Shown piece by piece: positions 1 through 64,000 of a stretch of 64,000 nt of DNA. Position numbers and translations under genes: made by a program. Under the pieces are notes generated by a model. That model was given only the letters and a program-made list of their open reading frames with translations. It was not told the origin of the DNA and ran no database searches. Source of the DNA: Ceratodon purpureus (taxonomy: Eukaryota; Streptophyta; Bryopsida; Pseudoditrichales; Ditrichaceae). Within the stretch, counting starts at the first letter, position 1, and each line of letters opens with the position of its first letter. The stretch covers positions 19,767,690 to 19,831,689 of the forward strand of contig CM026423.1 of assembly GCA_014871385.1 (NCBI GenBank). The letters run 5' to 3'.

Positions 1-3000
1 ATGTCTCTCCAAGCAGGGGATTAAACGGTTTACAGGTACGACCCTCTGTTGAGGCGTAACCTGAGACTGCAAAAGCTCCAATACATAGAAGCCTCATGAG
101 GCTATTACCCTGCACATGAGAGAGTATTCCAGTTCATTTAGAGAATTATATGACAGAGATTATCAACCAAAACAAGAGAGCAAATCAATGCTGATTGCAT
201 GTATCGAACCTACCGTTTGTCATGTATAAGAGTGAGTGCACAAGAGAAGTATATCTCACCCTCTTTCCATATTCCGCGGCCTTGTCCAAGAGGTAAGAAT
301 ATTCTACATCCTCAAAACACCGTTGCAAGGATGAGATCGGCTCATTAAAGTAGACCGGCAAGCAGACCTTTGTAAGATCCTTACCAATGTTGTCTTTGAT
401 CATAGACCATAAGCTCACACTCTTCTCTTTCTCCTTTGGATCGGGTAACACTTTCCGTCGAGCCACCTTTGGGTAATCAAAACCCACTATGTCCATATCC
501 ACTTCACTGTGACTGGGAGATTCTGAATGCTGCCTTTGAGAATTTGCAGATTTCCGAAGCGTATCTCTAGCCTCAAAGAAGACTTCATCTTCATCATCAG
601 AGTCTCCATCAATACCACCCTTGTGACTGTCAGTGTCCTCGTCTGATTCAGTGTCGCTTCCTCCTGTTAAGAAGATGCAAAAAGGCACAGTTGTACTCAG
701 TCACGACAGGCCAACTTAATGCAAAGTCACATTAATACCAAGCAGAACTGTTACTTTCAGAAGATATTGGTCAATCTAAGTGCGAAAAGTATTCAGTGAA
801 TGATCCCATATGACACCCACCGAAATGCTACAGGGCTAACACCTTAAAACAAATACGTATGATGAACTTAAAGCTGTCATGTTCTTGTTCAGATCCAGTG
901 CAGATACACAGTAGAAATATGTGTCAATCCCCAGAAAAGGTAAGTGGAACAGAGTGGTTGAGGAACACAAAGACAAAGGGTGATTAAAAGAAAGATAAAG
1001 GAATACCATAGTACTTCTTGAGTCCATGAAGCCCACCTCCGCCTGATTGACTTTGCATTTCATCCACAACAGTCGTCTCCAGTTCCACTTTCTCAGCCTA
1101 CAAAGAAAAGATTAGAACAATCAACAAATCTGAGTTTCATTAAGAGAATCTTTCAACATCCTACTTCCCCTCTTGATCTGCGATACATACACTCTCCCAC
1201 TTAAAACAACACTGCCATCTGCACTGCACGTGCGGCTACGCCAATCCCCCAGCTCAAAGTACCCGTATGTTTCACTGATCAACAGAAGTTTTAAACTCCA
1301 TAACTATCAAGTATCAATTCCAGAAAGCGTTAATAGACATCCTGGATTTAATGTAAAAAGGTGCAGCGATGTACCTCGAGCAGCCGCAATCTCTCGAGCA
1401 AAGATATCCGACGCTGTTGCATAACTCTCAACTGCTCCTTCACATCAGAAAACTCCGCCAGCATGACATCCTCACACTCCTTAACCTTCTCCTCACTTAA
1501 TCCACATTCGACAAGCTTTTGCCTCAACTTATCAGTAGAGATCGTAATCTCCTCTGAAGGGGTCACCAGACCAATATAATGTGAATTTCGAGGGAACAGA
1601 TCCTTGGCTGCTTTCAAGACAGTATACCAGTCCTGCCTATCAGCGCTTGACTCAGCTCGGAGGTGCAGAGTTTTCGTTCCCGTATAGATGTAGAACTTCT
1701 TGTCGTCAGACTGGCTATTCCGAAGGGAAGACACCTGACACCATTGGCCAAAGATTCTGGACAGTCAGGGAGATTTCGCAAACAGTAGAATGAGGAATAG
1801 ATTATCTTGACAACCATAAAATGAGAATCAAAACTGGAAACCCTACCACTGATCGAAGCTCACGCGATTGCTCAACAACAACAACAAAAAGAAATATTCA
1901 TCTATGAAGCAACAGACCTTGTCTTAAAACTGACTCCACATGATCCAATGAGCAAGATAAAATTGCCAAGAGATGAACAGAGAGCACGAACCTAAAGATG
2001 TAGCGAGCCCTACGAAACAATCAGCCTACTCAAACTCTCACTGAACCGCTAAGGACCAATTTCATGTCAATCGACAATTCCCGCAGTGGACCAAGAACCG
2101 AGTTCTACAGACACTGAAACAATAACAGCAGTCGTGCTCCAATTCGGCTGCTCCAAAAGATATATTATCAATATAACAGCAGCCGTGCTCCAATTCGGCA
2201 AGGCCTTATATCAAAAGTCGAGATGCACAAAAATTACACCGTCTCCATATCACCAACTACAAATTCCCAACCAAACCTCTCACCCGCTTAGGTTTCGTAC
2301 AGGCTGCAGAAATCCTAAGCAGAGACAAAACAATCCTTGCATAATTCACTCTTGTCTCAACGAATTGCGCAATGCAATCCAATCCCGGACACGTTAAACC
2401 TGACGAATTATCCACCTGAGCAAGACAGAACTGGCAACCCTCTCTCTCTCGTAATCACATACCTTGAGATGAATCTCGCCAGACGCTCTGAACTGGCTGT
2501 GATCACCACCACCACCACCACCACGATCACCACCACTACTATGCACATGCACATGCGGATGCGCATGCGGATGCGATCCCCTGTGCGTCTGCTTCTTCAT
2601 CAACTTCTGCGCCTCCTCGCCAATAATCCGATAGCTCTTAAACCGGTGATGACTAACCGTAACCTTATCATGGCCATGAACCTTGTAATACGAGAACACG
2701 CCGTCCTTCAACGCAAACCACCGCGGCCGCCACCCCTTGCCATAATTCACCCACTTATACAGAATCCCGGCCACATTGTCCGTCAAGGCGCTCCCGGGCG
2801 GCGACGCGCCCGCCTTCGTATCCACCACCTGGAACAACTCCCCGGAGAAATTCGTGGCCGTCTTCATCCCCCCCTCCGGCGTCACGGTGAACACCTTCCC
2901 CACCCCGACATCCTCAACCCCCTCCATCGCCCCCCGCTTCGACGCCGCCATGCTCGATCGACTCACACTGCCATTGCGCCCCTCCGTGGGACTCCCCGGC

Positions 3001-3071
3001 TCAGACGACGTCGGGAACATCCTCCCGCCCTTGTCCACGGGCGCAGGCGCGATGCAGCACAGCGAATGCAT
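1..3071 (-). CDS. Oxysterol-binding protein-related protein (ORP), N-terminal part, 5 exons
   Basis: ORPs move sterols and phosphoinositides between membranes at contact sites. The coding exons in transcription order are 3071-2463, 1734-1375, 1097-1007, 663-260 and 109-1. All junctions are GT/AG and the phases close, giving 524 visible codons before the gene leaves the window. The start MHSLCCIAP at 3071 resembles plant ORP1/ORP2 N-termini. A PH domain spans about residues 100-250 and is split by intron 1 ([18 protein letters not shown], then [15 protein letters not shown]). It carries a His/Gly-rich loop ([15 protein letters not shown]). A predicted coiled coil follows ([22 protein letters not shown]), then an acidic linker ([12 protein letters not shown]). 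The ligand-binding domain opens with [14 protein letters not shown] and reaches NPLLGET. The family fingerprint EQVSHHPP would lie beyond the edge. Upstream 3072-3350 is C-rich, as expected of a 5' leader. The plant PH-ORP subgroup is well supported; the exact paralogue is not. Confidence 0.93.
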
Positions 3072-4118
3072 CCGTCTCCACTGCAGTGCCTCAGGTGGCG
3101 CGCATCCCCGCCCCCCCGGCGCTCGCTTTCCCCCCGCCCGCGTGCGCCTGGCTCCACGTCCGGCCTCGCCCCTCTACTCCCTGACCCCCCGGCCCCACAG
3201 CGGGCGCGGCATCGCCCCCGGTGGCGTTACCATCCTTGCACACTTGTCCCGGGCGCCCAGTCTCCTGAGTCGGTCCCCGTCTCCCTTACAGTCCCGCGTG
3301 CGCGCTCGCCGTGTGAGTCATCTCCCTCACTCCGGAAGAGTCCGGGGGACCGCTTTTGTTTGTGCGTTTTGATGAGTCAAGTGATGCAGCTCTGCGATGT
3401 CCTTCTGAATGTGGTTTGGGTGTTGGGAGGAAGAGTTGGTGCTTCGGAGGACTGTTGCTGTTGCGGGTGCGTTCGTGGTGGGGTTTGGTGTTGGGGCTTT
3501 TATGTTGCCCACGTTAGGCTACGGCACTGTGCCTGCCGTGCTTTGAGAGCGTCTTGCTTATTTTTGGAGTGTGGAGTGTGGTTTTCAGTTTGGTGGGGGA
3601 AATGTGTTTGTGATTCGAATGATGGGTTTGGATTTTGGGGCTCACTCTTTAATGAGGAAGGTGCTGGATTTGGGAATTTTTTGAGGAGTTGGGATTGTTT
3701 ATTGGCCTCGGTTTGTCAATTTAGAACATATTGTTTTTGAGTTTTTGACAAATGCTTCGTGATTGAAATGATTTTCACGTGTACTTAACTATGTATTTTA
3801 TGTGATTCAATTTTTTCATAAATTTTGGACAACATTGAAATTTTAATGATTTGTAAAGTTTTTGGATGTGAAAATTAGAATTTTCAAAATACTCAATGGG
3901 GGTGGGGAAAGAGGGAAAGTTCAAAATTCCACCTTCCTACTTGTTGAGATTTTGAACATTTAGTTGAAAGTTGCCAAATTAAATTATTTACAAATCATAT
4001 TGATGTAGATACAAATATATTGAAATGATTTGACATGTATGAAATTTGATTGTAATGTTTTTATACAAGTTGAGTTATTTTGATAATATTTGAACTATTT
4101 TATATCAATTGGATTGTT
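3072..4118. other. Spacer upstream of the ORP gene
   Basis: The first 300 bases are C-rich and probably hold the ORP 5' untranslated region and promoter. From about 3400 the sequence becomes T/G-rich and then AT-rich. I see no gene. A long plus-strand open frame crossing 2337-3740 is a shadow of ORP exon 1 and its leader. Confidence 0.6.
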
Positions 4119-4309
4119 GAAAGATATAGATTGGATTAAAAAAATCTAAAGATAAAAGATTGACAAAAGGAGGATATAGATTGGATTAAAAAGTTTTTTT
4201 TTAAGATAAAAGATTGACAAAAAGAATGAATATAGTATACATCATAGTTTAGATGAAGATAAAAGATTTACAAAAAGCATGAATATAGTGTAGATCATAG
4301 CTCAGATCG
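4119..4309. repeat. Degenerate tandem repeat, about 50-80 bp unit
   Basis: Three imperfect units share the core AAGATAAAAGATTGACAAAA (near 4149, 4203 and 4256, the last with T for G). Units 1 and 2 both begin GATATAGATTGGATTAAAAA. Units 2 and 3 share a downstream GAATATAGT...ATCATAG segment. The array abuts the 3' side of the SINE-like element at 4290-4435 and could be part of its tail region. Confidence 0.55.
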
Positions 4310-4435
4310 CCAGGCGAGAGTTGGCCCTACCAACATAGCCTATGGTCGTAGGCCCCACACTAGCCTGGGGATTTGAGCTCAGAACCACTTCACTATTGTG
4401 CCATGATTCAAACCACTACACCAAGGCTCTGGTGC
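4290..4435 (-). mobile_element. tRNA-derived SINE-like element
   Basis: Read on the minus strand, the sequence has an A-box-like TGGTGTAGTGG (plus 4413-4423). About 45 nt later comes a B-box-like GCTCAAATCC (plus 4369-4378), followed by CCCAGGCTAG. Spacing and order match an internal RNA polymerase III promoter of tRNA origin. Much of the cloverleaf is lost, so it is a SINE head rather than a working tRNA gene. The tail probably extends into the tandem repeat at lower coordinates. No target-site duplication was found. Confidence 0.5.
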
Positions 4436-4482
4436 TTTGAAAGGCTAACACAATTAGTATTTCATACTCATATTGAATCCTA

Positions 4483-4902
4483 AAGGCCTGTTCGCACCTC
4501 GTCTTTGCAAAGATCGAGATAAAAATTTAGCTCTCCACAATTTTGGGAAAAATACTTTCTTTGTAGGAAAGGTGTCATCAATGAGGCTTGGAAAAGTGTG
4601 AACAATAATAGGGGGATTACTTAATGGCCCATCAAGTGCCACATTAGCTAAGACCACTCTTTAGTGTTCAAAACTAGAGAATATTTCCTACTTTGGTGCT
4701 TCCTTAAAAATTGCCTACTATTGCTCAAATATTTTTTGTCTTCCTAAATGTTAGCTAATACCCATTCTTAAAAGTGTGCCATGTGTACATCCATGTAGGA
4801 TTGGTAATTACTAAAGAATCTAGGTGCAAACACACATTTTTTTAAGCATGTACTAAGACCTCCTTTTAAGACCACCTCTAAAACCAAGTGCGAACATACC
4901 TT
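4483..4902. mobile_element. MITE with about 20-bp inverted termini (unclassified, hAT-like look)
   Basis: The left end AAGGCCTGTTCGCACCTCG (from 4483) is matched by the inverted right end CCAAGTGCGAACATACCTT (to 4902), with a few mismatches. The 420-bp interior has no meaningful coding capacity. The open frame at 4454-4657 on the minus strand is incidental. GGCCTGTT-type ends are common in plant hAT MITEs, but I could not find the 8-bp duplication that would prove it. Confidence 0.55.
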
Positions 4903-5490
4903 AATTCATGTGTCTTTTAAAAGCATACAAATTCTTCTTTAATTAGTAAACATTTATTGTAGATGTGAGGTTTAGCGTCTCTTATTACTGTACCAGTGTA
5001 CTCACAATAACAAGGATTAAAGGATTTTTTGAGAATTATTTGAAATTCTTCAATTATTTTTTATATATCTTTACAAAATGCATTCATGATTTCTTTTGAA
5101 GATCATCAAAATCTTGAAAATATAAAAAATTACTTAAAATACCTTATAATTTGTAAAATATATAATTTGAGTCTAAAAATAATATGAGTCTAAATTGGCA
5201 CACAACAAAAATTTCACATTCCTTTGTAAATACTTTCAAAAAAATGTACGTATTATCATACATTCATTTTTTTCTTAATATTAGTATAATTTTCCTTTAA
5301 CAATAAAACAAAAAATAAAAAATCCTCAAAATTTATCATTCCATTATAATATAAATTACTTGAAAGTTGAAATCACTTCATCATTGCAAAAACACCTTGA
5401 TAGAATAAATGTGCACATTCTTTTTAGTATAAAGATTTATAATGACTTTTATAGATAATTGTGTATTTAAGCTGGAGTCAATGATTTATA

Positions 5491-5729
5491 CTCCCTTTGT
5501 TTCCAAAAGAAACCATGGTTTCTACAAAGTCTTTGTTTCACAAAGAAACCATTGTTTCATTATTACCAGGAAGTCAACCATCAATATACATATTGAAAAC
5601 CGTGTTAAGCCAAATGGCATTATCGCATTTGAAATCCGTGTTAACCCAAATGGCATTTTCAATTTAAATAAGCAAAATTAAAGGCGGCGTGTGCTTAATT
5701 AAAGGCGTGTCCTTTGGAAACAGTGGGAG
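5491..5729. mobile_element. Stowaway-type MITE (Tc1/mariner) with TA duplication
   Basis: The 239-bp element begins CTCCCTTTGTTTCCAAA and ends TTTGGAAACAGTGGGAG, inverted termini of about 17-19 bp. It is flanked by TA on both sides (5489-5490 and 5730-5731). CTCCCT ends and a TA target duplication are diagnostic of Stowaway. The interior holds short repeats (GTTTC/AAGAAACCA, and two copies of CCAAATGGCATT). It is non-autonomous and has no transposase. Confidence 0.8.
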
Positions 5730-5731
5730 TA

Positions 5732-7022
5732 TTTGCTAATGAAATTTTTATAATTTTCTTTGTTGAAATTGTATATTTGAAAAATAAAAAACTAAAAAAT
5801 ATTATAAATCTCAAAGCTTTCATTGTTTTCACTAATAATCCCTACTAATTGTCAACTATAAGATAAAAATTTGATATATAAAGTATTTTTAAGTACCTCT
5901 TGATATTGGAGTTCTTTTTTACTCAAAAATATTCAATGAATTTTGATTTTAACTAAATTGACATTATATGACCAAAATATATTATGATTACTGAATTACG
6001 AGATGGATGATAAGCCATTGCGAATCAGAACTGCAGAAGGCGCCAATGATTATAATTTGTTCAGAAGCCAAAATCAAGAATTAAAGAATTTATAGCTTCT
6101 CAACCATTTATATCAAAATAGTATTAAAGTACATTATAATGTCTTATGTATTGTATATTTAAATCAAATTTAAAATATATATTTAAAATTTAAAAAGATA
6201 ATGAAACAATTGTTTGTAAGTAACATTCAGTAGATGTAAATCCAAAACTACAACATTCTTGCAATATGAATGTATGCGTAATCAGCTTCGCTTGAATCCT
6301 TTTTGAAGCTGAAGTTGCAATAGATGCGACCGTCACTCTAGTCATAGCCAACTTTTTTTCTAGCTACTTACAATAAAAAGCATTTATTTCTAAGGCTATA
6401 GTAAACTTGACACCAATACAATACCACTCTTTGACACAAACTTCTTGGCTCTTCAATACATCCAGTTTTCATTTAAGCTTGCAAACTGATTTTTTTATTT
6501 TTTATTTTTTAAATAACCATAAATCAAGGCAATCCAAAGAATTTTTTCAATTATCCCAAAAAGCTTGAAACTCTTACAAAATGTTGCTTAGATTCGGACT
6601 CCGAGTTAGCGCCAAACCCTTGGTTAAACCCCACGTTAACCCTTCAACAAAGAATCGTAAATCGAGACACCACAAAGCACATTTCCCCATCCCACCCCAT
6701 AAAGAAACTAGAACAAAACTGCAACACCAAAACTTACTGTATATAGGGTAGGGAGCCCTATCATTGCGCCACAAAAACGAAATCCAGTATGAGAAAAGTG
6801 ACCAACTAAGACTAACAAAGGCAACTTCAAGTTCTTCACCTAGAAACACCAACACCCCTCACAACCTTCCTCTTCCTCTACATTCCCACTTCATCTCTTC
6901 CTGAGAGATTGCAATCTTAGTAGTATTACTCAGATTCTGGTTTCCTTGCGCATGCTGAGCTGCTTCTTACTTTTCTTCAAAAGCGCCATCGTTCTTTCTT
7001 CTTGTCCCTAATCCTATTCCTC
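5732..7022. other. AT-rich spacer
   Basis: No gene or structured repeat is recognised. The minus-strand open frame at 6574-6855 has no recognisable domain and no codon-like composition. From about 6600 the base composition becomes more balanced toward the Tourist MITE. Confidence 0.5.
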
Positions 7023-7025
7023 TTA

Positions 7026-7433
7026 GAGCATTTCTAACGGAGACTCTGGGAAATGGCTCTAGCAAAGGCTTTGGGCGAGCTTGGGGAATATGACAAAGGC
7101 CTAAAAATTCGGCCCACTGGCACCACACCCACCGATGGCTCTCGACATCAGAGGTGAGCCTGCTACGTGAGAAGTGCAGCCTGCTACGAAGCTCTCCCAC
7201 TTCCCACCATCCTTCCTGAAAAGGTGCAAAAACCAAGAAGATTCGCTTTGACCACCTCTCAAGAGTGGTGTAGAGAGCTCTGTATATTGTGAGATTTGGC
7301 CGTGCCCTGGGCCTCCTTGCCAGAGCCCGACTACTACGCTGCCATTGCAGAGTGACCAGTGCGATTCCACTTTCCCTCTTCGACAGCAAGTGGCCGTTTT
7401 TCTGGCCTCTCAGAGTCTTCGGTGGAGACGCTC
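7026..7433. mobile_element. Tourist-type MITE (PIF/Harbinger) with TTA duplication
   Basis: The 408-bp element starts GAGCATTTCTAACGGAGACTC and ends with the inverted copy GAGTCTTCGGTGGAGACGCTC. It is flanked by TTA at 7023-7025 and at 7434-7436. GAGCATYTCYAACRG ends with a TTA duplication are typical of plant Tourist elements. It is markedly more GC-rich than its surroundings. The interior repeats AGCCTGCTACG twice near 7150-7190. Open frames on both strands here (7101-7506) are not genes. Confidence 0.78.
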
Positions 7434-7734
7434 TTACTCTGTCATGGCTCCCTCTCTGGAGCCCTCCCTTTGTCTCTCTACCTCCAAGACCCTTCATAGC
7501 CTCCATCTCCCTCTACATCTCGACAACATGTCACTGCAATCATGGAAGTATTACTTAAGTATTTCATTTAATAAAAGTGAATGATGTATTATTATTTGCA
7601 CATGTGATTTATTTTTAAAATAGATTGTATATTAAAAAATCAAAAATAATTTTTTATAATCATATAATATTTTTGGATTATTTATAATGTGCTTTGTGAA
7701 AATTTGTTAGAGGCGATACAAATTTTGGAAATCT

Positions 7735-9830
7735 GTATCTTGCTTTGAATGTTTTATGTTACATCAAGCTAACCTTGGGGGGTTCAAAACATTGATTGAC
7801 ATCCTACAAATGGTAGCCCAAAGTCGTCCTAATGGACATGCAATTTTTTCTGAATTCGACGGAAGGTTGTCCTTTATCAAGGAGCAGAATGTCAGACAGT
7901 GTTTCAAGTAGGTATTCTCTGTCTTAAGCAAATTATATTGCTTTTGAACATCGCTCAGTTATGCAGGACGTTAGCTACTACTTATACTATAATAAAACTA
8001 TCATTGTATATTTATTATACTTTTATTTATTCAAATTTTGAATCAATTACATTAATTTCATTTATAATATTATCCATTTATTTTAAAATATTGTATAGAA
8101 TGGACATTAGAGTTAGTATTCGGCAATATTTTTGGTTGATAATTAAATATTCTTCATGATTTGATTATTTTTAATATTAACATCTCTTCAACTAATTTTT
8201 TTATAAGTCATTGTGTTTTGCTTGTTTGGTTTATATGAAGAAAACATTATAAGTGTCATTGTGAAATTTTTGAAATAATATCAAATGGCATGCTTCAAGG
8301 AAGAATATAATATTGAATCACTTACAAGATTGAATGATTTAATGCGAGAGTAAGTGTTTTACATTCTTATTGTTGTATTCTTTTGTATGTATCAATTAGA
8401 TTATAAATTCATCTACTAATTTTTTTCTTTGAGATTTTCGAATAACTGATAATTTTTTATAAGTTCTGTGTTAAAAAAAATGATTTGTTTTTTAAAGTTT
8501 TAGTGTAGAAAATACTTTTGTGAGGGTATTATGAGATTGGCAAAGTTTGGACTTTCAACTTATCAAAATTCATGACATGTCTTATTACAGTACTACAATT
8601 ATTTGTTCATGTTCTCTTTTTAAATATTGTTTAAATTTGTATAAAAATCTGCATATAGCATTGATGAAAAAGACAAATAGAGCTAGTGATGAAAAAGACA
8701 TGTAGAGTTAGTAACAAAGGATTTTCAAAATTATATTATAAAATACAACACAAAAAGATTTTCAAAATTATATTATAAAGTACAACAGAAGATTACAGGC
8801 ATCACAAACAAATGTTCTGGGAATGGATGGATTTGAGAAGCCTAAGAATAAAAACCCCCCCTTGAATGAGGTATGTGATACCACATTCTTGAAAACAAAA
8901 TCTCATAATGAACATGAATTTATAAAAAAATTATAAATACTACAACTATTTTTATTTTATTTAGTACGTTTTTAAATAATTTAGGTACAACTATTACATA
9001 CACTTAAGTGTTTAATGAACATGTGTTAACTATTTATATACATTTATAATTACACGTATGAACTCAGTATTTACCATAGTGTTATTATTTTGTATATATG
9101 TTGATTTTTAATTTTATTTTGTTATATATGCAATAAGCAATGGACAAGGGGGAACATCTAATGAGTGGTTACACCGTGACTATAAAAAGACTAATAAGTA
9201 AACTTCCAAAATGCAATTGCAATTGGTCATCTTGAAATATACAATTTAATAAAACTAAAACAAGTTTTGCGGAATTAGCATGATATTCGTTCACACTTGA
9301 TAAATAGTTTGGATGCATATTTTTGTTTATAAAATTAGTGTATAAAATATAATTTTTATTTTATTTTATTTTATTTTATTGTTGCAACTCATTCTTATCT
9401 ATACAACTCCTCATATGGCATCGTTTTGGAGCAAGTTTAACATCATGGTAGGAATTGGTTTAGCAGTGTTTCTTTACGATCAGAGAACACTAGAGATCAA
9501 GATACCACATTATTTGGGCAACTAAGGATTTTATCCAAATGCCTTGTTTGGGACAACAACATAGTATTTACATACAAAGAGTTTGCATTGTTGAAAATGT
9601 GTTTTTTTAGGTGTTAATAATGTATGTGATTATTTCAAATTGAAATGGGAAGAAGCAGCTCGAACGTCTTTTAGAGCAATTGTACAACTGATACCTGACT
9701 TTGTAACAAATATTGAATATTTTGTTAATAAATTTAAATTTAAAGTGAATAATAGTGGGCATGATATGTGCCGAGCCTTCACTCTACAATGGTCCATTGA
9801 TCAATGGTTCATACACTAATTATTTTTTCC
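7735..9830 (+). pseudogene. Unidentified exon-like islands, possibly a decayed or unrecognised gene
   Basis: Several short stop-free islands look exonic within very AT-rich DNA. At 7755-7906 the frame reads LIDILQMVAQSRPNGHAIF and SEFDGRLSFIKEQNVRQCF, followed by a possible donor CAA|GTAGGT. At 8776-8870 ASQTNVLGMDGFEKPK lies between an AG acceptor and a GAG|GTATGT donor. At about 8285-8350 a stretch encodes MACFKEEYNIESLTRLN before GTAAGT. At 9630-9820 one frame reads CDYFKLKWEEAARTSFRAIV. I do not recognise the family and could not join these into one phase-consistent gene, so this is tentative. Confidence 0.2.
8720..8787. repeat. Tandem duplication of a 37-bp unit
   Basis: GATTTTCAAAATTATATTAT plus AAARTACAACA occurs twice back to back with one substitution. 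It is a simple local duplication in AT-rich DNA. Confidence 0.7.
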
Positions 9831-10421
9831 CAATTTTTAATGATTCCTAATGCTTATGTAATTTAATAAAAAAATTATATTCTACTAATGTTAAGATCAT
9901 ACAAGTTTAATATCATATCTTATATCAATTTTTTCCAAATTAACATTACATATTTTAAAAATATATATTGAATATAATTTTTTTTTGCATAGATTTTACA
10001 TGCTGATAATTAGTTATAATTTTTACACTATTTTATAGAGGTTACAAAATTGATACAAAATTTATTCAAAAAAGTTAATAATATATTTATACCTATATTT
10101 GTATATAAGTTTTATGTATCAGTAACCAACAAGAAACAATAATTCGATCTAAAATTTACATTGATTAGTGTCTAGTAGATTTGATATTAAATTTGTACAG
10201 AGTTTGGAGTTCCCTGATGGCATTCTATCTGGCGATGGCGAAAGAACAAAACTTCCTCACACTCCGAAACACAGGAGTCAGCACTTGTCGATTGATATCC
10301 GCTTCACAAACTCTGGCAATACTAGCGCAATACACCTCAATAACCAAACAATACCAATGTGATACCCTGTAGCGCATGCCATCACATGGACAAGAAGTCG
10401 ACGTCGAGAAACCTGCAGGCC

Positions 10422-10430
10422 AAACCCTAA
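10422..10430 (+). promoter_or_regulatory. Telo-box (AAACCCTAA) upstream of CTNNBL1
   Basis: The motif lies 127 bp upstream of the CTNNBL1 start codon, probably in the 5' leader or core promoter. Telo-boxes near transcription starts are common in plant genes for growth, translation and RNA processing. A role here is inferred. Confidence 0.35.
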
Positions 10431-10556
10431 CTCTGCTTCGGAAGCTGAAGCTGGAGCTCACGTCGTCGAGGTGGAGGTTGCGCCATGCCATGTGAAGCGA
10501 TCTCTTCTCGTGTCGGATGCGTCATAGTTTAGTGTAGTGTTGGACTGCAGGGAGCG

Positions 10557-13500
10557 ATGTCTACGCAGGGGAAGCGGAAGCGGGAGCAGGACGTGGGGGC
10601 GATCAATGGAGGGCCTGTGAATGGGGGAGGTGCCATGGCCATGGACGTGTCGTCGGAGGCGATGCTGGCGCTGGACGCGGCGTCGGACGTCGTGGAGGTC
10701 ATTGACGTGCGGCGGTTGAAGAAGCTGGTGCTTGGATTCGAGCGCAAGCTGAGGGATAATCTGGAGGCGCGGATGAAGTTCGTGGACCAGCCGGAGAAGT
10801 TCATGGAGTCGGAGGTGGATCTGGACGAGGAGGTGAAGAAGTTGCATGCGCTCGCTGCGAATCCGGATTTGTATCCGGAGCTTGTGAGGCTCGGGTCCGT
10901 GCCGTCGGTTTTAGGGTTGCTGAGCCATGACAATACTGATATTGCCATGTCTGTGGTGACATTGCTGAGTGATTTGACGGATGAGGATGTGATCGGGGAG
11001 AGTGATGAGCCGGCGTTGGTGTTGGTTGATGCGCTCGTTGAGAACAATGCGTTGGAGCTGCTGGTGCAGAACCTGTCGCGCATGGATGAGGCGGACAGCG
11101 ACGAGGCTGCGGCCGTTTTTAATACGCTGTCGATTATTGAGAATATGACGGAAGTGAAGCCTGCGGTTGCTGAACTTGTGTGTGAGAGGACCAAGCTTTT
11201 GAGGTGGATTTTGAACAGAATAAAGTTGCGGGAGTTTGACAGTAACAAATTTTACGCGAGCGAGATTTTGGCTATTTTGTTGCAAAGCAGCGAGCCCAAT
11301 CAAAAGCGATTAGGGCAGCTGAATGGTGTGGATACCTTACTACAGGCTGTTGCGTTTTACAAATCCAGGGATCCGAAGACCACTGAAGAAGAGGAGATGC
11401 TAGAGAATTTGTTTAATAGTCTCTGTAGTGTGGTGATGCCCATGGAGAACAAGGACCGGTTCGTGAAGGCTGAAGGTGTCGAGCTTATGATTATTATCAT
11501 GAAGCAGAAGAGGCTTGCTTATGGTTCTGCCATGAAGGCCCTGGACTTTGCCATGACAAGGTGCCCAGCTGCCTGCGAACGATTTGTTGATGTTCTAGGG
11601 CTGAAAACGCTCTTCGCTGCTTTCATGGGAAAGGTACTTGATCAACCTTCTTTTCTGGAAGAATTTTTCTGTTCAGTTCGTCGTACGTCTGCCCATCTTG
11701 GGGTGGCTGCTCCTGTCAGATACTTCAGTTCAGTTGAGTTTTGTTTTGAGACTGCAGTAGACGTTTGTCTGTTCAAGAAAGCTTGCCAAGTTTTTTGGGC
11801 ATACTTGTTTAGATATGCTTAACACATTTGAGGCAAGAAGACGGGAAATGACGAGATCAATTTCCTTCTAACGAGGTTTCATTTTCTCACATGCCTAGAC
11901 TGTGCATTTGACAGATACCTGTGAAGGGAAAACACAAAGGGGAAAGAAACGTGGAGGAAATTGAGGAGCGTGTGATCTCAATAATTTCTTCTCTTTTTGG
12001 TGAGAATACTCTCAAGAGAGTGTGCGTTTTTTTTGCATACACTAGCCGCATGTCAGGTTACGGTTAGATCCATAAATTGCACATGTCTCACCTAGAATTT
12101 ATCAGATAGCATGTAGATTGTTGCTCAATATAGGCGTGATTTTGTCATTATTTAAATCTTCTGTACGGATACGTTCTTTCTACTTTTGGAGCCAGTGATG
12201 GCAATTATCCATGATGTCTTGATGCCGATGACGATCTATTGGTATTCGTAGAAACATTCGATCTTTCACTTTCACGTTAGGTTTTGGTACGGTCCCTCAA
12301 GTGTACCGCATGTTGCTTTTGCAGGTGGTTTGACACGGGGCTCGAGACGAGAACGCTTGTTGAGCAAGTTCACTGAGAACGAGTTTGAAAAAATTGATCG
12401 GTTGATGGAGCTTTATCTTAGGTGGGCTAATGAGTTTGTTGGTTATTTGGATATTTTCCCAGAAAAATTACATGTCTATTATGAAGCATTGGCTTTTCAC
12501 TATTCTCTTTGCGACCATGGCAATTTGTTTTGGTCGACTGTGGATAAATTATGAACTTTAATTAGTCATTCTTGATTTATTTTCCTTCAGTTATATACGA
12601 TTCTTTGTTTGTTAATTGGTTGCTGGATCTGTACATGATGGGGATGCAGGTATGCCGATCGTGTTAAAGCTGAGTCAAAAAGGCATGATGAAATGGATGC
12701 TGGTGATGATGAGGTGAGTGACTCAGCTGTAGCTTATCAGTTACAGAGTTCAGCAGCTATTAGTAATTTCTTTCATATTTTTGTTGGAGCATGTGCGTGT
12801 CAGCACCATGCCAGATCCATTTCTTGTTTCTCAGGAATACAGTTTTCCGCATTGAAACTGTTGAAACTTGGTGTTGTCCAGCCTCTCACAGGAACTAAGA
12901 TTTCAAACGATTTACAGTGTTTGCGAATGTCTGAGTTAGTCTTTTAATGTCAAGGCTAGTCCTTTTGACCTCAATATGTCCAATTTTATTTTTCTCATTA
13001 GAATGTTCTGCTCGTGCATTGGTAATTGGTGGACTGCAGCTGGATGAGGATGAGAAATATCTTGCTAAATTGGAGGCAGGTCTTTACACATTGCAGGTAA
13101 GCCATAGTTTCTACAATGAATTACTGGATTTATTTGTTTTTTGCTCTGACCAAGTTCTCGCTTTTGTTTGTGAGCAGTCTCAAATTTGTTCGTGATTTTT
13201 CTCGATACGTTTAATTCGTCGTTTTCCCCTAAAATCCAACCTTGACATTCTCAATTCTCTTGCATTTCTTTTAACTATCTGATGGTGTATGTGCAGTTGC
13301 TTGCTCTTACGATGGCACATCTATGGGCGTCAGAGTACGTATTCCACGACCTCAATCTGTAATTTGAGCTTGCATTATGCTTGACTTGTTCCGATATTTC
13401 TTTTATCAGCTTCTACATGCTCTGATCCTTTGCTTTCTTCAGGAACGCGGGCATGCGAGAAAGACTAGGACTATTGTTGAAACAACGTCGGCTTTCAAGG

Positions 13501-13784
13501 GATGACATAAAAGCAGTGTTACAGGTAAGGAAGAGAAAATCTGAGTAGGATTTGGTGGCTTCATATCATGCTCGAGCAGAGTAGGTTAAGACCAGGCAGA
13601 GTTGGAATACTAGTGACATTTCTTTCAATGGGCATATCTTTTAGTAAATTCATTGATACACCACTTACTTGGTTATGAACTTTGGATGACACAGGAGTAC
13701 CATGACAATATAGGAGATATGGAGGGTTCGGAAGAGCGAGACAAGCGACGAGGCAAGATTCAGAGGCTGATTAGTTCCATGTGA
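10557..13784 (+). CDS. CTNNBL1: Beta-catenin-like protein 1 (CTNNBL1), spliceosome-associated, 8 exons
   Basis: CTNNBL1 is a nuclear armadillo-fold protein of the Prp19/CDC5L spliceosomal complex that binds nuclear localisation signals of its partners. Exons are 10557-11633, 11915-11999, 12325-12421, 12650-12713, 13040-13096, 13297-13334, 13443-13524 and 13695-13784. All are GT/AG with matching phases, giving 529 residues, close to the family norm. The N-terminus has a basic KRKREQD signal, then the family block EKFMESEVDLDEEVKKLHAL. ARM-like helices fill exon 1 (NPDLYPELVRLGSVPSVLGL, SDLTDEDVIGESDE). The C-terminal exons hold GLTRGSRRERLLSKFTENEF, the acidic KRHDEMDAGDDE, LDEDEKYLAKLEAGLYTLQ and the terminal LISSM. 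No lesion is seen. Exon 1 is unusually large and fused, encoding two thirds of the protein. Confidence 0.96.
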
Positions 13785-13976
13785 GAAGGTCTGGAAAGCA
13801 TCCAGCTATGTATTCTAAGGTTTTGTAGAATTCAGGTCATTGTACATTTATCTTCCCTTCTCATCAAGAGCTATGAGATAGGTCTTCACGTAGCCCAACC
13901 ATTTTCTGCAGGGTTTTGGGTCCAACTGCAGATGCATTATTTTCCTCTGGAATGCCTTGAATTGAGTGGATGTTTT

Positions 13977-14003
13977 AGGGTTTAAGGTTTAAGGTTTAGG
14001 GTG
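13977..14003 (+). repeat. Interstitial telomere-like heptamers
   Basis: The run TTTAGGG, TTTAAGG, TTTAAGG, TTTAGGG is four units of the plant telomere repeat, with variant middle units. It is short and lies in the 3' flank of CTNNBL1. Confidence 0.6.
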
Positions 14004-15439
14004 TTCAAATTCATGCATGTTTAAACTTGATCTCAACTAGCACTCAATTCGATGGTAATGGAAAATTAGGCATCTCTTATCAAAATCAGAGCACAAAAAT
14101 AATTACCGTACAGGACAATTGTGCACACTCTGCACGGCATGAGTAATTTCAGTGATGAATAGGAATATGGGTAGATGAGATACCTTAATCCATTTATATG
14201 TTTCTTTTGAGGTGTCATGTAGAACACGTGGATGGGCTTTTTTGGACACAATAATTTGTGGCAGACAAAACTTATAAAATCAACCTGATTTCCATCCTTG
14301 GGTACCATACAATATACAATAGTGACTGTACTTAGTACTAACCGGAAACTAATTTTGTAATCATAGGTAGTGAACCAGTCCTTGATGCACTCAGGGTACG
14401 TCTATTCTTGCATGTGTTCAGAGCCCGGCAAAGAGTACCTGGCTATCTGACTCCAATGTTCCCAACTTCCAAGTCCCTATGGTACCAAGCTGAAAGAATG
14501 TGGCAAATGCCAAAGTTTCTTGGGGGAGGAATAACTCAAACAGAAGTTCCCTTGGTCTGTTCCCTGCCTCTGCCTTCTTGAATGTTTCCCTGAAAATGGC
14601 ATAAACAGAAATAGAGGCAATGCCAAAATGTCCAGAATTAAGAGTGACTTAGATAGTATGTGTTCCATTTAATCCCCCTTCCTTCAGTTCTTCAAAAGGG
14701 ATGTGGCATGAAGAATTACCATTCAACAAATTTTACATTGACCACTTGTTATCCATGTCCATGCTCTCAGGAGCATATCCACCACCCAACTAAATGAACC
14801 TCTATGGGGCGGTTTATACTACAGACCAAGAACTCGTTCCATGGAGCTATAAAATTTGTGACTGTATTCATCAACTCATCTTAGGATAATTTGGGTTTAC
14901 ACTACCGGAAAAAAAGAAAATGACCAAAAAAATTGAAGTCTTCAAAAGGCCTAAAAACAGGTCTAGTAGATATTATAGAAAGGAACCTCAAATTTTGTGG
15001 TGAAAAAGGCAAGAATGGTTTTTTCATTGTAGAGACCATAGGCAATAAATGTTTTTTTTAATAATTTCAAACAATTTTTTTTGACAAATGACCAATGTTC
15101 TAGAAGCGCCATCAATAGACAATCATTTAAAAATTATCTCACCCTCTTTTTACAATTAGTGGAAGGCCAAAAGGCCTTGAAAATTATATTTTTCTGAAGA
15201 GTGACTATGGAATTAAGTCATTTTCGTTAGTCACGACTCTTGATCTGTGTTGTAAATCACCCCTAAGGTATTCCATCCTATGATCACCATGTATCTATGA
15301 GTGTTGGCCATAGAAACGCTCTACAATTACCAAGAATATCTACTAGCCATCAAACTCAAGTCATTGATGAAGATGGATGTAACAATGGTGGTTATGGGGT
15401 GAAATTTGATGCAATTAGTATGAAACCAATGATTGTAAT

Positions 15440-15600
15440 GGAAAGACCAATGGATATAGGACATGGTGGTGATCTTTGACAGAAATCTTGTAGTGGTATT
15501 AGGTTTTCTACTTGGTGGTATGTAGATGAAAATCAATCGCTTTTTGCATTCAATGAATAGTGATGGTTGATTAATGATTAAGTGGTAATGGCATTAATAA
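15440..15600 (+). repeat. Direct repeat, left copy, flanking the minisatellite
   Basis: The segment (GACCAATGGATATAGGACAT, GGTGATCTTTGACAGAAATC, GATGAAAATCAATCG, TGCATTCAATGAAT, TAATGATTAAGTGGTA) recurs at 16645-16805 with about 80 percent identity and the same orientation. The two copies frame the minisatellite at 15625-16178. They could be remnants of short long-terminal-type repeats or a local duplication. No retroviral-type coding sequence lies between them. Confidence 0.5.
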
Positions 15601-15624
15601 AAAAATGGTTCCCTAGGACCATCC

Positions 15625-16178
15625 AATAGAACTTAAAGTCATCCTAGAAAGGTGTAGTGACCATCACTTAAGAGTCACCTAGAAAGGTATAGCAACCATC
15701 ACCTCAGAGTCACCCTGAAAAAGTGTAGTGACCATCACCTCAGAGTCAACCTTGAAAGATGTACTGACCATTGTGTATTAAATCAATGTACTGATGGAAA
15801 AGTGTAGTAACCATTACCTTAGAGTCTCCTTGAAAAGGTAAAGTAGCCATCACCTCGGAGTCACCTTGGATATCTGAAATAACCATCACCTCGGAGTCAC
15901 CACAGTTAGCTGAAGTGACCATCACCTCGGAGTCACCTTGGAAAGTTGAAGTGACCATCACCTCAAAGTCACCTTGGAAAGCTGAAATGACCATCACCTC
16001 GGAGTCACCATGGTTACCTGAAGTGACCATCACCTCGGAGTCACCTTGGAAAGTTGAAGTGACTATCACCTCGGAGTCACCTTGGATAGCTAAAGTGACC
16101 ATCACCTCAGAGTCACCTTGGATAGCTAAAGTGACCATCACCTCGGAGTCACCCTGGAAAGGTGAAGTGACCATTGTA
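15625..16178. repeat. Minisatellite, about 15 units of 36 bp, open on both strands
   Basis: The consensus unit is GTGACCATCACC, TCGGAGTCACC, TTGGAAAGTTGAA (36 bp). Units at the left end are more degenerate. Because the period is a multiple of three and lacks stops, it gives a 12-residue repeat on the plus strand (TITSESPWKVEV, 15915-16184) and another on the minus strand (GDSEVMVTSTFQ, 15746-16174). Neither has a plausible promoter, start context or family, so I treat it as non-coding. GGTGAC/GTCACC pairs inside each unit can fold as small hairpins. Confidence 0.75.
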
Positions 16179-16644
16179 TTCTAAAATCAATGTACTTGTG
16201 TAATTTGACAATATTTAACACTGAATAGTTGTTGAGGTGACCACATAGGCAAGTTGAGTATAGTTTGACATGCTTTCAATTTCAAGTGTATTGATAAATT
16301 GAATGCCAAGTTGCCAACAATTTGGATGTGTTTATTGCACTATGAGAGTAGATCAGGCTATTATAGGATAACAAATATCTCAATCTCGATATACAATTTG
16401 GTTCATTATGGTATACACTTTAGTTCCTTGTCGTCCTTTAAAAATACAAGATAGATGTTTGATTCCACAATAATAATGGGATTATATGGAGAATAGTGTA
16501 ATTGTCATATGTTGTAGTTTAATAAACTGAATTCCACAATGATCCATATATTGAACACAAAATTTGGAGTACACCCCAATTTTTGTAGGTATATTGCTAT
16601 GGTGTAGCAGCACTAGTTTAATACTAGTATGGGCTATCTAGTAG

Positions 16645-16805
16645 TGATATTGAAAGACTAATGAATATGAGACATGATGGTGATTTTTGACAAAAATCAT
16701 GTGGTTGTAGTAGGTTTGATACATAGTGGTATTTAAATGAAAATCAATCGATTTTGCATCCAATGAATTGTAATGGTTGATTCATAAGTAGGTAGTATTG
16801 GGTAA
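16645..16805 (+). repeat. Direct repeat, right copy, flanking the minisatellite
   Basis: Partner of 15440-15600. Shared blocks include GACATGATGGTGATTTTTGACA, ATGAAAATCAATCGATTTTG and CAATGAATTGTAATGGTTGAT. Confidence 0.5.
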
Positions 16806-18880
16806 TCTAACACTGGTCATTCCATTGTTATTTAGAAATCCACAATTATTTCAAATGTTATTAAAAATTCATAATTTTAAGCGTTTCTTTTCGTTGAACC
16901 TTATTTTTTCAATAAAAATTTATAATATTTCACATGATACCTACATTAGCTAGCATTCCTTATTCTGGTGGTCATAGGTTTACCTTATCACACATGAAGA
17001 TGCATGGCATGGATCTGAGTAGAACACTTTCCCAAGTGTAAAGGGATCACATCAAGGTAAGTAATACCATACCATCTTCGATTCATGCCATTCAGCACCA
17101 AGGATCAGTTGCTTGAGATGCTGTTAGCCTTTGTAGGTGCCATTAGCATCACTTTGGGAAGTTTGGACTAAGCCCAATTGGAGAAGTTGATCAAGGCCTG
17201 GGAGTCAACCATCCAGGGAGGACTGTGAGTCGTCATGTGTTGCAGCCGAGTTTAATACTGTGAACAGTGGGCTCCAGGTTGGCAGATTCGAACACAAGAC
17301 ACAAGCATACAGTTGTCAGGTGCGTAATGTGGCATATTATGTGACTTTTGACGTGGATCAAGAACCCTTCTGTAAAGAAGACAAAGAGATGTCATCCGCC
17401 TACAGTAAGTAAGTTCTACGGAAAATGGGCTTGTACCTACCGTCCATTAAATGAGAAGGAGAGATGTCCCCATCATTGGCTCGGCCACTTGGCCAATGCC
17501 CTACAGAATACCACCTGTACAACACATGTTGGTGGCATTGCTCAAGACTAACTCATTGCGTATTTTAACTGCTTTGGAGTTGCGGACCAAGTTGAAGTGG
17601 TCCTTCTGTTTCTTAGCTTGCATCCAATGATCAAGGCTGTGGCACATGGTGTACTAGTGTATTACCCATGTAATGTTTGCTTCCCTTGTAAAAATATGCA
17701 GTCCTCCATGTCATTCCAAACAAAAGCATGTGGCATGCTGATATTTAATTTTTTTCTCAAGTCAAGAATAACCAGGATGACGGTGCCTTCACACAAAATT
17801 AGGATGGGATGCCCCAGTAAAATTTAGAATATCTACAGTGGCTGTGGAAAACATCAATATCCCATACTAGTGTCGTAACTGGTGAATGACATAAAATGAA
17901 TGAGAATTATAGTTCTCTCTCTTCTTTTTTTCTCTCTCTGTATACACGTTATATAAATCATGTATAGAAATTTTGTAAAAAAATGAAGTGGAATTGAAAT
18001 TTAAGCATAGTTTAGATGAATGAACAAATGTTATATGACATCAAATAAAAAAATAAAAAATTAGGTGTTTTGTTTTGTTTTGGTTCACATAAATTTAGAT
18101 GAATGCTTAATTTGATATAATCAAGTTTTATAATTATTCAAAAACAATAATTTCTGTGCAAAGAGCTACAGAAGTTACCATTTGTTACAGAACTCTTCAA
18201 CTAGTTAACTTGCATTCAAGAATTTCTAAAAGAAGGAAGTGAAGTTGAAACTTGAAAAAAGCAAAGCAAAGTTGCAAAATCAAAGTGAAGTAGAAGAATA
18301 TGCGAACCTTGGAGAGAATAATGTGAGCTCCAGCTCCGAAGCATTCACGAACCACATTGTGATTTTACCAGAGCATAGAGGGGCGAGTACCGTCGTAGTA
18401 GAAAAAGCCACACAGCACCAACATGGCTGCAAGTTTGGTGGGGCCCTCTTTTTGTCCACGCATGGTGCCAGGGCATCATCATCATCATCAGTGATGCCAG
18501 CTCACCCCCCCCAAGCCAATGGACCCAACCCCCTCCCCGGATTATCCGCCCTGCTGAGTCGGATGATGGATCCCCCCTTCCTAACAATTCATCCCATACT
18601 GATGATAATCCCCTCCCCCCAACGAATGAAAACACCCCCCCAATCAACGACTCAACCCTCTGCGCCCAAAACCAACACCCAAGAGAATTTAGTAAATGCA
18701 ATATAGAAACACTGTTCACGGTAAGTTTAACCTCCAGTTGTTGCCCTCCCAACGGGTGTGTTGGCGTTGCGTTCCATGCGAGCTTGTCTTCTTCCCAATC
18801 TCATCTACCCCGCTTGTAGATCCTACGAACTCAAAAGTACGAGTACTGTAGATTACGACCCCAACGGGAGTGTTCACTCA
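16806..18880. other. Spacer without recognised gene
   Basis: AT-rich at 17850-18200, more balanced elsewhere. Open frames at 17348-17551, 17597-17827 and 18239-18706 have no recognisable domain. The last is Pro/Ser-rich at its C-terminus and passes through a CAT microsatellite (about 18475). Its alternative frame ends at a donor-like GTAAGT near 18720, so a real exon on the plus strand is possible but unsupported. Confidence 0.4.
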
Positions 18881-20823
18881 CTTGTCCAGAGCGATTGGGG
18901 AAAAAGGAACCTCGATCGGGGCTAAAAACTGGACACGGAACCTAAAACCGTTAGATTGTAGAAATCCGTAGATTGGGAGGGTTGGGATGTGCAGAGGGGG
19001 TAGAGAGTGGGGGGTTTGGGGAGGGGTGACGGGGTGAGGCGGGGGTGGGAGGTTTGGCGAAGGGGGGTGGGGACGCCGCGACGGAGGAGTATTAGGCGAC
19101 CGGCTATGGCTGCCGGGGGAGGGAGGCAGGCTATGGCGGGGACGGGGGAGGGACGGTAGAATAGAGAGGGAGGGGAGGGAGACGCGGGGGAGAGGTACGA
19201 GCAGGGGCATGTGCGGGGGGGCTCGGATGGTGCGCGGTGGCAGTGGCAGTGGCGACAGGCAGCAGCGAGTGCGTGACGGGGGAGTGACTGCCAGGGGTCT
19301 CGTCTCACAGATCTGACGCGGATTCTCGCCTGCCTGCTTTGGTTGCGCGCACTGCACTGCGGGTGGAGTTGCAGGGAGAGAGAGTGAGAGAGAGAGAGAG
19401 AGAGAGGTGAGGACGTGAGGGAGTGAGGAGAGGAGGTGAGGGGAGGAGTTTCTGTGATGGAGGGGCGGCCTTTGTGCAGGGTGGCGCTTTCTGCGCACTG
19501 GAGTGATTTCTGTGGATTTCTGCGTCTGGGCGCGGCGGGGACTGCGACCGCGACCGATCGGTGAGCCATGCGGCTTCAATTCTATGTACGTGCTGCGATT
19601 CGTCTCTTCGTTTTGCTTTTTTTTTTCCAGGAATTTGTAATTGCGGTTGTTGTGGGGGGAGGGTGAGTTCTTTTGGTCTTCGTGACGTTTTTGGTTATTT
19701 TTCTTTTGGATTTTGTTTCGGGATTGGTTGAGGTTGTGGAGAGGAGTGTGTGTTGACTGGAGAGTATTTTCGGAGAGTGCAGTTGTGGTTGCACTTGTGT
19801 GAGGAGTGGTGTTTCTCTTTTAGTTCTGTTTAAATTTAGGCTGCAGGTTGATCGATGTTGATGAGAGTGAAGCTCTGTCGTTTTTTTTGGAGTGATGCGT
19901 ATTTCTGGCAGGGGGATTTTCAGTTGTCCTTTTAGTGGTGAGAGTAGTGACTGTTGTGGAGCTTTAGTGTTGGTTGGAAATTAGAGCCTGGGAGGACTTT
20001 TATGGTTCGAGGACTCGTGATTGCAGTGTGGTTTTAGAGCTCGTTTGAAGATCCGCATTCGTGCTGAGCGAGCGAGCCAGAGTTTGCGGGATAATCACTG
20101 TCGCAGGAATTTAGGGTTTCCAGCTTGGATCTCCAGCGTCAGAGTTGTAGTTTGGGCTATGTTTTGTTGTTTGATTTGCAAGTTTACTTTTGAGATCTGT
20201 TTCAGAGTTGTGTGGGGTTTTACGGGAGCTCAATTTCACGACGGAGCTTCTATGTATGCAGATATGGAGCTATTCTGTAGGGGGTGCAGAAGCAAGGTTA
20301 AAACTTTGTAGGAAGAATCGAAGGGTGTGTTGTAGACTCTACTCTAGAGTGTGATCCAGATCCTCAGGTATTGAGTCTTACGATACGACAACAGCTAGCT
20401 TGGGCTGTTTTTCCTTCTGGGCTCGTGGCAGGGGCAGACATAGTGGTCACGGTTTCTCATTGAGATTAGGATTTGGCTCTCCTCTGTTCGTCTGAGCTGA
20501 GTAGCTGAATTTGTCGTATTGTCTTTGTCCTGTTTCGTTTTGCTCCTTCCTAAAGCCTTGTGAACAGTGTTGATGACCTCGATACTGAGGCACGTTTACA
20601 GAGAGGTGTGGACAGCAGGTTTTTCAGCATTCCTTCCCTGTTAAGGATAACAACTTGTACTATTCCTGACCCTTAGGTTTTGGATCCTGGCAGGAGGTGA
20701 ATGGGGCTGAAGCAAAAAAATAGAGCCTGCTTGACGTGAAGAACTTCTTTCACATAGGAGACACACAAGGCGGATGGTCTTAACAAACGACTTTTTATCC
20801 TCTTGTTTTGAGACGGTCCGATA
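18881..20823 (+). promoter_or_regulatory. GA-rich promoter/leader region of the GH28 gene
   Basis: The plus strand is G/A-rich from about 18950, with a GA microsatellite at 19377-19407 flanked by GAGTGAG units. GAGA-rich leaders are common near plant transcription starts. The distance to the start codon suggests a long 5' leader, perhaps with an intron. The minus-strand Pro-rich frames at 18878-19579 are shadows of this bias. Confidence 0.4.
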
Positions 20824-23625
20824 ATGAGGAGACTCAGCTTCCTAAGTTTCCAAGTCCTGCTCCTCCTCCTGACCTACTTGAGTGCTGACAATTGCCGCGA
20901 GACATGCACGTCCGCTCGGCCGTTGAACGCTAACTCAGTTGATTCTGTGCTGGATGGAGCGGTGAGAACTACCACTCTTTCGACGAGTCAGGAGAGCATC
21001 TTCGAACCTATCGTCGAAGTGGAAGTAAGTCCCTGATTCTTTGTTTTTGTACTTAACGTCATTCGTGTAATCTCTAAGGCCATCGTCGGACACTATTTGT
21101 GCTGAACTATGCGTTATCCGTATTTTGCAGACAGTGGAAAGTTGTGCCAACAATTACAAAAACTTCAAGAGTCGGCCTCACAGTGTTTCCATCACTGAGT
21201 TTGGTGCAGTTGGCGATGGCAAGACTTTAAACACACATGCATTTGAAAATGCTATGTTCTATCTCCGCACTTATGCGGACAAGGGTGGCGTGCAGTTGTA
21301 CATTCCAGCTGGAAGATGGCTAACTGGCAGTATCAAATTGATCAGTCATCTGACGCTATTCTTGGAGAATGAGGCTACCATTCTCGGATCTCAGGTACGG
21401 CCTTGGAATCTCTAATTGTGCTGTGGCTATGCTGTGACTTCATTGTGTCTATTAAAAGGAATACTCAGCTTTTGACCGATGAGAATGGTGTGCCCGTAAT
21501 GCTCATGATGCAAAGGCTCTGAGCTCATCTGTTATGCTATGCTAAACTGGTTATGCTACGCTAAATAGGTTTCTGATTTAGACCGCTCTTAAACGTGGTA
21601 TTTACTTGTTTTGAGTCACAGATTTTTCATGGGCATGAACCAGAATCTGGGTTTTCTCATTGGGACTTACCTTTTTAGGTTTTTGTGCTCATCCTCAGGA
21701 TTTGAAGGATTATCCAATTATTCCTGGGTTGCCATCTTATGGTCGAGGCCGGGAGCTTCCTGGACCAAGACATAGTAGCCTTATTAACAGCGAAGGCCTT
21801 GAAGATGTCGTCATCACAGGTAATAATTTACTCACCATATGTAATTTAAGCTTCTGCAATTCAGATTTGTACGGATGAAAGTATATGGGGATGTGGAGAT
21901 AACCATATAGTCTTAGAAGCACATGAACTTCATGCTGTTGCTCTGAAGTAGTGCGACATGTGAAGGCCTTCCTTCATGACAATCAACAAATCTTCACATC
22001 TATGTTGATAATGGCATTTTGGCAGGTGATAATGGGACAATTGATGGACAGGGTGCGGTATGGTGGAGCGCTTTCTACAATAAAACATTGGATTACACTC
22101 GGGGTCACCTTGTGGAGCTTATCGATTCCAAGGACATCTTAATTTCGAATCTCACTTTTCGGGACTCACCTTTCTGGACAATACATCCCGTCTACTGCAG
22201 GTACGCTAGAATTGGTATTCCTGATTCTTTCTTTGTCATAGCTATCGAAACTATATTGAGCACTGAAGGACATCACATGTTCCGCAGGCCTGAATCTCTT
22301 TTATCCAAGATCCCGATATCTCGTTGTAGTAAGAAGTTAGCGACGGACTACGATATTACTCTTTAACATAGCTTTTGCCACTTTTCTCTTATGAAACGTT
22401 GTATACACACTGAGATTCTGTTACCGCTGGATGTCTTCAGGAATGTGGTGGTGAAAGACATGACTATATTGGCTCCTCTTGATTCACCAAATACAGACGG
22501 CATCAACCCAGGTACCTAGCCGAGTATACTAGAATCAGAGGCATATCTTGTTTCGATCTGGATAATGTTTGTACACTGAACGTGACCAGTCTGTGAGTCT
22601 TGGATAGTGTGGCTATCTTTCTAAGCTTGCCTGCTATTGCTCGACTGTAACAATCCAGCACTAGATTTGTCGGTGAACGTCCTGTAGCATTTCCAGAAGT
22701 ATGCTGTGTTGTTTTGAACTAAAATCATGGAGTTCTTTTTCGCAGATTCAAGCCAATATGTCTGCATTGAAGACTGCTACATTAGTGTTGGTGATGATGC
22801 TATTGCCATTAAGAGTGGCTGGGATGAGTATGGTACCTCGTATGGTATGCCAAGCAAACACATTGACGTTCGACGCATAATTGTGCATTCAATGACTAGT
22901 GCTGGGATTGCTTTCGGCAGTGAGATGTCTGGAGGCATATCAGATGTCAAGGTGAGCATACTCGGCTGTGAATGGCCAAACTGAATTGCTGCAAGTTTTT
23001 ATGTCCAGATACCTATCCAAGAATATGGTAGTGGATTGTCGAGATCGTCGGCGCAATGAACTCCTCTTCTCTATGTTAATTTCCATTTTAGACTTCTTTA
23101 GAGTCGTGTATGATCATCATTCCTGCTCACAAAGTCTCCCCCCAATTACGTTCTGGTAAACAGAGTGGGCTCCGAGATTACAATTTGGACTAAAGCTAAG
23201 TTCTTTTGCAGGTCGATCACATGATAGTTTACGGTGCGAGATGGGGCATACGTTTCAAAACCGGAATGGGCCGTGGAGGCTATATAAGGAACATCACAGT
23301 GAATAATGTGGATATGCGATCCGTCAGAACTGCAATTGCTTTCACAGGCAACTATGGAGAGCATCCAGATGAAAATTGGAATCGGACTGACTTCCCCGTG
23401 ATCGAAAATATTTTAATTGAGAATGTCGTGGGTGAAAATATCACTCAAGCAGGCCTCTTTCTTGGCCTCCCCGAATCCCCTTTCCACAACATTCACCTGG
23501 CCAACATAGCGCTTGATGTCAAATCGGAATCGGAAGACTGGAACTGCTCATCTGTTGCTGGGACGTACTTCTTCGTTTGGCCCCAGCCGTGTCCAGACTT
23601 TACTAAGGAGGAGCTTATGACCTAA
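20824..23625 (+). CDS. GH28 polygalacturonase-like protein, secreted, 7 exons
   Basis: GH28 enzymes hydrolyse galacturonan in the cell wall. Exons are 20824-21024, 21131-21394, 21699-21819, 22026-22200, 22441-22511, 22746-22951 and 23212-23625. All are GT/AG with matching phases, giving 483 residues. The N-terminus is a signal peptide (RRLSFLSFQVLLLLLTYLSA). The fold starts with SITEFGAVGDGKTLNT. Catalytic blocks follow: DGQGAVWW, then NTDGINPDSS (split by the exon 5/6 junction), then GDDAIAIKSGWDEYG, and IRFKTGMGRGG. The classical GHG block is replaced by GIAFGSEMSGG, so its histidine is absent, as in a known plant subgroup. Several N-glycosylation sites (NITV, NKTL, NRTD) fit secretion. Catalytic activity is therefore likely but not certain. 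Confidence 0.95.
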
Positions 23626-25060
23626 TACCCTTACATTCTCCAATTTCTAGAGTGTGGGTATGGAAAGGTTGTTGAGGTGAATAGGCGATTAGGTATTAGT
23701 GGGTTCAAATTAGCCGCAATAAGTTCCCTCTGGAATAGTTGAAGGTTTGTATCAATTTATTGCCTAGGTTATACATTTCGTAGGACAAACAAACGTATGG
23801 TCTCGCAGATGCATATCCATGTCATAATGTGTAGTATATAGGGCTTGTGGGTTTGATGGAACTCTTGGTATTGATGAGTTGTTGCTTTGCTGTATTTAGT
23901 GAAGCTATAGGCTGAGTTATTTTTTTGACGGATATCCTGTAATATAATGATTCCAACACAGGTTCCATCTGGACTTTGCCCAAGCTACATCTCTTCTTCC
24001 CTCTGTCTCAAATTATCTCAAGGAAACTGATGAACCGTGTTCTCGTTATATGCATCAATCTAAACTGTGGACATTCTAATTAAAAAGTTGTGCTGGCAAC
24101 TCTGATAACAGAGCGGTGCAAAACTCCGATTCCGTTACGGTTAAACTCTTTCTTCTCATTCCAGCTTCGGTCACTCACTTACTCCATGTCAGTGTCATCA
24201 CTCCTTGCCACCCACTTTTCAACCAGCTGCATGTTCATCTTGCATGCTCTAGAGTCTAGAACTTCTTTGACGCAGCTCCTCACCCACCTTGTGAGCTTCA
24301 TCGAAATTGAAGTATGTCTTTATCACGCTAACCACACAACCACTTCTAACCCAATTTTGTAATACATCTCACAGGATTTGTGCAGCCAAACCAGATGAAA
24401 CGCACAACATCCCCAACGGTGTCAGCTGCAACACGGATACACACAGTTCCAACTCTGTCAGGGATACTTTAATCATCTTCTATCTCTCCAACACGCACAC
24501 AACTGCAGACCCCCATAAACAATCCCCAACTGGAACAGTTTGCATCGACAGGAACAAATTGATTAGGAAAGCTATCCATGGGAAACCATGAGATTTGCCA
24601 TGCTGCATTTTAGCCAAAACTTGGAAACCATCTAAGGTTGTGCACAAGCACTGATGAGAAGAAACTTGAACATTCCAGAAGGTTTGGGACGTTTCTTCCT
24701 ACAACAGACGTTGCTTCCGATGGATTGCGAAGCTTGCGAGGCAAGGAGAATCCCAACTCCAGGTGGCCATAAAGTACCTCCACCTCGCAACTGCGATAGG
24801 AGCAGATTGCACACCATCGTGGTCACCTGAACGCCTTCCGATCAACCATCCAACGGACAACAGCCATCTTCTCCACTTTGCAGACTACTCATAAGATAGG
24901 AGACACCACTTCAGAGTTTCATTTGCACTTCTCACTGTTTGGTCATATTATTGTTTCAAAGCGGAATTTTGGGATTTGAAGAAAGGATATCTAAGTGTTG
25001 ACGGGATTTGAGCGTTTGTTGGAGGTGATTTGGTTGTGTTGGAGGTGATTTGATTGTGTT
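23626..25060. other. Spacer between GH28 and SOUL1 genes
   Basis: The GH28 3' untranslated region probably covers 23626 to about 23960. The rest shows only short frames without domains (24090-24362, 24307-24591). From about 24960 the strand becomes G/T-rich, as expected for the leader of the next gene. Confidence 0.5.
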
Positions 25061-25096
25061 GGAGCTTGTTTTGGAGCTGTGGAAGTATTTCGCAGG

Positions 25097-25679
25097 TGAG
25101 GTCATTTCAGTGGTTGTTGTCTTGGAGTTGTTGTGGACAGTTGTTTGTTAGGAGTGGGTGTGTAGTTGCTGCTAGCATATTGATTGTGGGTTGTGGATTT
25201 TATGGTTGTTTTTCAATTGGTGTACTTTTTTTGTTGGAGTAAATGTTGGGAGGCTTGGTTGCTTGGTTTGGTGTAAACCGCCTTGATTGGTTGAAGAGTG
25301 TTTTTTGTAGCTGGAATTGATGGGTAGGTGTTTTAGGTTTCCGGGTTTTAAGAGTTAGCTCATTTCAGCTAAGAAATGTCAGGGTCGTAACTTTGGGTCT
25401 TTAATTAGAGTTTATGTTCTGCTTTTCTGTGGCTGAGGATGGACTTTTTATTCTCGCATTTGTTTTTGCTGTTGTGTTGATGTAAGTTTTTGTTTGCTAG
25501 TTCTTCTTGTGAATACCTTTTTCTCATTTTCTTCCTGAATGGGAACGTGGAACCTGTGTGCCAAATTGAATCTTCGTTTCGCTTATCTTTTGAGGTTTTA
25601 TAATATTGTGTTGGGATTTTCTGATGAAACAATTCCTAATGACTGATTTGTGTTCTGTGAACTTTCTTTTGATGTGCAG
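25097..25679 (+). other. Probable 5' leader intron of the SOUL1 gene
   Basis: A strong donor CGCAG|GTGAGG at 25097 and an acceptor GATGTGCAG at 25679 bracket a T-rich segment directly before the coding exon. The intervening sequence has T/G-rich plant intron composition. Confidence 0.5.
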
Positions 25680-25719
25680 GGTTGGTAGTCAGGCAGCTGT
25701 AAACAAAGTTGGTGCAGCC

Positions 25720-26667
25720 ATGGGTATGATACTTGGAAAGATCACGGTGGAAACACCGAAGTACAAATCTTTGGAGAAGAAGGAAGACATCGAAATTAGG
25801 GAATATGATTCCGCTGTGGTTGCCGAGGTCACCTATGACCCCAAAACTATGAAGAGTGGTAGAGATGGTGGGTTCATGATACTGGCAGGTTACATAGGTG
25901 CTATTGGAACACCTTGCAATAAGAAAGGATCAGAGCCTGGAGAGAAGATCGCTATGACTGCGCCTGTCATTACTCAGGAGCATGGTAAGCTTGCCTTCAT
26001 TGTTCTCTTCTACTTCTGTGAAGTAATGATGCCACTCAATTAATTACAATCAATAAGCTCTGCTCTTCCCAGAGTACTAAGTACCAAGGAAGGGTTTATA
26101 TTAATTACTCTTAGGTCAGTCTTTTATCTTCCTTGAATAAAATTGGTCGGTGAGGAGGAATGATATTACATTTGCAGAAACTTCTGAAGAAATATCGACG
26201 TAAGAGACTGTTGATTGTGATCGGATCTGTTGTGTAACTGAATCGTTTGATGTACATCAATACTCGTTACTAATCCCCTGGTTGGTTTGATCATGTTTAC
26301 AGGTGGCGCTGAGAAAATTGCTATGACAGCTCCGGTCATCACCAAGGAAGAAGATGGCGGTGAGGCCAAGAACGGCATGGTAACCATGCAGTTTGTGTTA
26401 CCTTCGAATTACACGCTTGAGACAGCACCAACGCCCACAGACGACCGGGTGAAGCTTAAAGAGTTTCCGAACAAGACGTATGGAGTTATCACATTCAGTG
26501 GCACTGCCAACTCCAAGCTCGAAGAGCAGCAGCTGCAGAAGCTGAGATCATCCCTGGAGACTGATGGCTACAAGATTGTAGGACCACATTTACTGGCCCG
26601 ATACAACCCTCCTTGGACGCCATGGTTCTTGAAAACAAATGAGGTGATGATTCCTGTGGAGAAGTAA
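25720..26667 (+). CDS. SOUL-family heme-binding protein (SOUL1/cytosolic HBP type), 2 exons
   Basis: SOUL/HBP proteins bind heme and porphyrins. This one lacks a transit peptide and resembles the cytosolic plant SOUL1. Coding exons are 25720-25984 and 26303-26667 (209 residues). I chose the ATG at 25720 because of its GCAGCCATGG context and the family start MGMILGKITVETPKY; the frame is open to the upstream acceptor but without family similarity. Key blocks are IEIREYDSAVVAEVTYD, GGFMILAGYIG, VTMQFVLPSNYTLE, RVKLKEFPNKTYGVITFSG and the terminal ARYNPPWTPWFLKTNEVMIP. The EKIAMTAPVIT block occurs twice, once at the end of exon 1 and once at the start of exon 2, matching the repeated block known from the Arabidopsis homologue. 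Confidence 0.94.
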
Positions 26668-27105
26668 ATTTAATCAGCCCAGTTATCGTCCCTAGACCAT
26701 GGGACTGCTGTGAATGCTCCAGACATTGTTTATATCAACATAGCATAGAGAGTACACATAATACAGTATGTAACAGAGAATGAGTATAATGTAATAGCTG
26801 TACAAAGCCTGTTTTCCATATTACTACCGGTGAATACGACACTTGCAAGTATTGTCGCCTATTTCGTAGTTAGTTCTAGACTCTCTTGGGTCCTCTGATT
26901 TACAGTTCAGAGGTTGTGCTTGGCTCAGGTGACTCCTCTGAAAATACGAATCCTGATTTTTTTTGATGAAGAACGATGCAGTTAACTATTTCCTTCTCGT
27001 TACGCAACATCGTGGTTTCAATTGTAAAATCACATCAACAACGCTTTTGCTGAATTAAAAACGACTGAAGTGTGCATTCCACAGCATCAGGAAAAAATTA
27101 AACAC
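26668..27105. other. 3' flank of the SOUL1 gene
   Basis: Probably holds the 3' untranslated region (to about 26830). No further gene or repeat is seen up to the MITE at 27106. Confidence 0.5.
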
Positions 27106-27421
27106 TAAGGTAGTGGCCCCGAAAACCAATCAGTACCAAAAACCAATCAGTAGGGGCAATCACCTGAAAGTTAGATTCTAGCTTCCAACTCCAAAATTTA
27201 ATGTACAAGGGAGCTAGATATTAGGGGTGATTGGTTTTGGGAACGCCTACGATTTTACATTCAAAATTTCATAACTAATTCAAAAAGAGTTCAAAAATTA
27301 TGATTCCATCATCACCAGCCTCCCACAAACTTTGCAAATGCCTCGAAAAATATACACTTCACCACTCCACAATATACTTGCCAAATCTGAAATTTGATTG
27401 GTTTTCAGTACCACTACCTTA
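27106..27421. mobile_element. MITE with about 28-bp inverted termini
   Basis: The left end TAAGGTAGTGG...GAAAACCAATCA is matched by the inverted right end TGATTGGTTTTC...CCACTACCTTA (27394-27421). The 316-bp interior also carries additional copies of ACCAATCAG and of GATTGGTTTTGGG near 27139 and 27232, so the ends are internally repeated. No transposase is present. The superfamily is unresolved because I see no clear target duplication. Confidence 0.65.
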
Positions 27422-27740
27422 AGTCAAGTGAAAACTTCCGCTCAGAGCATCTAACACCAGGGTCAGAACAATCTAAGAAAACAGTATTTACGGCTTCATC
27501 CTCAACCGAAAACACTACACCGGTCCGATCCTATATTCTACACGGCCTAAAATGTCCTTTAAAGAATATACATTACTGTCAACATTTCTTAAGTTCAAGA
27601 TTCATAAACCACCTCACATGAAAGCCCTCCTTCAAAGGAACCCTACATCAAGAAACCTTCAGTACAGGAGCATAAGGTGGAAGATGTCTGCATCTGACCA
27701 CAAGCTCCACATCAAAAAACTACCAGATCAGCTCGGCAGA

Positions 27741-27961
27741 TCAATGTGTGATATTTCTTGAATGATAAGAATATTGAACTTTGCATGTCGTCGACCCAGA
27801 GCTAGAGTTATGACCAGAATACAGATGAAAGTCGATGTAACAATATTGCTAGGCCGGACTGATGAGGCACCATAATGCGTGCGGAGGGGATTGATGCAGT
27901 CTAGAATAATATTAAAAGGAACTTAGGTGTGGAGTTGCCACGCCCCACCCGACGTTGCTAT
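27741..27961 (+). repeat. Inverted repeat, left arm, of the F-box unit
   Basis: This 221-bp segment (from TCAATGTGTG to GACGTTGCTA) is the reverse complement, at roughly 93-95 percent identity, of 31360-31583. The longest shared stretch runs without a mismatch from the region of GATGTAACAATATTGCTAGG through TTAGGTGTGGAGTTGCCAC. The two arms face each other across 3.4 kb containing the F-box gene. Confidence 0.88.
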
Positions 27962-28647
27962 CTCCATGAGTGAAGGGCGACACTGTATGAGTGAGGAACA
28001 ACAACTTCTCTTGTGGTGTATACTGATCGTAACAGTGCAACAGTGTTTACCGGAGCCCTAACAATTAGGGTTTAACCTGAAATTAGTAGTTGATAACGCC
28101 CACTAAACTGCCGTTAATCCCGATAATTAGCTAGAAAAGCTCGCTCTCTGTGTGATAATTACGATGAGTACCAACTTATACATTTGAGTGTTCTCTTTCC
28201 TCGTGTCTATCATGCATGTATGTATGTAGTTTGCATCATCCTGTGTGTGTATGCTTTGTCTTAAAGCCTTTGATCAACCTGTTGGCAACCAATCCAAGCA
28301 ATCAATGAAACCACCATCTTGAGAAATTTACTAGCCAAGTTGCAACTTTTCCTCAGAGGGAATTAGGATAGAGATAGATATGGTTTGATACAGTTGATCT
28401 GGTATTGCAAGCTCCATGGCTCACGTAATTTGTTTATCAGATTCCTCGTCAGCTGATGATTCAGAGCCGAGTCGTCAAACAATTAGAGCCTGTCAAAGCT
28501 CAGCTTGTTCATCTGCATCTTTGGGCTGTGTTGCCGATTTGGTGTTCTGGTACCTCCCGGTGCGCACTCATTAGGAGCAGTTTGGGGTCTCCAACGGGCC
28601 TTTTCCATGCTTTCCGTGCCAAAGTTTTGGGCATGCCCGTGCACTTT

Positions 28648-28715
28648 ACCTGCTGGCACCAACTGTGCCAGCAGGTCGCCAAATGCTGCCAGCAGTGACA
28701 GCAGTTGGCATTTGG
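28648..28715. other. Two adjacent strong hairpins
   Basis: ACCTGCTGGCAC and GTGCCAGCAGGT form a perfect 12-bp stem with a 5-nt loop (28648-28676). Directly after it, CCAAATGC and GCATTTGG (28679-28715) can pair around a loop that itself contains CTGCCAGCAG. The function is unknown. Confidence 0.6.
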
Positions 28716-28737
28716 GGGGTCCAGCCAATCGCTTCCC

Positions 28738-28766
28738 TTCCCCACCCCACCCCACCCCACCCCCCC
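28738..28766 (+). repeat. CCCCA microsatellite
   Basis: Several CCCCA units in a row end in a C7 run. The complementary strand has at least four runs of four G and could form a G-quadruplex. It lies upstream of the F-box gene. Confidence 0.7.
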
Positions 28767-28845
28767 ATTGGACAATATAAGCAGTAATGACACTGTCACC
28801 GACCGTGTGCCCACTGCTATCACCCCATTGGACAGTACCGGATCC

Positions 28846-28957
28846 TGTTGTCAGCGGATCCTCCTGTCAGCGAATCCTGCTGTCAGCGAGGCGAATTTTG
28901 TTGTCAGCGGGCAGGATATCAACCAATGAGATTTCGAAGAAAAGTGTCAGCGGGCAG
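28846..28957 (+). repeat. Short direct repeats of TGTCAGCG
   Basis: Five copies of TGTCAGCG occur, the first three spaced about 17 bp apart as GTCAGCGRATCCTSCT-type units. They lie 60-170 bp upstream of the F-box reading frame, in the likely promoter or leader. Confidence 0.6.
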
Positions 28958-29016
28958 GAAGCTCACCTAATCCGGGCTGTCTTACAAGGCCCGTTGGAGA
29001 CCTGATTTTTCCCCTA

Positions 29017-30252
29017 ATGCTGGTTCGGTGCAAGGTCCTCAGCAAGGAATGGAGGGCGTGGTGTGAGAAGAACCTTGTGCAGATTGCGAAAGAGCGCAGG
29101 AAGGATGAGTCGAAGTTAGATTGGTACTTCCCGCTTGCATTTGAGCATCGTAAGCATGTAAGGCAACGTGGTGGTTTGCCTGGATCATGGACATGGAAAT
29201 GGTATGGCGTACATCAGGGGACGAAGGAGCAACACCCTCTTGTTGGGTTCGACTTCCTTCCTGGTTTTTCACTGTCACGCTCGGATTATGCTTTGCAGGC
29301 TGTCTCTGGTGGGCTTGTTGTGTTGGCCAAGCTTAACCTACGCAACAAAGATTTTGATTATATTGTGTGCAACCCCCTGAGCAAGAAGTGGAAAATGTTG
29401 CCAAGACATGCCGACTGCGTAGGCAGAAGGCTGGATACGCGAACGGTTTTGGTGTCGAAGGATCTGCCGAATGAGTACATGGTTATCAGACTTTCTTATT
29501 ACTGCATCGATGTGTACACCTCTTCCAATGAGCAGTGGGTGTGTGCGCCCTCTGATCGCATTCCTCTTGGATTTCATTACGTATCTAGTGTGTATTTGAA
29601 GGGCCATGTGTACATGCTGCACATGACGGAAGAAGTTCCACATTTAGGCACATTGCGATGGAGTTATAACTTGAGGATATACGACATAGAATCTGGGAGA
29701 TATGAACTTAAAACCTTCATCTCTAGCATCCTCGTTTCGCAAGATTACAGCGTGGAGAACAAGCCTTTTTTCAGTCGGGCTCGTGACCCCACCTTGGTTG
29801 TGTGTATGAATAATCTATATGCGGTTGGTGCGTCGTGTCGAGCTGGACTCAACCATGTCAAACCACGGAGAAGATATGAAAGATATGTTGCAAACTGTGA
29901 GTTTCACATCTTCTCGCTCATGGAGGAAGGAAGGCTTTTGGATGGAGGCATATGGAAGCATGTGGTTACTGTGCCTGTGGTGTTTCGTGGTGTCAAACAG
30001 GATGTTGTAAAGTTTTGGGAAGCGTGTAGAATGTTCAACTCTGTGGCAAGGTCCAACGTGATCTACCTGGCATGGTCTAGTAGGAGGCTGCGTGGTGATT
30101 GTTTGCCTGTGAATTATTTGGAGTATGATGTGGAGTCTGGTCTTCATACGACGTATGCAGTTGGAGCTCATCATCGACAGCAATTTCCCGAGCCATTTTC
30201 GGACCGTGGATGTAACATGGCATACAGTCCTTGTTTGGACTTAGAACCGTAG
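29017..30252 (+). CDS. F-box protein with kelch-like C-terminal domain, N-terminus truncated
   Basis: F-box proteins recruit substrates to SCF ubiquitin ligases through SKP1. The 411-residue single-exon frame begins MLVRCKVLSKEWRAWCEK, which is only the second half of an F-box. The usual LP..LL..I..RLP helix is missing, and the in-frame sequence back to the stop at 28927 does not restore it. The rest resembles F-box-associated beta-propeller domains: FDFLPGF, GGLVVL, DYIVCNPLSKKWKMLP, VYLKGHVYMLHMTEE, YDIESGRYELK, NNLYAVGA, NVIYLAWSSRR and a final YLEYDVESG. The frame is otherwise intact. The gene sits inside the 27741-31583 inverted-repeat unit. It may be a captured or 5'-truncated gene, or a first exon may have escaped me. 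Confidence 0.72.
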   Translation: MLVRCKVLSKEWRAWCEKNLVQIAKERRKDESKLDWYFPLAFEHRKHVRQRGGLPGSWTWKWYGVHQGTKEQHPLVGFDFLPGFSLSRSDYALQAVSGGLVVLAKLNLRNKDFDYIVCNPLSKKWKMLPRHADCVGRRLDTRTVLVSKDLPNEYMVIRLSYYCIDVYTSSNEQWVCAPSDRIPLGFHYVSSVYLKGHVYMLHMTEEVPHLGTLRWSYNLRIYDIESGRYELKTFISSILVSQDYSVENKPFFSRARDPTLVVCMNNLYAVGASCRAGLNHVKPRRRYERYVANCEFHIFSLMEEGRLLDGGIWKHVVTVPVVFRGVKQDVVKFWEACRMFNSVARSNVIYLAWSSRRLRGDCLPVNYLEYDVESGLHTTYAVGAHHRQQFPEPFSDRGCNMAYSPCLDLEP

Positions 30253-31359
30253 TGGCTAGACACCACGTTCTAGCATTGGAGTGAAAGCCTTCCTTCAGTT
30301 AAGATAGACAGTCTCATTTTTTTGAACCAGGTCTCCTTGGATACCTTGTGCAGTTACAAGAAAGCACCTTATAAAGGTGTTAATGTAAACTCGGCATTAT
30401 TTAAATGTAGTGTTTGGTTTGAAATTGATGAAATGGTTCAATCCTGCTCCAGTTTTATATTTGGAGCAAATAGTTTCAATGGACTGGAGCCATGATACTT
30501 CCACGCTTTCTCGAAAATTTATCTCGGCTGCTTCAAAAGCCAGGCAGGATACATTAGGCTGAGGTCATGATCTCCTTCCCACTCCATAATTCTAACTTTG
30601 TACTCACGCACCAAACGCTCTGACTTTCCTACTGTATTTGTTCATACTATTTCAATTGATGGATCATGCACGCAGCCAAATTCTCCTCTAACTTTCTCAC
30701 TTCGTCTTAACTGCCGGAGATGCCAAGTGGAAGAGGATACGGAATTTGTCTTGGGTGACCAGGAATTCCCAGCTGCAGATCAGACCAAGTCTTTTGTCAG
30801 CTGACATCGCGACATGCACGAATCCCATATGGCAGGATAACATGCCGAATGCTCAATACTGTAGACTAAATTCAAGCTAAGTTGTCTTTATTTTTGCAGG
30901 CTCACTCAAAACATTGTACTTGAACTTCCTCTGCGCTCTGTTTACTTCTAAATGCCGCCCTCCATTGCTTTTCACTGCGTTAGCGACATTGCAGCGTTGA
31001 ACCTCTGTCGTCCCAGCATTAAGTCCCAAAAGAACAACTCCATCGTCCTGCTCGGGGTCCTGCTTGTGAAGCAACCGGCGCTAGTAGTACCTGGCTTGGT
31101 GACAGCTCCACGGCCATCGCTCGAGCGCAACTTGGGTCATCACCACCGGCGTGGATTACATGAGTCCATCCACGGAGCCACAACAAAGAATTTCCTCCAG
31201 GAATTGAAGTAGTACTCTTCCCATGCACATGTTCAGTTCCACTCCTCGATCGGCACTTACACTAGTCGACACTGTACTTACAGACTGCAACCTGGGTGCC
31301 GCCTAAAGAATTTTGCTGCTTCGAATATATGTGCATGGCGGATCATATCTTCCACTCGG
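30253..31359. other. 3' flank of the F-box gene inside the inverted-repeat unit
   Basis: Short frames on both strands (30598-30804, 30952-31212, 31019-31228) have no recognisable domain. An acceptor-like TTTGCAG at about 30898 precedes a fairly GC-balanced stretch to 31210, which might be a non-coding exon. Confidence 0.4.
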
Positions 31360-31583
31360 TAGCAACGTCGGGTGGGGAGTGGCAACTCCACACCTAAGTT
31401 CCTTTTAATATTATTCTAGACTGCATCAATCCCCTCCGCACGCATTATGGTGCCTCATCAGTCCGGCCTAGCAATATTGTTACATCTTTCATCTGTATTC
31501 TAGTCATAACTCTAGCTCTGGGTCGACGTCGTGCAAAGTTCAATATTCTTATGATTCAAGGAATATCAGCTGGCACACATTGA
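31360..31583 (-). repeat. Inverted repeat, right arm, of the F-box unit
   Basis: Reverse complement of 27741-27961. It runs from AGCAACGTCGGGTGGGG to CACACATTGAA. Differences are scattered substitutions plus a 6-nt indel near the outer end and a 2-nt indel in GAAAG(TC)GATGT. The outer flanks show no obvious target-site duplication. Confidence 0.88.
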
Positions 31584-33095
31584 ACTGGGAATGATGTGAG
31601 GCTTTATATTATAAGGCGGGCGGAGTGTTACATCTGGATTTCTGTCCATCGTTTTATTCTGAATCTGTTCTACAGATGGACAATTAATTGGTTTTGAAGT
31701 TGTAGTGCAGTTGTCTTACCATCGATAGTGGACGTTGATGAATGGTATGGTGAACGCTAGTCTGTATTTAGTGCGGTTTGGAAGCAGGGTTCGGCCGGTA
31801 GCCTTAAGAGAGTTTTCTATGCGTGAAGGTGAAGATCAGGCTCGCGGCTTACTTGTCGACAGAGTCACTGAACAGGTTAAGAGACTTGAATCGTGAAAAT
31901 CCGCGCCTCGCAATGTCAGAACTTTGGATTAGAATTTTCTACTCTCATAATAGAGCAGAAACTCCACTTAGTCTTCTTGAAATAACTCAGAACACCTAAT
32001 GAAATTGGTATTTGCACGTCATCTATCAAGAGGTGATCTCTTGAAGCCTTGGGGTTGGGATCCTTGGCAAAGTGCATGTTTTACACAGATGGAAATAATA
32101 GTTGTTGTACTTCTGCAACAGCCAAAATGGAGAGTTATACCCGAATCGGGTGCCTGGCCTGGCCTGGGCCAGATGTTGTGTCCGGGTCTTATTATTTTCT
32201 CTTAAGCAAGTGGCCTTGTCGCCTTTTGTTTCAAAATGAACCAGTCTACAGTAAGTGTTCATGCATCGGAGAGACACGGCTTTCCCACGATCATTTTCCC
32301 ACTTCTAGAACTTCTATTTTTCTTCCAACTAATGCATATGAAGCACCTTGCAATGGGCTTTCATTTTGCAATTTTGGTTGCAAAATAACTTACCGACGAG
32401 TTGAAGGAGATTCAAGGAGATTCGAGGAGATTCATTCAGTACTATTTTCTACGAGCTGCTTAAAGTCAACTTGAATATGCCCCATGGATCCATACTATCT
32501 ACAGCTATCATAAACAGACATTGGTAGATAATTAAGCCCCAATCTAAGGGTTACAGTTGTGACTGTAATCACTCTTATTAGAAGTCAACCTAAGTTGTAA
32601 ATTAGTCTAATGATTAGTGTACAGTATATGTGCTTCTCAGATTCTTCTCTTAGGATTGTGTTCTTAATTACAGTAACTTAGCTAACTTACCTGAAGGAAG
32701 GAAAATGAACAGTACACTGAGGTTACCTTATTGTGCCGACTACTGCAATGGAATGTCTGAGAATTGGGCAAGAATCTGGCTGGATTGCAAGGTCCAACTA
32801 CTCTTATGGCTATCTTCGTATCTCTTCGAAGCATATTCTTTTGTCTTCTCCAAGTTGCGTCTTCTCCCAGCCATCAATCAACCATTGCCCTTGCACATAA
32901 GTTGTGTGATCTCAAGGTTTTGATGTAGCGATGTTTATCATGTCATTCACCTAAAACTGTCGCAAGTGGGTGTGGTGGAAGTATTGCCGTGATATAAACA
33001 AGTATTCTGACGAATTTAGTTCCTGATCACTATCTCGTTCAGTAGATTGTGTCTTTTGGATTTAGTCGGAGGCTTGTTGACACAGTGGGGTGAAC
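31584..33095. other. Spacer upstream of MPC1
   Basis: No gene recognised. A small tandem run of GGAGATTC (three units) occurs at about 32404-32434. The last few hundred bases should contain the MPC1 promoter and leader. Confidence 0.45.
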
Positions 33096-34233
33096 ATGGC
33101 GACGTCGTTGAGAGCGTTCTGGAATAGCCCTGTGGGACCTAAAACTATACACTTCTGGGGCCCCATCGCCAACTTTGGCTTTGTACTGGCGGTACAGTAC
33201 CACCATTTCGTTCAAAACTAATTAATCATAAGAAATTGTTCCTTCTGGATTTCAGATGTCTGTTGTGAGCAGCTTTTGTAGAGATGATTATATCAACTTC
33301 TGACTTTTTGCTAAAATCATCTTGAAGAACACGGTTTTGCATTGCTGTTCGTCCTTAATATTCCTGCCCAACATAAGTTAATTTACGTTCCAATTTTATA
33401 CTTGCTAGCCGTTTCGAGAGATTCTTGAGAAGGCAATTAGGTGTTGTATCCAGTTACTGTGTAGGATATCCACAGTTTCTTGTCTTCATAATATACGGTC
33501 AACGAAATTGCCGCGTTGTTCATCAGATTGTAAAATTGCACTTGAAATTTCTGATGCTGAGTCTACTCAATCGCAGGGTTTGGTGGACATTCAGAAGCCG
33601 CCTGAAATGATATCTGGAAGAATGACTGGCGGTAAGTAATTCAACGTTTGCTAAGCCATGCCCCGATCGAAGAACAATGGTACTCAATGACTCTTTGTAA
33701 TACTCTTCATATGACTTCAAAATGACAGTTTTGTCACTTCATAACTTTCTAATTAGATCAGACTCGCACTCCATAACTGCTGTGTTCAGTCCTCGACACA
33801 TTGGGAAGAATTTGCAATTTGTTTTAGGTTGTATTGGATGTGTACGTTGCAGTGATGTGTGCGTACTCTGCTTCGTACATGCGCTTCGCTTGGATGGTCC
33901 GGCCTCAAAATCTTCTCCTCTGTGGTGTGCATGGCTGCAATGAGGTCGTCCAGCTTTACCAGCTTCAGCGCTGGGGCAGATGGCGCTATAGCTCGACGTA
34001 AGTCATTTTCTTCAACTTCTGACTGAAAACATTTCCGAAGTTCAAACCCGGTCGTAGTATATTTCCGTGAAAAAGGGGTCTTAAGTGCATGAGCCTCAAT
34101 CTAACAATAAATGAGAGGACCACCAAAATTTCGTATGATTAAGGAGTGGTTCTTTGCTGAAGCTGTTTTTCTCGTGACTTGGTGCAGGCCAGATGAGGAG
34201 CTCTCGACATATTCTTCACAAGAAGAGCGTTGA
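33096..34233 (+). CDS. MPC1: Mitochondrial pyruvate carrier 1 (MPC1), 4 short exons
   Basis: MPC1 and MPC2 form the inner-membrane carrier that imports pyruvate into the mitochondrial matrix. Exons are 33096-33191, 33577-33631, 33853-33997 and 34188-34233, with GT/AG borders and consistent phases, giving 113 residues. The start MATSLRAFWNSPVGPKTIHF matches plant MPC1. Exon 2 encodes GLVDIQKPPEMISGRMTG. Exon 3 encodes VMCAYSASYMRFAWMVRPQN, then LLLCGVHGCNEVVQLYQLQR and WGRW. The C-terminus PDEELSTYSSQEER is not conserved in the family. Exon 3 uses the acceptor GTTGCAG at 33852 and not the earlier TTTTAG at about 33827, because only the former keeps the family sequence. Hydrophobic helices fit a three-helix carrier. 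No lesion is seen. Confidence 0.93.
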
Positions 34234-36115
34234 TAGCTTACCAGGAGTGATTAAGGAGCACTGTCTGAACATTGTTGATGTTGCAATTTTATCAGATAAG
34301 AAAAAAACTCAATTGATTGCATTTGAGATTGAATATCCTTTTGCTGTGAAACAAGTGGTATCAATTAAGTGTAGTGATGGAATATACAGTTCAGTAGTGA
34401 ACCCACTGGCCGAAGCTTGAATTACGAGGCTCCATGTGCATACAGTCCTTTGGAATTGAAGAGAATTGCCATCATCATGAGAGTTATCAGTCGAACTTGT
34501 GCATGATCAGATCCACTCCAGAATCCTTCCAAGCGTTTGAGGTTTGGATGGTTTGGACAAGTATGTGTTTGTCCAAAATGCTAGATCCTCGTTTCCTTGC
34601 AACTCATAAGGTAACGTTCGATATTGAGTGAGCCTGTCATCCTGCACAACTAAAAAGTGGAACTGCTAACTCAAGTGTCAAATTGCACTTCCATTCTAAG
34701 ATAACGTACGCTGTACTATACTGTACAGAGCATACGATTTACAGAACAAAGGCCTGAAGTACTGCGGATCCTACAAACCATGACTCACCAATCAGTTGAG
34801 CAACCAAAGTGGAGGAGCTCAGTTATTGGGTTCTGGATAGGGAAGCACAACGGGTGAGAAGCCGTTGTATCTCTTTCCAATGCAATTACTTCCATCTTTA
34901 TCTAAAAGAAAAAAGTAACTGCAGCTTGCAAAAGCCAAGACCAATAATGAGGAGTGTCAGGCTTGCCTTTCGCACGCTTCAATAAGCGCGCTGAAACTCA
35001 AAATTGTACAGTACTGGACCGTACTACGATTGCTTTAATGCGTTTCTGGTGTAGGCCTGACACGGCGACAAGCCTCGTAATAACAAACACGATACTTTCT
35101 GTGAAGGAACATCAGCATGCCTCAGACCCGTTGTTGAAGAGCCAACACAACTCACTCCGGTTCCACCCTCCACGAATCAAGGCCTCGTCCTGTACTGTAC
35201 AGTGTGTTGTACAGATTGAAACCAAGGTCGCTCCAGACAACGCTCACTGTACTTCAGGTGTAGAGAATTGGGAGCAAAGAACTGGTAAGTTATACTTTTC
35301 TCGAATCAGATAGGTATTTCTTACACTTGTGTCAGTGCAAGCCAGACCTGAAATGTGCAGCGACTTCCAGGGACATTTGAAAGGTAAATGAGAGAAAGCA
35401 TGGAATTGAAATGCACAAATCACTTGCAAAATCAAGGAAGGAAAATCCAGGAATATGCAGCGACATCCAAGTGATATAACAAGACAAATGATCTTGTTAA
35501 GTGCCCATAAACCAATGGAGAGCTCAACTCAATTCAGAACTGCACGAACATTTTACTGGAAAAATTGTTTTGCTTGGATCATTCGTCCACTTGGAAAGAT
35601 TTCACATACCGGTGAACAAAGAAAACTAAAGTGTATACCTCCTTACCAAGCCTTATGACGTATAACTAAAAAGAATAAGGATGAATGTTAATCAAATACC
35701 CGTGATGGAGCATCAGGGCATCATATAATACAAGGAGGGAGCCATCTCTTCTGCCGCTCTCCCGAATAGCCGTGACACCAATCATCCTGTAGTTGTTAGA
35801 AAGACAATTGCCATCGCTCCTGTTTACTTGACCTCGCTTCATTAGGAACACTAGACGTGCCATACTCCAAAGTAGCAAGAGTATGGTAGTAACTTGTCCC
35901 TTCCCCCTTTCGTTCAAATTGAAATACGCGTTTCTATGATTCCCCTCCAACCCGTCTGTATCTTTCTCCACGTGCTACCAATCTCACCACGCTGGGGAAG
36001 TGGGAGGTTCAGGTCTCTCTCAGCATTACGGCAGCTTCATCAAGCAGCATCGCATGAGTGTTTAATGGCCAAAGGGTAAAGCTTGCGGTTTAGGGTTTGT
36101 CTTCTCGGTGGGGCA
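34234..36115. other. Spacer between MPC1 and the DUF616 gene
   Basis: Likely 3' untranslated regions at both ends (the genes converge). Small frames (34434-34631, 34954-35313, 35666-35971) carry no domain. AAACCCTAAACC-type sequence occurs on the minus strand near 36090. Confidence 0.45.
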
Positions 36116-37822
36116 CTAGGGTAACAAGCGAGCCTTCATACGCAGCCCTTCATCTAACCTCCTACGGGATTTCAATCTGCTAATACCCCGTTTCGAAGGT
36201 ACCGGAACTTTCAGCACAGGCTTGCTAACTACTGCCCCTGAGTCGCTTTTGGACTCCTTCACTACTGCTACGCTACTAGAATTTGACATTGGCAACAAGC
36301 CTCGTTGGAGAAGGAGATCCCGGTGGTATCCCTGGACAACAAAATTGCGGCGCTCACAATCCTTGAACATGCTCAGTCGCCACCCACCCGGTATAGCAGC
36401 CGACAACTTGTCACGGACAATCCCAAAGCTGAGCTGATCCCGGGAGGTAAACCGGTCGACCTCATTGAACCAGAGGCAGGACATCAGATTGGCAATTGGG
36501 GTGTGTTCGCGGATGATCACGCATCCTTCCGGAACATCACTCGTGATGGGAAGTTTAGCCCGGGAGTACGGAGTCAAACCTTCACTTTTGTAAAATCCCA
36601 CTTGATCGTCAATAGACTTGTTGCTGTACTTTCCGGCAGCCTTGTTTGCATCGGCCTCCTCAAACACATCGAACCTCCTATAATGCTCCGAAATGGCAAA
36701 AGTCTCATTAGTGCGCCACAGAAACCTCTCAAGAATTTTGTAAGGATCCTGCACTATCTCCAGCTTCCCGTCGGCCCAGATCGAGAACCGAACATTCGGG
36801 AACAGCCTGTGGAGCAACAGCTTGGGAATTTTTCCAGTCCTACGAGGATCCCTGTAGGGAAGATTATGCACAACCACTACCCGCCACAACCCCACCTGCT
36901 TCGTGCTCCTGAAATTCTCGTCATAATCGTCCAGCGCTGCCTCCGTCTCCTCGTCCACAAACATGAAAAAGCACACCGACTTCTTCGCCTCCTCACTAAT
37001 ATTCTTCGGCTGCTGCAGCTGATCATAATTCCCAAAAATCGCCGACGCCACCACAACACCGTAACACGAACGCATCGCATTTCGATCATCCTCATCCACA
37101 TCAAACCCCGTCCCCACGCCAGGAGTCGGCCCCTTGACGAACCCGCAATGGACAGTCATATCCTCCCGAACATCGAAACTCGCGGCCCGATCCTCCAAGC
37201 TAGGGTAACCCCCGAACGACGACCCGGGCGCATTATGCATCGGCCGCTTCGCCGCGTTCGGATCGCTCACGAACCGCAACCGCTTCAACACAGGCGTCAC
37301 ATACCTCCCGGGCGCCGGCACCTGCGAGATCGCCAGCTCCTCCTCCAAATAACAAACCGGGCACGGCCGCGGCCCGGTCCGCTTCGGATCCTTCACCGGC
37401 GCCGGCGCCGTGAACCCCTTACACGGATGCGGCTTCAGCACCCTCCTCTCCACCTCCGGCAATGCCATCATCTTCTCATCCTTCATCACCCGCGCCCGCA
37501 CCAGATCCGCCACCCCCGCCCCCAAACTCCCCGCCCTCCCTCCCACGTCCAGCACCTCCATCCCGTCCCGCACATGCTGCTTTATCAAGCTCGCATTATT
37601 CAGTATCATCACCAACGACAGCGTCACTATCAAAAACGCCGTCCACACCCCCGCCGCCCTCCTCGTCACGCTCAACGCCGCAAACCCCCCCACTCTCCTC
37701 TCCTTCTCCTTCTCCTTGTCCCTCCCCCATGATCGCCTCCTCTCCTCCCCTCCCACCATCCACCACCACCTCTTCATCCCGCCATAGCTGCCGTAGCGGC
37801 CGCGCCACTCCTCCAAACTCAT
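36116..37822 (-). CDS. DUF616 (TOD1/MUCI70-like) Golgi-type membrane glycosyltransferase-like protein, single exon
   Basis: The 568-residue protein has a short basic cytosolic tail, one transmembrane segment at about 57-76 (GVWTAFLIVTLSLVMILNNA) and a lumenal DUF616 domain: a type II Golgi topology. Domain blocks are FDVREDMTVHCGFVKGP, VVVASAIFGNYDQL, CFFMFVDEET, the RTGKIPKLLLHRLFPN and FSIWADGKLEI pair, AISEHYRRFDVFEEADANK and EGCVIIREHTPIANLMSCLW, then FNEVDRFTSRDQLSFG. In Arabidopsis this family includes MUCI70, needed for pectin synthesis, and TOD1, reported as an alkaline ceramidase; which activity applies here cannot be read from sequence. The C-terminus is basic (SRLKSRRRLDEGLRMKARLLP). 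Plant homologues usually have introns, whereas this frame is uninterrupted. The plus-strand frame at 36305-37732 is its shadow. Confidence 0.93.
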   Translation of the reverse strand: MSLEEWRGRYGSYGGMKRWWWMVGGEERRRSWGRDKEKEKERRVGGFAALSVTRRAAGVWTAFLIVTLSLVMILNNASLIKQHVRDGMEVLDVGGRAGSLGAGVADLVRARVMKDEKMMALPEVERRVLKPHPCKGFTAPAPVKDPKRTGPRPCPVCYLEEELAISQVPAPGRYVTPVLKRLRFVSDPNAAKRPMHNAPGSSFGGYPSLEDRAASFDVREDMTVHCGFVKGPTPGVGTGFDVDEDDRNAMRSCYGVVVASAIFGNYDQLQQPKNISEEAKKSVCFFMFVDEETEAALDDYDENFRSTKQVGLWRVVVVHNLPYRDPRRTGKIPKLLLHRLFPNVRFSIWADGKLEIVQDPYKILERFLWRTNETFAISEHYRRFDVFEEADANKAAGKYSNKSIDDQVGFYKSEGLTPYSRAKLPITSDVPEGCVIIREHTPIANLMSCLWFNEVDRFTSRDQLSFGIVRDKLSAAIPGGWRLSMFKDCERRNFVVQGYHRDLLLQRGLLPMSNSSSVAVVKESKSDSGAVVSKPVLKVPVPSKRGISRLKSRRRLDEGLRMKARLLP

Positions 37823-38920
37823 CCCGCTCTCTCCTCATCAATCACCAATCCCCTCCCCCAATCCCCCCTCTCCCTTCAATCCCCCCCTCCCTCCCCCGTC
37901 ATCTCTCCGCCATCATCGCAACCCCTCCCCGGTGCGTGTGTGAGGTGAATCTGCAGCTCCTTCCGGTGGGTTAAGTTAGGAGCGCGTGATAGGGGCCGAG
38001 GTTTCCATCGCCATCGCCGAGTGGCTCCACTGAAGTCTCGAGCGCAGTGACGCTCTGTTCACTGCCTGTCACGCCTTCTATTGATTGTGCTGAGGGGTGT
38101 GGTGACGGAGCCCGCGGTGACGGGCCCTCGGAGTCGTCGTCGTCGTCGGTGGACAGACGGATGCTGGGTGGCTCATAGGTCTTCATCCGACGAATGAAGT
38201 CGTCAGGTGGACGGATGGTGGGGAGTCGTGGTTGGATGACAGTTGGATTGTTCGTTTTCTGATGGTCTTCACTCGGAGAGGTTGACTGTGGGTGAGCAAA
38301 TCATCGAATGAGATACATTCATTTTTGGGAAATGAATGGAAGAAAGATTCACTGGGAACATGGTTTTTTTTATTCTTTCCACACAAACAATCTTTTAATC
38401 ATCATTACAAGGACGATGGTTTTGGGGTACGTAAGGTTACAGGTTGGTCTTTTTTTTAAAGATTAATTATCTTCTTCTTTGTTTTATTTATTTATTTTTT
38501 GTTTTGTTTTTGTTTTTGGGATACAAGTAAGGGTTGCTGGGTTTAGGGGTTTTGCAGTTTGGGTTTTGTGAGGGAGGTCCTGTATAGGGACAGTGGTGGG
38601 TATGGTTGGGAGGTCATCTGACTCGTGAGGTCAACTACGGTGGTTGGAACTTGGGGGGTTGTTACGGATTTCAGAGGAACTTCAATTGAATTCAGTGGCT
38701 TGTGTAGCTGAATGCTTTGCATGAAGTTTTTGTTACTTGTCTTTGTTTTTGGAATGAATATCTTGGTGTTATTCTTTGATTATTTTAATGGTTATTGGAG
38801 TGAATCAAATTTTGGTTTTTGGTTTTGACACAAGTGGGGTTTCATTCTTCATTGAAAAAGTCATGAAAATAAATAATTCATGTATGTTTGATCTTTCTAA
38901 GGTGCGGTTTATACTACTTA
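37823..38920. other. Promoter side of the DUF616 gene and spacer
   Basis: C/T-rich on the plus strand to about 37980 (probable leader of the minus-strand gene), then balanced and finally T-rich. Minus-strand frames at 37971-38186 and 38183-38386 show no family similarity. Confidence 0.45.
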
Positions 38921-39854
38921 TTAACCCCTAAATTTCCTTGTATTTTTGAGAGCTTGAATCCTCAAAAATACAATTTTTTACCACTATGCCCTCCCAAGGA
39001 TATGAAACAAATTTTTTAACTTTTTTTGGAAATTCAACCGCCAAGATCTTGTACCTAACCCTATTCAAAAGAATTGTTTCAAATTTCAACCGTTGGATGT
39101 TTTCTATTAGTGAGATCGTAGTGTTCAAAGTTTCAGCAAATATTTTTTGGGCCTTGGCCGAGAGGCATGGAGCAAATGGGCCAAAGGGAGACTTGATGAT
39201 TATTACTTCAAACATTTTGGTCACATTTTTTTCCATGAAGCTAACTAGGTTAGGTATGCTCATCCAAAATTTTAGTGACTCAAAACGCTTTTTAGACCTT
39301 CATAAAAATTATTTTCTACAAGAAGGTATAAAATTGACAAAATAGTAAAACATGCATTACAAAAACAATTTGTGAGCTAATGAAAAAGTGAACGGTGAAT
39401 AGGTACCTTTATAAATTTGTGATTTTCCAAAAAAATAGTTTTAAAAAATTTAAAAATCTCGAATGTTGACAAATTTTAAAAGAAAAAATTCAAAAATTAC
39501 TAAAAACTTTGAAGCTTATCTTTGTAAGTTTTGGAGGTTGCCCTTGTAAAACTGGTAAACTTTTTGACTTGGGTCACTATGGAATTTGAGTAGTGATTTG
39601 GTTATGAACATATTTCAATTTTTGTTTTTTTTAAAGACCTAATTTTAGACTGCCCGTTTTGGACTTGAAACCTATAATTTTTAGATAAAGGTTCTAAAAC
39701 TCGAATTCGGCTTTAAAACTTTTACTACATAGACCTTACTATAAAGGAAGCATCCAATAAAAATCTTGAAAAAAAATATTACTTTTAACCTCCCCACAAG
39801 GCTGCCCGAATTTGCAAAAACCCATTTTGGGTTTTAAGGATAGTTAGGGGTTAA
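38921..39854. mobile_element. Non-autonomous TIR element with TTAA ends, copy 1
   Basis: The 934-bp segment starts TTAACCCCTAA (38921-38931) and ends with its exact inverted copy TTAGGGGTTAA (39844-39854). If TTAA is the palindromic target site, the element proper starts CCCCTAA, which recalls piggyBac ends. A second copy in the same orientation lies at 45493-46429. The two share long blocks, for example GAGACTTGATGATT, ATGGTAAAC-type stretches, TTTTTGACTTGGGTCACT, TAGACTGCCCGTTTTGGACT and GGAAGCATCCAATAAAAATC. No transposase frame is present; small frames on both strands are incidental. Confidence 0.7.
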
Positions 39855-42540
39855 GGTTGTAACTGATGAACTTCCCATTCACTTTTTTATTTTTTAAAAA
39901 CCCCTCAGAAAAAAATAAAAAACACAACAATTTAGAACCTAAATTTCAAGATTCTGAATTTCTACATATGTTCACAGAAACGCCAGAATTTTACCAGCGA
40001 ACAAGAATCACAATCTCCATTATTCATCCATTCCAGCAAATGCCAGGGCATGGCTGCAGGAGTCCATTTTGACCCGGCCCTTGAGCATCTGGGTAACGAC
40101 ATTCATTGGCAGCCATCATCCAAAAAGGAATTGAAATGGAGTCCCCACAGAATCCACTGCCGCTGAATCTACAGAAATGAAATAGCAACAGTTAATTCAT
40201 TCAAATCCTAAATTTACAAGCATATCTCACCTGAGTAATTTATTCATAAAAACGCGTGGGCGGCTCCACTTAAGGTAACAGGTTTACCTGAATTTGGACG
40301 TGGTCTGGATTGGCCAAAAGAAGTGGTAGATGTCATGTGCAGCTCATGAATATTTTATGTTTTATGATTATATATGGTCATTTCAAACGGCTTTTTTACG
40401 TCCATGGCGAACTTTGGGTTCACTTCTGTGGAGACACAATTTCTCTGTCCTTAATTTCCTCATTTTCTGAATTTGGTTTTTCGGGAATATCAGGACCATG
40501 AAGATTTATAACATATTTTAATGATTTTTTTAAAAATGTGGATTAAATTTGGTTATACCTGATCATTTATGTTTGGAATGGTGGTAACAAGTTGAGTGCT
40601 GTTTCGAGTCAAGCCTATTGTCATGAAATGTTTATTTTGTATTTTGCTATGTTGAACTAATTGTGGCGTTTGCAGTTTCCATGAAATGGGGCTCTCCACC
40701 GATATGAGGCATTAAGCACACAGTGTTGCTGATTGGCATGCCTTGTCTACTCAAATTTCTGTGTCATTTTTGCCACCCATGTCAACCCATAAATGACATT
40801 TTAGTTCCTTGGTGGGCAGCCCAAAGCGCATTAGCAAGAATACGGATTACATATTTGGTTGGGTAGGGATGCATGATCAATTACTAGAGAGGAACAAGCA
40901 CATGGAAAATTCGCATCGGAACTTGGCCAAAAATTAAATGATCATCTAAAGCTTTGTGTACACATTGTGAATAGGCACAAGAAATTTTGATGTGACCGAT
41001 AGAATTATTTGTGTTGTGTTGTATTCCTAAATCCCGCACAATTTATAACAATTAAGTGGCGCTCTTTATCAAAGAAAAATTATCTATAAATTAACATAAT
41101 GGGCTGGGGTTGTCATTTAAAGGTTGAACATGAATAATATGTTAAAACTTTGGACCTTTTGTAATTAAGATTCTAAGTACATAATAGCCTTAAACCTTGA
41201 ATTAAGCATAGATTATTAGGAAAAGGTATGCTAAAAAGATTTGGAAATTATTTAATGAAGTTGTCAATAAAATTTAAAGGAATACTCATGGCCAGAAAAT
41301 TGAGGAGTAGGCATGAAAAGGAAGGTTGGCTTGGAAAGGCCCTATCTTTCATTGAATAATGCATCTGGTGTATGAATTGGAACCACAATGTCTGTGGAAG
41401 GATGAAACCCTTCCAAAGGCTTTATGGACTATTTACATCATTATAATCACACCTAGTCTAACATTTTTTCAATCCAAGTGAATTCTTAATAGTCTATCTA
41501 ATTTTTTCTCAATTTTATTTTTATACATGCTAATTGCTAAAATCTATACAACATAATTTTAAAATAAATATTAATTGTAATAAAATATAATTTCATTTAC
41601 AAATTTTAAAATTATCAAAAATCCTTCTATAATGATCTGTGAATGTAAATCTATATGTATATGTCTGGTTTTAAGTGTTTCAAAGAGCCTTTGATGATGA
41701 GCTCCCACTGATTACTAATTAGCTAGTACGCTTATACCACTTGGACGGATGATTTGATACCTATAGATTTCATTCATTCATCGTGGAGATGCATAACTCC
41801 CTCACTATATCTTAAATCACACTCTTCACTAGCAGTTTAGGATCTTGGTAATGACATCAATAAAATTTTAGAATTTTGTGTTTATGTATTGGTAACGTGG
41901 TTTAAAATCAACATTATATTTTTTCATCATTGAATATCAATCAAGTTTGATTTTGTAGTAAAACCTTATACAAATACTAGGTATTGTGAATATTTGGTAA
42001 GCAAACTGGTATGGCTTTGAAAAAATTAATATTGGTTTGGATGTTTATTTTTTAATTGAATGAAGTTTTAAGGCACATCTAATGTTTTTAATAGTATCTC
42101 AATATTAAAGATATACCTCTTTGTTGAAATCTTTTTGTTACTTTTACTTTGATATTGTTGTAATATCATGTCACTATCTTGCTTGATATCCGTCACAATA
42201 CTAGGTCACAAAATCATCCAAATATTACATCCATAACTTTCATCTATAGTTATGTTATGTTCTGTTCCCAAAGGTTTCCATGTTCTTTTCATGTTTTCAA
42301 TTAATTCTCACTTTCTCAATGGCCAATGCAATTCTTGTATTTTTTGCTGTTGCATTGCAACATATTGTTTGCTAGTAGTATGTATGTATGTATGTGTAAA
42401 TAAATAAACGAAGACTTCTTCACCTCTGATAAAGACTTATATGTCACAAGAATAGTGTATGATTTTTTTTTTTTTGGTATAGCCAAAGTGGTCACAATTG
42501 CTTGATTGAGTAGATTGAAATTTAATGATCTTATTAGTAG
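39855..42540. other. AT-rich spacer
   Basis: No gene recognised. A TATG microsatellite lies at about 42376-42396. Short frames at 39866-40072 and 40310-40501 have no domain. Confidence 0.5.
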
Positions 42541-42556
42541 AAATTTCAAAAGAATC

Positions 42557-44148
42557 ATGGTTGATGATGAGATGATTTATGATAGTGATTATGGAGATTT
42601 AAACTCTCAGGAGGACAACATTGGAGATGGTCGTGAAGATTCCAATGGTTACAATGATCTTGATAAGGGCATTTTGACACAACAAAATACAATTGTTATA
42701 AGCCATAAGGTTATTACAAAAGAATCCCTTGTTGCCATACAAAGTGAGGATCTAAAAAAAAGTGTGGAATTTTTATAATACGACCATGTGAGGCACAAAT
42801 TTTGCTTATATGCTATCGTTGGAATGTTGAAAATCTATTTTGCGCTCTTACAAAAAAAAGATATTGATTTAATATTCTTGGAAATTGGTTTACCGCCACA
42901 TGATACAAAGGATACTATCACAAATAATACAATTCAATTTGTTAAATATAGAACATGTCTTGAAGAAGTTGCAATTATTACAGCTATACAAATAGACTGT
43001 CGGCCTTTTGCAACAAATGTTGGATTAAATATTTTACAATAAAAATATAGGGTGGCCAAAGTTGACGCGTGAGTGGTATGAAACATAAATGTGTACAATT
43101 TGTAACAAAGACAAATTAGGGGAGTTAGTGGGTTTGAAAGATCTAGAATTAGCGAAGATTTATAAGAGGATCCTTCTCGAGTTCAACATTGAAGGCAATG
43201 CCAAAGTGATATGGTGTCTTAGCACTCCTCATTCTCGTAATGCTATTTGGCTAAGGAGAGGAGCCATACTACAATATTGAGTGCACTTGTGGTTAGCAAT
43301 TTTGCTTCAATTGCATGGTCAAATCTCATTCTCCATATCCACGTCTCATGTGGACATTGTAGAGCAAAAAAAGCAAAGACTAGCTAGAAACAATAAATTG
43401 GTTGACCGTCCATACCAAGCCTTCCTAAGTGCCAAAAGTTAGTCAAGAAGGATGAGAGATATAATCTAATTACTTGTATTTGTGGTTAGGCATTTTGTTG
43501 GCTATGTGGATCAGCTATTGGATTGAATCATACTTGGAACAACATTGAACGACACGGTTATGGTCGTTTCAAGGAAAAGAAGCTAAAAGAGGTTGTAAAG
43601 GCAAAAAGAGACTTGAAACGCTACATTCATTACCACTCGCATTGGAAAAGGCACATGTATTCTTTAAAGTTGAAGTATTGGTCGCAAGAATCATTGAAGG
43701 AAAAGATAATTGTTTGCAAAAAAAACTATTGTCATATAAAACATCCTAGATGGCTTACTGTTGATTTTTAGAGGCTCTTTAAAGCTCAACATGCTATCTC
43801 TAATTCATTTGTTTTTGCTTATTTTATGTTTGGAAATGATTTATACAAGGATGATATTTGCAAAGAGCAAAACATTATCAACAAAATTTGTTTGAGGATT
43901 AACAAAAACAACTAAAGAAGAGTGTGAAACGTTTATTCAACCTCTTGAAGCAGTTAGGATCTCTTTTGAAGCTAAATAAGGATGAGAGTTACGTGGGGAA
44001 GATTTGTCTTAAATTTATTAAGCTTACCAATCTTGTCAATGGCCTTTACAAGTGCATATATGAGGTTATAGAAAATGACCTATTGGAATCATTGCAACTC
44101 ACTACACACTACATTGCTCCTTATAAGACTATAATAATGTGCACTTAA
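42557..44148 (+). pseudogene. ARIADNE-type RBR E3 ubiquitin ligase pseudogene
   Basis: ARIADNE proteins are RING-between-RING ubiquitin ligases. Family blocks appear in order across several frames: the acidic start DDEMIYDSDYGDLNSQED, VITKESLVAIQSEDLKK (42706-42770), EIGLPPHD, CLSTPHSRNAIW (IBR entry, near 43210-43250), CHKPVEKN-like remnants, then TCICG..AFCWLCGSAIGLNHTW (RING2, near 43470-43540), AKRDLKRYIHYHSHWKRHMYS, AYFMFGNDLYKDD and the C-terminal VIENDLLESLQL. At least five frame changes or stops break it, and much of RING1 is lost. Introns are not apparent, which fits an old retrocopy, although an intron-poor parent gene is also possible. No poly(A) tract or target duplication is visible. 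Confidence 0.85.
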
Positions 44149-45492
44149 TATTACATGCAGATTTTTGAAATATATAAAATCATAGATGATGTATTTGAAA
44201 TTTATATACATATTTTAGATAGTTTGCTAAGATAATTTTGACATAGATTAGCTCCAAAGATATCTCTACACCTTTCTGCACATTCAAAAAATTGGTATGC
44301 AGGTAGAAAATGTTATCTTTTTTGAGATTGTAGAAAAATTAACATTTCCATAATGCAAATGTTCCATAACAAAAAGGAATCAAAGCTTTCTCACCAAACA
44401 AAAACAAAGTGCAAAAATATCTTTTTTTTCTTGTGGAAAATAAAGATTTTTTTTTTGAGTTTGAAATCTTGTTATTAACTAATAAATTTTATTTACTTAT
44501 TTAATAAATGACATGATTAATTTATTTTAACTTTAAAACTTAGATTTCATAAGAATTGAGTTAATAGAAAATAAAACGTATATCATCAATACTATGAATT
44601 CCTAATATTTACACAATTTTTTCAAATGCTATATTCAATTGGTATGTCTAAATCTTGGTGAGAAAACTACCAACTTTATGTACACTATAATTTTAAAAAA
44701 ATAAAAAAATTATGCCTCTAATGTGTATAACAAATTTGATATCAAAAGAAGTCAAAATTTGTTGTAATTGTTTTGGTAAAACAAAAAAGATGACTCTTTT
44801 CTATAATATTTCAATTTGTGAGGTCAAGCCTTGTGAAATTACTTAAGCATGTTCTTCTAGTAGTCTAAAGCGATATTCTAGATATTGGAGATGCGATTTT
44901 TATTTATTTATTGATTATTTCACTCTTTATACTACAAAAGATAGTTTTTGAGTATTTTTTAGTGAAGCATAATTAAGATATTTTTCTGAATTAAAATGTC
45001 AATAAATAATATACAACATAGCTTGTGGATCATGATCGTGCATTCACCACATAAATATATATATATATTTTTTTAAGTATCTATCTTACAATTGAGCATG
45101 GTTTGTCTCACTCGACGGTTCCATGGTGGAATCCGTCGAGGAGACATAAAAGATGCGGTCGATGTGCTCAATAGCACGGGTCCCACTAGTTAATATAACA
45201 TATAGTCATAGCCCTTAAGGATGTTTGATTTTTTTATTTTGATTCTAATCAAATTTTTAGCCAAAGACCGATCTCTTGGCGCTAAAAATTTATGAAAAAA
45301 TATTATGATGTTTGACATTTTGAAGGGCATCAATCTTTGAGCTTTGATTTCAAATATGAAGCGTGAGAGGCCAATCCATAACTTTCTAACAATTTCATTT
45401 GTAGAATCCTTTCGATGCTCGACCTTGAGCTCGAGAGCGAAGTGACCATTAAATGAACATCATCATTGAACTACCTACGAGTAAATCTAATG
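44149..45492. other. AT-rich spacer
   Basis: No gene recognised. There is a short AT dinucleotide run at about 45055-45068. A more GC-balanced island at 45095-45190 has no identifiable function. Confidence 0.5.
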
Positions 45493-46429
45493 TTAACCCC
45501 TAAAGGTCCAAGGTGTTTTGGCACCTCCAAAACCGAAAACTACAGATTTTGACCACATTGTGGAATTTGATGTATGTTTCTAATAAAATTTTCTTTTCTA
45601 GTATTTCCAACCGTAAGATCTTCAACCTAACTACTTGCACTAACACCATCTTAAATTTCAACTGTTGGATCTTTACCGTTTGTGGGATTATAACGTTCAA
45701 AGATTAATGTTCTTTTTTTTGGGCTTTGGCGGAAAGGCATAGTCTAAATGGTGCCAAGGGAGACTTGATGATTGTTACCTCAAACATTTTCCTCATATTT
45801 TTTTTCCATGTAGGTAACTAAGTTGGGCACCTCCATGCAAAATTTTGGAGACTCATTTTGATTTTTTGGCCTTCATGCAAATTACTTTCCAAAAAGAGGT
45901 ACAAAACCCACAATATGGTCAAACTTAAATAACGTTGAAGATTTTTGGATTGCAAAAAAAGTGAACGGTGCAAAGTTACATCTATGAGTTTGTGAATTTT
46001 AGGAAATTTTTTTTTGAAAAATTCCTAAATCTCAAATTTTGACAATTTTTGAAAGGGAAAAATGTAAAATTACAAAAAACTTTGAAGCTTGTTCGTGTAA
46101 TTTTTGGAGGCTGCCCTTGTAAAATTGGTAAACTTTTTGACTTGGGTCACTTTGGAATCTGAGTTGTGATTTGGTTGTGAAAATATTTGTAATTTTTATT
46201 TTTGAAAAAAACACTATTTTTAGACTTCCTTTTTGGACTTGAAATCTAAAATTTCTAGATGAAGGATCTAAAATTGGAATTTGGCTTTGCAAATTTTACG
46301 ACGTACACATTATGGTAAAGGGAGCATCCAGTAAAAATCTTAGACAAAAATATAACTTTTAAACCCTTCATCTAAGCTGCCCGAAATAGCAAAAAACAAT
46401 TTTTGCTTTCCTAATCCTTTAGAGGTAAA
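45493..46429. mobile_element. Non-autonomous TIR element with TTAA ends, copy 2
   Basis: Direct-orientation copy of 38921-39854, about 75-80 percent identical by eye over its length. The left end TTAACCCCTAAA is intact (45493-45504). The right end is decayed to TTAGAGGTAAA (46419-46429). The inner CCAACCGTAAGATCTTCAAC, GGGAGACTTGATGATTGTTA, GGAGGCTGCCCTTGTAAAAT and AGGGAGCATCCAGTAAAAAT blocks align with copy 1. Confidence 0.68.
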
Positions 46430-47590
46430 TTAGCCATCAACCTAAGATACTTGAGATTTAGCATCACTTTGGTGCCATCTTGGCATCCAGAAGGCATCAA
46501 AACCGTATTAAAAGGATATAAATGCAACATCAAAATGACATATTAAAAAAAAACATATACTATCAATTTTTTTATTAATATAATTAAAATGATGCTTAAA
46601 TGATATGAAAATGACATTAATCGTAACACTAGTGGAAAAGGAGTGCTTCCTCTGAAATGTTTTGTAGAAGAATTGGTAACAGTTGGAGGAACTTCTACCG
46701 ATTCCTCCAAATCTTCTCGAGGGGAAGGACTCCTTCTCCATTAGTGTAATATTATGTCATTTTAATGTTACTTTGACCTATGTCATTTTCATATCATTTT
46801 AACTATGCCCTTTTGATGTTATTTTAACATCGTTTTACTTTTGAAGATTTTGATATAATTCTTTTATAATTTTGACATATGTTAACTTGATGCTAAGATG
46901 GCATCATACAAGTTTTGACGTTAAGTTAATGTCAAAATAATTATCTCCTAGTTTCTGAATGATAGGTGTGTGGCCGGAGGATCTACTCCTTACCATATGG
47001 CAACTTGTAATATTCTTTGAATGGGTAGGTTTTTTGCAAGAGCTGTGTGTGCCTACTGTCATGTATTCAATCATATATTTAAGGGGTGTTGTAACTAACA
47101 TGTAGGAAGCAAAGTGTGGCTTGGACATCATCAGTAGTATTGGCTGCTTCACGTTTCCATCACTTGGTCTAACGTTTGGAGACTGGTACATGTCAAACAC
47201 ATCTCAAACACAGCATGACAATTCTGCAGTCACTAAAGTCTTAACTTTGATACGGAAAGGCTGAGGAATGGAACATGCTTACAGTGCCAAGACCAAATTC
47301 TTGAGTAGTGAAAGCGGTTGACTAGAAGCACCTAAAACCACCAAAAAATAAAAAAATAAAAAATAAAATGTTAGGTACTTAGAACTTAAGTACCTAAAAC
47401 CACTTTAAAAAAAATAGAAGTACCTAAACTACCAACTTAAGTTATTTGTATTGTAACTAGACAAGCGAGGGTAGTTGTACTGAACACATCTTTAATATTT
47501 GTGAGATGTTTTATACAAGTACCTAATATGATTTTATTTGAGATTGTAAAAATTGTAATTTAAGAAGGATTTGCAAGGACTTGGAAATGA
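46430..47590. other. Spacer with ATGACAT-rich inverted flanks
   Basis: Around the CACTA MITE, AAAATGACAT-type motifs on the left (46525-46625) are mirrored by ATGTCATTTT-type motifs on the right (46750-46830), a loose larger palindrome. A TTAGGTACTTA/TAAGTACCTAA hairpin lies near 47372-47400. No gene is seen. At about 47560-47600 composition shifts sharply at the edge of the retrotransposon. Confidence 0.45.
46627..46746. mobile_element. CACTA-type MITE with TAA duplication
   Basis: The 120-bp element begins CACTAGTGGAAAAGGAGTGC and ends with the inverted GGACTCCTTCTCCATTAGTG. It is flanked by TAA at 46624-46626 and 46747-46749. CACTA ends and a 3-bp duplication are diagnostic of the En/Spm superfamily. 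The 5' terminal pentamer is perfect, while the 3' one is TTAGTG (one change). Confidence 0.75.
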
Positions 47591-48431
47591 TCGCTAGGAC
47601 GATGAGGCTCTGAAGGCGCTCCACGTTTTCCGGTGAGGGAGAGAGGTGGGAGTTAGTCTCTCAGGCTTGGGTGTGTGGCTGTCAAGGGCTGGGACTTGCA
47701 GCAGACCCCTCACACACACAAGACGATTAGATTGAGCACATTGGTGAGGCTTCGTTGTGTTGGATAGGGGTCGCAGCCTGTTGCTGCAGCGTTTGGCACC
47801 AGATCTGTGTTCTGAAAGTGCGATTCAGAGTAGAGCATTCTGAAGAGCTGGGGCTCCCGTTGGCACTCAGATCCCACACTTTCAGCCCCATAGTTCTGTT
47901 ACAGGCTGCTGCGGCATAGGCTAGAGGGAAAAGCTGAAGCCAAGGACCCATATTACCGTTGTCTCACACCTGCCTCCCAGATCCGGAAATCTTGCAATAC
48001 TAGTTATCATTTGGGATCACACTCAGGGGCGCAAGCTCCTACACACATGCACTTTCTTCTTACTCGCTATTCTCTCCTCACTCTTCCTCGTCCCACCTCA
48101 TCTCGCTTGGTGTTATAATATCACAGACACCTCCACACACCTAGCTAGAAGCACTACAACTTGGTTAGATAATAGAACCATATGCCTCCATTACACTCGT
48201 AAACTCACGAGCCTGGCTATACCGCACACACATCACAACTTAGCCTTAGTACAGCTCAACTCCAAGACAGATCACAGCTTCAAACTCAGGAGATCCGGAA
48301 GAAGCGGATCGCACCTCCACTGCACGATCAGTACTCCCATAGGATGTTCAGTTCACATCAACTCGAAGCTGTACATTCCCGAAGCTGAGCCGCACACCAC
48401 CACCAACGAAAACACAAGTTGCAAGACCCTG

Positions 48432-50738
48432 TTGAAGACACCGGTGCCCTGGACGCCAAGCGAAGCTGATACTCGGCGAGACATACGAGATAACAGCAGA
48501 CTTGCTCACAGCTGCACCGCAACCACCTCGTTGCAATCACGCAAGACACTCTACGTTTGGAGAGATTCGCTCCGAAGCAAGCCCACACGCTGCCTGCACG
48601 AATCTACAACTTGTTCGGCACCTGCTTCGGACTGCATCGACGGGGGACTCCTAGAGCTCGCTCGAAGCGTTGCTTCCGCTGCATGCTTGGGAAGCATCAT
48701 CACCGAAGCCTCAGCAACATCAAATCCACCTGCAAACAACGGCATCTTGCATCGTCCAGGTAAGTTCCCGCGACCTTTATCCATCAATTCACATACGTGC
48801 TCTTTAAATCGAAATCCTACTTTCACACACCATCTTTGTGAACACTCCTTCAAATCCTACGTTCATATTCACATCCTTAATCGAAACTCACATCTCACGT
48901 ACTCCTTCGGCTACTCTCCCTTCCATCATATAGATAGTAAAAACAACATAAAAACCTTCTCACCTAGAACTTGCAGCTTGTTAGATGCGTGGTCTCTGCA
49001 TTTCCTCTGCATTATAAGTCCCCAATACACACAGCCGTTCAACTCTCTTGCTGGCCCAGTGCTGCAGGAGAACGATCAGACGTTGGTTACACATGTTTGT
49101 CTGCTGACTGAGTATAACTTTCTGTCTAGTCCATCTGGGTTAGCAAAATTGCTTCGTACCCTCTTTGTCTGCGTACAGCCCTCTGGGCGCAATCCTCTGC
49201 ACTCTCTCCACAGACACTGCGGCATCGGTGACGTCAAACATAAGCCGCAGCATCTCCTCCAAAGGCCCCCCCGATCCTGCAAAACCTTGCAAGCTGAAGT
49301 AACGCCTCACGAGACTACAACGATAGCTGAAGAGGTGCTCGCATACCCAGCCGCCGAAGAAGCAGCTCACGTAACGTCCCCTCCGACCTCTGCGTGGAGC
49401 CGATTGCAGCAGGAGCCTGAGCCAAGACCCAACATTCAGGTTAGTTTCTCTCCCTCCTTCCAATTAATTGCAAACAAATCTGAAACTAAAAACATAATTT
49501 GCATAACAAATCACATAATTTTAGAACATAACTCTGCTAAAAATATCATTAAAAGAAACACCACAAACACAATAAATCTACGTTATCCTCTGCTTTGCGG
49601 CTGTACTGACTGGGTAACAAAGTTTAGAAAACCTACAAGGAGAGCTTTGGACAGCAAACGAACTTTAGGCACACAAAATCTGCACCTTGCTTGCCGTTGT
49701 AGCAGGGAGAGGTGGGGAAAAAACTGCAGAAAATCAACGTTCTTGAAGAGGAGCAAATGTAACTGGCCGAAGGAGGAGAAACCTGTAAAGGAGCTGCCAC
49801 CTACACTCATCAGACCGCAGGTAAACCTCCTTTCCCTCTCTCAATTCAGTAAATTCAATCTTAGAACACACAACACATTAGGTCAAACAGATTGCTGTGT
49901 GTTTCAATCACATACCTTAAAACCCTTAAATATTATCTCAGCTAGGCACACAAGCAGAAAACGAATCACAGATATACAATTTCTGCACCTTGCTTGCCTT
50001 TGTAGTTGGGAAAGTTGGGGTGTAAACCGTAGGAAATCAACGCCTTGGAATCGGAGCCAATTTAACTGGTCGGAGGAGAAGAAGTGGAGGGACTCCGTGG
50101 ACCACCCCAGTAATCCTGAAGTAAGCTCAAGACAGGCTGCTTCGACTGATAGCTGCTGGAGCATACCTAATTCGACGCCGCTTTGGAGCATTCACCAACT
50201 TCACCTCGGAAGCAACTCCTTACTACGAAGACGGCCTCGACACCACCCAAAGTTACACCACCACCTCCGACTTGGGGGCCAGCGCAGCATCAACAAACTT
50301 TATTCTCACCGGCAACCTCAGCGCCGGAGCAGCAAACCAGAGAGTAATCTGCAAGATCCATTGACGGCACGAGCAGATTTCCACTCCTTAATCTCTCGCC
50401 TTCGACCCTACAGCGCCCCTCGGAATCATCAATTTCTCAATACCAGTGTCGCTCGACACTTTACATCGCCAAGCCTACACACACCGACCTACTTGAGAAA
50501 ACCCAAGTGCGACAATCTCAAGGCTACCGGGGCTCACCTCACCTGCTTCTTGCCCTACTCCATCACCGGCAGGAACCAGAATCGCGGCAGCCCCGTGCTC
50601 TTGCGCTCTGCTGTCCCACCCTCGTTGCCCCAAACACAACGGCAGATTCTGCGATTCGTGGAGTCAACCTCGGAAACGAAGAAAACCTCGGTGAGCCTCC
50701 TGCTAGCCGCGGTCCCCACAACTTTCACGGCAGCAAAG
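48432..50738 (+). other. Stop-free N-terminal extension / 5' leader of ORF1
   Basis: This 769-codon stretch is open in the ORF1 frame but has no recognisable domain. It is rich in Ser, His, Arg, Cys and Thr. It alternates GC-rich, exon-like segments with AT-rich segments that begin at donor-like sites (CCAG|GTAAGT at about 48760, CAG|GTTAGT at about 49440, GCAG|GTAAAC at about 49818). It could be a real N-terminal domain, a leader with introns, or a stop-poor regulatory region. Confidence 0.4.
49653..50100 (+). repeat. Direct duplication inside the 5' region, about 145 bp per copy
   Basis: 49653-49800 and 49954-50100 are related copies about 300 bp apart. Both contain CTGCACCTTGCTTGCC, then AAATCAACG, and a later AACTGG(C/T)CGRAGGAG block. 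In the ORF1 frame they encode LHLACRCSRERWG...RKSTF and LHLACLCSWESWG...RKSTP. Conservation at the amino-acid level is compatible either with coding or with tandem promoter-like monomers. Confidence 0.65.
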
Positions 50739-52544
50739 ATGGCCTCTTCATCTCGTGACCGAAGAGTATACGTAACCGAAGAAGAAATGGACAAAGCCAG
50801 GGCTGAGCACTCGAGAGCCGCGGCACACATGGCCTGCTTCGGCCCCGAGGAGGACACCGTGATGCTAGACACACCATCTCAGAACCTCAAGAGGCTTTCA
50901 GCCGACAAAGCCAAGGAGCAGAGTCTAGCAAACTCCAGCCAAGGCAAGAGATCAAGGGAAGCTCCAGAGACTGCACCAACAAATGTGCCGCACCAAGCCT
51001 CCCCCATGAGAGTTGTCGTACCAGATCAGGTAAGTCCCTTGAAACTGTGGCTTGGTTTTGAAGCAATGGAAGAAATTGCACAAGACATGGGCCAGGAAGC
51101 TCTGTTCAGTGGGGAGACAACAGCTGATCGCATCCTCCGTGGGATACCACCGGCTGAAGCTGAAGAGCTAGAGAAAGCTGATGTAGCATTTCCCCGTGTG
51201 CCACAGCTCCTCTACCCAAGTAAGAGACCTGATGGTCTCCAAGGTCAGCACCTAAACCTTACCCAAATACCAAGTGATATTCAAATTGACCCTTTTACAT
51301 GCCTCTCATTAGACTTTCATGTAGCTATACATTTTCAAATTCCTCTTGCTCCTCTTTTCCATAACCAAGTTAAACAGCTAGTTAGAAAAAGATTGGAGCA
51401 TATGAGTATCCCACTTGGTTCTCACATTATTGAACCAATTTCCATCTTGTGCATGAGTGTTAAAAGAGGTGGAGAAAAAGGAGTTTGGGCTGGAATTGCC
51501 AAACTCCATCTTCTCCACCCCGAAACTGATGGGGTGGCATTGTTGAAGGGTCTTAGGCCATTCATCTTGCAAATTGACCCGGAATCACCCCATGGCACCC
51601 TTGGAAAGGTATGTAAGTCTTACCATTCGATTGCAAGAAATACTAACCTCTCTATCAAGATTACTAGTGAGAATCTTGTTGATGTCCCTTCCCACTCTCT
51701 TTTCAAAGATATCTTAGAAAGTAGTTTTAGGAGAGGCCACAAATTCGAAATTGTGGAGGTGCAAAAGGGTACCTCCAACAACCATGCTTACATTGTAGCC
51801 CCTACACCTTCACAAGCCAAGAAATTCAAAGAGCTTCAAGTGTCAACAAATCAAGAAATCTTGGAGGCTCATGTGAAGAAGGGGCCCTCCCTCTCATTTG
51901 AGCAAAAACTAAGGAAAGATGCTCTTACCTTAACTTTCTACAATCTTCCCATTTTGATGAGCATTGATGACACAACTCTTGCCATTCACAATGAGTTAGG
52001 CACCAAAAATGTTGTTTCAATATGGTTTCACAAGCACAATGGTATTAGGCACAATGGAAGTGCTAATATAGAATGCCTAAACCCCTTTGTTTACCGTAAG
52101 TTTGTGGGAAAAGAGATGAAAATTGGTGTGTACCATGTGGAAATTACCGCACACCGTCGAAGTCTAGAAGGTAGTGAAAAACCTTCAAAGGAACTTTTGG
52201 TCAAGCTTGGATTTGAAGACACTAATACTTGTTTGGTTAATACTGTGGAAGCAATTCAAAACCAAACCCAAGGTGAAGTAAAAGGTGATGTTCTTACCTT
52301 GATGAAGGAAGCCATTGAAGATGGCAACAAGAAGCTCAAGATGGAGTTGCACAAGGACATGAAGACTTTGAAGGATGATATTGTCAAGGAGGCTTACGAC
52401 TACGCGGATGAAATCAATGAGAAATTGAAAAAACAAATGCTTGACATCCAAAGTACTTTGGCTTTGGCACTCAATGGAATGCAACAAATTACCGGCTTGG
52501 TAAGTCCCAACCTTTTACTCAAGGACAAGCCAAATGGGGAGTGA
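50739..52544 (+). CDS. Retrotransposon ORF1 protein (RRM-like plus C-terminal coiled coil)
   Basis: ORF1 proteins of non-LTR elements bind the element RNA. I prefer the ATG at 50739 (CAGCAAAGATGGCC, strong context), giving 601 residues. The frame stays open far upstream, to 48432. The N-terminal third is charged and low-complexity, with a basic KRSREA patch. An RRM-like segment lies at about residues 390-475 (LTLTFYNLPILMSIDDTTLA to MKIGVYHVEITAHRRS). Residues about 515-570 are heptad-like (KKLKMELHKDMKTLKDDIVK, DEINEKLKKQM), predicting a coiled coil for oligomerisation. The stop TGA at 52542-52544 overlaps the first codon of the next frame. A PDQ|GTAAGT donor-like site at about 51030 is read through. 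The RRM assignment is from pattern only. Confidence 0.65.
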   Translation: MASSSRDRRVYVTEEEMDKARAEHSRAAAHMACFGPEEDTVMLDTPSQNLKRLSADKAKEQSLANSSQGKRSREAPETAPTNVPHQASPMRVVVPDQVSPLKLWLGFEAMEEIAQDMGQEALFSGETTADRILRGIPPAEAEELEKADVAFPRVPQLLYPSKRPDGLQGQHLNLTQIPSDIQIDPFTCLSLDFHVAIHFQIPLAPLFHNQVKQLVRKRLEHMSIPLGSHIIEPISILCMSVKRGGEKGVWAGIAKLHLLHPETDGVALLKGLRPFILQIDPESPHGTLGKVCKSYHSIARNTNLSIKITSENLVDVPSHSLFKDILESSFRRGHKFEIVEVQKGTSNNHAYIVAPTPSQAKKFKELQVSTNQEILEAHVKKGPSLSFEQKLRKDALTLTFYNLPILMSIDDTTLAIHNELGTKNVVSIWFHKHNGIRHNGSANIECLNPFVYRKFVGKEMKIGVYHVEITAHRRSLEGSEKPSKELLVKLGFEDTNTCLVNTVEAIQNQTQGEVKGDVLTLMKEAIEDGNKKLKMELHKDMKTLKDDIVKEAYDYADEINEKLKKQMLDIQSTLALALNGMQQITGLVSPNLLLKDKPNGE

Positions 52545-52771
52545 CCACCAACCGCCAAGGTAAAAAGTATTTACTGCAATACTACTCCGTATACGTAGCT
52601 GTATTTCGAAATAGTATTATACATTTAGAATATACTAGGAAAAATACAAAATATTATAGTATTTTCCAATGTTTTGAATACTTCTTGAAATACAAATACA
52701 ATTACTATACTCCATACTTGTACAAATACAATATACAACCAAAATACTACCTCTCTCTGAAAACCTACTTT

Positions 52772-53160
52772 CATCCAAAACTTGGATTTCATCCAAAATT
52801 CCAATCTCATCCAAATCTCAAACTTCATCCAAAATTCAGATTTCATCCAAACTCCACACTACATCCTAAATTCAGATTTCATCCAAACCTCAGATATCAT
52901 CCAAAATTCAAATTTCAACCAAATCTCAGATTTCATCCAAAATTTAGATTTCATCCAAATCTCAGATTTCATCCAAAACTCAGAGTTCATCCAAATCTCA
53001 GATTTCATCCAAAACTCAGAGTTCATCCAAATCTCAGATTTCATCCAAAATTCAGATTTCATCCAAATTTCAGACTTCACCCAAAATTCAGATTTTATTC
53101 AAAATCTAAGGCCCAGTCAAAATTCAAATCTCATCCAAAATTCAAACTTCATTCAAAAAT
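52772..53160 (+). repeat. Hexapeptide-encoding repeat block 1 (18-bp unit)
   Basis: About 20 units of CAT-CCA-AAN-YTC-AGA-TTT encode HP(K/N)(F/L)(R/K)F. HPK and HPN units alternate, giving a 36-bp super-period. The +1 frame is also open here (DFIQNS repeats, 52782-53162). The result is a His, Pro, Lys/Arg and aromatic-rich basic segment, N-terminal of the 2A site. Confidence 0.85.
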
Positions 53161-53428
53161 AAAATTTAAACCAAAAATTACACCTAGATTCCATACACAA
53201 CACGTATACAACCTTAGTACAAAAAATCATCACCAACTACCACATTATATCAAACCCAACCATAAAATGGCCTCGGCCTACCGACCTCGCCTAAATACAA
53301 AATACAAATATCAATTCATAAACAAATTAATACCCAATACCATAACAAATCATACTCTAATAAATACAAATACATACACATATTCTTCAAACATACAAGT
53401 AGAAAATACAATATCCGCCATCCATTCA

Positions 53429-53669
53429 AAACCAAAAATTCATCCAAAATTTAAAATTCATCCAAAATTAAAAATTCATCTAAAATTAAAAACTCATCCA
53501 AAATTAAAAACTCATCCAAAATTAAAAATTCATCCAAAATTAAAAACTCATCCAAAATTAAAAACTCTGCCAAAATTCCAAATTTATCCAAAATTCCAAA
53601 TCCACCCAAAATCCCAAATTCATCCAAAATCCAAAAAACACCAAAACTTCAGATTTCATCCAAATCTTA
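53429..53669 (+). repeat. Hexapeptide-encoding repeat block 2 (18-bp unit)
   Basis: About 13 units encode HPKLK(T/I) and related versions (HPKFKI, YPKFQI, HPKSQI), ending in HQNFRFHPNL, which resembles block 1. It is separated from block 1 by about 270 bp of non-repetitive frame that includes the first ATG. Lys-rich and more homogenised than block 1. Confidence 0.85.
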
Positions 53670-54103
53670 TAAGACATAGTAGTCATCCAAACTATAAAAT
53701 CCACCAAAAAGCCAAATTCTATTTAAAAAATATAACTCACTCCAAACAAAGAATTATCTCACAATATCAATTTCACATAATAGTTGATATTATACAAAAA
53801 CATAATCTTATTAACAAACACTCTACTACCATGGTCTACCAACCCCACATGAAAATAGACAAAACCTATCAACATCATGAGAGAATAAAATACGAAAAGA
53901 ATACAAAACAACACATATACAACTGGTTTACTAACTCAATTACAAACCATTCCTCTGAACCCTCTACAACCTCGCATTATCTACCTTTAAGTCCAGAACA
54001 AACAATACCCGCATTACCTAATCTATTCAACACAACAAAATTCATAACAACAAAATATTATAAACTAAATTATAAAAACTCTAAAACTAGTATTTACCAA
54101 GGA

Positions 54104-54166
54104 TACTACTTTGTAAACAAATTAGCCCTACTTCAATGCGGGGACATTGAATCAAACCCAGGACCA
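54104..54166 (+). other. 2A-type ribosome-skipping peptide
   Basis: The frame reads YYFVNKLALLQC then GDIESNPGP, matching the 2A consensus D(V/I)ExNPGP with a preceding Leu-rich helix. In characterised 2A peptides the ribosome omits the bond between the last Gly and Pro, here codons 54161-54163 and 54164-54166. This would release a 541-residue N-terminal product (if translation enters at 52541) from the APE-RT-RNase H-RLE product starting with Pro. 2A motifs are known in several animal and trypanosome non-LTR elements. Confidence 0.85.
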
Positions 54167-56884
54167 ATGCCCAACATACTTAGAACTCATCCAGTCGAAC
54201 ATAAGAAAAGAGCTAGAAGATACTTTATCCCTAGCACAATTAAATTCCGCCCAAAATACCAACATATTGCAAAATCATTTGCTCCAATTTTAATAACTAA
54301 CCACCATCTACACCAGCAAGCAATCATTGAATTTCCATATCTACATCAATACATACAAATACAATCTCCACTACCTCACATACTATATGCATTAATCGTT
54401 ACCATACACCCATCAATAAATACATGTAATGATATATTAACTCATCCCCGCATTCACCACTTCAATGATATTTGGACTAATACAGTAATGATTAGACTAG
54501 CCAACCTAAATAACCCTCCGGAAAGACACATCCTCACTCAACATCCTTATACGAAATTCATTGAAATGAACCAAGACCTAATATCCCCAAAAAACTCAAT
54601 TCATGATGAACTATACAAATTTATCCATAACCAAGATACACCACCAACACCTACCATACTCCAAAGAAAATTTCCTTTCTTACCAAATAAATTAATCACT
54701 GAAGCCCTACGCTGTTTCGAAAGTCTAAATGAATACTCACATCCACCACCCCTTCCAAACATCCCAACCCCTCCCCCGAGAATAAACATCAACACTAATG
54801 ACGAAACAAATATAATAACTTGGAATGCATCTTCGCTTAATACAGCTTTACCAAACCTACAAAACCTCGTATATAATTCTTCAAGGACTACGGCAATTAT
54901 AAACATCCAAGAAACAAAACTCACAGCAACTAAATCCACAAAATGGATACAAAATCTATTTCCTGAGTATAAACTCATTTTTAATAACACACATGCCCTC
55001 ACAAGATGTATACAACAAAGAATGCCCTACACCCCCGGAAGAGGAGGCTTACTTACACTTATACACAATAAATATGCTTTCCCTGGAAATATTACCAAAA
55101 TCCCTACACCAGCAAACATTTCCCCATATCTACAAATAATAAAAATAAACAACCATCCGTTATTACCATGGCTAATCATACATTTATACATGCCGACACA
55201 TCTAGAAGACATCCGCCTCATCCCCCACATTCAAACTACAATCACAAACCAAATAAATGCACACCCTAATCATACATACATCTTGTGTGGAGACTTCAAT
55301 CGTGATATAACACTAAACGGAAGACAAAATCACAACACCAATACCCCACCACAAGAAGAAGATATTCAATGGAAAAACTTTACAAACACACTAATCTAGA
55401 ATACATCCCAACAAACACAACATTCACGAGACAAGGTGGTTACAACTACACATCAACTAGTCTCATAGATGGTTTCTACATAAAATCCCTAGATAATACT
55501 AGACTTACCTCCACGACAAACACAAATCTGAATCTAAACTCTGATCATTATCCAGTCACCTTACACATTCCACAAAACCTATTGATAGCCAGACCACCGG
55601 CCCCCACCAATACCCCAACAATTAGAATCTTAAATCCAATACCTCCAGAAAACTTAGAAAAATTTAATATTGAATTTTTTGAAAAAAATTCTATACAAAT
55701 AAATGAATTAACCAGACTTCTAGAAAATAATGACCATCTTACCCCTGATTTATGGCAAGAAGCTTGCGCATCCTTAGACAAAATCGTAGAAAAAATCTCA
55801 GAAACCATTGAAAAAACATGTAACGCACCCCCACTACCACAACTAACAAATAGATCAAGACAACAAGGCGGCTTTTTACCTCGAAAACTAGCCAAAGAAT
55901 GGAAAAAACACCTTGCCACATACCATCTTATCAGAAAAACTATATATATTGCAAAAAACAACCCCCAATGGCAAACACACCCCATATTGAACGAAATACG
56001 TAGCCACCAATATGTACAAATACCACATCCACCAGCAACAGACTCTATACCAAACGAATGGATCGATGACATAGCTAATATCGCTAAAACTGCTAACAAA
56101 GAAGCCAGGAAAATAACCACAAAATACACTAAAGATTGCATTCACAAAGCTGTATCAAAATATCGACAACTATATGAAAAAAGCCCCAAAAAAGTAAATC
56201 GAAAAGTCTTCAAAAACTCTGAAACGTCACCTCTTGACTCTATAATGGATAGACAAAACCACATCTTAACTAGTCCGGAAGATATTGCTCAAGAAATTTA
56301 CATCCAACAATCCATTAGTAACCGGCCAACAGTCCCTACATGTCACTATCAAACTACACATCCTCCACAATGCACATGTAGCGTCAGACAATATCCATGG
56401 CATGACTTGGACGGATTCACAATTGATCAACGCGGAGAACCACAAATCCCCCTACACACATATTTTGATCAAGAAACTTACGATTTATGCATCAAAAACC
56501 TAGGAAATAACAAAGCCCCAGGCCCTGACAAAATACCTAACTCTATTCTGAAAAATATGCCCCCACGATTCCACAAACTACTATTTCTAATTTTTAAACA
56601 CTGCTACAAACAAAAACAAATACCTGCAACATGGAAAACTAGTCTAACTGTCTTATTATATAAAAAAGGTGAACCTTCCCAACTTACAAACCATAGACCT
56701 ATCGCTTTAGCAAACACCATATACAAACTCTTTACTAGCACATTAACCTTTATCCTTTCCACATACGGTGAAAAACATCAAATTCTGCATGACAGCCAAG
56801 AAGGATTCCGAGCAGAAAGAGGAACATCGGGACAACTTCAACTACTTATTGCAGCCTTAGAAGATGCAAGACTTACAAATCAAG

Positions 56885-56902
56885 ATATATATATATATAT
56901 AT
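56885..56902 (+). repeat. (AT)9 microsatellite at the RT motif-A frameshift
   Basis: The upstream frame reads NQDIYI into the run and the catalytic motif-A frame resumes directly after it (ILYIDFKNAF). The phase difference equals one dinucleotide, so gain of a single AT unit by slippage explains the frameshift. Confidence 0.75.
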
Positions 56903-59900
56903 CCTCTACATTGACTTCAAAAATGCTTTTGGCTCCATTGACCATGCGAGACTCTTAGCCATAATGAAAGATCTCGGATACCCAACCGATGCTATAAACT
57001 TGGTAGGAAATATATACTCACAATCCTCTACTATATTTTCCGGAGAACATTTTGGTAAAACTCTACTTATTCCCATCCAAAGAGGAACAATACAAGGGGA
57101 TACTCTTAGTCCATATCTATTTATAATATTCTTAGAACCACTTCTTCGATGGTTACAACAAGGTGACAATGGATATACCTTTGGTACATCCAAAGTTACA
57201 ATCTCATCCGCAACATATGCTGATGATTTAGCAGCTATTGCTAACAAATTAGCATCACTACAAATACAACTAAATAAATTAGACAAATTCTGCGAATGGG
57301 CTGGAATGGATCTTGGTATACCTAAATGTGCAGTGACCGGATGCCCAAATAAATCAAAAATGAACCCCATAGCATTCAAAGCACAGATCCAAGCCACCAA
57401 TATAAACTACAGAAACCAACCAATATCAGTTTTGGACCAACATGATCCTTATACATACTTTGGAATAAACCTAGCACCATCACTTAAATGGAAAACACAA
57501 ATGAACACCACCACGGCTAAAGTCATCAAACAATGCCAAGCCTTAGTGGCTTGCCCAGCCACTATGAAACAAAAAATCAACATGGCCGATACAGTCATAC
57601 GTGCCGGGATCGTATACAGCTTCTATGCAGTACCATACTCTATGCCAGCCATTAGAAAAATTGACAAAAAGATCATAGCACTCCACAAAACAATATGTGG
57701 ACTACCAAAAAGTACATCTAATATTGCTACACAACTCCCACACGATCTATTCGGAATGGAAGCCTTTTCGTTAAAAAATGCCTATCTACGATGTATTGGA
57801 GAACAATTACAAAATGCTCTCAATGACAAAGGCAGACTAGGTAAAATCTACTTTGGCTTAATACAATTCATACTTGCAAAATTTGGAGGCTCCGAAGAAA
57901 TAGACCGCATCAAATATCAAGATTGTGTGAGATCACCTCTCACTAGAACATTGTTTTTACTCAAACATGAAGCCGGAGTCCACCTTAAAAGCACTATAGA
58001 AAATTTTCTATTAAATCCATCCCCACTCGAAACCGCATGGATGCAAGAAGCACAACACCTACATGGCCTAAACCCCAAAACTTCTCTCAAACTAGTACAA
58101 AAACTACTATTACATAATATAATAAACTTAGAACAAATAACCATGCCTAACGGGACCACCCTAATGAACCCAGACGAATATAAAATATACCACTCCAATC
58201 CCACAAAACTCATAAAAAGTGCGCTAAATATTGCCAATCAATTATTCTGTAAACCCACTTGCCATCAAAGATGCCAAATACCATGTCGATTCCGATTCCA
58301 CTCCCCCCCAAGAACTCTAAAAAATGATTACATATTATTAAACCACAACATTCTACCACAACAATTGAACCCCCCAATACACCCCCCCAACCCTCCTATT
58401 CCCGAACGTCCTCCTCCTCCCAACAATATGCTTAAATATCCAAGACAATTTCCCATACACACAATACTAAGCCACAAACAAAATAAAACCAAAGACCCAA
58501 ATGGGATAAACTACAAAGATACAACATATTTATGCCAATGGACCACGCCAAATAATAACACATACAACAAATGGCGTAATCAAAGCGAACTTTTCCCGTG
58601 GAGCGACATTAACACTTGTCTCCACAATACTGAATTACTTACTCAATACTACACTAAACAACAACATAAACATTTCTTAGACACCATCGAAAAGCACTTC
58701 TCCATAGAACAACAAAAAGATACAAGATACGTTACTCCGGCCACAATTATCCCACTAGCACATGTCTCCATTAATGAATGCAACCCAGAAAATGACATCG
58801 AAACAGACTCAAACATTATCCAAACACAACATGACGTCGCACACATATACGAAGATAATGGCCGGCACCTCATCACCATCCCGAAAACTAGACTACTATG
58901 GCTATGGAAACAATATCAACATGCAAAAAATACCCCACACGGCCTTGAGCCATCCACCCAATCATTTGAAACTGAAATTGTCTGGCTATATCAAAGATAT
59001 AAATATCGTATTCCAAAAAATGATCCACTTACATGTGCTCAATATACAATACCAACTGAAATACTAGATTTTCTAATATCAACATTCAACATCCACCAAT
59101 CTTACTTTTCATCACCAGTTACATGCCCTACACAATTTACCCAATTCTACTCACCATTTTCACGAGATATAATATTTGGCTCCCTAGGGAAAGCATTTGA
59201 TCACAAATGGAAAGGAATTGGCTACGCTCACCCCCACAATGAAACCGACTTACAACAAGCCATTCATTAGGCCCGCCTTGCGGCAAAAAATGACCCAAAC
59301 AGTATCACCATACTCATCTCTCCCGATACTAACTGGTACCAAAACCCCAACCCCTACACTGGTCCATTCCCAGACACACATATTATTGCCCATTTTTATG
59401 CAGACACCATTACATATGAAGAGCCAACAATTCCCCCCGAACTTAAACTCGAAAGAAAAGAACTTTCTACGCTCCGAATATTCTGTATCCATCACCAAAA
59501 CAACAGTATCGGTACGCACGAGCAAATAAATCAACTTATTCAGACAATTAACAATCTCCAAATATTACAAACCCACATTCAAATTGCATCTCCCACCCCC
59601 TTAAACACTCATGTCAATCCCAGTAAAAAATGGTCCAAATCATATTATCCAAACACCCCCGCAAATAACTCAACACCTATCCCACAACTACCAAATTACC
59701 AAACAAATCTACCACTAAAATTCCACCCCCAATTCAGTTATTACACAGATGGATCATTCAAACCCCCAAAAGAAATGGGCAACGGTAAATGGAGAAGAGA
59801 AAAAGCCGGATACGGTATTTACAGCCCCAAAGGCCTCAATATCCCCAAAAGACTCCATGGACACCAAAATATACTCCGTGCCGAAATGATGGCAGTACAC

Positions 59901-60773
59901 AAAACACTCAGAATTATTAACACACAATTCCCTAATGAACCAGCATACATATTTACCGACTGTCTAAATGTACTATGCTTACTTAATACACAAATAAAAC
60001 ACCCCACACTACATAATAGTCACCCCGATCAAACCACACTTGCCTCCATAGTAGAACTACTCCAACAAAGAACACAACCAATTTCACTATACAAAGTTAG
60101 AGCACACATCAACATTGATGGTAACGAAGAGGCAGATTATTTAGCAAAACAAGGTCTAAAACTAGCACACAGAAAAGCCCTACACTCATACGAACATGCC
60201 CATGCCACTCCGTTCTACTTCCAAAAAGATAACTGGCCTTCAAGAAACGATGTTCCAGACAAAGGACCAGTTAGAACTCTAGAAAAACAAATCAAAAAAT
60301 ATGACAGAGAAAACAATCTAGAAAACATGGCCATACAAACCCCCAACATTTGCAAATGGACGGAAAATGTAGACATAGACAATGTACTTTCTAACGAATT
60401 TTGGGAAAATCCAGCCATCACTGACAAGCAAAAATCATGCCTCATAAAATTCCGTACGGGAACTTACATGGGCCAAGCTAGAAAACAAATGTTTTTCGGA
60501 AGAGAAAGATTTCCATCCATCACATGTCCCACTTGCAATTCACGCGAACCGGATACATGGCTACATGTATTACTCACATGCCAACAACAACATATACACT
60601 CCCTCCGAGTCAAAAGACACAACAAAGCAGTATGGGAAATTAGAAAACTACTAGTCCCATCCGAAAAATCTCGTTGTTTTATTCTAATGAATGCGGGCAC
60701 CTTCAATGATAAACCCCCAGAAAATACCGTTCCCAACTGGTTACTTCCATGCACATGTGGCACTCAAAGATGA

Positions 60774-61199
60774 AATTGTAACTCTAGATTTAGACCAGAC
60801 ATTCTTTGCGTTAAAGGTTTGCCGTACCAAAGCGACCCCCCTACAGAAATAAACCCCAATCTTACCATACAATTCATTGAATTCACATACTGCAATGACA
60901 GATTCTCACCAGAAACATTTGTAGCTAAAACCAACAAATACAACCCACTAATTGCCAGTCTTACCGCTAGAGAATGGAAAGTCGACCCCCTCATCGTCAT
61001 CACAGCAGGCGCTAGAGCTACCACACACATTCCTTCAATGAAACTACTTGCAGACAATTTCAAAATACCATGGCTTACCATCAAAAACACCTTTAAAAAC
61101 ATAAACACTATTGCCATACAATATGCCATGTCTATACTTCTCCACAAAAGAAGAATAGAAAACCACCAACCATTACCCGAAACATTAGACCCCCCATAG
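60774..61199 (+). other. C-terminal restriction-like endonuclease (RLE)-like domain
   Basis: In the same frame as RNase H and the CCHC finger but after a TGA stop, the sequence reads RFRPDILCV (60789-60815). About 27 residues after the Asp comes IQFIEFTYCNDRF with a Glu at 60879-60881, then VAKTNKYNPLIASL and PLIVITAGARATTH. The order CCHC, RPD, E, K..KY is the arrangement of the RLE of R2-type elements (PD-(D/E)XK fold). The stop makes this copy defective for the domain unless read through. Confidence 0.6.
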
Positions 61200-61224
61200 T
61201 CAAAGAAAACCCCTAAATATAATC

Positions 61225-61470
61225 AAAAAAATTTTAGTAGCTAGAGCTACTTTATTTGAATTGATAGCATACGGGTGTCAAGTCTCTTGTCAACTTCTCA
61301 CAGAGGGGGCTGTTGGTTGGCACAACTCATCTACTGCCTGCAATTGCTCACTGAGCAGTACCAAGCCACTTCATCCCCCACATCCACTCAAACGAGTCCA
61401 TCAGGGTTCGAACCCGGACCAGATAAATGAGACAAACGCTCACCTCCAACCAACAAATGAGCTCGTGGCT
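61225..61470 (-). mobile_element. tRNA-derived SINE-like element, tail-to-tail with the retrotransposon
   Basis: On the minus strand an A-box-like GAGCTCATTTGTTGG (plus 61451-61465) is followed 50 nt later by a perfect B box GGTTCGAACCC (plus about 61404-61414), in a tRNA-like context (GGTCCGGGTTCGAACCCTGATGG). A tRNA-unrelated body of about 180 bp follows. It ends near TCAAATAAAGTAGCTCTAGCTACTAAAA, which contains a 7-bp stem (AGTAGCT/AGCTACT). Its 3' end therefore abuts the 3' end of the plus-strand LINE. It could alternatively be a tRNA-like part of the LINE 3' region. Confidence 0.5.
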
Positions 61471-61520
61471 TAGTGTCCAAAATCGCAATCACATGAATCT
61501 TAAGAAGATAATCACTACTA

Positions 61521-61560
61521 TTACTTGTTACTTGTTACTAGTTACTGGTTACTGGTTACT
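61521..61560 (+). repeat. Heptanucleotide tandem repeat
   Basis: Almost six units of TTACTDG (TTACTTG twice, TTACTAG, then TTACTGG twice and TTACT). Confidence 0.8.
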
Positions 61561-61643
61561 TTGTGACTAAAGTGTCTACTCTCGAAAGGGGGGAGTAGAT
61601 CTTTACTTCCATACCTTTGTCCTGTGGGCATTGGCTTGGGGGT

Positions 61644-61696
61644 GGATCGAACAGACACTTAATTCACTTCGGTCTCCTCCGGAGACCGTAGTTTCT
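61644..61696 (+). repeat. Direct repeat with perfect hairpin, copy 1
   Basis: GGATCGAACAGACACTTAATTCAC leads into CGGTCTCC-TCC-GGAGACCG (61670-61688), a perfect 8-bp stem with a 3-nt loop, then GTAGTTTCT. It recurs at 62054-62107. Confidence 0.7.
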
Positions 61697-62053
61697 TTAT
61701 TAATTTAAGAAGGATCAAAGTTTGCAAAAAGAAATATAAAAGATGCCAAAAAAATATTTATCTTCTATACAAAACTTTAGAATTTGGTTCTTTTGAAAAA
61801 AATAATATTATTTTGAAGTTAATTATGCTTATTCAAGTAATTGTGTTCAAGAAAAAAAGTTTTAGATTCATTTTTTGTTTTGTATTAAAAATACTAGTGT
61901 TGAATTGTGTTTTGAACCCCCACTATGAAAATATAAATCCGCATAGCCGGGTTGATCATAAATCACATGCTGACTTGGAATTTGAGATACTAATTCCGGG
62001 ATTTTAGGGAGATGCAACGTCCTATATTAACTTGCGTAGAGTCTTTGGTTTTA

Positions 62054-62107
62054 GGATCAAACAAAGACTTAATTCACGTCGGTCTCCTCCGAAGACCAAA
62101 GTTTCTC
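62054..62107 (+). repeat. Direct repeat with hairpin, copy 2
   Basis: GGATCAAACAAAGACTTAATTCACG leads into GTCGGTCTCCTCCGAAGACC and AAAGTTTCTC. The stem has decayed by two substitutions relative to copy 1. The 410-bp interval between copies is AT-rich, without coding potential. Confidence 0.7.
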
Positions 62108-62322
62108 TCTCTCTTTGGTTTTAGCCCCTTTGGCAATCTCCTCATTCACAAAAGGTTGCGATGTGCCATTGCTACTGGACTTCAAATCCTTTACCTTACG
62201 CTTGATGTCTTTTTATTCCAAGAGGTGTAATTCAAGATGGCAACTTTTGATTACAAGTCACCTGCTATTATCAGCTCTTGGTTGTGTTTCCACACCCTTT
62301 TATACCTGTAGTGGGAGTTTAA

Positions 62323-64000
62323 GTAGAACATTGTCAAGGAATCCGGGCCAGGGTGCCCTCAGACATGAAGGAGCGACTCAAGGCCCCCATCTCGGTCGGC
62401 GAGCTGCAGAAGGCGGTAATGGATATGAAACCCGGGAAGGCGCCTGGCCCAGACGGCATTGTCCTAGAGTTCTACAAGGTTTATTGGGGCATGCTCGGCC
62501 AAGACTTCCACACCATGGTGACGGTAAGTATTCAGAAAGGAAAGCTGCCACAAGGAGTCACGCATGGGACGATTGCACTCCTCCATAAGGGCGGTCCGAG
62601 GCAAGCCCTCACCAATTGGCGACCCATCACCCTCCTCAACATGGGGTATAAAATTTTCGCCAAAGCCCTTCAACTGCGTCTCCAACCCGTGCTCATGGAG
62701 ATTATTAGTCCGGAGCAATCTGCTTTCCTACCAATGAGATTTATTTTAGATAATCTCGTGCTCACACAAGAAACCATCTCTAGGGCTGAACAATCTGATC
62801 AAGCACTGCTTTTCCTTAAATTAGACTTCTCGAAAGCCTATGACATGGTTGAATGGGGCTGCTTGTTCATAGTTATGGACAGACTGGGATTCCCGTGCGA
62901 GTTCATCAAGATGGTAAAGCTGCTGTTTGTCGACGCATCGGCTGATGTAAAGGTGAATGGCGTTCCTTCCCCTCAGTTTAAAATTGGTCGCGGCGTGAGG
63001 CAGGGGTGCCCCTTGGCCCCCTACCTCTTCATAATTATTTCAAAGGTTCTTAATCTGATGGTTATGCGAGAAGCAGAGCGTGATAATGTACGCGGAATTT
63101 AGCTCCCATTTCCGGGCCGTCAGCAAATCTTGGCACAATATGCCGATGATACTTCTTTCACTCTCCTCGGTGAGGAGGACAAGGTGAGAAACCTGATTGG
63201 TACTCTCAATCTGTTCTGCCTAGCGACAGGGTTGGTGCTGAATTGGACTAAGTCTAAGGGTTACTGGAAATGTAACAATCAAGTGAACCGGCCTGCCTCG
63301 ACCAATACGCTAGGGGTCTCGTGGGGGGATGCGGCCGGGGTGAGAAAGCTGCTGGGGGTGCCTTTCGGGCTCTCATTGACCACAACAAATGTCAACGAGT
63401 TCCTCCAAGCCAAACTTGCGACCAAGCTGACGCATTGGAGCTCAACGAAAATTAATCGAACAGGGTGCGGCATCATTGCCAACAGCATTCTTTTCTCGTC
63501 TCTCTTCTTCTTTTTCTCGGTGTGGGGCGGCACCAAGAAGGGCGTTGCCAAGCTAAAGTCGTCTATCTTGAATTACCTCGCAGCTGGGAAGGTGGAGAAA
63601 TCTCGTGCGAGAGTCAGTTGGATACAGTGCTGCCAGAGCAAGCAGAGCGGAGGTATCAACCTTATTAATCCGGATGATGCTGTAGCTGCTCTAATGGTCA
63701 AGTGGGTAATTAAGGCTTTGGAACCAAGCACCTCGAATCTTCATCTCCTGCTCCGCCTTAAGCTGGCTCAGGCGCAGCCATATAGCGGTGGGCGATGGTC
63801 AGAGAGCTTGGATTACTGCTTTGTCCTACGACATCAATCCAAGCGGGGCTCTATCGTATGAAACCGTGTAGCGCCAGCCTGGAAGAGTCTGCTGCATGCA
63901 CTGACCTTTGTCCCCCCGATCTCATGGGACGAACTGATGAATCTGAGTTGGTGGTGGAACCCGGTTGTACAGCCTATCGGGCCAGGCTTCTCAAAAACCG
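62323..64000 (+). pseudogene. 5'-truncated L1-like LINE reverse transcriptase, runs off the right edge
   Basis: Plant L1-type RT in one frame: KAPGPDGIVLEFYKVYWG, GTIALLHKGGPRQALTNWRP, ITLLNMGYKIFAKAL, EQSAFLPMRFILDN, LKLDFSKAYDMVEW, GRGVRQGCPLAPYLF and QYADD (63136-63150), then LNWTKSKGYW and the thumb/connection GVRKLLGVPFG. In-frame stops occur at 63100-63102 (TAG) and 63859-63861 (TGA); the frame is open on both sides and to the window end. The frame begins abruptly after a TAA at 62320, with no endonuclease upstream, so it is 5'-truncated as usual for L1. It is unrelated in sequence and base composition to the large element at 47.6-61.2 kb. Confidence 0.92.

Follow-up and report, generated by a model that had tools for sequence, protein, structure and literature searches.

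Our analysis of a 64,000-nucleotide stretch of Ceratodon purpureus DNA (hereafter the window) indicates that this moss carries a defunct non-LTR retrotransposon of the Dualen type, whose unbroken relatives encode one polyprotein with an APE endonuclease before the reverse transcriptase (RT) and an R2-type RLE after RNase H. We put the probability of this reading at roughly 0.85. The dual-endonuclease type is known, whereas the moss host, which brings Dualen-type LINEs into land plants, and a clade-wide PCIF1-like domain are what we would add. Domain identities, conserved residues and tree placement were computed, and the features are as follows.

52769 to 53176, forward strand: 18-bp tandem repeat array ahead of the likely start codon (22.7 copies at period 18 in Tandem Repeats Finder)
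53267 to 61199, forward strand: LINE reading frame, a single ORF, broken (window ORF list and frame comparison; start by comparison with relative P0047)
53423 to 53664, forward strand: a further array of 18-bp tandem repeats, lying in the coding frame and encoding His-Pro-Lys repeats (Tandem Repeats Finder)
54128 to 54166, forward strand: 2A-like motif LLQCGDIESNPGP (from the sequence; P0047 carries GDIEPNPGP at the same place)
54815 to 55575, forward strand: APE endonuclease (Pfam Exo_endo_phos, E 7e-6 with the first piece alone; iterated family profile, 3.3e-64, the window read-through being among the sequences that shaped this profile)
56464 to 57780, forward strand: RT, YADD intact, with a frameshift near 56,900 and approximate ends (RVT_1, E 1.1e-18 for the piece after the frameshift; trees)
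58914 to 59441, forward strand: PCIF1-like methyltransferase-fold domain, with HPHN at the NPPF position, crossed by TAG 59268–59270 (coordinates of the profile match)
59736 to 60158, forward strand: RNase H (Pfam RNase_H, E 2.8e-13; motifs with D, E, D and D located)
60525 to 60581, forward strand: CCHC zinc knuckle (C16, C19, H29 and C34 invariant in 22 aligned tails)
60588 to 61166, forward strand: R2-type RLE of the PD-(D/E)xK kind, crossed by TGA 60771–60773 (profile, fold and residues; ends from model helices)

Frameshifts near 55,390 and 56,900 interrupt the ORF, as do two in-frame stops, TAG 59268–59270 and TGA 60771–60773. Its start codon was assigned to ATG 53267 on the grounds that P0047 begins MASAYRPR and the window starts alike. 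An earlier note on this DNA had placed the element at 54810–61199; the APE, RT, RNase H, CCHC and RLE motifs that it named were all found, inside that interval, but the frame opens upstream of it, at the ATG located with P0047. Pfam gave Exo_endo_phos, RVT_1 and RNase H in that order along the window. No second copy of the element was detected in the window, the sole other tblastn match below E 1 being an L1-like RT at 62416. The ends of the element are not fixed, because no direct repeat of at least 12 bp links the searched flanks (51800–53400 and 61195–62400). tRNA and Rfam scans were empty.

With the read-through from RT to the end as query, 79 proteins were recovered after 7,995 candidates had been scored; a Pleodorina starrii protein as query gave 18, of which 10 were new. 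Relatives named here come from Pleodorina (P0054), Haematococcus (P0034, P0049 and P0055) and Parachlorella (P0038 and P0059). Alignment A1 holds 22 of 34 sequences and alignment A2 22 of 36.

The APE motifs TWN, IQETKL, LYMP, CGDFNRD, LIDG and SDHYPV were found across the frameshift near 55,390, and all eight residues checked (N, E, Y, D, N, D, D and H, which we take to be catalytic) are present in the window. The iterated APE profile matched 54 of 90 sequences. Further downstream, the D, E, D and D of RNase H presumably serve catalysis as well. For the C-terminal tail, R2 was the top match in a profile search against the PDB, in Foldseek and in structural alignment. The PD-(D/E)xK residues are also conserved, with RPD at 60792, E at 60879 and the helix lysine at 60927. 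As expected of an R2-type RLE, the window tail thus has the PD and E residues, a lysine on the following helix and a CCHC knuckle in front, and its predicted model shows the PD-(D/E)xK fold. The earlier identification of 60774–61199 as an RLE is borne out as to identity, and RPD, IE and KTNKY all lie downstream of TGA 60771–60773; the domain itself starts earlier than claimed, a helix and a strand preceding the TGA in the model. At the sequence level, the tail profile matched R2 over the zinc knuckle and from the lysine helix onward, the PD and E strands being matched by the model only. Viral cap-snatching nucleases also ranked after R2 in the structural alignment, which we read as a shared PD-(D/E)xK fold only.

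According to the accessible part of PMC10499050, the RLE of R2 adopts a PD-(D/E)xK fold in which a helix, not the usual strand, bears the characteristic lysine. Among the 33 rows with letters in both columns, the lysine occupies the helix in 26 (K..QH; KTNKY in the window) and the strand in seven (ExK), never both and never neither; one of the 26 helix rows, P0028, was aligned differently in two alignments. The change maps to two events on a quick tree with 34 labelled rows, and a careful tree places all strand-lysine rows in one 12-row clade (support 95/93). Judged from the alignments, this pattern speaks for a working RLE nuclease, though it rests on one or two independent events. The strand-lysine subgroup provides a natural experiment for studying the active site of the RLE.

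Could a single nuclease suffice? We consider it rather unlikely that the element is dual in composition and yet uses only one enzyme in TPRT, with APE nicking and the RLE acting as a DNA-melting or DNA-binding module, or the reverse. APE-only and RLE-only LINEs do each manage with one nuclease, as described in the available portions of PMC4640811 and PMC3636483. However, 10 sequences including the window combine an RLE tail with gap-free letters in the eight APE columns, and all 10 keep N, E, Y, D, N, D, D and H together with the RLE catalytic residues (P0028 with the alignment caveat above; P0080 ends before the lysine helix). The remaining RLE-bearing proteins have gaps in the APE columns or no APE match, and we take them for probable truncated protein models. 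Moreover, the RLE lysine sits in exactly one of two places in every readable row, which a pure binding module would not need and which speaks against such a role. We favor the reading that both nucleases work, and relatives that keep both in one unbroken protein make it testable which enzyme cuts which strand.

Between RT and RNase H lies a domain that the earlier note did not mention. It matched Pfam PF12237 (E 9.7e-12) and, in a profile search against the PDB, PCIF1 (E 1.3e-8), and its predicted structure was likewise matched to PCIF1. The PDB match needed the family profile, as the window alone matched PCIF1 there weakly (E 0.015). At E 0.01, the Pfam PCIF1 model picked up no more than 12 of 21 relatives. 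PCIF1 (CAPAM) is a cap-specific m6Am methyltransferase, and the likeness lies in the methyltransferase fold, which the model aligns to human residues 445–627 only. It differs in its eroded NPPF motif, in its place within a LINE polyprotein and in the WW domain: with matches up to E 1 considered, no N-terminal WW domain showed in the six pieces of the window, nor was one among the 10 families listed for 21 relatives at E 0.01. The Pfam name PCIF1_WW itself denotes a CAPAM-like methyltransferase, not a WW domain, in the part of PMC7641849 at hand.

NPPF is given as the motif of PCIF1 in the accessible text of PMC8868631. At this position, none of the 39 rows with letters reads NPPF; one reads SPPF (P0018), six NPEY (P0008 among them) and four HPPF (P0012 among them), the window has HPHN, and the pattern (N/D/S)PP(F/Y/W) fits a single row. 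The surroundings are near-invariant in 42 rows, with the proline of SPL kept in 41 and, in the D..FG block, D in 40, F in 38 and G in 41. We read this as a fold that has been kept while its methyltransferase chemistry was apparently lost or altered. Cap binding is not assumed, because the modelled match covers PCIF1 445–627 only and two of the arginines that contact the cap in zebrafish PCIF1, 239 and 269 in the available part of PMC7948815, fall outside it. The kept fold, the conserved SPL, D and FG positions and the SPPF and NPEY rows would also suit an active N6-adenosine methyltransferase marking the element's own RNA or cap; we regard this as improbable in view of the missing NPPF, the HPHN of the window, the partial structural match and the position of the arginines.

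Among the matches listed in the openly licensed literature, we found no report of a PCIF1-like domain in a LINE. The accessible part of PMC8868631 describes PCIF1 as found only in eukaryotes and leaves retroelements unmentioned, and those of PMC7641849 and PMC8324889 are silent on such a domain in a LINE. Tentatively, and with somewhat less than even confidence, we suggest that the whole Dualen clade captured a PCIF1-type methyltransferase core once, after diverging from dual-endonuclease elements of the P0063 kind, and has since retained it to serve some step of retrotransposition. Such a core might bind SAM or RNA, with altered methylation or none, for example holding the 5' part of the element mRNA beside the RT. 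If true, these LINEs would encode a module that stems from an RNA-modification enzyme, for which no precedent has been described. The presence of the domain throughout the clade offers a new lead, an mRNA-cap enzyme fold apparently captured by a retrotransposon. As to the linker between RT and this domain, a PHD finger occurs there in P0030, P0049 and P0089. A chromodomain, considered by eye from W-rich repeats in the linker, was unsupported when seven fragments were compared with Pfam; the one match to pass the cut-off was the PHD finger of the P0089 fragment.

We infer the following course for the division of labour between the nucleases, the function of the 2A-like motif and the role of the PCIF1-like domain. 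Ribosomes would skip at the 2A-like motif, so that the enzyme comes free of an N-terminal leader. Once one of the nickases has opened the first target strand, the exposed 3' end would prime reverse transcription of the element RNA. RNase H would then remove the template, and the other nickase would open the second strand. By analogy with R2, in which the RLE likewise adjoins a zinc knuckle, our view is that the first nick may come from the RLE and the second from the APE, with the opposite division less likely. The PCIF1-like domain, with its retained fold and eroded catalytic motif, would most likely act as a nucleic-acid-binding or scaffold module, not as a methylase.

The class assignment draws on the joint presence in the window of an APE upstream of RT, an RLE downstream of RT and an RNase H. 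That the element is instead an ordinary APE-only LINE, its tail a degenerate linker only resembling RLE motifs, is very improbable: the last 141 residues of the window alone do lack matches in the PDB (up to E 10) and Pfam (up to E 1), so that the family profile is needed, but this profile and the fold alike identify an R2 RLE. Of 38 rows with letters at the PD position, 37 have PD and one has FD; of 37 at the E position, 36 have E and one has D. When the window and its near relative P0002 were kept out of the family profile, the window tail still scored 101.5 bits, and none of 1000 shuffles exceeded 4.9 bits.

Further supporting the assignment, a careful tree (IQ-TREE) placed the window RT in a 59-row clade (support 99/95) with Pleodorina, Haematococcus, Parachlorella and the Josephin-bearing P0032, P0049 and P0054. 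Seven of 95 RT rows were too short and were dropped. Of the 88 that remained, this tree comprises 75, another 13 having been left out as near duplicates or for their very long branches; a quick tree of all 88 recovered the same clade with 69 rows (SH-aLRT 97). The row nearest to the window is P0003 (90% over 428 columns). Human L1, the window's L1-like element and others form a separate branch (91/67), with R2 and P0064 outside. In support of the earlier note's reading as a relative of Dualen, the RT groups with Dualen-type green-algal relatives and not with the L1 group, in trees that contain no named Chlamydomonas Dualen, I or Jockey RT, and its host, being a moss, is indeed a streptophyte. 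With this choice of rows, the placement accords with the available part of PMC4640811, where Dualen is seen as connecting the RLE elements with the APE ones. The sister of the window clade is P0063 (95/94), on a very long end branch. This 2351-residue protein, representing 67 member sequences, shares the APE, the RT and, by eye, an RLE-like tail with PD, E and K..KY; it differs in the lack of a PCIF1-like domain and of a Pfam RNase H. P0063 also has a zinc finger and perhaps represents a second dual-endonuclease type.

The best PDB match of the RT is R2, as it is for the RLE, and the whole-protein profile matched R2 at 2.8e-65 and L1 at 1.1e-40. The likeness to R2 extends to the C-terminal CCHC knuckle and the PD-(D/E)xK nuclease with its helix lysine; R2 differs in having an RLE only and, to our knowledge, no APE, RNase H or PCIF1-like domain. 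The domain order of R2 in the accessible part of PMC10499050 agrees with this.

Like the Dualen/RandI LINEs, the element joins APE and RLE, has an RNase H and shows an RT with green-algal relatives, some of which have a Josephin-type cysteine protease. It differs in its moss host, in the absence of a detected protease, in a 2A-like motif near the N-terminus and in the PCIF1-like domain between RT and RNase H, which was not found in the literature searched. Dualen/RandI of green algae was reportedly described by Kojima and Fujiwara in 2005, and the original Dualen abstract is said to name a cysteine protease. We know these LINEs here through the available parts of PMC4640811, PMC3636483, PMC8226300 and PMC3747384, and LINE/Dualen repeat annotation also appears for cryptophytes in that of PMC12747079. 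Among the matches listed in the openly licensed literature, there was no mention of Dualen or RandI in mosses.

The 2A consensus is D(V/I)ExNPGP, and GDIESNPGP in the window fits it. Among 89 relatives scanned, only P0047 (GDIEPNPGP at about residue 82), P0049 and P0072 have a 2A-like motif. Josephin was found in P0032, P0049 and P0054 and in two of 21 relatives scanned, and in none of the window pieces at E up to 1; the cysteine protease is variable within the clade, because only some relatives carry Josephin. The earlier suggestion that 2A stands in place of the Dualen cysteine protease did not hold up: no protease was found in the window, but the two are not alternatives, because Haematococcus P0049 carries both GDVEANPGP and Josephin.

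The two 18-bp arrays have similar units, one before the start codon and one in frame; the latter falls between ATG 53267 and the 2A-like motif, and no His-Pro-Lys-type stretch was found in the N-terminus of P0047. From 52700 to 61250, G is scarce on the element's coding strand, in contrast with the flanks: the GC skew, taken in 2-kb steps, falls as low as −0.48, and there are 150-base stretches with just one to five G.

The element is flanked upstream, at about 50900–52544, by an ORF1-like protein of a LINE, recognized by eye, and downstream, at 62323–63861, by an L1-like RT that an in-frame stop interrupts near 63,100; these may be parts of one L1. Insertion of the element into one L1 was unsupported, the longest exact direct repeats between the flanks being 11 bp. 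TTACTTG/TTACTGG repeats at 61521–61561, 320 bases past the stop codon, may form the element's 3' tail. Two occurrences of a sequence of roughly 40 bases around CGGTCTCCTCCGGAGACC were seen by eye, at 61650–61700 and 62063–62110, about 410 bases apart. Elsewhere in the window, an exon of CTNNBL1 (Beta-catenin-like protein 1) at 10533–11819 marks the host as Ceratodon purpureus or a species very close to it: a C. purpureus protein matched with 100% identity and 84% query coverage, whereas Physcomitrium patens reached 87%.
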